Of a stretch of 42,696 bases of DNA, positions 1 to 42,696 are shown piece after piece. This DNA is from a virus. The notes under the pieces were generated by a model. It saw only the letters and a program-made list of their open reading frames with translations, did no database searches and was not told where the DNA came from. The DNA is taken from IMG/VR virus record IMGVR_UViG_3300007759_000008, positions 1 to 42,696 of that record; one strand, given 5' to 3'. Position 1 is the first letter of the stretch, and every line of letters starts with the position of its first letter. Made by a program: the position numbers and the translations under genes.

Positions 1-501
1 CCCGGTAATGACGGCGGTTCTGGTGGCGGCGGCGGCGACCAAGGCGGGGGCACACAGTCCGGCGGTTCCGGTAATGCCGGTGAAGGCTACGACGGCGGAA
101 ACGGACAGTCCGGGTACTACCCCATCGCGAACGGGGGCGGCGGTGGAGGCGGTGCTGGCGCTGCCGGTGGAACGGGTTCCTCCGCTGATGGCGGGATCGG
201 GACCACGATGACGTACACCAGCAGCGACTACGAGGTCGCTGGTGGTGGCGGCTCGGGTTACCGGGACTGGTGGGGCAATTGGTACACGAAGAAGGGCGGA
301 GGCAGCGACGGGAACGGCACCGGTAACGACACGACGAACACTGCCAACCAAAAGTACGGCGCCGGAAACTTTGCCCAGACCACCAACCCGTATGGCGGGA
401 CGAACACGGGCGGCGGTGGTGGCTGCCACGGCAGGTACAACACCAGCCTCTACGGCGGAACCGGTGGCTCCGGCGTGGTCGAACTGCGCTGGCTCACCTA
501 G
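1..501 (+). CDS. glycine-rich tail-fibre adhesin, C-terminal part
   Basis: The reading frame is open from the first base, so the N-terminus lies outside the window. The visible 166 residues are dominated by glycine runs mixed with Ser, Asn, Thr and Tyr, and end in GGSGVVELRW. This composition and the GGSGxVxxRx ending are familiar from glycine-rich adhesin domains at the tips of phage tail fibres, where glycine loops contact the receptor. Codons end mostly in C or G, unlike nearly all genes after 1200. The next gene follows 8 bases later behind an AGGAGG ribosome site. A structural or adhesin role is inferred from composition only. Confidence 0.6.
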   Translation, partial: PGNDGGSGGGGGDQGGGTQSGGSGNAGEGYDGGNGQSGYYPIANGGGGGGGAGAAGGTGSSADGGIGTTMTYTSSDYEVAGGGGSGYRDWWGNWYTKKGGGSDGNGTGNDTTNTANQKYGAGNFAQTTNPYGGTNTGGGGGCHGRYNTSLYGGTGGSGVVELRWLT

Positions 502-509
502 GAGGACTC

Positions 510-1028
510 ATGGCGCACTTCGCAGAAATCGGTTCCGACAACATCGTCCTACGGGTTCTCGCTGTCCCAAACGACGAGGAACACCGTGGGCAGGAGTACC
601 TAGCCGACGACCTCGGCCTCGGCGGCACATGGATTCAGACCTCGTACTGGACACATGGAGGCGTCCACTACGGCGAGGACGGAGAACCTGACGGCGGCAA
701 CCCGCTCCACTTGAACTTCGCAGGCATCGGTCACTCATGGGATGGCACGGGCTTCAAAGCCCCACAGCCCTACCCGTCGTGGGTTCTGAGTGACGGCTAC
801 GAGTGGGAGCCGCCCACCCCCCGCACAAACGATGGCTACATCTGGGACGAGGACTCGACCTCATGGGTCAAGCCTGACAGTCCGTACCCGTCATGGATCT
901 GGAACGACGAGCATGGAATGTGGCAGCCGCCCCTTCCGTACCCCGGCGTGTTCACCGAAGACGGCCCGCAGACACCGTTCTACGAGTGGGACGAGGACAC
1001 GACCTCATGGGTTGAGGTCGGAACTTGA
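510..1028 (+). CDS. tail-associated structural protein with Trp-rich repeats
   Basis: 172 residues starting MAHFAEIGSDNIVLRVLAVP, an N-terminus recurrent in structural proteins of marine phages. The C-terminal half (from about residue 83) holds two copies of a module with the order PYPSW, a W-E/Q-P-P stretch, then WDED-S/T-TSWV. A third copy is found in the broken gene just downstream. AGGAGG lies 5 to 10 bases before the ATG. The product is probably a tail-fibre or particle-surface protein. The family is recognised, but I know of no biochemical function. Codon use is GC-rich like the upstream adhesin. Confidence 0.65.
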   Translation: MAHFAEIGSDNIVLRVLAVPNDEEHRGQEYLADDLGLGGTWIQTSYWTHGGVHYGEDGEPDGGNPLHLNFAGIGHSWDGTGFKAPQPYPSWVLSDGYEWEPPTPRTNDGYIWDEDSTSWVKPDSPYPSWIWNDEHGMWQPPLPYPGVFTEDGPQTPFYEWDEDTTSWVEVGT

Positions 1029-1051
1029 AGAATCTAAGGTAAGGAGCAACT

Positions 1052-1190
1052 ATGGCTACTGCATACCCCGCAACCGTTCCCGTCGTGGAGTTTGAATGAA
1101 GAAAGTATGTGGGAGGCTCCCGTCCCCAATCCAGAAGATGGCAGGGTATGGGATGAACCCTCGCAGTCGTGGGTGGAGCGGACTCCCTAG
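1052..1190 (+). pseudogene. small Trp-rich module gene broken by one extra base
   Basis: The ATG at 1052 follows AAGGAG at good spacing, but its frame stops after 15 codons (TGA 1097-1099). Dropping one C from the CCCC run at 1066-1069 restores a 45-residue protein beginning MATAYPQPFPSW and containing MWEAPVPNP and WDEPSQSWVE, ending at TAG 1188-1190. This repeats the module of the preceding gene almost point for point. It could be a real frameshift mutation, a +1 recoding event at the C run, or a homopolymer error in the sequence. The restored frame leaves little doubt that the gene was once, or still is, coding. Confidence 0.6.
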
Positions 1191-1198
1191 GTGGTGCT

Positions 1199-1999
1199 AT
1201 GAAAAATATTATTCATGAAAAATTTGAGGGTGATTGGCTTAACGGTTGGACTGGTAAGGCCCATAATGCCTATACGACTTCGAGTTCTCATGATGGACAA
1301 ACTGGGTTGAGGATTCTTTTCCGGCAGGGTTCTCATTATGGAAGCGATTTAAGGAAGGATATTGATCCTACCCGCCACATTAAGATGGGGTATTGGGTTA
1401 GGGTTGCTTCTAATTGGAACAGCAATTCGACTGGGAAGTTTGTGGGGTTTGCCGATTTACGCTGGAAGGATGATCAGGGCAGATCTTATGCTCATGGTAA
1501 TCGTAAGCCGGTTGATAATGGTTTCTCGTTTCGTACATGGTTTGGTAAGACTAAGAACGGGGAGCTTCCTTTGGGTATGTATGTTTATCATGCCGGTCAG
1601 AAGAAGGCTTGGGGTGATTCTATAAAGGTGGGTTCTATTAAGGTTGGCCATCCGCACGCTTTTTTTCAGGTTGAAGCGGATTTGGATGCTGGTTTTGTCA
1701 AGTGCAGACTAGACAGCGGTGCATGGACGCAGCACGATATTTCTGTTGGTGATGAAACGGAGATTACTTTGGCTTGGTTGGATGGCTATTATGGCGGGTG
1801 GATGAAGTCTCCTTTCAATATGGCGATAGATATTGATTCATATAGATTGGATGACATGTCGGCTCCTGAGCCCCCGCCGGAACCGGTTGTTCCTGCAAGG
1901 CCTGATCCGATTGAGGATGTTAGAAACAATCCCGGCGATGAGTCGATTGCTAGCCGGTTGAGAAAGTTGGCGGATGAGGTTGAATCCCTAGAGCAATAG
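1199..1999 (+). CDS. PL14-like polysaccharide lyase, jelly-roll fold
   Basis: 266 residues from ATG 1199; an earlier in-frame GTG at 1169 overlaps the module gene and lacks a good ribosome site. The pattern MGYWVRV, then GKFVGFADLRW, an aromatic W-F stretch, GMYVYHAGQ, and finally GYYGG followed by a D-I-D-S-Y strand follows the order of conserved strands in family 14 polysaccharide lyases (alginate/glucuronan lyases) and related concanavalin-like folds. A proline-rich linker (near 224-240) leads to a short C-terminal coiled coil. A likely role is cleavage or binding of host surface glycans. No catalytic residue can be assigned with certainty. This is the first AT-ending-codon gene after the GC-rich block. 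Confidence 0.5.
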   Translation: MKNIIHEKFEGDWLNGWTGKAHNAYTTSSSHDGQTGLRILFRQGSHYGSDLRKDIDPTRHIKMGYWVRVASNWNSNSTGKFVGFADLRWKDDQGRSYAHGNRKPVDNGFSFRTWFGKTKNGELPLGMYVYHAGQKKAWGDSIKVGSIKVGHPHAFFQVEADLDAGFVKCRLDSGAWTQHDISVGDETEITLAWLDGYYGGWMKSPFNMAIDIDSYRLDDMSAPEPPPEPVVPARPDPIEDVRNNPGDESIASRLRKLADEVESLEQ

Positions 2000-2008
2000 T
2001 GGTAGACT
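1980..2008 (+). promoter_or_regulatory. putative sigma70-like promoter
   Basis: TTGAAT at 1980-1985 and TAGACT at 2003-2008 are separated by exactly 17 bases and lie 25 bases upstream of the ATG at 2033. The decamer GTGGTAGACT (1999-2008) occurs again at 36092-36101 before another gene. Inferred from motif and spacing only. Confidence 0.4.
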
Positions 2009-2032
2009 GTTCTATTGTAAGAAGGGATTCTG

Positions 2033-2365
2033 ATGGGCAGAGAGCTACCAACTGATTGCACCGATTGTGGCGGCGTTTTGTATTGGGGCGATTTTGGCCC
2101 GTTTAATGAGGGCATGCTGGGCACTATTTGTGTCTGTAACCCCAGATGGGTTAGTGTTAAAAGCAAGTTGCGGTTGCTAATTGAAATGTACAGGGATCAC
2201 CATAGAGGGGTCGATATTTCTGAAAGGGATGAGGCCATCGAGGCGTTAGATTGGGTCATGAATGAGGTCTGGATGCTTCGTGCTGAGAATCGTGAGTTGC
2301 GTATTATGGGTTGGCTTCCTGTGAGAGATGTATCTGAAGAGATAGGAGATGATGGCTATGAGTGA
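2033..2365 (+). CDS. hypothetical protein with CxxC/CxC motif
   Basis: 110 residues. C9-x2-C12 and C33-x-C35 in the first third suggest a small zinc-binding knuckle; the rest (about 48-95) is charged and helical. AAGAAGGGA precedes the ATG by 7 bases, and a promoter-like element lies 25 bases upstream. The gene ends inside the start of the next small ORF, so the two are probably co-translated. I do not recognise the family. It sits between the lyase and the endolysin, so a late-gene role is plausible but not shown. Confidence 0.6.
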   Translation: MGRELPTDCTDCGGVLYWGDFGPFNEGMLGTICVCNPRWVSVKSKLRLLIEMYRDHHRGVDISERDEAIEALDWVMNEVWMLRAENRELRIMGWLPVRDVSEEIGDDGYE

Positions 2366-2510
2366 TAATTTGAATCCTACGGCAGAGGAGATCTTTGCTG
2401 AGTTGAACAACACCCCCGAGGGTAAGGTTCAGTTGGAGCTGGCTGCTTTGCGTGTTCTTGTCGCTAAGCAGCAGTTGAAGTTGGCTGAGCAGGAAGAAGA
2501 GAATGAGTGA
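2358..2510 (+). CDS. small helical acidic protein
   Basis: 50 residues, MSDNLNPTAEEIFAELNN at the N-terminus and an E/K/Q-rich C-terminal helix. It is supported by AGGAG at 2344-2348 (9 bases before ATG 2358; ATG 2352 in the same frame is an alternative) and by tight overlaps: it begins inside the stop region of the 110-residue gene and ends one base into the endolysin start. The family is not recognised. Its position directly before the endolysin suggests translational coupling. Confidence 0.55.
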   Translation: MSDNLNPTAEEIFAELNNTPEGKVQLELAALRVLVAKQQLKLAEQEEENE

Positions 2511-3214
2511 TGATTCCTGTCACTGGTTCTAATGTTGATCTAAGCTTGTTGCATCCTCGTTTTAAGTTGCGGTTGGATGCTTTTTTTGCTGATGCTCGCA
2601 TTAAGGGACGGGTTTCTGTGGTTTCTGCCTGCAGGACGTATGCTCAGCAGAAGTGGTTTTATGACCGCTATAAGTCTGGTAGGGGGAATCTTGCTGCTAA
2701 TCCTGATTGGAATCGCCCGGATGGGTTTTTTAAGGGAAGTTTCCATCAGGTGCAAGATGATGGTTTTTGTTATGCTGTGGACTTTAGGCTTATTGGTGGC
2801 GGGTTGAAGCAGTGGGAGGTCAGCAATATAGCCAAGTCTTATGGTCTTTATCCTACTGTTGAAAGCGAGTGGTGGCACCATCAGCCTAGAGATGGCGACG
2901 ATTGGTTTGATGCTCCTTTGGTGGTTGAGGACAAGTGTGCTACTCGTGAATATAAGGTTGATTGGGCGGGGGTTTTTGAGTACCTGAATGATCTTGAAAA
3001 ACAGGTTAAAGAGTCACCGATTCGCATTAAGGAACGGTCAGACCGCGTGAAGTGCCTTCAGAGCCGTTTAGGGGCCGCTGGGCACGATGCTGGCATCCCT
3101 GATGGTATCTTTGGCCGGAAAACTCGGAAGGCCGTCAGATCGCTTCAGAGGGCGTCTGGGCTGAAATCTGATGGGGTGGTTGGTCCTAATACTTGGAAGG
3201 CGCTCTGGTTGTAG
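2510..3214 (+). CDS. endolysin: M15-type peptidase plus peptidoglycan-binding domain
   Basis: 234 residues. Residues about 1-125 form a VanY/M15-like zinc peptidase: SACRTYAQQ, SFH (H79), AVDF (D91) and EWWHH (H123/H124) correspond to the usual H, D, H zinc ligands. Residues about 172-234 are a peptidoglycan-binding type 1 repeat (LQSRLGAAG, DGIFGRKTRKAV, DGVVGPNTWKAL). The enzyme should cut peptide cross-links of host peptidoglycan at lysis. ATG 2510 overlaps the upstream stop by one base (TGATG); GTG 2507 is an alternative. A single-membrane-segment ORF follows immediately. Confidence 0.88.
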   Translation: MIPVTGSNVDLSLLHPRFKLRLDAFFADARIKGRVSVVSACRTYAQQKWFYDRYKSGRGNLAANPDWNRPDGFFKGSFHQVQDDGFCYAVDFRLIGGGLKQWEVSNIAKSYGLYPTVESEWWHHQPRDGDDWFDAPLVVEDKCATREYKVDWAGVFEYLNDLEKQVKESPIRIKERSDRVKCLQSRLGAAGHDAGIPDGIFGRKTRKAVRSLQRASGLKSDGVVGPNTWKALWL

Positions 3215-3325
3215 ATGGGTGGCCGGCATTCTCTTATTCAGAGAAAGCTATTTTTGTGGAGCATCATCCCAGCCACTGTCATTATTTGTCTCTGGATTTA
3301 TGATCTTGTTACTGCTATCATGTAG
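3215..3325 (+). CDS. 36-residue membrane protein, possible holin-like
   Basis: The ORF begins on the base after the endolysin stop. It encodes a short basic N-terminus (HSLIQRK) and one strong hydrophobic segment, about residues 12-36 (LFLWSIIPATVIICLWIYDL). Position after the endolysin and the lone transmembrane helix fit a small lysis accessory or pinholin-like protein, but a clear r1t-type holin exists at 23915, so this could be an antiholin or an unrelated membrane peptide. There is no strong separate ribosome site; coupling to endolysin translation is likely. Confidence 0.45.
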   Translation: MGGRHSLIQRKLFLWSIIPATVIICLWIYDLVTAIM

Positions 3326-3340
3326 GTGTGGGGTGATTTT

Positions 3341-4087
3341 ATGAGTGATGATGAATCCCTTTCTGATGAAGAAAGAAACGCTAATGTTGCTAAGGCTGAA
3401 GCTGAAGCTAAGAAGGCTGCTGCTGAGGCCGAGAAGGCTTTGGCTGAGGCTCGTAAAGCAAATGCTGAGGCGGATCAGGCTGAGTTGAGTGTTCGTTTAG
3501 AGCACATTGAGGTTGATCAGGCTGAGAATGCTGCTGATAATCGTGCTGCTGGTGATGAGTTTCACCATATTTACCGGTTTGTTGGCGGTGTTGATGGTGG
3601 CAGTGTTGAGAGGTGTATGAAGAAGTTGACTCAATGGTCTCGCCTCGATCCGGGGTGTGATATTGAGGTCATATTTTATTCTCCGGGTGGCGCTGTAATC
3701 TCCGGGCTTGCATTGTTCGATTATATAAGGTCTCTTGCGAATCAAGGGCATCGTATAACAACAGGTGCTACTGGTATGGCTGCGAGTATGGGCAGCATCC
3801 TTGTTCAGGCCGGTGATCATAGATGGATGTCTGCTGAGGCTTGGTATATGATTCATAGGGCCGCTTTTGGTGCGGCAGGAAAAACTTTTGAGATCGAAGA
3901 TGAAGTTGAGTGGGTTAAGAGGATCGAGAGAAGAATTATCGCTATCTTTTGTGCTAATTCTAAGCTGACTCCTCAAAAGATTAAGAGGAACTGGCATCGT
4001 AAAGATTGGTGGTTGGATGCAGACGAGTGTCTTTCTATTGGGCTGGTCGATGAGATAAGAGGCGGGTTTAGTGAAGGTATGGATTGA
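3341..4087 (+). CDS. ClpP-like serine protease, probable prohead protease
   Basis: 248 residues from ATG 3341; GTG 3326 in the same frame is a weaker start. Residues about 8-60 are an Ala/Glu/Lys-rich coiled coil with AEAEAKKAA-type repeats. The remainder is a ClpP/SppA-type fold: GMAASMG gives S149, MIHRAAFG gives H172, and KDWWLDADE gives D222, with spacings close to those of ClpP. Phage proteins of this type mature capsids or remove scaffold. It is odd that no capsid or portal gene is adjacent; it follows the lysis genes and precedes a ferredoxin. The coiled coil might act as, or bind, a scaffold. Confidence 0.8.
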   Translation: MSDDESLSDEERNANVAKAEAEAKKAAAEAEKALAEARKANAEADQAELSVRLEHIEVDQAENAADNRAAGDEFHHIYRFVGGVDGGSVERCMKKLTQWSRLDPGCDIEVIFYSPGGAVISGLALFDYIRSLANQGHRITTGATGMAASMGSILVQAGDHRWMSAEAWYMIHRAAFGAAGKTFEIEDEVEWVKRIERRIIAIFCANSKLTPQKIKRNWHRKDWWLDADECLSIGLVDEIRGGFSEGMD

Positions 4088-4337
4088 TCAGGACTTATGT
4101 ACCGGCGATGGACTGTGTGAGGAGATCTGTCCTGCTATATTTCAAATGCATGATGATGGCTTGGCTTATGTGAAGGAAGCACATTGGGATACGATATTTG
4201 GTCCAAACTATCAAACAAGGCCGGTATATCGAATGGCTGATGGACTCGCCACAGTTCCTGACGGCGAGTTGGAGAATGCTATTGACGCTGCCGACGAGTG
4301 CCCAGGGGAATGCATTTACCTTGAGGTAGACGGCTAG
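4071..4337 (+). CDS. actinobacterial-type single-cluster ferredoxin
   Basis: 88 residues starting MKVWIDQDLCTGDGLC. Cluster motif C10-x2-D13-x2-C16-x3-C20-P, with a second motif ECPGEC (C77, C81). The spacing is that of a [4Fe-4S]/[3Fe-4S] ferredoxin in which the second cysteine is replaced by Asp. C10, D13, C16 and C77 would hold the cluster, and C20 with C81 could form a disulfide, as in Pyrococcus ferredoxin. It overlaps the protease gene by 17 bases, so it belongs to that operon. It would pass electrons to a host or phage partner, such as a P450, reductase or metabolic enzyme; no partner is visible here. A host-derived auxiliary gene is the likely reading. Confidence 0.82.
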   Translation: MKVWIDQDLCTGDGLCEEICPAIFQMHDDGLAYVKEAHWDTIFGPNYQTRPVYRMADGLATVPDGELENAIDAADECPGECIYLEVDG

Positions 4338-4366
4338 CTCTGTTAGCTATTAGATGTCTGTAGTGG

Positions 4367-4372
4367 TATAAT
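4367..4372 (+). promoter_or_regulatory. putative -10 element before the head-tail connector gene
   Basis: A perfect TATAAT in the context GTGGTATAATCTT sits in the 53-base gap after the ferredoxin gene, 18 bases upstream of ATG 4391, with AGAGGAAAG as ribosome site between them. The -35 region (TTAGCT at 4343) is weak. Related GGTATAAT elements occur at 21571 and 38912. Confidence 0.45.
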
Positions 4373-4390
4373 CTTGTTAGAGGAAAGTCG

Positions 4391-5338
4391 ATGGATGACG
4401 TAAAGATTAATACCAGTAAGGTTGTAACGTTGTCGTTGGGTGCAGATCCAGACAGCAATACAGTCAACGCTACCTTGTACCACGAATTTGATGACAGTAG
4501 TGTGGTGCAGGCTTCTACTGCGTGTACACGCACGGCTGCTGGTACTTATACTATTACGTATGGTGAATCTGCGACTAATTCCAACAATTACGTATTGTCT
4601 CAAGGTGGGGTTCATAAAGTGGTTTTTTCATATTCTATTAGTTCAGTTGCGTATACAAGCGAGTCGTATATGAATGTTTACACTCCTTATATAACATCAG
4701 CGCAGTTCTTTTCTAATAATTCTGATATGCAGGCAAACTACGGGGCCAAATTTGATGATCTGGAGAAGAAGGCCAGAAGGATCATTAACACGTTTTGCGG
4801 CCAGACTTTTGATTATTATGGAAGTAAGAGTTTCATTATTGATGGCACAGATAACCGTTATTTGAGGCTGCCTTATCCTATGGATACGTTGACAACCGTT
4901 GTGGCTGATTCGGGGGATAGCGATGCTGAGACTATTCATGATAGTTCTGACTCTACATTGAGTAATTTAGAAAAGTTTAATTCTATGGGGAATTTCGGCT
5001 CATCGTATTCGATCAGATTCAAGAATAAGGTTTCTGATACCAGGAAGAGCTACATTGCTAGGACCTATTCTAATAAGTTTAATAGTAAGTCTGATTACAA
5101 GGTGACTGGCAGTTTTGGCTGGCGTTATGTCCCTAGCAACGTTTTAAATGCTGCGGAGTTGCTGATTCTGGACTTGATGAATGATGATGTGGAGTTTAGG
5201 CGTCATCGTGTTAACTATGTTGCTATGGACTCTACTCGGTATAGGTTTGATGGTGATTACTTTGGCTCTACTGGCAATGTAGACGCCGACATTCTTTTGA
5301 TGGATTATACTTTATATGTAATGGATTATGTGGGGTGA
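4391..5338 (+). CDS. head-tail connector (gp6-like) with N-terminal beta domain
   Basis: 315 residues. Residues about 1-98 look like an Ig-like beta domain rich in Ser and Thr. The rest holds a helical adaptor-type region: FDDLEKKARRIINTFCGQTF near residue 120, and YKVTGSFGWRYVPSNVLNAAELLILDLMND near 236-265, which matches the 'G-x-x-G-W-x-x-V-P-x-x-V-x-x-A' stretch of phage connector proteins that bind the portal ring. It heads a run of neck genes and has its own promoter-like element. The assignment rests on that motif and on gene order. Confidence 0.62.
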   Translation: MDDVKINTSKVVTLSLGADPDSNTVNATLYHEFDDSSVVQASTACTRTAAGTYTITYGESATNSNNYVLSQGGVHKVVFSYSISSVAYTSESYMNVYTPYITSAQFFSNNSDMQANYGAKFDDLEKKARRIINTFCGQTFDYYGSKSFIIDGTDNRYLRLPYPMDTLTTVVADSGDSDAETIHDSSDSTLSNLEKFNSMGNFGSSYSIRFKNKVSDTRKSYIARTYSNKFNSKSDYKVTGSFGWRYVPSNVLNAAELLILDLMNDDVEFRRHRVNYVAMDSTRYRFDGDYFGSTGNVDADILLMDYTLYVMDYVG

Positions 5339-5343
5339 GCTAA

Positions 5344-5718
5344 GTGTCTTTTCAAACCTTTATGCGTTTCCCACACATGGTAGATGTGCATTTCTATAGC
5401 GAGTCTGAGAGTGCATCCGGGCAGGTTGTTCCTGACTACTATTTCAGTAGAACGATTAATGCTCATGTAGCGCCGGTGGGTACTGTAAGAAAGACTGCCC
5501 CTTATGTGACTGAGAATGCTGAGTATGGTGTTCACATTCCTCGGCATTTTGAAGATAAGATTACTTATGATTCGAGGTTGTATAATATCCGTGATAGTCA
5601 TGGCAATGTTTTAGAGGCTGGTCCTTTGGAAATTGTGTCTATTGTAAAAAGGCCGGGGTATTCAGGTAGATTGAATCATCTTCATGTTAAAGCACGTGTT
5701 GTTGTGGAGTCTAAGTAA
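5344..5718 (+). CDS. head closure / stopper-like neck protein
   Basis: 124 residues from GTG 5344, preceded by GGGGTGAGC; ATG 5362 is possible but would remove the conserved-looking start. It is mostly beta, with YNIRDSHGNVLEAGPLEIVSIVKRPGYSGRLNHLHVKARVV near the C-terminus, typical of small beta-barrel head-completion proteins (SPP1 gp16-like). Gene order (connector, this gene, a 144-residue protein, a tail-terminator-size protein, major tail protein) fits the standard siphovirus neck cassette. Sequence alone gives only weak family evidence. Confidence 0.5.
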   Translation: MSFQTFMRFPHMVDVHFYSESESASGQVVPDYYFSRTINAHVAPVGTVRKTAPYVTENAEYGVHIPRHFEDKITYDSRLYNIRDSHGNVLEAGPLEIVSIVKRPGYSGRLNHLHVKARVVVESK

Positions 5719-6152
5719 TGGTAAAGATAGACATTAAGGGCGCTCATGCTCTGAAGAGTATGGCTAGGCGCCTCCAGGGGTCCAATATCATAGTGTATTC
5801 GGCTATAGCTGCTCACGGCGATTCTGCTGCTAAGAATGTTGAGAGTCTCATTCATGAGCATTTCCCTGAGCAGGCCAGTCATTTGTCTGTGAGCCATACT
5901 GTTGATTTAACAAGTTTACACCTTATAATTTCTGGTACAAGCCAGTATGGAGCCTATATTGTTTCTACTGCTAGCATGGATTTTGATGACAGTGGCGGCA
6001 TGAGTGGCGAGATGAGTTATAATAATGTGTCTGATGGCGGTGTAAAGTCCGTTATTGATGGTATTCAGAAGATAGTGGCATCTGAGATGTCTAATCTTGC
6101 TGAAGAGGTCTCAAAGTCCGTTACAGCGGAGGTGGCCGGTGCCAGACTATAG
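5718..6152 (+). CDS. neck / tail-completion protein (HK97 gp10-like position)
   Basis: 144 residues, beginning MVKIDIKGAHALKSMARRL and ending in a helical SNLAEEVSKSVTAEV segment. The region HTVDLTSLHLIISGTSQYGAYI resembles the central core of HK97 gp10-like tail-completion proteins, which often carry a G-x-x-Y-A/G-x-x-V pattern. The ATG overlaps the previous stop by one base (TAATG) and the gene overlaps the next by 14 bases. A function in head-tail joining is inferred from position and size. Confidence 0.45.
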   Translation: MVKIDIKGAHALKSMARRLQGSNIIVYSAIAAHGDSAAKNVESLIHEHFPEQASHLSVSHTVDLTSLHLIISGTSQYGAYIVSTASMDFDDSGGMSGEMSYNNVSDGGVKSVIDGIQKIVASEMSNLAEEVSKSVTAEVAGARL

Positions 6153-6597
6153 CGATCAGATAATTGCTTACGATTTTAACGATGAGCTTAAGCGAAACTA
6201 TGGGATGAAGGAAATTGCCGGTAAGACTGTCAAGATCTTTCCTATGGTGGCTCCGAATGATCAAAAGCCCCCATTTATAGTATATTACTGGCTTCCGGGC
6301 CACATAGCGTCTAGCGCCTACCTTCTAAGGGAAGATACGTTGCGCTACGTTATTTACGATTCTGATGCAGATCGATGCTTCAGGATAAGTAATAAAATTA
6401 TTAGTATGTTTGATACAGGTGGCGGGCCAAGGGGTCCTGGGACCGATACTACTGTTACATCCACGGTTAATGTAAATAACACTACTAATCGAGTTCTGGG
6501 ATCTAGGCTGATAGGGTCTAGGTCTAACCAACCTCTTGAAAAGGAGGGCTGGTACTCTGTCCAATTGGACTTTTCCGTCATGTATGTAGCGGGATAG
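6139..6597 (+). CDS. putative tail terminator protein
   Basis: 152 residues from GTG 6139, chosen because GGAGG lies 5 bases upstream; longer TTG readings would run far into the previous gene. It starts MPDYSDQIIAYDFNDELKRN and includes a beta region ending LEKEGWYSVQLDFSVMYVAG. Proteins of this size directly upstream of the major tail gene usually cap the tail tube at the head end. Residues about 95-115 form a Gly/Thr/Asn-rich loop. The call is based on synteny. Confidence 0.5.
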   Translation: MPDYSDQIIAYDFNDELKRNYGMKEIAGKTVKIFPMVAPNDQKPPFIVYYWLPGHIASSAYLLREDTLRYVIYDSDADRCFRISNKIISMFDTGGGPRGPGTDTTVTSTVNVNNTTNRVLGSRLIGSRSNQPLEKEGWYSVQLDFSVMYVAG

Positions 6598-6611
6598 TAT
6601 TCGCAATAGAA

Positions 6612-6812
6612 ATGAAAATAAGGTATACTGCTATTACATATGTGGGAAAGGCCTCTGGCTTTACTGCCCGTATTGGCGGCACTCAGTATGAGTTTGAGTG
6701 GCAAAACGCTGTAGGGGTGGGGAGTCGTAAGGACGAAGTGCTCTTAGAGCACGCACAGAAAATAGCAAAATGGAGGGACAAGCGTGGTAAGCGCATGTTC
6801 ATTCTTGAATAA
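6612..6812 (+). CDS. small basic protein of unknown function
   Basis: 66 residues, mixed beta then a basic helix (EHAQKIAKWRDKRGKRMFILE). No clear Shine-Dalgarno precedes the ATG. A TAGTAT at 6595-6600, overlapping the upstream stop, could act as a -10 and give a very short leader. Codon use matches its neighbours and it fits exactly between the tail terminator and the major tail protein. The family is not recognised. Confidence 0.5.
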   Translation: MKIRYTAITYVGKASGFTARIGGTQYEFEWQNAVGVGSRKDEVLLEHAQKIAKWRDKRGKRMFILE

Positions 6813-6827
6813 TTTAGGAGGAAAATA

Positions 6828-7427
6828 ATGGCAATTACAACTGCAAATATTGTCGTTGGTGAGGCTACCGTCGAGCTGGGCGAGTCGGGAACGGCTTTTA
6901 GTGCCCTAACTGACGTTGGTGCTACTATGGATGGCGTTGAGCTTTCATGGGAGCCGGACATGGTTGACGTAGAGGTTGATCAGTTTGGCGATGCCGCCAA
7001 GGTCATCCAGTCGAGGGTTAAGGTGATGGTCAAGACGACCCTTGCCGAAGCAACGCTTCAGAACCTTGCCCACGCATGGAACTATTCATCAACGGTTGCC
7101 GCTACAGATAGCACAACTGCAGATATCGTAACCAACTTGGATACGGTTTCTGGTGCTTCTGCTACGCGGACATTTAAGTTTGGTATTGAGAACGTTTACC
7201 CGTATGAGAAGGTACTTCAGATTACTGGTAACGCTCCCGGCACAACTGCTAACACTACGCTAAAGCGCATCTTCCAAACGAAGCGCGCTGTATCGTATTC
7301 GGCAAGCTCTCATTCAATGAAGCGGGCTGAGGCTGTAGCGTTTCCGGTAGAATTTCGTATTCTGCCGAATAGCTCGGATACCAACTACGAGTATGGCAAG
7401 ATTATTGATGTAACAGCGAACAGCTAA
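6828..7427 (+). CDS. major tail tube protein
   Basis: 199 residues, beta-rich, with TAGGAGGAAA before ATG. The start MAITTANIVVGEATVELGE and the segment DVGATMDGVELSWEPDMVDVEVDQFGDA match the layout of siphovirus tube proteins with an early beta hairpin. It has a balanced, slightly more C-ending codon use than its neighbours, as expected for a highly expressed structural gene. It stands just before the frameshifting tail chaperones and tape measure, which is the canonical order. Subunits stack as rings to form the tail tube. Confidence 0.78.
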   Translation: MAITTANIVVGEATVELGESGTAFSALTDVGATMDGVELSWEPDMVDVEVDQFGDAAKVIQSRVKVMVKTTLAEATLQNLAHAWNYSSTVAATDSTTADIVTNLDTVSGASATRTFKFGIENVYPYEKVLQITGNAPGTTANTTLKRIFQTKRAVSYSASSHSMKRAEAVAFPVEFRILPNSSDTNYEYGKIIDVTANS

Positions 7428-7447
7428 ACAATTTGGCGGTTCGGGTT

Positions 7448-7484
7448 GATATTCCTTGGAATATCTGATAGCATGATGTTATCA
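7448..7484. repeat. two abutting palindromes
   Basis: GATATTCC-TT-GGAATATC (7448-7465) is a perfect 8-bp inverted repeat. It is followed without a gap by TGATAGCATGATGTTATCA (7466-7484), whose arms match at 8 of 9 positions with one G/T pair. Both lie in the 80-base gap between the major tail gene and the tail chaperone. They could be a transcription attenuator, an RNA processing site or a protein-binding site. There is no T-run for a classical terminator. Confidence 0.55.
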
Positions 7485-7507
7485 CGAATGAAAGGTGTGA
7501 AAAGTAA

Positions 7508-7831
7508 ATGGCTGCAACAAACAAAGACCTCAGGAGAGGTCAGGATGTTATTTTTGCGGATGGTGTGGAGAGGACCATTCATCCTTTGACCATTAGGCAG
7601 TTACGGAAGTTTATGACCGTAGCTGATAAGCTTAATGTTGAAGATGATTCTGGTCTATCCGATGAGGACATTGACAATATGGTCCTCGCATCATCTATTG
7701 CATTGCAAAAGGTAGATCCTGATTTGGCTAACGATAATGAAGCCCTTGAGGACGCTTTAGACTTGCGATGCTTTGCCGCTCTGATGGCTGCAAGCATGGG
7801 CAACGAGGTTGACGAAGCCCCAAACGAGTAG
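7508..7831 (+). CDS. tail assembly chaperone, short form (gpG-like)
   Basis: 107 residues, acidic, predicted mostly helical, MAATNKDLRRGQDVIFADGVERTIHPLTIRQLRKF at the start. AAAGGTGTGAAA precedes ATG. Such proteins bind the tape measure during tail assembly and come in two forms made by ribosomal frameshifting. Its last codons carry the slippery heptamer CCCAAAC (7819-7825), just before the TAG stop. The position between the major tail protein and tape measure is the usual one. Confidence 0.85.
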   Translation: MAATNKDLRRGQDVIFADGVERTIHPLTIRQLRKFMTVADKLNVEDDSGLSDEDIDNMVLASSIALQKVDPDLANDNEALEDALDLRCFAALMAASMGNEVDEAPNE

Positions 7832-8169
7832 GTGGAGAGGGAAATGATGGTACACCATTTCAGTGGAGTACCTTCCCTCTCCACCACCTTGTTTTAGAGG
7901 CCTTTGTTACTGTCGGTGTTTGGAAAAGCATCGATGACATAGAGAACATATTAACGTTTCCAGAGCTGATTCATATTGTAGATATGATACGCAGCAAGAA
8001 GCATGCAGATTACGATCTGCTTGCTCAGGTTGTAACTGGTGAGGGTATAGGCGAGTATCAGTCTATGACTGATTTGGAAACATCATCTGGTTCTTCGTCA
8101 GATATGGCTCTGGACAGCGAGTTTACGATTTCACATCTACCCATCGGGCTTGGTTATGAAAGCCAATAG
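7508..8169 (+). CDS. tail assembly chaperone, frameshifted long form (gpGT-like)
   Basis: A -1 slip at CCCAAAC (7819-7825) joins the first 106 residues to the frame beginning with CGA at 7825, giving about 220 residues. The downstream frame is open from 7813 to TAG 8167-8169 with no good independent start near its beginning; the ATG at 7984 would lose the FPLHHLVLEAF region. The added part (RVGGEGNDG, FQWSTFPLHHLVLEAFVTVGVWK, then LTFPELIHIVDMIRSK) looks like a real T-type domain. In lambda and its relatives the long form recruits the major tail protein. Note that this record spans one shared base at 7825. Confidence 0.85.
7819..7885 (+). promoter_or_regulatory. programmed -1 ribosomal frameshift signal
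   Basis: The slippery heptamer C-CCA-AAC lies in frame at 7819-7825. After a 5-base spacer comes a perfect 13-bp stem: GGTGGAGAGGGAA (7831-7843) pairs with TTCCCTCTCCACC (7873-7885). The 29-base loop itself contains further pairing (GGTAC at 7849 with GTACC at 7868, or the ATGGT/ACCAT hairpin). Heptamer, spacer and stem all meet the standard requirements. Confidence 0.9.
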
Positions 8170-8195
8170 GTGGGATAATGGTATAGGTGTGAAAT

Positions 8196-11100
8196 ATGGC
8201 AGAAACAGGCGGAGCAAATCTAGAATTTAGAGTTAATGTTGGCGGGCTGAATGAGCTGGGCCAGCTTAAGTCTCAGGTGCTTAAACTTGATAAAGGCATC
8301 GCTGTACTTGAGGATTCTGCCAAGGGTTTAACATCTCAATTCCCCAGGCTGACTGGTGCCGCTAAAGAGCTGAACAAGGCTTTTGTTGGCGAAGCACAGA
8401 GCCTGAAGATGCTGGCTAGAAACCAGAAGATCTTTAAGCGTGACATTAAGGGTCAGGTTGCTGGCATGAAGACGATGCGTGGTCAAACGCAGCGCGGCAC
8501 TCAGGCGTGGCGGGCATATTCTAGAGAGATTACCAAACTGCGTTTTGATTTAAGAAAACTGCCTCTACGTAAGCTGGGCACCGATCTTAGAAACGTATCT
8601 CGCAACGCTACATCTGCTGCTAAGAACATGCAGTGGTTGGGGCGTCAGATGATGGTCGGTGTTACTGCTCCTATTGGTATTGCGTTGCGCTTTATGATGC
8701 AGTCGTTTGAGAGCTTTGAGCGCCAGTTTGTCAGGACTAAGAAGATTTTGGATATTTCTGGCCCATCTGCTGACGCACTTAAGGATAAAATTCTTGATCT
8801 GTCTTCCGCCCTTGGGGCGTCATCATCTATTGTTGCCGGTCTAACTTCTGACTTCGCTCAGATGGGCAAGGCCCTCCTTGGCGGCGGTACAGAAGATAAG
8901 CTGTCTGATCTTGCTGTTGAGTATGCAGGCCTTGCTCTTAAGCTTGAGAAGGTTGGTGAGGTTTCTGTCGAGGTCGGCAGGGACTTTATTGCCAACTTGG
9001 CTGGCTTGATTAAGCAGATGGATCCCCTTGGCGACAGGATTAGACAGGTATCTGGCCTGCTGGCTAAGTTTAATATGATGGAGAACACCACTGCTCTGTC
9101 GTTGAGGGATTTGGCAGAAGCGTTCCCGCAGGTTTCTCCTGCTGCTGTTGCTGCTGGTGTGGATCTTGTGTTTTTGTCTGGCGTAATGGCGAACATGAAG
9201 GAAGTTGGTCTGGATGCCACAGAGTCGGCCCACGCTTTGAAGTTCTCTCTCCAGAGGATGATTAATCCGACAGCCAAGGTTCGTAATATGGCTGAAGATA
9301 TGGGGTCTCGGTGGAGCGACTTTAATGTTGATCTTGGCATGGGTAACATGCTCCTATTTAACCTTGCTGAGAACCTGAATCTAATAAACAGGCATGCTGG
9401 CCAAAAGGCTGCGATTACTTATTTGGGCGAGTTGGTTGGTAAGCGTCAGGCTAGCCGTATGTTTGCTGCTATGCGCGGCATGGAGGGGTTCACGCAGTCG
9501 GTGGCCGCCATGCAGCGTCAGTTGCGCAAAGGCGGCGCCACTGGTCTTGCGGATGTCATAGGCGGTGTAGAGAATCTTGAGGAGCTTGAAGACAGAATTA
9601 AGAATGCGTTTGCTACTGATGAGGTAATCAACAAATTCAGGCAGGATATTATCGAGTTTGATCAGGGTCTGGGTGATGCAAGTCAGGGGTTCGATGAGAA
9701 CACTACTACTGCTGGCATTATGTCTACAGCATTGCAGGATCTATCTCCACCGCTTAAATCTTTGATTATTGACTTTATGGGCGCCACTGAGGCGGGAAAG
9801 ACGTTTGTAGACGAGTACAACTTGGTCATGAAGGGTCCTGCTGCTGTTATGCAGAGGATGCGTAATGATATTAAGCTTGCTATGCAAGAGTTGGGTGCTA
9901 CGTTCTTCAATTCCGTTAGGGATACGCTGATTCCGGCTATTCAGAAGCTGGCTGAATGGTTGGCTGATTTAAGCCCCACTACAAAGCAGGCTATTATGGT
10001 CTTTGCTGCATTTCTCGCTGTCTTAGGACCCGTGGCTTTCTCCATGGGTCAAGTTGGCAACATCATCGGCAGTGTTGGTCGTGTGTTTGCTACCTTCTTG
10101 CCAAAGATGAAGGCAGTCACTATGAGTATGATTGTTGCTAAGGCTGCTGCCGGTGAGAAGCTTCCTGTATTGAGGCAGGTTGGTACTGCTTTGGTGGAAA
10201 CTGGCAGGAAGGCTAAAACGGCGGCGTCTGGGCTGGGTAACTTGCGTAGTACTGCTGCTGCCACAATGTCAGCTTTAAAGCATGATCCTTCCATTTCTAT
10301 GTCTAGATATGCATCTCATATTGTGGATGTTGAGACTGTATCCAAGCAGAGCGCTAAGACTGTCTCAGCTGCCAGTGTTCAGGCTGAGGGTAGCCTGACG
10401 AGGATGTTCCGTAAGACATCCGGCCAGTTTGATAGATTCTTTGCTAGGATTAAGGCTGGTTCAATTGATGCAAAGAAGTCTTTGCGGCGTCTGGCTTCCG
10501 CTCAGGTGGGTAAGCATGCAAGACAACCTCTGTTGATGAAGAGGGACGCTGGCGGCAGGTTTACGGGCGCCAAGTTCCCGAACCCTGCTGAAATGGCTGT
10601 TGCTTGGAGTCGCAAGATAAGCGGAGTGGCGGATCACTTTAGCGATAAGTTTGCACTATCAGCGTACGACGCTGCAGGCAAGATGGATAAGGCGTTTCGA
10701 CAATTTCGGGAACATCCCTTCAAGTCTGCGTTTAAGGCTATTAGACTGGATGCAATTATTTCTGCATCGATATTTAGAATAGCGTTTATGGGGGCTATCA
10801 AGGCGGTTAAAGTTGCGATGATTTCTTCCGGCATCATGGCAATTTTCTTGATCCTCGGTAGCGTGATTGCTTATGTTGTAACCAATCTGGATATGTTTAA
10901 AGAGGCTGGCAAGAAGTCTCTATCGACATTTACAGGGGCGCTGGCTGTGCTGAAGGATGCTTTTGTGTCTGTTGGTAAGATTTTCTTTGATATCTTTGGT
11001 GAGATCTTTGGCGGCAAGACAGAAAAGGGATCTGCCAAGACCGCAGATAGTATGGATGTGGTCGGCAGTGCTATTCAGAAGGTTGCTGATATCTTTATGG

Positions 11101-13574
11101 GCTTCGCAAAGATCGTTCGATTTGTTATGCAAACCTTGCTGCCTCCCATTATTCGGTTCTTCTTGACGATTGTTAAGAAGGTTGCGGATAGGGTTGGTGC
11201 GGCGTTGGGGGTGCTGGGGCGAAATTGGACAAAGATCTCTAAGACAATCACAGATGTGGTTTATTGGATTGTAAAGGTCTTGGAGTTCCTGCTTGATTCC
11301 TTTATCGTGAGAACTAGAATATTGGTGACTATAGTCAAATGGATCGGTAAGGTCTTTTTCGGATTGCTTGAGCATGCTGTGGTTCCTGTCTTCAAGGGTA
11401 TATGGTTTGTTATAGATGGGGTTTTGAATTTCGTTATTGGGTCCATGAGGAAGCTGGTTGAGGCTGTTTTGTGGGCTGTTAAGACTGCTCGGCCATTAAT
11501 AAATAAAATCTTTAGCTGGGTGGACGACCTTGGTGGCGCCTTAGACAAGATAGGTATGGGGTGGAGTTTTGATTTCAGGATTGCTGATGATATAAGTGGC
11601 ATAGAGGCGGGGGCCGATAAGTTCTTTGATAAGGTTCAGCAAGGCCGTGATGGAATAAAGAACTTTATCAACGATGATCTTGGCAAAGTCGTGGGCGCGG
11701 TCGGTCATGGTGTTGATGTCGTATTGGATAAGATGTCTGAGGGGCTGGAGGCTATAGTTGGCTTTGACATGGCACGGAAAGTCAGAGGCGCTTTGGAGGG
11801 CATGTTCTCTAGCGGCCTCGGTCTCGGAGAAGCCGTGGCCGAAGAGGTGGACGAAAATCTGCCTGGGGCTTTGGATCTCGCCTTTGAGGACGTTAATGTC
11901 AAGCCTTTGGGCGTCCAGATTCAGGAAGAAATTTCTGAATCGATGCAGAATGCGTTTAACACTTTTGTAGGAAAGGTTAAGTCTCGATTGAAGAAGGAGC
12001 TTAGCGATCTTGTCAATTCTGGAATGAAGTCGTTTGATGCATATGTGAGTGTCTATTTGTCTGCCTACGATACTCGTATTGAGGCTATTCAGGGCGTCAT
12101 TGAGGCTGAGAAGGAGCTCACTAAGACAGTTAAGTATGAGAGTGATCGCCGCGCCTTGGTAAACAAGATGGCTCTAGATACAGAGAACTTCTTGCGCAAT
12201 AGGGCGTTGGCTTTGTATGAGGGGCGCGTGGAGGATGCACGCAATTTGTCTGTGAAGTTTGGTCTAACAAAGGCCAAGTCACAAGAGTCTATTTCTGGTC
12301 TGGATAAGGGGCGCGCTGCCTACTTGTTAGACAGGAAGCGTCAAGGTGTAATGGACACCATCAAGGACGAGCAGAAGCTTGAGAGGGAGCGCCTCAAGGT
12401 TGAGCGTGGAAAGCTTAAGGAAACTCTGGATGCCAAGCTTGAGGATCTTCCTGCTACTAATGAGGAATTGCAGACATGGTTGGCTGACCTCAACACCACT
12501 GTTACTACCGGCCTAGAGACTGCTTTTGGCGAAGATGCTGCTGGCGCAACTAGCTTGAAGGAGTTTGCGACTATTATCGACACTGAGCTTGGCAGCAGGT
12601 TCCGTGAAATGTTTGCCGATATAGGGATTGTCTCTGATGGGGCCACGCTGCATTTTGTCACCACCTTCGACAATCTCAAGGGGACTATCGATGAGAAGAA
12701 GACAGAGGTATCAGCGTCGTTGACGGAGGCCACTAGCGATTGGCTGCTGAAGTTCCTTGAGTTCGATCCGCTAGAGCCGTTCCAGAGGATATTTGATCTT
12801 GTAAATGAAGAATGGAAGTCATCTATTGAGTGGGACTTGATCGCTCAGGGCTGGATGACCGGGTTCATGGATGATGCCATTCCTCACATTATTGAGCAGT
12901 TGAAGATAGCTAGGGGGATGATTGATGATGCTATGGACGAGTATACTGTAAGCAGCGCTGTCAATCCTGAAATTATATTTGCCAATAAGTGGCTGCAGGA
13001 CAATCCTCAGACGTTCCTAGAATCTTCATTCAGTGAGGCTTTTCGTGCTGTGATACCACAATCTTCATTCAGAGAGGCTTTTCGTGCTGTGGATCCATTT
13101 GCTGGCCCGGATAGTGGCGTCTATTATCAGAGGTATGGCTATGATCCTAATGATCCACGATTCTCTGGTAGGACAGATAGTGACTATAGTGACTTTGTTG
13201 GATATGGTGAATATTATGGCTCTAGATTTAATGGTGGCGCGATCAAGGCGCAGTATGGTCGTTATCTAAATGGGTTCCGATCAGCAACGGTTCCTATTTT
13301 GGCTCATGGTGGTGAGTATGTCATGAACGCTAAGGCGGTTCAGAATGTTGGCCTATCTAACCTTGAGGCTATGAATAGTGAACGCAATTATGAGGGCGGC
13401 GGCGCTAGTGGGGTTAATATCTATGTAGATAACTTTATAGGCCAGCCTGAGTGGTTTGAGGGTATGATGAGTGATTACAATGTAAGTGTTGCTCCTAGGC
13501 ATGAGCGTAGTAAGGGGCTTGATTCTAGAAGGATTAGCTCTATGGCTGACAACAACAGGAGGGGGCGTGTCTGA
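8196..13574 (+). CDS. tail tape measure protein
   Basis: 1792 residues. The N-terminal 130 residues are basic and helical; MQWLGRQMMVGVTAPIGIALRFMMQSFESFERQFVRTKKIL at about 148-190 is the TP901-1/phi13-type tape-measure signature. Hydrophobic helices lie near 600-630 and 855-900 and further alpha-helical, coiled stretches fill the middle. The C-terminus has GGEYVMNAKAVQNVG, a common tape-measure ending. At about 1.5 angstrom per residue it implies a tail near 270 nm (inference). A 39-base tandem repeat lies near the C-terminus. The ribosome site is AGGTGTGA; the stop overlaps the next ATG. Confidence 0.93.
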   Translation: MAETGGANLEFRVNVGGLNELGQLKSQVLKLDKGIAVLEDSAKGLTSQFPRLTGAAKELNKAFVGEAQSLKMLARNQKIFKRDIKGQVAGMKTMRGQTQRGTQAWRAYSREITKLRFDLRKLPLRKLGTDLRNVSRNATSAAKNMQWLGRQMMVGVTAPIGIALRFMMQSFESFERQFVRTKKILDISGPSADALKDKILDLSSALGASSSIVAGLTSDFAQMGKALLGGGTEDKLSDLAVEYAGLALKLEKVGEVSVEVGRDFIANLAGLIKQMDPLGDRIRQVSGLLAKFNMMENTTALSLRDLAEAFPQVSPAAVAAGVDLVFLSGVMANMKEVGLDATESAHALKFSLQRMINPTAKVRNMAEDMGSRWSDFNVDLGMGNMLLFNLAENLNLINRHAGQKAAITYLGELVGKRQASRMFAAMRGMEGFTQSVAAMQRQLRKGGATGLADVIGGVENLEELEDRIKNAFATDEVINKFRQDIIEFDQGLGDASQGFDENTTTAGIMSTALQDLSPPLKSLIIDFMGATEAGKTFVDEYNLVMKGPAAVMQRMRNDIKLAMQELGATFFNSVRDTLIPAIQKLAEWLADLSPTTKQAIMVFAAFLAVLGPVAFSMGQVGNIIGSVGRVFATFLPKMKAVTMSMIVAKAAAGEKLPVLRQVGTALVETGRKAKTAASGLGNLRSTAAATMSALKHDPSISMSRYASHIVDVETVSKQSAKTVSAASVQAEGSLTRMFRKTSGQFDRFFARIKAGSIDAKKSLRRLASAQVGKHARQPLLMKRDAGGRFTGAKFPNPAEMAVAWSRKISGVADHFSDKFALSAYDAAGKMDKAFRQFREHPFKSAFKAIRLDAIISASIFRIAFMGAIKAVKVAMISSGIMAIFLILGSVIAYVVTNLDMFKEAGKKSLSTFTGALAVLKDAFVSVGKIFFDIFGEIFGGKTEKGSAKTADSMDVVGSAIQKVADIFMGFAKIVRFVMQTLLPPIIRFFLTIVKKVADRVGAALGVLGRNWTKISKTITDVVYWIVKVLEFLLDSFIVRTRILVTIVKWIGKVFFGLLEHAVVPVFKGIWFVIDGVLNFVIGSMRKLVEAVLWAVKTARPLINKIFSWVDDLGGALDKIGMGWSFDFRIADDISGIEAGADKFFDKVQQGRDGIKNFINDDLGKVVGAVGHGVDVVLDKMSEGLEAIVGFDMARKVRGALEGMFSSGLGLGEAVAEEVDENLPGALDLAFEDVNVKPLGVQIQEEISESMQNAFNTFVGKVKSRLKKELSDLVNSGMKSFDAYVSVYLSAYDTRIEAIQGVIEAEKELTKTVKYESDRRALVNKMALDTENFLRNRALALYEGRVEDARNLSVKFGLTKAKSQESISGLDKGRAAYLLDRKRQGVMDTIKDEQKLERERLKVERGKLKETLDAKLEDLPATNEELQTWLADLNTTVTTGLETAFGEDAAGATSLKEFATIIDTELGSRFREMFADIGIVSDGATLHFVTTFDNLKGTIDEKKTEVSASLTEATSDWLLKFLEFDPLEPFQRIFDLVNEEWKSSIEWDLIAQGWMTGFMDDAIPHIIEQLKIARGMIDDAMDEYTVSSAVNPEIIFANKWLQDNPQTFLESSFSEAFRAVIPQSSFREAFRAVDPFAGPDSGVYYQRYGYDPNDPRFSGRTDSDYSDFVGYGEYYGSRFNGGAIKAQYGRYLNGFRSATVPILAHGGEYVMNAKAVQNVGLSNLEAMNSERNYEGGGASGVNIYVDNFIGQPEWFEGMMSDYNVSVAPRHERSKGLDSRRISSMADNNRRGRV
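13021..13098 (+). repeat. 39-bp tandem duplication inside the tape measure gene
   Basis: Two in-frame 39-base units (13021-13059 and 13060-13098) encode SSFSEAFRAVIPQ and SSFREAFRAVDPF. They differ at only a few bases, which suggests a recent duplication. The unit lies in the non-helical C-terminal region rather than in the length-determining core. Confidence 0.8.
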
Positions 13575-14074
13575 TGGCTTTAGTTGCTGCTAGTGCTTTC
13601 ATACATTCTGCTGCGACTGTCGATGCTGTAGATTCCACAGACAGAGCCAGGGGTGGTGGTAAGCATGTCGCTAAGTCTCTGTTTAAAGTTAATGGTCGTG
13701 ATGTTACTGCTCATAATCGTAAGTTCGCATCTGGGTCTGACCCTATCGCAAAAAATGTTCCCCTAGCTTCCGGTTCGAGTAAGCGGTACTATATTCGCAC
13801 ACCTGAGAAACATACTCTTAATTTCACATATCTCCCAGGACCAAGCAGCATGACTGTGGATGGCAAGGAGGGGCGGGACTACTTGTATTCTTTGGCTACT
13901 TTAGATAAGAACGTTCTAGTTGAGCACCTACCGAACTACACTTCAGATCAGTCAGATTTTGACTACACTAGCAAGATGTCTAGGGTTGTAAGCTATAATG
14001 AGTCTTTGCTGCGCAGGGATGAGAGCAATGGTTGCTATTATTATGATGTTTCTATCACTTTTGAGGGTCTATAA
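13574..14074 (+). CDS. tail protein, first of a paralogous pair
   Basis: 166 residues. It begins on the A of the tape-measure stop (TGATG). The middle has SSKRYYIRTPEKHTLNFTYLP, then VDGKEGRDYLYSLA, and the C-terminus SYNESLLRRDESNGCYYYDVSITFEGL. The next protein shares this order of motifs, so the two arose by duplication. The place directly after the tape measure is that of distal tail proteins that close the tube and hold the tip. A structural tail-tip role is inferred from position. Confidence 0.65.
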   Translation: MALVAASAFIHSAATVDAVDSTDRARGGGKHVAKSLFKVNGRDVTAHNRKFASGSDPIAKNVPLASGSSKRYYIRTPEKHTLNFTYLPGPSSMTVDGKEGRDYLYSLATLDKNVLVEHLPNYTSDQSDFDYTSKMSRVVSYNESLLRRDESNGCYYYDVSITFEGL

Positions 14075-14547
14075 TGGCTGTTGTAACCGGCGATGCTTCG
14101 ATCTCTGGCACGGGGGCTGCTAGTCTTACGATTTACGGTTCATGGAGTGATAGGCCGTATATTATGATCAACGATTTTGCGGTTACTGATCATGGACGTA
14201 AGGCTAGTCTTAGTGTGAAGCAGATTGGTGCTAAGAGTCTCAGTACTACGAGCGGATACAGTAGGCACTACTATCCACGCAATACCGCTAAAGTTGCGGT
14301 ATCATTGAATTGGACTAATCTTCCAGACACCTCTGTAGACACATATGATGGGCGTAGAGGGCGTGTGGAGTTGAAGTCGCTAGCATCGAGCAAGAAGGCT
14401 TTGACGCTGTACATTAAGAAGTCTGACGGCACAGGCTATACACAGCACAGCATGTATGCAGAAAAGTATAGCGAGTCGTTGGTGATGCGCCGTAATTCTG
14501 CTGGTGGCGTGTTGTATAACGTAACTATGAATTTGGTGGAGCTATGA
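14074..14547 (+). CDS. tail protein, second of a paralogous pair
   Basis: 157 residues, starting on the last base of the previous stop (TAATG). It shares with its neighbour: SRHYYPRNTAKVAVSLNWTNLP, YDGRRGRVELKSLA, KYSESLVMRRNSAGGVLYNV. The N-terminal 30 residues differ (Ser/Gly/Ala-rich beta). Retention of two diverged copies suggests a hetero-oligomeric ring or an added layer in the tail tip; this is inference. It overlaps the large downstream gene by four bases (ATGA). Confidence 0.65.
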   Translation: MAVVTGDASISGTGAASLTIYGSWSDRPYIMINDFAVTDHGRKASLSVKQIGAKSLSTTSGYSRHYYPRNTAKVAVSLNWTNLPDTSVDTYDGRRGRVELKSLASSKKALTLYIKKSDGTGYTQHSMYAEKYSESLVMRRNSAGGVLYNVTMNLVEL

Positions 14548-17500
14548 TAACTACTAACACTGACGGTAGCACTCTTTCGACTGCTTTTACTGATGCAATA
14601 GACAGCTCCGTATTGTCAACGAAGGCGAGGGTGGTGATTGACTGGTTGGATAGTCGCCACTTGGAGTATACGTCTGGCGGGGAGGTGCAATCCGTTCAGG
14701 CGACAACCAATGATGCTCACTCTAGCAGCGCTAGGGGCGGTATAGGGCATTTCTTTGACCCCGCGCAGTCGGTCAATGGCTTTGAACGTCAGTCGTACTT
14801 GTGGGGGGTGTGCGGTGCTTTGGATGTTAATGGTCAAACGATTCGTGCTGACGGCAGGTGGGCTGCTATGCCTGATGAGAATAAAGGCAGGTATGAGTAT
14901 GGATGGTGGAGCGCCAGCAGGTCTAGTGCCACAGATGGAACGTTCGCCAGCGGGTCAGAGCCACATGTTCAGCTTGTATTTGATTCTGCAAGAGTGACAC
15001 ACATCAGGGTGAACACTTCAGAGTTTTATGGTCAGGTCAGTAGCATTAAGGTTGAGTACAAGAAGGCTGGGGCGTCCACTTGGACTGTTCATGATGCGTC
15101 AGCGAGTATTGCTGCTGGGTCGTATTTCTACGAGTCTGAGATTAATGCCGGTGATTATTTTGACCTTATTGGTGTGCGGGTGACTGCTTTGGCTACACGA
15201 AATAAGGATGATCATGCACGCTTCAATGAGATTTCACCGATATATAGAGAGGATGTTACACCGTATCTTACTGCTTTGAATGTCAATAAGGTTCATACGA
15301 TTCATGATAGTTCTTTGCCCATCGGTGCAACAGCGGCTAACTCTGGCACGTTTAGTTTAGATAACACCTCTAGCAGGTTTAGTCCGTTCGCTACGGCGGG
15401 TGTCGGTAAGTATGTTAGGAAGGATCTGCGGATTGTGGTCGATATGGGTGTGCTGGTTGATGAGGATACTGAAACTTATGAGTATGTGCCATATGGCACT
15501 TTCTGGGTTGACAATTGGAACATTTCTGCCGGTATGCATATACAGGGGCAGTTTAGAGATTATACAAAGTTTCTTTCTGAGTTGCTGATTGATGATGGGT
15601 TTTTGATTGAGGATGTGCTGGCCGGTCGGGCTGTGACTGATCTAGCCTTGAAGTCTAATTTCCCTAAGGCCGATGTTGATTATCTTAAGCGGTTTGAAGA
15701 TGAGGTTGTCGATAAGGGCGGCGTTGTTCACTTGAGGTTTACAGATAGCAATCCGTTTAATGAAACAATTGTTTCAAATACTGCAGATGATGGGGTGTGG
15801 GCGAATTGGTGGAATAAGGAGCAGGATCGTTGGAAGCCTATTGCAGATATTGATATTGAGTATAACGCTTTACGTGATACTGTGAAACAGATTAACTTTG
15901 CTGCCTCGCCTAATACTAGAGAGGTGGTGAGTTCGTCAACTAACGCTCTAACAATCAATGGTCTTAATAATGGCTCCTCGAATGTTTTTACTTCTGGGCA
16001 GACTTCTGGTGGTTATCCTTATTACATTAATGCACGGTTTAATACGTTTTATATTTCTCCGTCTTCTGGCAATGTTAGGTTTAGATTCACTATTCAAAAT
16101 GGCGGTATTAGGGTTAAAATGAACGATGTAATGATTGTTGATGAATATTCTAATGTAGATACGCCTTATAATACTGATAGTGTGTATGATGTAGATGTTG
16201 GCACGCTGCGTCAGAATGCGCCCTATCAGATAGAAATCGACTATTATCATTGGTATGGAACGCAAAAGTTGGTGTGGCAGTATTCTACTAACGGTGGAAC
16301 TTCTTGGAGCAATGTGCCGACATCTGATACGTCACTTGTGGCGGCTAGGGATAATATCGGCGTGAGGGAGACGTACGGTACAGCGTATGACAATGATCAC
16401 TATAATCATGGTGTGTATCTTAACTCTTCTTCTTCTGTGCGTTTGGGGGAGGCGGGCGGCGTGGTTTCCGACTCCAGCAATGAGTCTGTTATATTCAACA
16501 ATACAAGCAACGCCAACTACCAGCATGTCAAGATCCCCTACGATGTTTCATACAATCTGGCATCTTCAACGTCTGCTAATTATACGGGCGCATACTCTAT
16601 AGAGGCGCTAGCTCAGTTTGATGCCGCCATTGGAGGCAAGGGGGTTTATGCGGGCAACATAGATGATGCTAATAGTGCCACCAAGGGTGTAGGGCTTTTC
16701 TACACGACTGCTGGTAACGGGGTGTACCTGAGAGATGGTTCGCAAACGTTGTCTGTGTCCATTACAGATAGCAGTGCCTTTGCTCAGACGAAATGGACTC
16801 ATGTCGTTGCCACGTATGATGGAACGACGCTGAGTTATTATGTTAATGGCGTGTTGAAGGGGACCGATACTGGCAGCGGGCATGCGTCTTGGGCGAGTCA
16901 GGATTTCTTGGTTGGCAAGTCTTCTGATACTTCTTCTGGCTCATCTGCTGATTATTATTTTGATGGCAAGTTTGACCAGATGGCTGTCTATAATCAGGCA
17001 TTGACTGCGGCGGAGGTTTTGGAGAGCTACTATGTGATTAGTATGGTCGAATTGATCAAGTATGACTACTTGTGGGGCAACGATACTGATGCCTTCAATC
17101 TCATGCAGGAGATAGCTACGGCCGATTTGGGGATGTTTTATTTTGATGAGAATAACAAGTTTAACTATCATCATTACAACCGGCTCTATGAATCTTTCAT
17201 TGATAGACACAGCACGGTGCAGAAGACCATCTCTGATGATTCTTTCATTGTGGGCGGGAGTACGCCAATTGACCTGCAGGCGAATAAGGTGACTGTGACA
17301 GTTAACAATCCCACGATTGAGGCGGCGGGCCGTCAGGGCATTTGGAGGCCGCCCAGCCCCACTACGATGGTTGTGGCGGGCCTCTCAGCGAATATGACCT
17401 CCTCTCAGACGAGCATGTCTGTTACGACGACTCAGGGCGAGTTCCCTTGGTATGATTCTGGATATTTACGGGTTGATGATGAAATTATGCAGTATAATAG

Positions 17501-18191
17501 TAGAACTCTTTATTCTTTTGAGGGGATTACTAGGGGGATGTTTGGCACTACTGCTGCTGCGCATACTGCTGTGGTGGACGGGGAGACGACGAAGGTACGT
17601 GAAACCAAGGTGTTTGATGTGAAGTATAGTCAAACTCCTGCGGTTGATATCAGATATCCTCTTATCGCTTTGATTGATTTTGAGGACACTCCGCTGGCTA
17701 CGATTGATCTGTGGGAGCCGACGCCGTTTGGTGCTCAGCTGGTGATTAGCGCTAGTGATGATGTAGGCATTGGTGATTTGTTATACTTGGAGGGGAGTAA
17801 TGCTGTGACCAAGTTGGGTTATTTTACTTCTATTGCTGGCGTGCCGATCAATGTCAAGTCTCAGTCACAGCAGGTGGTGGAACAGTCTGCTTCTAATCAT
17901 CCCAGCATCAGAAAGTATGGACTTAAGGCTATTGAGATAGTGAATAAGTTTATTACTTCTGCTTCGTGGGCTGAAATTATTGCCAGCTTTGTGCGGGACA
18001 AGTTCCAAGATGTGGTGATGGTGCTGTCTATTGATGCGGCGGGTGTGCCTCAATTGCAGTTGGGTGATAGGATAAAGATAGAGACGTTTGATAATTTGAG
18101 CATCTCTAATAAAGAGTATTGGGTGATTGAAATAGGTATGAAGTATGATGGCGGGTTGACGCAGAGACTGGTTTTGAGGGAGGCGGCTTAG
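14544..18191 (+). CDS. tail hub / receptor-binding protein with three glycan-binding-type domains
   Basis: 1215 residues. Residues about 130-230 resemble a discoidin (F5/8 C) domain (VQLVFDSARVTHIRVNTSEFYG, then VRVTAL). About 459-592 resemble a PA14 domain (FRFTIQNGGIRVKMNDVMIVDEY). About 672-832 are a LamG/concanavalin domain (YSIEALAQFD, WTHVVATYDGTTLSYYVNGVLKGT, FDQMAVYNQALTAAEV). The C-terminal third (WGNDTDAFNLMQEIATADLGMFYFDENN, and FEGITRGMFGTTAAAHT) matches distal-tail proteins of actinophages. It probably forms the tail tip and binds host surface sugars. Domain limits are rough. Confidence 0.72.
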   Translation: MITTNTDGSTLSTAFTDAIDSSVLSTKARVVIDWLDSRHLEYTSGGEVQSVQATTNDAHSSSARGGIGHFFDPAQSVNGFERQSYLWGVCGALDVNGQTIRADGRWAAMPDENKGRYEYGWWSASRSSATDGTFASGSEPHVQLVFDSARVTHIRVNTSEFYGQVSSIKVEYKKAGASTWTVHDASASIAAGSYFYESEINAGDYFDLIGVRVTALATRNKDDHARFNEISPIYREDVTPYLTALNVNKVHTIHDSSLPIGATAANSGTFSLDNTSSRFSPFATAGVGKYVRKDLRIVVDMGVLVDEDTETYEYVPYGTFWVDNWNISAGMHIQGQFRDYTKFLSELLIDDGFLIEDVLAGRAVTDLALKSNFPKADVDYLKRFEDEVVDKGGVVHLRFTDSNPFNETIVSNTADDGVWANWWNKEQDRWKPIADIDIEYNALRDTVKQINFAASPNTREVVSSSTNALTINGLNNGSSNVFTSGQTSGGYPYYINARFNTFYISPSSGNVRFRFTIQNGGIRVKMNDVMIVDEYSNVDTPYNTDSVYDVDVGTLRQNAPYQIEIDYYHWYGTQKLVWQYSTNGGTSWSNVPTSDTSLVAARDNIGVRETYGTAYDNDHYNHGVYLNSSSSVRLGEAGGVVSDSSNESVIFNNTSNANYQHVKIPYDVSYNLASSTSANYTGAYSIEALAQFDAAIGGKGVYAGNIDDANSATKGVGLFYTTAGNGVYLRDGSQTLSVSITDSSAFAQTKWTHVVATYDGTTLSYYVNGVLKGTDTGSGHASWASQDFLVGKSSDTSSGSSADYYFDGKFDQMAVYNQALTAAEVLESYYVISMVELIKYDYLWGNDTDAFNLMQEIATADLGMFYFDENNKFNYHHYNRLYESFIDRHSTVQKTISDDSFIVGGSTPIDLQANKVTVTVNNPTIEAAGRQGIWRPPSPTTMVVAGLSANMTSSQTSMSVTTTQGEFPWYDSGYLRVDDEIMQYNSRTLYSFEGITRGMFGTTAAAHTAVVDGETTKVRETKVFDVKYSQTPAVDIRYPLIALIDFEDTPLATIDLWEPTPFGAQLVISASDDVGIGDLLYLEGSNAVTKLGYFTSIAGVPINVKSQSQQVVEQSASNHPSIRKYGLKAIEIVNKFITSASWAEIIASFVRDKFQDVVMVLSIDAAGVPQLQLGDRIKIETFDNLSISNKEYWVIEIGMKYDGGLTQRLVLREAA

Positions 18192-18192
18192 C

Positions 18193-21100
18193 ATGGCGTT
18201 GGAAGACGGCGAGGGCATTGCAGAAAATAGAGTAACCTTTTATCGCATGGCTGGTCATAGTCATGATGGAGATAACTCGTCTAAGATTGATTTTAGTGCA
18301 TACGATATCTATGACATTATTGATGGCGAACAACTGCAGGCTCTTATAGGCTCCGTTGTTCAGAACGGGGCCTTGCGTACCACTCATTTAACAGTGGGGG
18401 ATGGCAGTTCTGCTATTGTGATTGATGGCTCTATTCCTGCCGCCGTGAGCAACCTCAATGTTTCTTCGTCGGTGTCTACTACATCTGATGGCAATGTCTT
18501 TATGGACGTTTCGTGGACTATTGATTCAGATAGTGACTATAAGCATTTTTTGGTTGAGCTGTATAAGAGCGAATCGGGCGTTAATGGCACGTATCTGATC
18601 ATGCAGTCTGTGGAGACTACTGCTTTGTCTGCACGGTTTGAGTGGATTGATAATAATTCTGGCGATGGCGGCCAGTTGTATTATAAGGCTAAGGTCTATG
18701 TGATTAGCCCTATAGGTATTCGTGGCGTGTCTTCTTCTTCGTCTGGTGTTGTGCCTGCTGTGGATACGACTGCTCCTTCTAGTCCTACTTTTAATGATGA
18801 TTTTAGTAATTTTGATGAGGGCGTTAAGCCTGCGTTTAAGGGGATTTTTGTATATCTTGATGAGAATACTGAGTATGATGTTAAGGAGATGCGTGGTAGG
18901 TATGAATATCAAGTATCTATAAGCAATACTGCTGCTTCGTTTGATAGTGCTAGCAATTTGAAAGCGGCGGGCCTATCTAAGAGTAATTATTTCCTTGTGA
19001 ACAATCTTGATGTGCGCTCTAGTGCTGGCGGGGCTAAGATTGATTATTATCTGCGCATCAGGGCGGTCGATAGTTCTGGCAACTATTCTTCGTGGGTCTA
19101 TTATCAGGACACGGCCGATGGCGGGTCTGGTGGTGCTGGAACCACTACAGACTCGTCTGCGTCTGCTATTAATGTTCTTGAGATTGATGCCGGTGTTGAT
19201 GTTCAGGCTAATACGATTACAGCTAATGAGATCTTTGCCGGCACTATAACAGCAACTGAGATTGCTTCTAATACTATTACTGCTGATGAGTTGTCTTCGT
19301 TGACCATCACTGTTGGTAAGCATATCCAGAGTAGTAATTATTCTTCTGGTGGTACACCGGCCGGGTGGAAGATTGATGGTAGTGGTAATGGGTATATGAA
19401 TAATATTGTAGCTAGGGGCACTATTCATGCAACAAGTGGTACTATTGGTGGGGAGACCACTGGCTGGACGATTGCCTCTAACGTTATTCAGCATGGAGCA
19501 GGATCCGGTACTGTCATTTTTAGCACTAATGGTGCTGGTACTCCGTTTATTCGTTTGGGTTCTAAGACTTCGTTCACTAGTACCAGCAGCGGGTATTGGC
19601 TTGATACTGCTAATGGTATGGCTTTGGGTTCTAATGCTTGGCATGTTGATGTTAGTGGCAATATGTGGTGGGGGAACCACTCCTCTTATTCTGCTGCTAA
19701 CTACAAGGTGGCGTCTTGGGGCGGTGCATATTTGCTGTATGCACGTATAGGTGGTGCCGTCTCTGGTAGCGATACTACGACTGGGAAGTCTTGGGAGATC
19801 AATGATGGAAATATTACTAATGTTTCTACTGTCAACAGTATCATATCTACAGACTATAATGCTGTTGGTCTGAATAGTGTATCGGGAATTATCAATACTG
19901 CTGGCCGTAAGGTGATTCTTCGTGGTTATAGCGGCGGCGACATCCGCGTCGGGATAGCTCAGACTACTGCCGACCAGCCTTCATACAATGTGGCTGATGA
20001 TATTGCAATGTTTTGGGACGCCAGTGCCAGTAAAATGTATTTTTCTGTAGAGCAGGCTTTTCTTGTTGCTGATGGTGATGTAACTATCAATAATAAGCCC
20101 ACTATTGATGCTGGTTTGACGCTAACTGGCACGCCCACAAACACTGCCGGTAATTATATGTTGTCTAGGAATGCTGGCGGCGATCTGGTCTGGAATGGTT
20201 CTACTGTTGGTGGCACCACATACACATTCAACTCTCCTCTGTCGGAGTCAAGCGGTACAGTCAGTTTGGACGCTCTGATAGTTGCAGATTTTTCTGGCGC
20301 TGCGATTCAGACTGGCACTGAGTCGTTTGTAGATAGCGATACTGTGCTTATGACTGCAGCAGCGGTTCAGGATAAGATTCTTTCTTATGGTTATGGAGAT
20401 ATAACCGGAGTGTGGGGGACTGGCTCTGGTCTGACTGGCGGCGGATCTAGTGGTTCTGTGAGTATAAGTCACGCAGATACTAGCACTCAGGCCAGTGTAA
20501 ACAATTCTGGCCAAACATTCATACAGGATATTACTCTGGATAACTTTGGGCACATCACTGCAATGTCTAGCGCCACAGCCACAGGGGGCTCGTCTGATCA
20601 CGGAGTATTGACGGGTCTTGGTGATGATGATCATACACAATATCTGCTAACGAGTGGCTCTAGAGCGATGTCTGGCTCGCTGCTGGGTGCTGCTGGAAGT
20701 CGGTCTGCGCCGGGGTATGCGTTCTCTGTAGATACTAATACTGGTATGTATCGTAGCGGCGCTGATGAGATATCGTTTAGCTTGGGCAATAGTTCGCGTG
20801 TGACTATGAATCAGAACTATACGAAGTTCTTTAAGCCAGTGTATGGCGTTAATGGCAGCGCGACAGCCCCGTCGTATTCGTTCACAGCCGACACTGATAC
20901 TGGCATGTATGGTGCTGTAAATACGCTGAGTTTTGCGACAGGTGGAACTCAGAGGGTCACTATAAACAGCGCTGGCAGTGTCGGCATAGGATACAGTTCG
21001 CCTAGTTATAGGTTGTCCGTCAATGGGACTCTTTATATAAACAGCACTGCGTATTTTGGTTATAATTCTTTCACGAACGGCGCTGTATTGCCATGGTTCA

Positions 21101-21546
21101 GCAACTCTTCTGATTTGGGTTCATCAAGTTATTATTGGGATGATTTCTATCATTCGGGCAGCACTTTCACATCAGATATTAATCTTAAGGATAATATCGA
21201 GGATGCAACGTATGGTCTTGATTTTGTTAATACTCTAAGGCCGGTTACATACACAAAAAGGGAGGGCGGCACTGGCCGCAACGGTCCCCGCACGCACCAC
21301 GGTTTTATTGCTCAGGAGATTGAGACTCTGCTTGGAGATGATGCTGACCATATAGCACTGTGGGCTGATGGTTATCATCCTGAGGTTTTACCTGAAGATG
21401 ATCCCTCTGGTGAGGGGCAGGCTGAGGGGTATGTCTATGGCTTGCGTTACACTGAGTTTATTCCTATTTTGACTAAAGGAATTCAAGAATTGTCGGCTAA
21501 GCTTGATGCGGCTGAGGCTAGGATTGCTGAGTTGGAAGCGGTTTAA
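18193..21546 (+). CDS. tail fibre with C-terminal S74 chaperone domain
   Basis: 1117 residues. A fibronectin-III-like domain occupies about 76-200. TITANEIFAGTITATEIASNTITADEL near 340-360 is a typical fibre-stalk repeat, followed by long beta-rich segments. The C-terminus (about 993-1117) is a peptidase S74 intramolecular chaperone: TSDINLKDNI with S994 and HHGFIAQE with H1035/H1036, ending in a coiled coil (LSAKLDAAEARIAELEAV). The S74 domain trimerises the fibre and cuts itself off before the Ser. This is the likely host-recognition fibre. ATG 18193 follows the previous stop directly. Confidence 0.85.
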   Translation: MALEDGEGIAENRVTFYRMAGHSHDGDNSSKIDFSAYDIYDIIDGEQLQALIGSVVQNGALRTTHLTVGDGSSAIVIDGSIPAAVSNLNVSSSVSTTSDGNVFMDVSWTIDSDSDYKHFLVELYKSESGVNGTYLIMQSVETTALSARFEWIDNNSGDGGQLYYKAKVYVISPIGIRGVSSSSSGVVPAVDTTAPSSPTFNDDFSNFDEGVKPAFKGIFVYLDENTEYDVKEMRGRYEYQVSISNTAASFDSASNLKAAGLSKSNYFLVNNLDVRSSAGGAKIDYYLRIRAVDSSGNYSSWVYYQDTADGGSGGAGTTTDSSASAINVLEIDAGVDVQANTITANEIFAGTITATEIASNTITADELSSLTITVGKHIQSSNYSSGGTPAGWKIDGSGNGYMNNIVARGTIHATSGTIGGETTGWTIASNVIQHGAGSGTVIFSTNGAGTPFIRLGSKTSFTSTSSGYWLDTANGMALGSNAWHVDVSGNMWWGNHSSYSAANYKVASWGGAYLLYARIGGAVSGSDTTTGKSWEINDGNITNVSTVNSIISTDYNAVGLNSVSGIINTAGRKVILRGYSGGDIRVGIAQTTADQPSYNVADDIAMFWDASASKMYFSVEQAFLVADGDVTINNKPTIDAGLTLTGTPTNTAGNYMLSRNAGGDLVWNGSTVGGTTYTFNSPLSESSGTVSLDALIVADFSGAAIQTGTESFVDSDTVLMTAAAVQDKILSYGYGDITGVWGTGSGLTGGGSSGSVSISHADTSTQASVNNSGQTFIQDITLDNFGHITAMSSATATGGSSDHGVLTGLGDDDHTQYLLTSGSRAMSGSLLGAAGSRSAPGYAFSVDTNTGMYRSGADEISFSLGNSSRVTMNQNYTKFFKPVYGVNGSATAPSYSFTADTDTGMYGAVNTLSFATGGTQRVTINSAGSVGIGYSSPSYRLSVNGTLYINSTAYFGYNSFTNGAVLPWFSNSSDLGSSSYYWDDFYHSGSTFTSDINLKDNIEDATYGLDFVNTLRPVTYTKREGGTGRNGPRTHHGFIAQEIETLLGDDADHIALWADGYHPEVLPEDDPSGEGQAEGYVYGLRYTEFIPILTKGIQELSAKLDAAEARIAELEAV

Positions 21547-21572
21547 TGGTGGAATTTTAACCCCCAATAGGG

Positions 21573-21578
21573 TATAAT
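21573..21578 (+). promoter_or_regulatory. putative -10 element of a leaderless gene
   Basis: TATAAT at 21573-21578, in the context GGGTATAATGGAT, ends 8 bases before the ATG at 21587. Transcription would start at about 21585-21587, at or next to the start codon. No Shine-Dalgarno is present. Leaderless genes are common in Actinobacteria. The same 13-base context recurs at 38911-38923. Confidence 0.55.
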
Positions 21579-21586
21579 GGATACAC

Positions 21587-22210
21587 ATGGCTGATTATCA
21601 AAACTACGATGCAATTAGTTGGTCTCTGGGAACACCGATCACTCACGGTCGGCTGCAACAGATGTCTACCAACATTTCAGAGGTGAAGACTGCTTCCGGC
21701 AAGCACGCCAAGGGCGTGATTGTCTTGAATCAGTTTACGTCACAAATCTCTACTACAACGAATACCGTGCTTCACACTGGTTTAGCTGGAAGCACCTACA
21801 CTATTTCTACTCTGAATAGTGCGTCTGGTAGCGGCAGTACCGATCAGCGCATTACGCTTGAGGCGGCTCGGTACTATAAGGTGGCGTTGTCGTTGCCTAA
21901 CATCTATCTTGGCGGCGGACATGCGGGCAGTCATTTTGTCTTAAGTCTGGTGAAGACTGTTTCTTCTGTTGACACCACTCTTGGAACTTTTAATATAATG
22001 AGAACGAATGCACCCGGTGCGGCATATTTTGGTGGCGGGGTGTATCAGGTGATGATTGACACTGGTGCTGGCAGCACCACTCCGCATGAGATTAAGGCCA
22101 CCTTGTCGCAAACGAACAGGGCTGGAACCGATTCAGATACTTATTCTGTGTCTATTTCTACCACTGCGCCGCTGCAACTTTGGGTTGAGGATGCCGGAGC
22201 CTCGGCGTAA
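21587..22210 (+). CDS. minor tail / particle-decoration protein, beta jelly-roll-like
   Basis: 207 residues. The N-terminus (YDAISWSLGTPITHGRLQQMSTNISEVK) is of the kind that anchors small actinophage tail proteins. The rest is beta-rich (ITLEAARYYKVALSLPNIYLGG, then FVLSLVKTVSSVDTTLGTFN), like a C1q/TNF-type jelly roll. It follows the tail fibre from its own promoter-like element and lacks a ribosome site. A virion role is likely; a precise function is not visible. Its last 20 bases overlap the HNH gene. Confidence 0.6.
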   Translation: MADYQNYDAISWSLGTPITHGRLQQMSTNISEVKTASGKHAKGVIVLNQFTSQISTTTNTVLHTGLAGSTYTISTLNSASGSGSTDQRITLEAARYYKVALSLPNIYLGGGHAGSHFVLSLVKTVSSVDTTLGTFNIMRTNAPGAAYFGGGVYQVMIDTGAGSTTPHEIKATLSQTNRAGTDSDTYSVSISTTAPLQLWVEDAGASA

Positions 22211-22640
22211 AACTTTAGCCTCTCGTCGTAAGGACCTTAAGTGGGGAAACGACGCTCGTAGGGGAAAGGGTAATAGCAACTGGTCTGGCGGTAAATACGT
22301 GGATGACAAGGGGTATATCAGAGTTAGAGTCACAGAGCACCCGTATCAGGTCCATGGCTATGTTTACGAACACAGGCTGGTGATCGAAAGGCTGTTCGGT
22401 AGATACCTTGAGACTTGGGAGTCTGTCCATCATATTAATGAAATTAAAGAGGATAACAGGCCTTCTAACTTGTATCTGTGCACAGTCCCTGAACACAGCG
22501 CCATCCACAGAGAGGGCTCTACTCACACTATGGCTTATAAGGACCACATGCGTAAAAAGATGAAAGAGCGTAAGTCTAGGCCCGTTAAGCGAGATTTTAA
22601 AAATTCAAGAAAAAACGGTGCGGGGTCCGCTCAGGACTGA
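22191..22640 (+). CDS. HNH endonuclease
   Basis: 149 residues from ATG 22191; the longer reading from 22056 is merely a shadow of the tail gene. Core: EHRLVIERLFGRYLETWESVHHINEIKEDNRPSN, then LCTVPEHSAIH, with H80/H81, N93 and H102/H106 as the HNH residues. The N- and C-termini are strongly basic. This is the layout of free-standing phage homing endonucleases (HNH_3 type). It lies at the border of the tail and replication regions and overlaps the tail gene's end, as an inserted selfish gene would. The ribosome site (TTGAGG) is very close to ATG. Confidence 0.8.
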   Translation: MPEPRRKTLASRRKDLKWGNDARRGKGNSNWSGGKYVDDKGYIRVRVTEHPYQVHGYVYEHRLVIERLFGRYLETWESVHHINEIKEDNRPSNLYLCTVPEHSAIHREGSTHTMAYKDHMRKKMKERKSRPVKRDFKNSRKNGAGSAQD

Positions 22641-22671
22641 TATGATGTATGGAACCAACATTGGAGATGAC

Positions 22672-23853
22672 ATGAATGACGGCGTAAAAGAGTGCGAAGG
22701 GGACGGGTGTGGCGTCTGCTTCACTCCGAATTCGCATAACCAGAAGTATGCAGATCCGCGATGCAGAAAAGAGCAGGAGTACAATATTGTTTGCTCGTAT
22801 AGACGGGAGCAGAACGATTTTGGCGTTCCGGCAGACCCTATGGATGATTTAGATATAACTAATGAGGTGGAGTTGAAGCTGGCTTATACTAAGCTGGTTA
22901 AGGAATACGGAAAGCTCAAGACAAAGAAGGATGATCTGTCTGCGTCTGTGTATCGTGCAGTTGCAGACAATGCTGAGAATTATGTTGTTCCACCCACAGC
23001 GCCACCTAAGTCTGATAGGCGCTCTAAGGGTGAAGAGGTTGCTGTGGCTGTGCTGGCTGATTGGCAACTTGCGAAGGTTACGCAGGATTACGATTCCGCA
23101 GCCTGCGAGTCTCGCATCGAGAGGTATGCCGACAAGGTTATTTCTCTTACAGATGTTCAGCGTGCAGATCATCCGGTTAAGGATATCCATGTGTGGATGT
23201 TGGGTGACATTGTTGAGGGGGAGCTGATATTCCCCGGCCAGTCGTTCTTGATTGATGGCGGTCTGTATCGTCAGATAACTGTTGATGGTCCAAGGATAAT
23301 GACTAGGTTTTTCAAGAAGATGCTTGAAAACTTCCGGCATGTATATGTGACTGGTGTCATTGGCAATCATGGTGCTATTGGCGGCAGGCAGAGGCGTGAT
23401 CACGATCCTGAGACTAATGCTGATCGTATGCTGTATCGCATTATGGATCTCATTTTTGCGGATGAGGATAGGATTACTTTTGATATTCCTGATGGCAGGG
23501 GTGAGGGTAGCTGGTATGCCATTGATGAGATAGGCAACTATAGCTCACTGCTGTGTCACGGAGATCAGTTCAATTCTTTGTCATCGTTTTACCAGTTTCA
23601 GAAGAAAATATATGGCTGGCGTATAGGTGCTATTCAGCAGCACTTTGACGATATTTATATTGGGCATTTTCATACGCCCACTAAGATGACGTTTAACACG
23701 ATTCAATGCAGGATTTCCGGTAGTCCTGAGAGCAGCAACGATTATGCTGCCGAGAAGTTGGCTGCGGTTGGGAGACCGTCACAGCCGCTGATGTTTGTTC
23801 ATCCAGAGAGAGGTATTGTTACCTCTGAATACTGTGTCTGGTTGGACGATTAA
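22672..23853 (+). CDS. calcineurin-like metallophosphoesterase with N-terminal Cys motif
   Basis: 393 residues from ATG 22672, chosen for GGAGATG just upstream; earlier in-frame ATGs at 22642 and 22645 lack one. Metal-binding motifs occur in order: LADWQ (D130), GDIVEG (D179), GNHG (N232, H233), CHGDQ (H296), GHFH (H332, H334). The first motif has DWQ instead of the usual DxH. Residues about 7-30 carry C-x4-C-x2-C and a further Cys, like a treble-clef zinc finger. Such phage enzymes may act as nucleases in recombination, like SbcD, or as phosphodiesterases; the substrate is unknown. Confidence 0.82.
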   Translation: MNDGVKECEGDGCGVCFTPNSHNQKYADPRCRKEQEYNIVCSYRREQNDFGVPADPMDDLDITNEVELKLAYTKLVKEYGKLKTKKDDLSASVYRAVADNAENYVVPPTAPPKSDRRSKGEEVAVAVLADWQLAKVTQDYDSAACESRIERYADKVISLTDVQRADHPVKDIHVWMLGDIVEGELIFPGQSFLIDGGLYRQITVDGPRIMTRFFKKMLENFRHVYVTGVIGNHGAIGGRQRRDHDPETNADRMLYRIMDLIFADEDRITFDIPDGRGEGSWYAIDEIGNYSSLLCHGDQFNSLSSFYQFQKKIYGWRIGAIQQHFDDIYIGHFHTPTKMTFNTIQCRISGSPESSNDYAAEKLAAVGRPSQPLMFVHPERGIVTSEYCVWLDD

Positions 23854-23877
23854 AGAACTATGAGGCCGCTCTGTCTG

Positions 23878-23898
23878 TATAGACTGGCGGGGTCTATA
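23878..23898. repeat. inverted repeat before the holin gene
   Basis: TATAGAC (23878-23884), loop TGGCGGG, GTCTATA (23892-23898): a perfect 7-bp stem in the 61-base gap before the holin, ending 16 bases before its ATG. It could be an operator or a leader hairpin controlling lysis timing. There is no T-run, so a simple terminator is unlikely. Confidence 0.45.
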
Positions 23899-23914
23899 GT
23901 AAATAGGAGGAAAT

Positions 23915-24109
23915 ATGAATTTATATAGAGATATTATCGAAAGGGCGATCTGGACGGCAGTTCAGGCTTTCTTGGCTGTATTTACAGTTACGGACCTGTC
24001 TTCGTCTAAGGCCGCTGCTGTTGCTGGAGCCGGTGCTTTGATCTCCGCACTTAAGAGTGTGGCTGCTTCAAAGGTCGGAGATCCAAGCAACGGTTCCATT
24101 CTTAAGTGA
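23915..24109 (+). CDS. holin, r1t type
   Basis: 64 residues with the segments IWTAVQAFLAVFTVTD and KAAAVAGAGALISALKSVAASKVGDPSNGS, which match the phage r1t holin family closely in order and length. It has two hydrophobic helices (about 10-27 and 32-50) and a polar tail. AGGAGG lies 6 bases before ATG. It would permeabilise the membrane to release the endolysin, which is encoded about 20 kb away at 2510. It is followed with a four-base overlap by a zinc-ribbon protein. Confidence 0.88.
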   Translation: MNLYRDIIERAIWTAVQAFLAVFTVTDLSSSKAAAVAGAGALISALKSVAASKVGDPSNGSILK

Positions 24110-24303
24110 GCTATGACAGGAAAATTGGGGTGTGTGTTAAATGTCCTCAATGTTCTGGTAAAGTTATGGAAGGAGCAACGTTTAAGAGTACCATTGAGCT
24201 GTCTTGTTTGACTTGCGGTTGGCGTGTTGAACCTGATATAGCACTTTGGGAGGGGGAGAAGGATAGACTCTATAAGCGTTTACTAAGTGAACGAGTTAGA
24301 TAG
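24106..24303 (+). CDS. zinc-ribbon protein
   Basis: 65 residues from GTG 24106, overlapping the holin stop (GTGA). C13-x2-C16 and C34-x2-C37 form a classic zinc ribbon (CPQC...CLTC), followed by GW and a short helical tail (EKDRLYKRLLSERVR). Nucleic-acid or protein binding is typical of such small ribbons. It sits in a string of overlapping genes with two probable transcription regulators, so a regulatory role is plausible but unproven. Confidence 0.65.
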   Translation: MSYDRKIGVCVKCPQCSGKVMEGATFKSTIELSCLTCGWRVEPDIALWEGEKDRLYKRLLSERVR

Positions 24304-24733
24304 TTTAGCTAATAGGATTGATGCTCAAGTAAAAGGGTTGTATCTTGATGATGGTGTTGTTGTGAAAGCAATTAAATACATTCGTAAAGAGAACAAGGTC
24401 ATTTTCAGGCGGATGGACACAGGCGAGGAGTATTTTGACGAATATAAAGGGTCAGCTTTATTCCGTAAGCGTGTGTTTACTATTAGCGAGGTTGCTAGGA
24501 TGGTCGGCAGGGCAGTAGGCACTATACGGGACTATGAACGTTCCGGCCTACTCCCTGCCGCCAGCCGTTTTCCGCATAAGAGCACTCAGTGCCGCTACTA
24601 CACTCTTGGTGATGTGCGGGAGGTTGAGTCATTTTTTAATTCCCGCAGGGTTGGAAGGCCGTCGAAGAAGCCGCTATACTCCAGAAGGGAACTGAGAGAA
24701 AAAATTCGCAATGCGAAGAAAGGGATATCATGA
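24287..24733 (+). CDS. MerR-like helix-turn-helix DNA-binding protein
   Basis: 148 residues from GTG 24287, overlapping the previous gene by 17 bases. A winged-helix motif FTISEVARMVGRAVGTIRDYERSGLLPAAS at about 64-93, followed by CRYYTLGDVREVESFF, follows the MerR pattern (HTH, aromatic 'YY', second helix). The C-terminal tail is very basic (GRPSKKPLYSRRELREKIRNAKK). The N-terminal 60 residues are not MerR-like and may be a small beta domain. It probably controls phage transcription; the effector is unknown. Confidence 0.75.
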   Translation: MNELDSLANRIDAQVKGLYLDDGVVVKAIKYIRKENKVIFRRMDTGEEYFDEYKGSALFRKRVFTISEVARMVGRAVGTIRDYERSGLLPAASRFPHKSTQCRYYTLGDVREVESFFNSRRVGRPSKKPLYSRRELREKIRNAKKGIS

Positions 24734-24930
24734 AGATTGACGATGGTAATCATGTTTGGGTGTCTATTGGTGTAACTAAGAATCTGGGCAACTATGAGTC
24801 GATGCGTTTGGATGCTGGCGCTAAGTTGTCAGGCGATCCTAGCGACGATAAGCTGTGGGACAGGTTGTGGGACACTGTAGATAGTCAGATTGAAGCCAAG
24901 TTGGCTGAGATTGATAAGGGAAGTGGATAG
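24730..24930 (+). CDS. small conserved-type phage protein, unknown function
   Basis: 66 residues, ATGA overlap with the regulator upstream. VWVSIGVTKNLGNYESMRLDAG is a stretch I associate with small proteins found in many actinophage early regions; the C-terminal half is acidic and helical (LWDRLWDTVDSQIEAKLAEI). No function is known to me. It is overlapped by the WhiB-like gene by 8 bases. Confidence 0.6.
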   Translation: MKIDDGNHVWVSIGVTKNLGNYESMRLDAGAKLSGDPSDDKLWDRLWDTVDSQIEAKLAEIDKGSG

Positions 24931-25219
24931 CCATGATTGGTCGCAAGGTGCGTTGTGCTTTAGCGATGAGCGTGGGCACTATTGGACTAGTTATGATTAC
25001 GATGAGACGAAATATGCGAAGACTATTTGCAATGATTGTAAGGTGAAGTTGCCATGTTTAATTGCTGCTACGAGCGATCCCTTTTTTGTCGGCGTGAGTG
25101 CAGGTCTGTCAAAGTACGATATGCTTATGGCTTCATGGAGGAGGATTGAGGATGTCTCAGAGTCAAACTGGAGCGGACCTGATTCTATTATTGAAAAAGC
25201 TCTCCAGCGAGGAGAGTAA
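24923..25219 (+). CDS. WhiB-family transcription regulator
   Basis: 98 residues from GTG 24923 (AAGGG just before). C12, C36, C39 and C45 give C-x23-C-x2-C-x5-C, the WhiB cluster motif, in ALCFSDERGHYW and ICNDCKVKLPCL. GVSAGLSKYDM replaces the usual GVWGG turn; the missing WGG may alter contact with sigma factor. WhiB proteins bind a [4Fe-4S] cluster and are confined to Actinobacteria and their phages. In mycobacteriophage TM4 a WhiB protein blocks host septation and superinfection. A role in redirecting host transcription is likely here. The C-terminal tail lacks an obvious AT-hook. Confidence 0.8.
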   Translation: MDSHDWSQGALCFSDERGHYWTSYDYDETKYAKTICNDCKVKLPCLIAATSDPFFVGVSAGLSKYDMLMASWRRIEDVSESNWSGPDSIIEKALQRGE

Positions 25220-25466
25220 ATTCTTTCTTCCTGATATTGGAAGAGAGGAGGCTGTAGCAAATAGCCTTATTGATGCCTACGGGTATGAGGATGTTGCTAC
25301 TACTGCTGAGGCGTATGTTAAGAAGGCGTCTAGTCCTATCATGGTTTTTAGCTTTGCTATGGATGCTCCTTCTATTATTGGTAAGGCTGTGGCTGAACGT
25401 AAGTCTAGGGAAAGGTTCTTGGAGATCGTGGAGCAAACACGCGAGAGAATGGACAAGCGCAAGTGA
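25152..25466 (+). CDS. hypothetical protein upstream of DnaB-type helicase
   Basis: 104 residues from ATG 25152 with GAGG nearby; a longer reading from 25098 lies within the WhiB gene. It is helical, with DLILLLKKLSSEESKFFLPDIGREEAVANSLIDAYG in the first half and a basic tail (RERFLEIVEQTRERMDKRK). It overlaps the WhiB gene by 68 bases and the helicase by four, so it is translated with the helicase. A helicase-loader role would fit the position but no motif shows it. Confidence 0.5.
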   Translation: MSQSQTGADLILLLKKLSSEESKFFLPDIGREEAVANSLIDAYGYEDVATTAEAYVKKASSPIMVFSFAMDAPSIIGKAVAERKSRERFLEIVEQTRERMDKRK

Positions 25467-26680
25467 ATTATGAGGTTAAACTGCTTAACGCCGTACTTGA
25501 ATCGGGCGACTATATTGAGTGTCAGAACGAGGGGGTTGGTAATGTCTTCATCAACTATCAGGATGTCTGGACATTTATAACGAGTCATTATGAGCAGCAT
25601 AAGAAGATTCCCGCCAAGCAGGAAGTAAAGTCTCACTTTCCTGACTTTGAGTATCTTACTACTACTGAGCCTTTGAGGTATTATATCGATAATGCCCGTC
25701 AGGAGTCGATGTCTGCAAACACTCGTTCTCTTATAGCTAGCACGCATGAGTTGTTGAAGACTGGTGGCCCTAAGACTGCTCTTAACTATTTGTTGTCTAA
25801 TGCTAACAAATTGGTTAAAGAGGCGACTAGTCTTAAGGATACTGACCTTGTTGGTGAGTGGAGGGACAGGGCTAAGGACCTTGCTGATCGTGTGAAGTAT
25901 GGGGATAAGGAGACTCTTGGTATCCCTACCAATATTAGCGTTATCGACTCTGAGTTTGGTGGGTGGATGCCGGGTGACTTTGTTGTATTGTTAGGCTGGA
26001 CTGGCGTGGGGAAGAGCTTCATAACTAGGTTGTTTGCTGTTAATGCTTGGCTTGCTGGCTATAGACCTATGATTATCTCTTTGGAGATGAACAAGCAACA
26101 AGAGGCTCAACGTATTGATACAATATTGAACAATGGTAGAGGTTTTTTTACACACTCTGACCTTGTGCGCCCTAACGATGAGGTTGTTGACTCATATAAG
26201 AAGTGGGCTGAGGATACGTTTGAAGATATGCATCCGTTTTATCTGATTACGTCGGAGGGTTTGGACGTATGCGATCAGAACTTGGTTCAGGCTAAGATAG
26301 ATCAGTATAACCCGGATTTGGTTATTCTTGATTATCATGGATTGTTCGATGACGCAAGTGGGGCCAAGTCTGAAACTGAGAAGGCTAAGAATCTTTCTAA
26401 GGCTTTTAAGCGTATGGCTGTGAAGAACAATGTTGCCATCATTGATGTCGCTGCTGTAACAATGCAGGATGGACATTCTGAACGCCCTCCAGAGTTGGAG
26501 GAGGTGGCATGGAGCAAGCAGTTGGCTTATGATGCCGATCTGGTCCTATCTCTTCATAGAGAGGTTGATTCAAACATTTTTCAGGTGGTTAGCAGGAAGG
26601 TCCGCAGGTGCGCCCAGTTTGGGTTCTATCTAAATTGGGATTTGGATACTGGTGAGTGGCGGGAGGAATGGGGTGTCTGA
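25463..26680 (+). CDS. DnaB-type replicative helicase
   Basis: 405 residues from GTG 25463 (GTGA overlap). A RecA-like domain has Walker A GWTGVGKS (178-185), IISLEMNKQQEAQRI (helicase motif 1a region), Walker B LVILDYHG with D290, and late motifs near VVSRKVRRCAQFGF. The N-terminal 150 residues resemble the DnaB primase-interacting domain. It unwinds the phage replication fork as a hexamer. It is followed by a small ORF and then a primase, the usual replisome order. Length is a little below bacterial DnaB. Confidence 0.9.
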   Translation: MNYEVKLLNAVLESGDYIECQNEGVGNVFINYQDVWTFITSHYEQHKKIPAKQEVKSHFPDFEYLTTTEPLRYYIDNARQESMSANTRSLIASTHELLKTGGPKTALNYLLSNANKLVKEATSLKDTDLVGEWRDRAKDLADRVKYGDKETLGIPTNISVIDSEFGGWMPGDFVVLLGWTGVGKSFITRLFAVNAWLAGYRPMIISLEMNKQQEAQRIDTILNNGRGFFTHSDLVRPNDEVVDSYKKWAEDTFEDMHPFYLITSEGLDVCDQNLVQAKIDQYNPDLVILDYHGLFDDASGAKSETEKAKNLSKAFKRMAVKNNVAIIDVAAVTMQDGHSERPPELEEVAWSKQLAYDADLVLSLHREVDSNIFQVVSRKVRRCAQFGFYLNWDLDTGEWREEWGV

Positions 26681-26867
26681 TGTGATTAGAGAGTACGACG
26701 GTAGAGCCAAGGATGTTGAGACGATACTCAGGTTAAAGACTTGGGTGTCTGACTATATTATTGAGGAGCTTAGTCAAGAGGGCTTGACAGTTTCTGATTG
26801 CAAGTTTGAATGGTACTACGATCCCGAAAGCGAGATGTTTGATTACCGTGTCTTCGCAATCGCTTGA
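26673..26867 (+). CDS. small acidic protein between helicase and primase
   Basis: 64 residues from GTG 26673, with GGAGG 6 bases upstream inside the helicase end; GTG 26682 is an alternative. The sequence is helical then beta (VETILRLKTWVSDYIIEELSQEGLTVSDC, FEWYYDPESEMFDYRVFAI). It overlaps the helicase by 8 bases and the primase by 20. I do not recognise it. Its lodgement between two replisome genes suggests an accessory replication function. Confidence 0.5.
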   Translation: MSDVIREYDGRAKDVETILRLKTWVSDYIIEELSQEGLTVSDCKFEWYYDPESEMFDYRVFAIA

Positions 26868-27765
26868 GGCTTCTATACGTGATATACTACATAGAGGCGC
26901 TGTTTCGATAGTTAATGAGGTTGGTGATGAGCTTGTAACTTATTGCCCGTTTCATAGCAATATGAATACTCCGTCATTTTCTATCAATAGGCACACTGGG
27001 TTGTGGCAATGTTTTAACCCTGATTGCGAGAAGCGGGGAGGCGTAAGGCTCCTCCAGAAACTGCTCCTGAATGAAGATTCACGTATTGATACTTCATCAA
27101 TGAGTGAAGACTATCTTGATAAGCTGTTGAAGGGGTTAGATGAGAATGACGATGTAGATGATTTGGAGCGCCTACTTCAACAATGCTCGATAGATTACAC
27201 ATCTGACGATGTGGAGTTTCTTAGCCCAATGGTTGATCGAGGCTTTGAACTAGATACTCTGAAAGATTTTGAGGTAGGGTTTTCCAGAGTGAAGAGGAGA
27301 GTTGTTATTCCAGTCAGGGATCAGTTCTTTAACCTGATTGGCCTCATTGGCAGGGGGACTCTCTCTGAACAGCTTCCAAAGTATCTTTATAGCTCAGGTT
27401 TTCCGAGGCGTAAGACCCTGTTTAACCTGAACAAAGCTAAGACACATGAGGAGGTTATCATTGTAGAGGGGAGTCTGGATGCGATGAAAGTCCATCAGGC
27501 AGGCTTCCCGAATGTCGTGGCTACACTTGGTGCTGTCATCACAGAGGAACAGATACAACTGCTCAATAAGCATTTTGATCAAATTGTGATAATTCCTGAC
27601 GTTGATGCCGCCGGTTTCGCCATGAGGGATGCTATAATAGCATCTACCCGCCGAAAGGAGGTTTTCGTGGCCGAATGCCCCGATGGACTCAAGGATGCGG
27701 GGGATATGAATACTTATCAAATAATCAAGATGATTGCCGATAAGAAAACAACTTTATTTAACTAG
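26848..27765 (+). CDS. DnaG-type primase (zinc finger plus Toprim)
   Basis: 305 residues from GTG 26848; no strong ribosome site, so coupling to the upstream ORF is likely. YCPFHSNMNTPSFSINRHTGLWQCFNPDC at about 31-60 is the CHC2 zinc-binding domain. The Toprim core has IIVEGSLDAM near 204 and IIPDVDAAG near 249. It lacks the C-terminal helicase-binding region of bacterial DnaG, being about half its length, as is common in phages. It lays RNA primers for the DnaE polymerase encoded downstream. Confidence 0.88.
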   Translation: MSSQSLEASIRDILHRGAVSIVNEVGDELVTYCPFHSNMNTPSFSINRHTGLWQCFNPDCEKRGGVRLLQKLLLNEDSRIDTSSMSEDYLDKLLKGLDENDDVDDLERLLQQCSIDYTSDDVEFLSPMVDRGFELDTLKDFEVGFSRVKRRVVIPVRDQFFNLIGLIGRGTLSEQLPKYLYSSGFPRRKTLFNLNKAKTHEEVIIVEGSLDAMKVHQAGFPNVVATLGAVITEEQIQLLNKHFDQIVIIPDVDAAGFAMRDAIIASTRRKEVFVAECPDGLKDAGDMNTYQIIKMIADKKTTLFN

Positions 27766-27774
27766 GAGAAAAAT

Positions 27775-28428
27775 ATGAAAAGCTTTAGCACACTTGCAGA
27801 TATGAAGAAAACAGTAGGAGATGAAGCCGCCAAGTCCTCTGGAGGGGGCGGTAAGAGGTTCCTCTTTTTGAGGGACGGAGACAGCTTTAAGATCAGGTTC
27901 CGTCAGGAGCTTGCTGAGGATGGCGCTAATTTTGACGATGAACGCGGTACGGCGCTGGTTGTGCCAGTTGTTACATCGCCAATCAATTGGAAGTATAAGG
28001 CCATGTGTACCGCTGGCTTGGAGGAGACCAACTATAAGTGTTGGGCTCAAGAGCAGTCAATTGTGGATCCTAAGTGGAATCCACGACAGAATATGCTCAT
28101 CAATGTTGCGGTTGAGATTGAGCCGGGAAAGTGGGAGCCTCGTATTATTGAGACTACTCTCACCAATCCCCGCCATGTTGGTCAGACAATCATTGAGTAT
28201 GCTCAGACATACGGCACTATTACTGACCGGTATTACAAGTATAGCCGTACTGGTAGTGGCCCGCAGGACACGGCATATAATTTGATCCCTCTTGAGAGTG
28301 GTGATGAGACTGATGAGGTGGCCGCTATGCCCCTTCATGAGTTGGACAGGGTTTACAAGGTGATTCCCTACGATCAGCAGGAGTCGTTTTATTCGACTGG
28401 CGAGACTGCTGGAAGCGGTGCTTGGTAG
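27775..28428 (+). CDS. single-stranded DNA-binding protein, gp32-like
   Basis: 217 residues. GGGGKRFLFLRDGDSFKIRFRQEL near 24-46 starts an OB-like domain; YKAMCTAGLEETNYKCWAQEQ and WNPRQNMLINVAVE follow, resembling phage SSB proteins with a Cys pair. The C-terminus is Gly/Ser/Trp-terminated rather than acidic. TAGGAGAAAA precedes ATG. Its place between primase and nucleotide enzymes, and the strong hairpin after it, fit an abundant ssDNA-binding protein. The call is moderate because no residue is diagnostic. Confidence 0.55.
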   Translation: MKSFSTLADMKKTVGDEAAKSSGGGGKRFLFLRDGDSFKIRFRQELAEDGANFDDERGTALVVPVVTSPINWKYKAMCTAGLEETNYKCWAQEQSIVDPKWNPRQNMLINVAVEIEPGKWEPRIIETTLTNPRHVGQTIIEYAQTYGTITDRYYKYSRTGSGPQDTAYNLIPLESGDETDEVAAMPLHELDRVYKVIPYDQQESFYSTGETAGSGAW

Positions 28429-28443
28429 AAGGTAGTGGACACG

Positions 28444-28463
28444 GGGGGGGCTTCGGCCCTCCC
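28444..28463 (+). terminator. GC-rich UUCG stem-loop after the SSB-like gene
   Basis: Eight base pairs (one G-U) close a C(UUCG)G tetraloop: the G run at 28444-28450 plus C28451 pairs with G28456 to C28463. This is an exceptionally stable hairpin, 15 bases after the stop. No U-run follows, so it may be an attenuator or an mRNA-stabilising 3' end rather than an intrinsic terminator. The next gene's ribosome site lies 10 bases downstream. Confidence 0.6.
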
Positions 28464-28486
28464 TATTCCGCTGGGAAGGAGACATC

Positions 28487-29077
28487 GTGCTTCTGTGTTT
28501 GGACATTGATGGTGTTGTTGCAGACATCACTTATGAGTTGGACTTTATTGCTTTGCGTGACGGCCACGATCAGTACGACTTTAGTAAGTCGTTTGACAGT
28601 AAGCATTGGCGTGATGTCGAGTGGGTGTACGATGCGATGCAGGACGAAGTGTTTTGGCGCAATCTGAGACCTTATGAGGATGCTTGGCATTTTGTTAATG
28701 AGCATTTCATGTCTGGTGTTGATGTTGTGTTTGTAACTAGTCGCAACCCTAAATGGCGTGAGGTCACAGAGAAGTGGTTGGACGAGTGGGACATTGCGTA
28801 TCATGAAGTCTTGTTTACAGATGCTGGCAGAAAGTCTGAGTTGATGAAGACGCTTCAGGGCGAGGTTCCTTGGGGCGAGGCAGCGCTGCTGATTGAAGAC
28901 AATCCTTTAGAGGTGGAGGCTGTTAATGACGCCAATATGCTCGGTGTGTTGATGAATCGTGACTATAATGTAGATTTTGAATTAAGCGATCCTTGGTGGT
29001 CCAGCGATCATGACGATATTCGTGTAGACTCTTTTGGTGATGTTGAGAAGCTGATAGATAAACTAGGTTTGGAGTAG
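28487..29077 (+). CDS. 5'(3')-deoxyribonucleotidase-like HAD phosphatase
   Basis: 196 residues from GTG 28487, with GGAAGGAGA 6 bases upstream. LDIDGVVAD at 5-13 supplies the two catalytic Asp (D6, D8) of HAD enzymes; VVFVTSRNPKWREVTEKWL is motif II (T/S) and ALLIEDNPLEVEAV is motif IV. Phage members of this family remove the 5' phosphate from dNMPs or serve salvage. It is followed by a dCMP deaminase, suggesting joint tuning of pyrimidine deoxynucleotide pools. Confidence 0.75.
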   Translation: MLLCLDIDGVVADITYELDFIALRDGHDQYDFSKSFDSKHWRDVEWVYDAMQDEVFWRNLRPYEDAWHFVNEHFMSGVDVVFVTSRNPKWREVTEKWLDEWDIAYHEVLFTDAGRKSELMKTLQGEVPWGEAALLIEDNPLEVEAVNDANMLGVLMNRDYNVDFELSDPWWSSDHDDIRVDSFGDVEKLIDKLGLE

Positions 29078-29080
29078 AGG

Positions 29081-29569
29081 GTGAGTATTAACGTGAGTGA
29101 TAATGATAGGCCAGATTGGGATTCATACTTTTTTAGGATGGCTACGCTGGTTGCTACACGGGCAACATGTCCGTCTAGATCAGTTGGGTGCATAATCGTA
29201 AACCCTGAGACTAACCATGTATTGGCTACGGGGTATAATGGAGCCCCGAGGGGGACTGGACATTGCGGTGAGAGTTGTTCTAACCGCAGGTCTGGCGACA
29301 GCTTTGAGAGATGCAGGGCTGTGCATGCTGAACTTAATGCGATTTTGCATGCAGCGAAGAGTGGCGTGAGTACGAATGGGTGTCGTATGTATTTAACTAC
29401 TACGCCGTGTGTGTTCTGCTCTAGAACGATTATCAATGCCGGTGTCAAGGAAGTTTACGCCATGAGCAAGTATGCTCATGAAGATGCTATCGAGTTGTTG
29501 CAAGAGGGCGGGGTTGAGGTTAGAGTGATTTCACCCGTTGAGCTTACAGACCTTGTGCGCTTCTCATGA
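29081..29569 (+). CDS. dCMP deaminase
   Basis: 162 residues from GTG 29081. HAE (H82, E84) and PCVFC (C110, C113) are the zinc-binding and catalytic residues of the cytidine/deoxycytidylate deaminase fold; ATGYNGAPRGTGHC and the CRAVHAELNAI context are those of dCMP deaminases. It converts dCMP to dUMP, feeding thymidylate synthesis. No thymidylate synthase is in this window. It overlaps the polymerase gene by four bases (ATGA). Confidence 0.9.
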   Translation: MSINVSDNDRPDWDSYFFRMATLVATRATCPSRSVGCIIVNPETNHVLATGYNGAPRGTGHCGESCSNRRSGDSFERCRAVHAELNAILHAAKSGVSTNGCRMYLTTTPCVFCSRTIINAGVKEVYAMSKYAHEDAIELLQEGGVEVRVISPVELTDLVRFS

Positions 29570-32500
29570 CAGATTTTGTTCATCTACATGTGCATAGCGA
29601 ATATTCTCTGCTGGACGGCATGTCTACTCCAGAGGAGATGGCAGCGGCGGCATCAACGCATGGTCAAACTTCTCTAGCTATTACGGATCATGGCAGCATG
29701 GCGGGGGTCCTTAAGTTTCAGGACGCTTGTTCTAAGCAGAACATAAAGCCTATATTCGGGATCGAGGCTTACTTTACTCCTGACATGGCAGACGATACTG
29801 TGGATGCCAAGACTGAGCGATTTCATCTTATCCTTCTTGCCAAAAATAATGAGGGGCTGTCGAATCTGTTCAGGTTGAACAATGAAGCGTGGATGAATGG
29901 ATTCTACTATAAGCCTCGCATGGACTTCCCAATGCTGGAGCAGATGGTTAATAATGACATTATAGCTCTATCGGGCTGCAGGGGTAGCTCTATTGCTAAG
30001 GCTATTGAGTCTGGTGACTGGAGCAGGGCTGAGCGCCTGTCTGAGAAGTTTATTGACATCTTTGGCGATGACTTCTATTTCGAGATTCAGTCTTGGAACC
30101 CCCCGGAAATCAATAACGGTCTTATAATGCTTGCAGACTCTTACGAGAAAAAGATAGTTCCTACGCTGGATTGCCACTATCCAAGCCATGACGATGCGGG
30201 CGTAGAAGAGGTTTTACTGTCGGTAGCTCAGTTCCCATCTATGAAGGCTGCCGATAAACGCTACGCTGTGGAGCATAGTGGATGTGCCCAGAAGCATGGC
30301 ATGGATATAGTTAGCAAGATTAACACTATGTATCCAGATAGGAGGCTGCGCTTCGATGATATCCAGCCTTACATCATGGGTGCTTCTGAGGTTAGGGATT
30401 TGTTCCTTGACAAGGGTCTTGGCGACCATCTAGAAAACACTCTAGAAGTCGCTGACAAGTGTAATGCAGAGATGGTCAAGAAGCGTTACTTGCTGCCGAA
30501 GTATGATGACAAGTTTGACTCTGCATGGTATTTGCGTGAGATTGCCAATATGGCTATGTCTAGCAAGGGGCATGCGGATGACGCTGTGTACGTGGACCGG
30601 CTGGACGAGGAGATGGAGGCCATTAAGAAAACTGGATTTGCTGATTACTTCTTGGTTATTTGGGATCTTGTCAATTGGGCTAGGAATAATGATATAGGCG
30701 TAGGCCCTGGCCGTGGTTCTGTGGGCGGCTCTCTGCTGGCTTACTTGATGGACATAACTATTGTTGATCCCTTAAAGTACGATCTGTTGTTTGCTAGGTT
30801 TATCAATATAGATCGCAATGACTATCCTGATATTGATCTTGATTTTGAGGACAAGAGGAGGGGTGAGGTAAAAGAGTACCTGAAGGAGCGTTGGGGGGAG
30901 GAGAACGTGGCTTCAATCTCTGCGTTTGGTGTGTTTAAGGCCAAGTCTGCAGTCAAAGATGTGGCTAGAGTCTTTGGGGTGGAGTTCAGAGAGATTAATG
31001 GCATCACACAGTTGTTTGATTCTTTAGATGATATGGGGCGTAACGCCAAGGTGCGTGAGTTTTGTGATAAGTATGTAGATGTCAAGCCTGTGGCTGAGAG
31101 GCTTGAGGGGCGTATTCGCACTGCTGGGATGCATGCAGCGGGTGTGGTGGTGTCTTCTAAGCCTTTGTGGGAGGTTTGCCCGGTGGAGTCACGCAAGGAT
31201 CCCTCAGGTGACGGCAGGACAGTTGTGACGGCTTTTGACATGGATGATGCTGAGTCTGTTGGTCTTATTAAGATTGATATTCTTGGCTTGAAGACCGTCT
31301 CTGTGGTTAAAGATTGTCTACGTCAGGTTGTGGAGCGTCGTGGTGTTGATGTTGAGTCTGAGTCTCTAGGGTTGGACGACCCTGCTGTGTTTGAGCAGTT
31401 TAATGCCGCTGAGACCACGGGGGTGTTTCAGGCCGATGCTGGTGCGTACCGTAGTCTGTTGGAGCGCATGCCTTGTGAGAGTTTCACGGATCTGGTTATC
31501 TCTAATGCCCTAGTGCGGCCCGGCGCTTTGCTGACTCAGGGGGATAAGTTCGTCAAGCGCCGTTCAGGGCAGCGCAGGGTGAAGTATCAGCATCCCTTGC
31601 TGAAGCCCATCTTGGAGGAAACGTATGGTACTTTTATTTTTCAGGAGCAGTTAATGCACGCTGTGGTGGCTTTGGCGGGCTTTAGTTGGTCAGATGCAGA
31701 CAGGTTGCGCAAGATAATCGGTAAAAAGCGCGATGTACATGAGTTTGAGAAGTATCGTAGGCAGTTTGTCGATAACAATGTCATGGATGCAGAGGCTTCT
31801 GAAAAGATGTGGGATGATTTTGAAGTCTCTGCATTGTATATGTTTAATAAGTCTCATGCTGTGGCGTATTCGATGCTTTCATATCAGACTATGTGGTTGA
31901 AGATTCATTACCCTCTGGAGTTCTGTTGGGCGCTGCTGACTAATGAAAGCAGCAGAGAGAAGGTTACTGCCTATCTGCTTGAGGCGAAGCGTCTTGGTGT
32001 GGAAATTAAACCGCCAGATGTAAATCACTCTGATGAGTTCTTTTCTGTGGATTACGTTGGTGAGGGGTCGATCAGGTTTGGCCTCTCTAACATTGATGGT
32101 GTTGGTCAAACGGCTATTAAGGAGATTATTCAGAAGCGTCCTTTTGCGTCTTATGATGAGCTTGTTGGAAGGTGCGCTAAGCGCTATTTGAAGAGCAATA
32201 TCCTTGAGAGCCTGGACAAGGTTGGTTCTTTGGAGTCTTTGGGCCACGTGTCTGAGTATGACCATGATAAATACTACATGCCTTTGCTTGGATTTCCGAT
32301 TTCTCAAGAGATTCACGATGTCCATGAGGACTTGTTGGCACCGGCTTCTTATGTTCACGAGGATGAGACATCCATGTCTTTTGTTAAGGCAGTGGTGAGA
32401 TCGGTGAAGCGATCTCCGACTTATATGAGGATTGAGTTTGAAGATCCCACTGGCTCCTTCACTGTGTTTAGCAATCTTGATACTGACCTTAAAAAGCGTG

Positions 32501-32946
32501 ACTATGTGTATGCGCTGATTGGTGACCGCACGCTGCAATGTTTCAATGATGTAGAGGATGAGGGGGGCGAGGCTGTTAAGCTGATGCAGTTGATAAGGTC
32601 TGAGCGTGATCATGATCATGCGTGGTTGTATGGCCATGGACTCGGCTCTATGGACGATTCTAAGGCTTTGGTGTACGTCGTCAATGTACGCCAGTTCAAG
32701 ACCTCCAAGGGGAAGCAGATGGCGAGTGTGTATGTGTGGGACGGGATGCAATTTGCCAAGATCGTAATTTTCCCTCATATGTACGGGCGCTACGCTCAAA
32801 AACTTGGTAGAATAGAGGGAACGTGGGTGGCTGTCAAGCCCACCCCGATATCTAACGATGATCCGGGATTTAAAGTTGACGGCACAGACGATATTATTGA
32901 TATTGATGATTTTTGTAGGAGGATGAAAATTAATGTTAGTAGTTGA
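29566..32946 (+). CDS. dnaE: DNA polymerase III alpha subunit (DnaE-like) with PHP domain
   Basis: 1126 residues. An N-terminal PHP domain (HLHVHSEYSLLDG, H6/H8/H10; AITDHGS) is followed by a C-family polymerase: VGPGRGSVGGSLLAY, PDIDLDFE (D422-D426), and KIDILGLKT (D571) give the catalytic aspartates; TFIFQEQLMHAVVALAGFSWSDAD and FNKSHAVAYSMLSYQTMWLK are classical DnaE signatures. A C-terminal OB-like segment is near 940-1000. This is the phage replicative polymerase; using C-family DnaE instead of PolA is common in certain actinophages. No sliding clamp is visible in the window, so the host clamp may be used. Confidence 0.95.
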   Translation: MTDFVHLHVHSEYSLLDGMSTPEEMAAAASTHGQTSLAITDHGSMAGVLKFQDACSKQNIKPIFGIEAYFTPDMADDTVDAKTERFHLILLAKNNEGLSNLFRLNNEAWMNGFYYKPRMDFPMLEQMVNNDIIALSGCRGSSIAKAIESGDWSRAERLSEKFIDIFGDDFYFEIQSWNPPEINNGLIMLADSYEKKIVPTLDCHYPSHDDAGVEEVLLSVAQFPSMKAADKRYAVEHSGCAQKHGMDIVSKINTMYPDRRLRFDDIQPYIMGASEVRDLFLDKGLGDHLENTLEVADKCNAEMVKKRYLLPKYDDKFDSAWYLREIANMAMSSKGHADDAVYVDRLDEEMEAIKKTGFADYFLVIWDLVNWARNNDIGVGPGRGSVGGSLLAYLMDITIVDPLKYDLLFARFINIDRNDYPDIDLDFEDKRRGEVKEYLKERWGEENVASISAFGVFKAKSAVKDVARVFGVEFREINGITQLFDSLDDMGRNAKVREFCDKYVDVKPVAERLEGRIRTAGMHAAGVVVSSKPLWEVCPVESRKDPSGDGRTVVTAFDMDDAESVGLIKIDILGLKTVSVVKDCLRQVVERRGVDVESESLGLDDPAVFEQFNAAETTGVFQADAGAYRSLLERMPCESFTDLVISNALVRPGALLTQGDKFVKRRSGQRRVKYQHPLLKPILEETYGTFIFQEQLMHAVVALAGFSWSDADRLRKIIGKKRDVHEFEKYRRQFVDNNVMDAEASEKMWDDFEVSALYMFNKSHAVAYSMLSYQTMWLKIHYPLEFCWALLTNESSREKVTAYLLEAKRLGVEIKPPDVNHSDEFFSVDYVGEGSIRFGLSNIDGVGQTAIKEIIQKRPFASYDELVGRCAKRYLKSNILESLDKVGSLESLGHVSEYDHDKYYMPLLGFPISQEIHDVHEDLLAPASYVHEDETSMSFVKAVVRSVKRSPTYMRIEFEDPTGSFTVFSNLDTDLKKRDYVYALIGDRTLQCFNDVEDEGGEAVKLMQLIRSERDHDHAWLYGHGLGSMDDSKALVYVVNVRQFKTSKGKQMASVYVWDGMQFAKIVIFPHMYGRYAQKLGRIEGTWVAVKPTPISNDDPGFKVDGTDDIIDIDDFCRRMKINVSS

Positions 32947-33850
32947 TAAACGTAGCGGCGACAAAATGCCGGAGTATGAGATTATACCTACGCCTTCAAT
33001 TGGTCTGAATAGGGCTTTGGGCGGAGGCTTGTATACAGGGATGACACATTTGCTGTGGGGGACACCTTCAGCGGGTAAGACGACTTTGTGTTATCACATT
33101 TTAGCGCAGGCTCAGAGGATGGGGTATAGACCTGTCGTTATTGATTCTGAGTTTTCGTATAAGGAGGAGTATGCCGAGCAGTGCGGGGTGGATATCAGTG
33201 ACCCCATTATAGTTCAGGGCACTGTGGTGGAGGACATATTGAAGGCCATCATGCCTATGTTGGAGAGTACAGATGAGAAGCACATCTTTCTTGTTGATTC
33301 TCTTTCTAATTTAATGAAAGATGAGTTTTATGGGAAGCCAGATGGCGGTAAGGCTATGGGTTTGGCCGCTCGTTCTCAGGGGTACTTCATACAGAAGTTG
33401 GTGAACTATCTTAATAAGGAACGCAACATCATGTTGTTTATTTCTCACCAGATGGTGGATCTGAGTGGCATGTATGCGGTGTTGCGTGGTAAGTATGGCA
33501 ATACTGTTCACCACAATATGCATAACATAGTTAGGCTGTTCTTGTCGATGTCTCAAAGCGAGATGGAGCGGGATAATGCAAAGATGATCACTTCTCAGAA
33601 GGTGGCTTGGTCTATTGATAAGACGAAGCAGCGGGCGAGTATAGGCACTACAGGTCAGTATTATATTCTACCTCAGCGTGGTGGTATTGATACTATTCGC
33701 GAGTTGATTGATATAGCTGTTGAGATGGATGTCATTGAGAGGCGTGGAGCTTGGTTCTACTATGGCGATGATAAGTGGAATGGTGCAGGCAATATTAACC
33801 TTTCTGATGTGCAGCATTCCGAGATTGTAGAGAAAGTTCTTGTAGGATGA
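32933..33850 (+). CDS. RecA/UvsX-like recombinase ATPase
   Basis: 305 residues, overlapping the polymerase gene by 14 bases and preceded by TAGGAGG. Walker A GTPSAGKTT (43-51), VVIDSEFSYKEEYAEQCGVD (the RecA 'E' region), Walker B IFLVDSLSNL, and ISHQMVDLSGMYAVLRGKYGNTVHHN near the L2-loop position support a RecA-fold recombinase. It should coat ssDNA and drive strand exchange or recombination-dependent replication. Cas4-like and RuvC-like nucleases follow, completing a recombination set. Confidence 0.85.
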   Translation: MLVVDKRSGDKMPEYEIIPTPSIGLNRALGGGLYTGMTHLLWGTPSAGKTTLCYHILAQAQRMGYRPVVIDSEFSYKEEYAEQCGVDISDPIIVQGTVVEDILKAIMPMLESTDEKHIFLVDSLSNLMKDEFYGKPDGGKAMGLAARSQGYFIQKLVNYLNKERNIMLFISHQMVDLSGMYAVLRGKYGNTVHHNMHNIVRLFLSMSQSEMERDNAKMITSQKVAWSIDKTKQRASIGTTGQYYILPQRGGIDTIRELIDIAVEMDVIERRGAWFYYGDDKWNGAGNINLSDVQHSEIVEKVLVG

Positions 33851-34146
33851 AGCGCACTGAGAGGCAGGAGATTAAGAAAGATGGCGCTAAGGCTGTCAAG
33901 AATTCTGGTCGTGGTCTAAAGAAGGGCGACGCTCAGTTGTTCAATTTTCTAGTAGACTATAAGCATTGCGGTAAGTCGTTTACTCTTTCTTTAAAAAATT
34001 GGCAGAAGCATGCGAAGGATTCTTGGAACGATAATTATCGCCACCCTTGTTTGAGCGTGGTTCTTGGTGAGGATAGTGAGCGTAAGCTTGCGGTGATAGA
34101 GTGGTCCGTGTTTAAAGAACTAGTGGAAGGAAGCGACTATGAGTAG
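33847..34146 (+). CDS. small basic protein, possible nuclease-related
   Basis: 99 residues, ATGA overlap with the recombinase. The order of features (basic N-terminus with SGRGLKKGDAQLFNFLVDYK, then SFTLSLKNWQKHAKDS, then PCLSVVLGED, then AVIEWSVFKEL) resembles small phage proteins sometimes annotated as resolvase-like, with a D..D-Y-K pattern that could be a reduced PD-(D/E)XK core. This is weak evidence. Its place between recombinase and a Cas4-like nuclease supports a DNA-processing role. Confidence 0.45.
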   Translation: MKRTERQEIKKDGAKAVKNSGRGLKKGDAQLFNFLVDYKHCGKSFTLSLKNWQKHAKDSWNDNYRHPCLSVVLGEDSERKLAVIEWSVFKELVEGSDYE

Positions 34147-34459
34147 AGACATCATCGTGTCTGTTGAGAGCCTACAGACGGCTATGGGCGATAAGGCTGA
34201 GGAGTTTATCGCTGTGATGAGGATTGTGGAGGATATTATTGCTAATCCTAATCATTATCACGGCATTCAGGCTGCTAAAACTGCGGCTACTTTGGCGGCG
34301 TATAGAACAAAGGTAATTATTATGGCTCAAGCTTATAAAAGAAATTCCACAATTATGTCCAATAATGACAAGATTTCTAAAGACATATGGTATACTCTAC
34401 ATGAAGCACTTGAGGAGAATATTAATACCCTCAAGCTTCTGGCTAGGAGTAGTTCGTGA
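34139..34459 (+). CDS. hypothetical helical protein
   Basis: 106 residues, overlapping its neighbours on both sides (8 and 4 bases). Predicted all-helical: SLQTAMGDKAEEFIAVMRIVEDIIANPNHYHGIQAAKTAATLAAYRTKVIIMAQAYK then a second helical unit ISKDIWYTLHEALEENINTLKLLARS. No family is recognised. The tight coupling to recombination genes suggests an accessory role there. Confidence 0.55.
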   Translation: MSRDIIVSVESLQTAMGDKAEEFIAVMRIVEDIIANPNHYHGIQAAKTAATLAAYRTKVIIMAQAYKRNSTIMSNNDKISKDIWYTLHEALEENINTLKLLARSSS

Positions 34460-35187
34460 AGTCCCTTAATATGCTCAAGAGTGTGGAAGAGCCTGTTGGG
34501 GAGGTAGCGGTTTCTCTTGAGGAGGGTTTTTCAAAGGCAGTAGATGAGCATCTCAGGGTCAAGAATGAACGTGACTTTAAACGAGTGGATGGGTTTCATC
34601 CAAGTTATACAAATCAGTGTTCTCGATATTGGGTGTATTTGTTTCGTGGTGTACCTGTAGTTCCCACGTTTACTGGTCACACTTATCGTATATTTGATAA
34701 TGGTCATGCTGTGCATGATCGTTTGTATGGGTATTTTAGAGATATGGGTATTCTTGTTGCTGAGGAGATTTCTGTCCAGCATGATGATCCCCCGATTGTT
34801 GGCACCGCTGATGGTGTTATGAATTGGGAGGGTGAGAAGCTAATAGAGCTGAAGTCTATTTCGCAGGAGGGCTTTCATTATAGGCAGGTGCATAATAAGC
34901 CTAAGGATGATCATTATCGTCAGGCTCAGGTCTATATGAGATGTTTGGGGTTTAATGAGGGTTTGGTCATCTATGAGAACAAGAATAACCAGAGATTGCT
35001 GCCTTTGTTGATTCAGCGGGATGATAAGTTTGTTGATAGGGTTTTCAAGAAGTGGCGTAAGTGGCATCAAGCTTTCTTGGATGATGTGTTGCCTGTGAGA
35101 CCTTACAAGATTACTTCTCCAAAATGCCAGAATTGCGATGTTAAATCTTTTTGTTGGAGTGACGATGACGAAGGAGTCAAACTGTAA
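34456..35187 (+). CDS. Cas4/RecB-like Fe-S exonuclease
   Basis: 243 residues from GTG 34456. One upstream cysteine (C55, in QCSRYW) and a C-terminal C224-x2-C227-x5-C233 cluster match the four-cysteine iron-sulfur pattern of Cas4 and AddB. GTADGVM followed by LIELKSI supplies the PD-(D/E)XK core (D, E-x-K), and HYRQAQVYMRCLGF is the QxxxY helix. Free-standing phage Cas4-like enzymes process DNA ends for recombination; no CRISPR genes are nearby. It lies between recombinase and resolvase genes. Confidence 0.82.
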   Translation: MKSLNMLKSVEEPVGEVAVSLEEGFSKAVDEHLRVKNERDFKRVDGFHPSYTNQCSRYWVYLFRGVPVVPTFTGHTYRIFDNGHAVHDRLYGYFRDMGILVAEEISVQHDDPPIVGTADGVMNWEGEKLIELKSISQEGFHYRQVHNKPKDDHYRQAQVYMRCLGFNEGLVIYENKNNQRLLPLLIQRDDKFVDRVFKKWRKWHQAFLDDVLPVRPYKITSPKCQNCDVKSFCWSDDDEGVKL

Positions 35188-35479
35188 GTCTTGTGCCAAC
35201 CCGGATTGTGGTAAGTCGTTTGTACCTAAGGTGTATAATGCTATTTATTGCGGTGCCGAGTGTCGTAAGGTTATTACAAACAAAAAAGTACTGCAGAGGT
35301 ACTATGAAAAGAAGGAAAGACGTAATTCACGCAGGGTGTGTCTCACCAAGAAGTGTGGCACTGTCTTGTCTCGATACAATGAGGAAGATATTTGTGAACA
35401 ATGCAAGCGTGAGCGCTTTATTCAGAGGCTGGTCGGCTGGGGCTGGAGTGAGTACAAACTGCGTCGTGAGTGTGAATGA
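35165..35479 (+). CDS. multi-cysteine zinc-finger protein
   Basis: 104 residues from ATG 35165, overlapping the nuclease gene by 23 bases. Two Cys clusters: C7-x2-C10-x4-C15 with YCGAEC (C29, C33), and C59-x4-C64 with C77-x2-C80. The first resembles the finger at the N-terminus of the metallophosphoesterase (C..C..F.P....Y...C). Basic helical linkers between clusters (NKKVLQRYYEKKERRNSRR) suggest nucleic-acid binding. Specific function unknown. Confidence 0.6.
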   Translation: MTKESNCKSCANPDCGKSFVPKVYNAIYCGAECRKVITNKKVLQRYYEKKERRNSRRVCLTKKCGTVLSRYNEEDICEQCKRERFIQRLVGWGWSEYKLRRECE

Positions 35480-36078
35480 GAGCGCTGGCTGCTTTGAAGA
35501 GTGTTAAAATTCTTGGGATAGATCCTTCTACTCGTTCGTTGGCTTGGGCGGTGTGTACGCTTGACGGCTCTGGTGATGTGATCCTTGGTGAGACTGGCAA
35601 GATTGATTTGCCTCACAAGCAGGGCATGGAGTTGAAGGTCAATGCGGTGGTTGATAACCTGCCGGGTGTGATTGAGTCCATTAAGCCAGATTTTGTATAT
35701 ATCGAACAGACTGTCTATATACAGAACTATCAGACAAGTCGCGATCTGTCTTATGTGGTTGGCGCTTCTATGGCAACCTCAGCGCTTAGCGGTGTGCATG
35801 TTCGTGAGGCTAGTCCTCTGGTGTGGAAGGTCGGCATTGGATACAAGAAGGTTATGAAGGCAGATATCGCCAAGTGGGCTGCTGAGACTTCAGAGAAGGA
35901 GGCGAAGAAGCGGGCAATGCATGAGCGCAAGCACCGTGTCAGGGAAATTCTATCGGACCAGTTTTCCGGCGACCTTTTGGATGATGAGAGGTATGACCAC
36001 GATGTCATTGACGCTATCGGTATCGCATTGTGGGGCTGCCAGAAACAGGATGAGCGAAATCGCGATGGGATTGAGTAA
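35476..36078 (+). CDS. RuvC-like Holliday junction resolvase
   Basis: 200 residues, ATGA overlap. RNase H fold: ILGIDPSTRSLAWAV (D16), FVYIEQ (E77), DHDVIDAIGIALWG (D176, D179) are the acidic catalytic set of RuvC. QTSRDLSYVVGASMATSA and VREASPLVWKVGIG match the intervening strands. It would cut branched DNA before packaging. The C-terminal third contains an inserted basic helical stretch (KEAKKRAMHERKHRVREIL). Confidence 0.85.
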   Translation: MRALAALKSVKILGIDPSTRSLAWAVCTLDGSGDVILGETGKIDLPHKQGMELKVNAVVDNLPGVIESIKPDFVYIEQTVYIQNYQTSRDLSYVVGASMATSALSGVHVREASPLVWKVGIGYKKVMKADIAKWAAETSEKEAKKRAMHERKHRVREILSDQFSGDLLDDERYDHDVIDAIGIALWGCQKQDERNRDGIE

Positions 36079-36101
36079 TTCGCCAATGATCGTGGTAGAC
36101 T
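36071..36101 (+). promoter_or_regulatory. putative promoter with GTGGTAGACT element
   Basis: TTGAGT (36071-36076) and TAGACT (36096-36101), spaced 19 bases, lie 20 bases before ATG 36121. The decamer GTGGTAGACT is identical to that at 1999-2008. The 42-base gap here is one of the few breaks in an otherwise overlapping operon, and AGGAGG lies between the element and the start codon. Confidence 0.35.
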
Positions 36102-36120
36102 CCCATAGGAGGATTTTCTG

Positions 36121-36420
36121 ATGGCTAGCATGGTTCCATATAAGGATAAGCAGTGGCTTTATGAGCATTATGTCAAAAAGCGCATGAAGCTGACTGACAT
36201 CTGTAAGTTGTTGAAGCAGTCACACAATATTGATGTGACACCTCAGGCCCTGTACAACTGGGCTAAGAAGTATGATCTGTTAAGGTTTAGGGGCAAGGGG
36301 CGCACATTGAAGGGCGTGTCTCAGAGGAGGCCGAAGAGTCCGATGCAGGATCGGGTGGAGAAGATGAAGAGGGTGCGTGCAAAAGAGATGAGAGCACGCA
36401 AGAAGGGCAGAAAGAGATGA
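36121..36420 (+). CDS. small helix-turn-helix protein
   Basis: 99 residues. KLTDICKLLKQSHNIDVTPQALYNWAKKYDL at about 23-53 forms an HTH; the second half is extremely basic (KGRTLKGVSQRRPKSPMQ, then KRVRAKEMRARKKGRKR). It is preceded by AGGAGG and a promoter-like element. A DNA-binding regulator or a terminase/packaging accessory protein is plausible. It overlaps the next gene by four bases. Confidence 0.65.
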   Translation: MASMVPYKDKQWLYEHYVKKRMKLTDICKLLKQSHNIDVTPQALYNWAKKYDLLRFRGKGRTLKGVSQRRPKSPMQDRVEKMKRVRAKEMRARKKGRKR

Positions 36421-37202
36421 AGAGAAGGGAGATTCATTCTAAGGATCTTGGCACGTTTGTTAGTTTGGATATGGTGTATAACAAGGTCCGCATCTTTCAG
36501 TCTCGCCATAATGAGACTGAGTTTGGTTGTGTGAATTCAGGCAAGTGCTGTAAGGTGGGTTTGAAGATTCATATGACTGAGGCGGCGTATATCGCTTTCC
36601 GTATGCGTCAGGAGTATTATCTAATCATGGAGGATCGTGGTGAGGATGCTGCAACTGAGTGGATGAATGGCAAGATTGATCAACTGCTTGGTGCCATGTA
36701 TGATTCTTCTTGGAATTGGGATGAGCAGACTGTTGATGGTTACTGTGCTTTTTGGGATGACGGGTGTACGATTTACGGTTATCGTCCTTTGGTCTGTCGT
36801 GCTTATGGCACTCTAACGGAGGTTGACGAGTTTTGTCCAAGGAAGCGGAATGACTATAATACGATTGAGCATTTTGCCGGTGAGGGTGTTGAGAGAGTCG
36901 TTCAGGAGTTCCAACTGCTTCTAAAGAAGTACGGCGAGGATAATGGGTCCAACATTGAGTATGATGCTGTGGTGTATATGCCTTTGGGGGTTTTGAGTTT
37001 CATTCTTGATGAGACAGAGCTTGAGGAGTTGTATCAGCAAACTAGCGAGAAGATGTGGGAGGGCTTTGAGGGCTGGTTCAACTATCAGTCTCGTTTTACT
37101 CGTCTGCATGGGCTGCATGAGGATTTTATTATGCAGGAGGCTAAGTTGCGTGGTGCGGTTGATAGTGATGGAAGCATACTAGAAAGGATTAGTGATGAGT
37201 AG
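36417..37202 (+). CDS. YkgJ-family cysteine-cluster protein
   Basis: 261 residues, ATGA overlap. The N-terminal C38-x5-C44-C45 (FGCVNSGKCCKVG) and later C110-x6-C117-x9-C127 with GYRPLVCRAYG, plus C140, follow the YkgJ/UPF0153 Fe or Zn cluster motif (C..SG.CC ... C..Y..RP..CR). The C-terminal half is helical and acidic. These proteins bind metal; their role is poorly known in bacteria and phages. It is oddly large for the family here because of the C-terminal extension. Confidence 0.75.
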   Translation: MKRREIHSKDLGTFVSLDMVYNKVRIFQSRHNETEFGCVNSGKCCKVGLKIHMTEAAYIAFRMRQEYYLIMEDRGEDAATEWMNGKIDQLLGAMYDSSWNWDEQTVDGYCAFWDDGCTIYGYRPLVCRAYGTLTEVDEFCPRKRNDYNTIEHFAGEGVERVVQEFQLLLKKYGEDNGSNIEYDAVVYMPLGVLSFILDETELEELYQQTSEKMWEGFEGWFNYQSRFTRLHGLHEDFIMQEAKLRGAVDSDGSILERISDE

Positions 37203-37503
37203 ACATAACGGACACCCAATGTTTTTGAAGATCCTAAAGGATATGTCGGATCTTCATAAGAAGAAGGGTGCTGACTATGGTGTTGATGAGGACATATTTT
37301 TAAACATTAGGCAGTCTGCTGAGTGGGGCGTGCAGCCTTGGGTTGGCGCTATGGTTCGTGCTGGCGATAAGGTGGTGCGTTTGAAGTCTGCTGCTGCTGG
37401 TAATCATTTGGAGAATGAGTCTGTTGAGGATTCGTTCATGGATTTGGCTTGCTATGCTATTATAGGTTTGGTCCTATACAGGGAGGGCTTAATCAATGAT
37501 TGA
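37195..37503 (+). CDS. Nmad1/DUF1599-like protein (MazG-type all-alpha)
   Basis: 102 residues from ATG 37195; GTG 37192 is an alternative. HPMFLKILKDMSDLHKKKGADYG, FLNIRQSAEWG, MVRAGDKVVRL and ESVEDSFMDLACYAIIGLVLY follow the order of DUF1599 (nucleotide modification associated domain 1), a MazG-like helical fold. Family members occur with phage nucleotide-modification genes and may be nucleotide pyrophosphohydrolases. It overlaps the genes on both sides. Confidence 0.6.
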   Translation: MSRHNGHPMFLKILKDMSDLHKKKGADYGVDEDIFLNIRQSAEWGVQPWVGAMVRAGDKVVRLKSAAAGNHLENESVEDSFMDLACYAIIGLVLYREGLIND

Positions 37504-37669
37504 TGATTGTCCACGTTGTAGCGATGAGGGTATCATTGTGTACCTTGAAGGAGCGGAGGAGGAGTCGTATAGGATAGTCGTTCCTTGGACTCTCATTGAG
37601 GAGACTATCTCCACGTTCGTCAGGGAGGCCGTAGAGGGCGCGAGTGAAGGTCCCTCCGATGAGTCGTGA
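37496..37669 (+). CDS. 57-residue protein with CPRC motif
   Basis: The ORF begins MIDDCPRCSDEG, with C5-x2-C8, and continues with an acidic helical region (LIEETISTFVREAVEGASEG). GGGAGG precedes the ATG by 9 bases and it overlaps both neighbours by 8 and 11 bases. A single CxxC knuckle may bind zinc as a dimer. Its size and overlaps support a real gene; function is unknown. Confidence 0.5.
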   Translation: MIDDCPRCSDEGIIVYLEGAEEESYRIVVPWTLIEETISTFVREAVEGASEGPSDES

Positions 37670-38669
37670 GTATCTTAGTTTTGATGATGTCTTAATTGAG
37701 CCTCAGCATTCTGCTGTGCGTAGCCGGAGTGATGTTAGCCTTAAGACAAAACTGTATGATGGGTTTGAGTTGGATCTCCCCATTATTGCTTCTAATATGG
37801 ATACTGTGTGTGAGTTGGATATGGCGATTGCGATGTCTGAGCTTGGCGGCTTGGGTGTGATTCATCGCAACTTGATTCATGCCACGCGTATTCATTGTAT
37901 ACGCCAGTTAACGAGCATGGGTTTGGCTTCTGCTGTGGCTATGGGTGTTAACGAATTGCGTCTTTCTCCTGTGAGGCGGTATATTGAGGAGGGTGTCCGG
38001 TACATTGTGTTGGATATTGCTCATGGAGATTCTGTTCATGCTTTAAAGGCTGTGGAACAATTGAGGAGCATGTCTGATAAGCACGGCGGGGCTGTTTGTA
38101 TCATTGGTGGCAATGTGGCTACTCCTGATGCTGTTGGCCGTATGGCTGATGCTGGTGCTCATTGTGTCAAGGTGGGGATCGGCCCGGGCGCAGCATGCTT
38201 GACGAGGATTAACACAGGGGTGGGTATACCTCAGCTGTCTGCCATTCTTGAGTGTTCTCATGCCGCAGATTTGCATGGCGTGGGGTGTATTGCTGATGGT
38301 GGTATGAAGACTCCGGGTGATATTGCTAAGGCTTTGGCTGCTGGTGCCGATGCTGTAATGCTTGGTGGAATGTTGGCTGGCACGTTTGAGTCTCCGGGTG
38401 ATGTTGTGGATATTGATGGCGAAAAGTTTAAAACTTACCGAGGAATGGCATCGAATGGTGCGGGATCCATGTATATTGAGGGTGCTGAGGGTTTTGTTAA
38501 GTATAGCGGCAAGGCTGGGGATGTAGTAAACGATATTTCTGACGGTTTGCGTAGCGCTTTTTCATATGTTGGGGCTAGTGACATGGCCGAGTACCACTCA
38601 AAAGCCCTTTTTGTGCGCATTTCTACGGCATCTATCCTCGAAAACGGCGCTCACGGTACTATTACATGA
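37659..38669 (+). CDS. IMP dehydrogenase / GMP reductase family enzyme
   Basis: 336 residues from ATG 37659 (GAAGG 8 bases upstream); GTG 37644 is also possible. [26 protein letters not shown] (catalytic C180, T182), [38 protein letters not shown] and YRGMAS are the signature segments of GuaB/GuaC. It has no CBS domains and the flap after YRGM is short, so it is closer in size to GMP reductase; which reaction it performs is unresolved. It adjusts purine nucleotide pools during infection. It is the last gene of this operon. Confidence 0.85.
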
Positions 38670-38951
38670 TTGCGCTAAAACACCCCCTTTCTGAATTGCT
38701 CTCAGACCGCCGTAGAGCCCGTCTGAGGGCCTCTGGGGGCGTTTGTGTATAGTCCCCCACAAGCACCCTGTGAGGCCCGTAGAGAGGCTCCTAGGGGCCT
38801 TAGAGAGCAATCTAGAGAGGCTACCCCTGTCCCCGAGAAGGGTGGCGGTCTGGATGTGGAAAGAAAAAAATAAAAATATCCCCAAATGTAGCATGATGGG
38901 GCGCTAAATGGGGTATAATGGATGCCAAGAGAAGCCTAAGGAGGCATTGAC
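38670..38951. other. structured intergenic region (282 bases)
   Basis: No credible ORF. It holds many inverted repeats: ATTGCTCTC (38695-38703) with GAGAGCAAT (38803-38811); CAGACCGCC (38703-38711) with GGCGGTCTG (38844-38852); GCCC/GGGC (38717-38730); TGGGGG/CCCCCA (38734-38759); AGGCCC/GGGCCT (38773-38800). CCGTAGAG and TAGAGAGGCT each occur twice. An A-rich tract (38858-38878) then leads to a promoter-like element. It separates the replication operon from the packaging operon. A non-coding RNA, replication origin or regulatory leader are all possible. Confidence 0.6.
38914..38919 (+). promoter_or_regulatory. putative -10 element of the packaging operon
   Basis: TATAAT in the context GGGTATAATGGAT, identical over 13 bases with 21571-21583 apart from one flanking position. 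It lies 33 bases before ATG 38952, and AAGGAGG (38938-38944) lies between. The A-rich tract upstream (38858-38878) could serve as an UP-like element. The -35 region is weak. Confidence 0.6.
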
Positions 38952-39977
38952 ATGACAGGTTGGGAATTTCCAACAGCAACAATTGAACTTGATCAGCTTA
39001 TGGGTGACCTTGGAAGCATTTCTAAGAACACTAAGCATCTTGAGTTTGAACTTGGCCGGTCTAAGTACCATGCCAAGACGAATACTATTACAACACCAAA
39101 TGATGAGAGCATTACGTTAACAGGCAGTAGTTTTACACAACTGTGCAATCTTATCGACGTTCCTGCTAGCTATGCGGGAAGGATGCCGGACACTTTGACC
39201 GATTTTACAGTTAATTACTTACTGACAGAGGGGCCTAGGCGCCCATACAACGCACTTGTGGACGATAAGGGGGTCGCTAGGTCTCTTATGCGCCCAGATT
39301 TGCCATATGTGCCACATGATGCTCTCTTGGGGGCAATTGTGGACTCGTTTGATGGTGAAGCACCCTTTGTTCACCGTTGGGGAGTCAATGATGGCAAATT
39401 TAACATCCAATTGCGCTCCCCTGAGTTGACATTTGAAGATCCCGGCGGTTCTGTGCTGTTTGGTGGTGTATCTGCCACATATGATGACAGTTGGAAGACA
39501 GCGCCAGTGTTTAAGACGTTCCTAAACCGGCTGGTTTGCGATAATGGAGCATCTGTAAACATTGATGGACGTAAATTTAGAGTAAATGGCTATAGTTCTG
39601 ATGGAGTTCTTGCTCAGGCGAGCGAATTCTCGTCCTTGGCCCTAGATCAGGTCAAGCAGATGGTAGATGGACTCATGGCTATGCAGCAAGACAAGATTCG
39701 TAACGCTGAATCTGCTGTTCGCAATATGTGTGTTCAGTACAGGCTGCCTAATAAGATTAGGGACTTGCTGATACGCTACTTGACAGATGAAGGCTATTTG
39801 GCTACTGTCTCTGATGGTATACCGTCTACAATGTATGATATTGTTAACCTTTTCACATATGTTGGCACTCACGACTTTACAATTTCTGCAGAGTACCGTG
39901 ATCTGCTGTGTGAGATTGGTGGCGGTGCAATGTTTGCCCACGATGCAACATGCGAGTCGTGCGGTAGTAGAGTCTAA
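38952..39977 (+). CDS. DUF932-like phage protein
   Basis: 341 residues. Segments include SITLTGSSFTQLCNLIDVPASYAGRMPDTL, VARSLMRPDLPYVPHDALLGAIVDSF, FKTFLNRLVCDNGASVNIDG and a helical region EFSSLALDQVKQMVDGLMAMQQDKIRNAES, in the order seen in DUF932 (phage/plasmid TIGR03299-like) proteins. It ends with a CESCGS motif. Function in that family is unknown, though it is frequent in phages and plasmids. It has its own promoter-like element and a strong AAGGAGG ribosome site, so it is probably well expressed. Confidence 0.65.
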   Translation: MTGWEFPTATIELDQLMGDLGSISKNTKHLEFELGRSKYHAKTNTITTPNDESITLTGSSFTQLCNLIDVPASYAGRMPDTLTDFTVNYLLTEGPRRPYNALVDDKGVARSLMRPDLPYVPHDALLGAIVDSFDGEAPFVHRWGVNDGKFNIQLRSPELTFEDPGGSVLFGGVSATYDDSWKTAPVFKTFLNRLVCDNGASVNIDGRKFRVNGYSSDGVLAQASEFSSLALDQVKQMVDGLMAMQQDKIRNAESAVRNMCVQYRLPNKIRDLLIRYLTDEGYLATVSDGIPSTMYDIVNLFTYVGTHDFTISAEYRDLLCEIGGGAMFAHDATCESCGSRV

Positions 39978-39988
39978 TAAAAGGAGGC

Positions 39989-40030
39989 GCTGTGTGCTGG
40001 CCTGAACGAGTCAGCACACAGCAACGTTTT
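39989..40030 (+). terminator. 11-bp hairpin with short T-run, or leader hairpin, before terS
   Basis: GCTGTGTGCTG (39989-39999) pairs perfectly with CAGCACACAGC (40012-40022) across a 12-base loop; TTTT follows at 40027-40030. It could be a partial intrinsic terminator. It also lies between AAAAGGAGG (39979-39987) and ATG 40032, so folding would bring that ribosome site to about 10 bases from the start codon. Confidence 0.65.
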
Positions 40031-40039
40031 AATGTCTGA
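39992..40039 (+). CDS. candidate 15-codon leader ORF
   Basis: GTG at 39992 lies 4 bases after AAAAGGAGG, and its frame (M-C-W-P-E-R-V-S-T-Q-Q-R-F-N-V) stops at TGA 40037-40039, overlapping the terminase small-subunit ATG at 40032. This layout would allow translational coupling. It is the only start with a good ribosome site in this gap. It may equally be coincidental, with the hairpin doing the work. Confidence 0.35.
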   Translation: MCWPERVSTQQRFNV

Positions 40040-40673
40040 GGAGATAGAAACTACTAGTAGCCAGCATACTATCGTTGATGAGTTAAACGATATCGAAGAA
40101 GCCGGTCTGTTATCGGTTAAGGGCTACAAGGTGTCTGAGATAGCCACTGTGATGGACATCTCGCCACAGCGTGTAAGAAAACACGTTAATGATTACAAGA
40201 GTCTTATCGACAAGAGGGCTCAAGATGATCCTTATTTTCTAGAGAAGGTGCAGTACAACACACTGCGTGCTCTAGAGGAGTTTGAACAGGTCTCTAAGGA
40301 GGCTTGGGAGACTGTGACCATAGCTACCGATCATGGTATGATCTCTGCGAGAGTTCAGGCATTAAAACTGGCTTCTGATGTTGCCTCTAAGAAGGCACAA
40401 TTACATCATTTGCTTGGTGGGAACAACGCTGATGTAGAATATGTTGCAAGAATGCAGCGGGCGGAGTCTGTCAATCAGATTCTGTCTAAGATCTTGCGCG
40501 ATACGGTGTCTCAATTCCCTGAGATAGCTTCTCAGGTGAGAGGTGAGCTTGCATTGGCCTTTGAGCTAATGGAGGCAAGCGAGGAGTTTGAAGACGCTAT
40601 GGATGATCCTAACACCATTGATGCTGATATAGTGGAAGATGATGAAGATGAGGAGGAACCGGAAGGCTTGTAG
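40032..40673 (+). CDS. terminase small subunit-like DNA-binding protein
   Basis: 213 residues. GYKVSEIATVMDISPQRVRKHVNDYKSL at about 31-60 is an HTH; the middle (about 70-150) is helical and could form the oligomer core; the C-terminus is very acidic (EDDEDEEEPEG). The position directly before the large terminase, and this HTH-plus-oligomer layout, fit a small terminase that recognises the packaging site. No ribosome site lies at normal distance from ATG; see the hairpin and leader ORF entries. Confidence 0.7.
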   Translation: MSEEIETTSSQHTIVDELNDIEEAGLLSVKGYKVSEIATVMDISPQRVRKHVNDYKSLIDKRAQDDPYFLEKVQYNTLRALEEFEQVSKEAWETVTIATDHGMISARVQALKLASDVASKKAQLHHLLGGNNADVEYVARMQRAESVNQILSKILRDTVSQFPEIASQVRGELALAFELMEASEEFEDAMDDPNTIDADIVEDDEDEEEPEGL

Positions 40674-40688
40674 GGAACTACATGCGCC

Positions 40689-40745
40689 CTATATAATGTC
40701 CTTTTTCTATTAAAGTCGTGGGGAAAGAAATCGACTCTATATAAT
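40689..40745 (+). promoter_or_regulatory. twin -10 elements before the large terminase gene
   Basis: The decamer CTATATAATG occurs at 40689-40698 and 40737-40746, each containing TATAAT. TTGTAG at 40668-40673 is a possible -35 for the first (18-base spacer). AGTCG (40714-40718) and CGACT (40732-40736) form an inverted repeat between them. The second TATAAT ends 19 bases before ATG 40765, leaving a leader of about 12 bases with a weak ribosome site. Confidence 0.5.
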
Positions 40746-40764
40746 GGTCAAAACCGGATAAAAG

Positions 40765-42495
40765 ATGAGTGAATTCTATGGTCTAAACGTTGAGTTTGAT
40801 GATCTTGATAAACTTTTAAGCCATGAGGAACTTGACATGGAGCCTGTTCCTCTTGACGTATTTGTAAGTGATCGTAAATACCTTGGTCTACCGCCATTGT
40901 CTGACATCCAAACTGAGATTGTTAAGATGAGTACGCAGGTATTTAATGTGGAAACGTTGAAGAAGCTTCATGGCGATAAGGAAGGGCAGCGTATATATGA
41001 TACATACACTCAAAACGAGGTAATCTGCCAACTTGGCAAGGGTTCTGGCAAGGACCATTGTGCTAGGATAACAATGGCCTACACCATCTATCTTATGCAT
41101 TGTCTACGAGATCCTCTTGGGTACTATGGTAAAGCAACTGGTGTGTATATTGATCTCCTGAACCTAGCTGTGAACGCACAGCAGGCTCAGAGGGTATTTT
41201 TTGAACCATTTAAGAACCTCCTTCTCTCGTCTCCGTGGTTCAACGAACAGGGCTTCGAACCAAGGGTATCAGAAATTTTCTTCTTTTCACGCCCCGTGCG
41301 CTGTTTTTCTGGTCACTCTGAGTCAGAGGGGTGGGAGGGGTATGAGGTAATGACTATCATCTTGGATGAGATCTCAGCCTTTAAGAGAGACTCTGAGCTG
41401 AAAGGTGATGTCAGATCTATGGGCTCTGCGTCTGCCATTTACAACATGAGTAAGTTGTCTGTGATGTCTCGCTTCCCTGAGGTCGGTAAAACTATCCTGT
41501 TGTCCTTCCCCCGTTATCGAGGAGACTTTATTCAACAGAGGTATGATTCTTCTATAGCTTTAGATGAGCCTAAGACATGGGCTATCAAGGCTGCTACTTG
41601 GGAGGTTAATCCCACGATTGAGCGCGAGCAGTTGGAGTCAGAATATATCCGCAATCCAATTGAGGCTAGAGCAAGGTTTGAATGTGAGCCTCCACATATG
41701 GAGGATGCATTCTTTAGGGATGCGGATTTGGTTAGGAATGCTTTCAACTTTGCTGAGGACCCCATAGAAGAAGATGGCTCATTCAAGTCTTGGTTTAATG
41801 GCAGTGATGATTTTACTAGGTTCATTCATGTCGATCTAGCTGTCAAGCGTGATCGTGCTGCATTGTCTATGGTGCACTGTCCCGGCATGAAGAGTATTAA
41901 CACTGGCCTTGGAACTGAGCAACTTCCGGTGCTTAATGTAGACTTGGTTTATTCATGGCAAGCACAGCCGGGTGCAGAGATTAACTTTAGTCAGATCAGA
42001 GCGATGATAGTGGACTTGTGTAGGAGATTCTCTGTCGCCATTGTAAGCTTTGATCAATGGCAGTCGGTAGAGATGATTCAGTCCCTGCGCGCAATGGGTA
42101 TTAATGCAGACTTTCATAGCGTCAAAAAGACAGACTACGATACGCTGATGACGGCTATCTATGATAAGAGATTGCGGGGGTATTGGAATGAGATCCTAGT
42201 TGAGGATGAACTATTGAAGCTTAAACTGCTCCGTGGTAACAAGATTGATCACCCTTCATCTGGTTCTAAAGATCTTGCTGATGCTGTTGCCGGGGCCGTG
42301 TTTCAGTCTGTGCAACACATGCAGATAGATCAAGAGGTTGAGATTGAGTTTGAGACATTCTCTCATGAGCTGTACGAAGATGAAGAAGATTCTGCGGAAC
42401 ATAGGGTTAAGAAGAACCTAACCGAGGATAGAAGCGAGTCTGAGATAGACGCTGGGATGCCAGATGAGATCCAATCTTGGCTTGACCTTGTTTAA
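40765..42495 (+). CDS. terminase large subunit
   Basis: 576 residues. The ATPase domain has Walker A GKGSGKD (91-97) and Walker B TIILDE (D201, E202), followed by a coupling-motif-like LLSFPRYRGDF. The nuclease domain has HVDLAVKRDRAALS (D357), VSFDQWQS and a final acidic SKDLADAVAGAVF, the RNase H-like set. The protein cuts concatemers and pumps DNA into the prohead. The C-terminal 40 residues are acidic and low complexity. Portal and capsid genes usually follow but are beyond the window. Confidence 0.93.
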   Translation: MSEFYGLNVEFDDLDKLLSHEELDMEPVPLDVFVSDRKYLGLPPLSDIQTEIVKMSTQVFNVETLKKLHGDKEGQRIYDTYTQNEVICQLGKGSGKDHCARITMAYTIYLMHCLRDPLGYYGKATGVYIDLLNLAVNAQQAQRVFFEPFKNLLLSSPWFNEQGFEPRVSEIFFFSRPVRCFSGHSESEGWEGYEVMTIILDEISAFKRDSELKGDVRSMGSASAIYNMSKLSVMSRFPEVGKTILLSFPRYRGDFIQQRYDSSIALDEPKTWAIKAATWEVNPTIEREQLESEYIRNPIEARARFECEPPHMEDAFFRDADLVRNAFNFAEDPIEEDGSFKSWFNGSDDFTRFIHVDLAVKRDRAALSMVHCPGMKSINTGLGTEQLPVLNVDLVYSWQAQPGAEINFSQIRAMIVDLCRRFSVAIVSFDQWQSVEMIQSLRAMGINADFHSVKKTDYDTLMTAIYDKRLRGYWNEILVEDELLKLKLLRGNKIDHPSSGSKDLADAVAGAVFQSVQHMQIDQEVEIEFETFSHELYEDEEDSAEHRVKKNLTEDRSESEIDAGMPDEIQSWLDLV

Positions 42496-42696
42496 CGTAC
42501 TAAAAATTCACTCAATTTGTTAACGATTTAGCTGGCCGTTTGTGGCCGAGAGTCTCTTGTGATACTTTGGTCGAGAGTATTTATCGACTGTATGTTTGCC
42601 GATGTGTTTGGAGGATCAGCGACTGCCTCCTTGCCTGATACGTTAACGGCCAAAAAACATACCGTATAAGAGGTTAGGGTCCACTTTGGTGGCTTC
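42496..42696. other. structured non-coding right end (201 bases)
   Basis: No credible gene (a 25-codon ORF at 42592-42669 has no ribosome site). GTTAACG occurs at 42519-42525 and 42642-42648; GGCCGTT (42534-42540) can pair with AACGGCC (42645-42651); CGAGAGT occurs twice (42547 and 42572). Hairpins: GTCGA/TCGAC (42570-42588) and GGAGG-AT-CAG-CGA-CTG-CCTCC (42610-42630). It may be the leader of the portal/capsid operon or part of a packaging site. Confidence 0.5.

What the first reader, a model, noticed from the sequence alone, without database searches (positions are those of the whole stretch)
39979..40039. Ribosome site, hairpin and embedded mini-ORF control the terminase small-subunit start
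AAAAGGAGG lies 44 bases before the ATG, too far to act directly. Between them is a perfect 11-bp hairpin which, when folded, reduces the gap to about 10 bases. In phage T4 gene 25 an mRNA structure plays this role. The same sequence also contains a GTG-started 15-codon ORF, ideally spaced from AAAAGGAGG, whose stop overlaps the ATG, an arrangement for translational coupling. The hairpin with TTTT could also be a leaky terminator. All three would tie terminase dose to RNA structure.
Basis: partly seen in the sequence, partly recalled or inferred. Interest (0 to 1): 0.7.

Follow-up and report, generated by a model that had tools for sequence, protein, structure and literature searches.

The report
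Hairpin-bridged ribosome site for phage packaging gene
In a group of uncultivated, probably aquatic phages, a folded RNA hairpin sits between the ribosome-docking sequence and the start of a DNA-packaging gene and appears to pull the two together, a trick so far known mainly from phage T4, and here backed by matching mutations in relatives and by a relative that has deleted the hairpin.

Summary
A strong Shine-Dalgarno (SD, 39979-39987) lies 44 nt before the terS ATG (40032). Between them is a 13-bp hairpin (39989-40022) that leaves 10 nt when folded. Ten or more further distinct relatives carry the same SD-hairpin-start anatomy. Linear gaps are 44-48 nt, or 80 nt where the loop has grown; folded gaps are 3-14 nt. 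Six of 12 core pairs show changes on both sides (0 of 500 shuffles). Departures from Watson-Crick are almost all G-U on the + strand, so the selected structure is the + strand RNA. No hairpin-bearing relative has another SD near the start codon. One sister relative (L098) has no hairpin, and its SD lies 12 nt from ATG. I conclude that this is a hairpin-bridged ("split" or accommodated) ribosome-binding site of the T4 gene 25/38 kind, not homologous to T4. The mini-ORF is only weakly supported: frames and starts differ, and two of ten relatives lack it. The terminator reading fails for most members because the U-tracts are poor. A DNA-level packaging or operator site is disfavoured. Function is inferred; no experiment exists. 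It is a well-supported new member of a known, rarely documented kind.

The parts
38952..39977 (+). upstream 341-aa gene (phrog_1362, unknown function); its stop codon TAA (39975-39977) lies next to the SD; in most relatives stop and SD overlap (TAAGGAGG)
39979..39987 (+). Shine-Dalgarno AAAAGGAGG, -11.6 kcal/mol with the anti-SD
39989..40022 (+). hairpin: 13-bp stem 39989-40001 / 40010-40022, 8-nt loop; conserved with covariation in relatives
40023..40031 (+). single-stranded spacer AACGTTTTA; with 39988 it gives the 10-nt folded SD-start gap
40032..40673 (+). terS (213 aa; terminase small subunit by position, weak HTH and profile match to an annotated TerS)
39992..40039 (+). GTG mini-ORF of 15 codons in the 5' arm and beyond; weakly supported, probably incidental
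40765..42495 (+). terL, terminase large subunit

Best explanation
It is a hairpin-bridged (split, 'accommodated') ribosome-binding site for terS. The 30S subunit binds the strong SD at the stop codon of the upstream gene. The intervening RNA is folded into a 13-17 bp hairpin that stays folded and protrudes, which collapses the 44-48 nt (once 80 nt) linear gap to about 5-14 nt and puts the terS start codon in the P site. Because SD and upstream stop codon touch, ribosomes finishing the upstream gene are probably handed to terS. Shown here: sequence, fold prediction, conservation, covariation, absence of any alternative SD, and a hairpin-less sister with direct spacing. Inferred: that the ribosome uses it this way, that it raises terS translation, and the coupling to the upstream gene.
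For: The same anatomy is in every relative with at least 70% terS identity whose upstream region is complete, except the L097/L098 pair. Pairing: 95.5% of core cells form standard pairs, 6 of 12 pairs have both-sided changes, 11 such cells, 0/500 shuffles reach this, and registers slid by 1-3 nt show 0-1 such pairs. Over whole stems: 155 Watson-Crick, 19 G-U, 1 A-C, 1 other of 176 cells (the L014 register there is one column off and is corrected). All 12 sequences fold better as + strand than as - strand. Anti-SD energy in the last 20 nt before terS is -2.8 to +1.2 kcal/mol in hairpin-bearing relatives but -11.9 in hairpin-less L098, where the SD is 12 nt from ATG. TerL tree: L097/L098 are sister to hairpin-bearing L014 (97/98), so a loss is the simplest reading. 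L006/L302 have an extra hairpin inside the loop (gap 80 nt) but keep the outer stem and a short folded gap. The element is unique in the contigs scanned, and the covariance model finds it in the terS leader with, among independent sites, one weak hit elsewhere. Precedent: T4 gene 38 (22 to 5 nt) and gene 25 (27 to 11 nt), with mutational and probing evidence (PMC3014915); a ribosome accommodating a long folded hairpin in E. coli thrS (PMC3936740).
Against: No experiment. Only about eight independent lineages; shuffles do not correct for shared ancestry. The conserved 5' arm (TGTGCTGGC) varies less than pairing alone requires. Folded gaps of 11-14 nt in some relatives are longer than optimal. 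The SD is predicted to be partly paired with neighbouring sequence (unpaired probability 0.01-0.44), so accessibility may depend on upstream translation.
Confidence: 0.8

Rival explanations
1. Leader mini-ORF with termination-reinitiation: ribosomes start at a GTG/ATG in the 5' arm, melt the hairpin, stop at the terS start and reinitiate there.
For: In 8 of 10 distinct relatives a start codon 4-9 nt after the SD opens a frame that stops within 6 nt of the terS start; null mean 4.2, P 0.017 without phylogenetic correction. Several more distant relatives start terS by overlap with an upstream gene.
Against: The start used differs (GTG at 4 or 6 nt, ATG at 5, TTG at 8), peptides are not conserved, and in L006 every candidate ends 20 nt or more before ATG while in L007 the candidates run in frame into terS or far past it. 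After merging close relatives the excess is slight. It does not explain why the stem is kept by compensatory change, nor L098.
Confidence: 0.1
2. Leaky intrinsic terminator or attenuator between the upstream gene and terS.
For: GC-rich stem with some U behind it; L015 has seven U and L007/L014 are fair. The same stem with an ATTTTT tail is found in an unrelated phage contig (L313).
Against: Tail score 0.45-1.8 in window, L004, L006, L008 and L013; not called by the terminator scan; would leave terS without any SD; does not predict SD placement or the L098 spacing.
Confidence: 0.05
3. DNA-level inverted repeat: terminase pac/cos recognition site or operator.
For: Position just before terS; moderately conserved 5' arm (alignment A4).
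Against: Departures from perfect symmetry are G-U on the + strand (19 against 1 A-C), which matters only for RNA; absent from L097/L098; arm sequence not repeated in the genome beyond chance.
Confidence: 0.05

Closest known systems
Phage T4 gene 25 (gene 26-25 junction), accommodated/split ribosome-binding site (PMC3014915 and its references 108, 109)
   Same: SD far from AUG, hairpin between them brings it to about 10-11 nt; intercistronic; present in a close phage group and absent from more distant relatives
   Different: T4 gap 27 nt; here 44-48 (80) nt with 13-17 bp stems; different gene (terS), unrelated phages; hairpin-less sister with direct SD spacing; no experimental proof here
Phage T4 gene 38 translation start (PMC3014915)
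   Same: hairpin shortens SD-AUG distance (22 to 5 nt)
   Different: smaller gap; unrelated gene and phage
E. coli thrS split ribosome-binding site (PMC3936740)
   Same: ribosome accommodates a long folded hairpin within its binding region
   Different: as described in the source, hairpin domain 2 lies within a leader of several ribosome-binding domains; it is a cellular gene with no relation to the site here

Membership tests
Hairpin-bridged (split/accommodated) ribosome-binding site, T4 gene 25/38 kind | strong SD too far from the start codon, no other SD nearby | tested here: met
   gap 44 nt in the window; near-start anti-SD energy +1.2 against -11.6 kcal/mol at the distal SD
Hairpin-bridged (split/accommodated) ribosome-binding site, T4 gene 25/38 kind | hairpin between SD and start that reduces the gap to a functional distance | tested here: met
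   folded gap 10 nt in window, 3-14 nt in relatives
Hairpin-bridged (split/accommodated) ribosome-binding site, T4 gene 25/38 kind | structure conserved in relatives | tested here: met
   6 of 12 pairs with both-sided changes, 0/500 shuffles
Hairpin-bridged (split/accommodated) ribosome-binding site, T4 gene 25/38 kind | structure shown by probing and stem disruption lowers translation | not testable with these tools
   needs reporters, toeprinting or DMS probing
Intrinsic terminator | stable stem followed directly by a U-tract | tested here: not met
   not called in the window; tail score 0.45 in window, fair only in L015, L007, L014
Leader-peptide (mini-ORF) translational coupling | conserved short ORF ending at the downstream start | tested here: inconclusive
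   8 of 10 have some ORF ending near ATG, but start, spacing and peptide differ; L006 and L007 lack it
Known Rfam RNA family | match above gathering score | tested here: not met
   no match in the window
Terminase small subunit (identity of the downstream gene) | HTH protein encoded just before terL, related to annotated TerS | tested here: met
   profile comparison with TunaTartare gp86 E 6e-5, probability 64%; weak phrog_7067 matches in 8 of 10 members; structure prediction of low confidence

The most novel reading that the evidence does not exclude
A two-state switch: with the hairpin folded, the SD serves terS directly; when it is melted (for instance by ribosomes leaving the upstream gene), the same SD serves a start codon in the 5' arm whose short frame ends at the terS start, so one SD feeds two mutually exclusive start routes and sets terminase dose.
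Probability: 0.1. Interest if true: 0.7.

Novelty: new member of a known kind. Interest (0 to 1): 0.5.

Why it matters
Hairpins that bring a distant SD to its start codon are textbook curiosities resting largely on T4 genes 25 and 38. This is a phage group unrelated to T4 with a longer hairpin, compensatory evolution, an enlarged-loop variant and a natural deletion that keeps the SD-start spacing. Together these give a ready-made mutant series for testing how large a folded insert a 30S subunit can accommodate between SD and start codon. It also shows that start-site prediction limited to 20 nt upstream would miss this gene's SD.

Tried and rejected
DNA similarity search of the region in sequenced phages: no match. 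TerS protein search in the same collection: no match. Rfam: none. A broad DNA pattern (GGAGG plus stem arm) in viral contigs gave mostly uninformative chance hits; a stricter hairpin pattern found clade members plus two unrelated contigs. N-terminal extension of TerS from a start in the stem: a continuous in-frame extension exists only in L007, and the window frame has no ATG/GTG/TTG upstream. Leaderless start: no TATAAT-like element just before 40032, though one lies just before terS in the more distant L019-L031 group. Structure prediction of TerS was too poor (pLDDT 59.6) for a fold search, and no solved structure matched by sequence. A scan for other SD-hairpin-start sites in the window and five related contigs found nothing comparable. 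The single bacterial-genome hit (L302, Flavobacteriales MAG, 3-kb contig) is identical to L006 in the leader and does not establish a host.

Full report
What is there. The window is a 42,696-base virus record from an uncultivated phage; its TerL is about 38% identical to those of Streptomyces phages of the Faust/TunaTartare type, and a near-identical 61.9-kb contig exists. At its right end lie, on the + strand, an IMP dehydrogenase gene, a 341-aa gene of unknown function (38952-39977, phrog_1362), the gene in question (40032-40673) and terL (40765-42495). The gene in question is best read as terS. It precedes terL, has a weak HTH match, weak matches to a terminase small-subunit family in 8 of 10 relatives, and a co-linear profile match (E 6e-5, probability 64%) to the annotated small subunit of TunaTartare.

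The observation. SD AAAAGGAGG 39979-39987; hairpin 39989-40022 with a 13-bp stem (11 perfect, then G-U and C-G) and 8-nt loop; 9-nt spacer; ATG 40032. The linear gap is 44 nt and the folded gap 10 nt. Folding of the 101-nt region beats 200 of 200 shuffles.

Relatives. Protein searches of viral contigs with terS, terL and the upstream gene and of bacterial genomes gave one close clade (terS at least 70% identical, same upstream gene) and a wider family (50-63%). In the close clade, 12 distinct leaders, the window included, have SD, hairpin, short spacer and start. In most of them the stop codon of the upstream gene overlaps the SD (TAAGGAGG). Linear gaps are 44-48 nt, and 80 nt in L006 (L302 is identical), where the loop contains a further hairpin. 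Folded gaps are 3-14 nt (the 3 is L006, about 8 if its outermost pairs open). Stems have 13-17 bp in the simple cases. The more distant family has no such hairpin. Its terS often overlaps the upstream gene, a glycosyltransferase-like gene in some cases (my reading of the sequence), or has a TATAAT box just before ATG.

Covariation. A structural alignment of 12 core pairs in 11 distinct sequences has 95.5% standard pairs, 6 pairs with both-sided changes and 11 such cells. None of 500 shuffles reaches these values, and registers slid by 1-3 nt have 0-1 such pairs. The alignment was arranged by hand on the stem arms with a constant filler loop, so it leans towards the structure. Examples: U-A to C-G in L009; G-C to A-U in L006/L008/L013; three double changes in L014. 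Over whole stems there are 155 Watson-Crick cells, 19 G-U and 1 A-C out of 176 (L014 was placed one column off there and is corrected). All 12 leaders fold better on the + than on the - strand. This asymmetry is expected for an RNA on the + strand and not for a DNA palindrome. Caveat: shuffles ignore shared ancestry, and the sequences fall into about eight lineages.

Natural controls. L098/L300 has the same upstream gene and a 76% identical terS but no hairpin; its SD is 12 nt from ATG. Its sister L097/L298/L299 carries a small nuclease-like gene at that place. In the TerL tree this pair is sister to hairpin-bearing L014 (support 97/98), so one loss is the simplest history. Anti-SD pairing in the last 20 nt is -11.9 kcal/mol in L098 but only -2.8 to +1.2 in all hairpin-bearing relatives, where the strong SD (-10.3 to -12.9) is always on the far side of the hairpin. 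The 80-nt gap of L006 with a conserved outer stem is a second control: linear distance is free to vary, folded distance much less so.

Uniqueness. A scan of the window and five related contigs for SD, long stem and start found no comparable site besides terS. A covariance model finds the element in the terS leader; besides the reverse strand of the same hairpin, the only other notable hit is a terminator-like hairpin in an unrelated contig, L313, E 0.05.

Mechanism. Best supported is a hairpin-bridged ribosome-binding site. The review PMC3014915 describes T4 gene 38 (22 to 5 nt) and gene 25 (27 to 11 nt), supported by mutants, and for gene 25 by reporters and DMS probing, and notes that only close T-even phages have the gene 25 structure. 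PMC3936740 describes the ribosome accommodating a long folded hairpin in thrS. The present site works like these but is not homologous to them and has a longer hairpin. Since SD and upstream stop codon touch, I infer translational hand-over from the 341-aa gene; that step is not shown.

The mini-ORF. In 8 of 10 leaders some start codon 4-9 nt after the SD opens a frame that ends within 6 nt of the terS start, against 4.2 expected (P 0.017, no correction for ancestry). The start codon, its spacing and the peptide all differ, and L006 and L007 lack it. I treat it as probably incidental, with a 10% chance of a real second route.

Terminator and DNA site. The U-tract score is poor in five of ten leaders including the window, the scan did not call it, and a terminator would leave terS with no SD. 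A pac/cos or operator role is disfavoured by strand asymmetry and by absence in L097/L098.

Verdict. Real, conserved, RNA-level. A new member of a known but rarely documented kind, with an unusually informative set of relatives. Function awaits experiment.

Noticed in passing
L298:3524-3906 and L299 (contigs 3300020421_003165, 3300030376_007210): A small nuclease-like gene (my reading of the sequence) with its own SD is inserted between the 341-aa gene and terS, exactly where other relatives have the hairpin.
   Followed up: partly
L313:2689-2725: An unrelated phage contig has the same 12-bp stem (GTGCTGGCTAGG/CCTAGCCAGCAC) followed by ATTTTT between two virion-type genes, terminator-like; covariance model E 0.05, probably chance similarity.
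   Followed up: partly
window 40690-40750; L019-L031 just before terS: TATATAAT/TATAAT boxes upstream of terL in the window, and 6-10 nt before the terS ATG in a more distant group, possibly phage promoters with very short leaders.
   Followed up: no
L107, L113, L151 upstream of terS: In more distant relatives a glycosyltransferase-like gene ends at or inside the start of terS, so coupling of terS to an upstream gene recurs with unrelated partners.
   Followed up: partly
window 37644-38669: Phage-encoded IMP dehydrogenase (Pfam IMPDH, E 2e-94).
   Followed up: no
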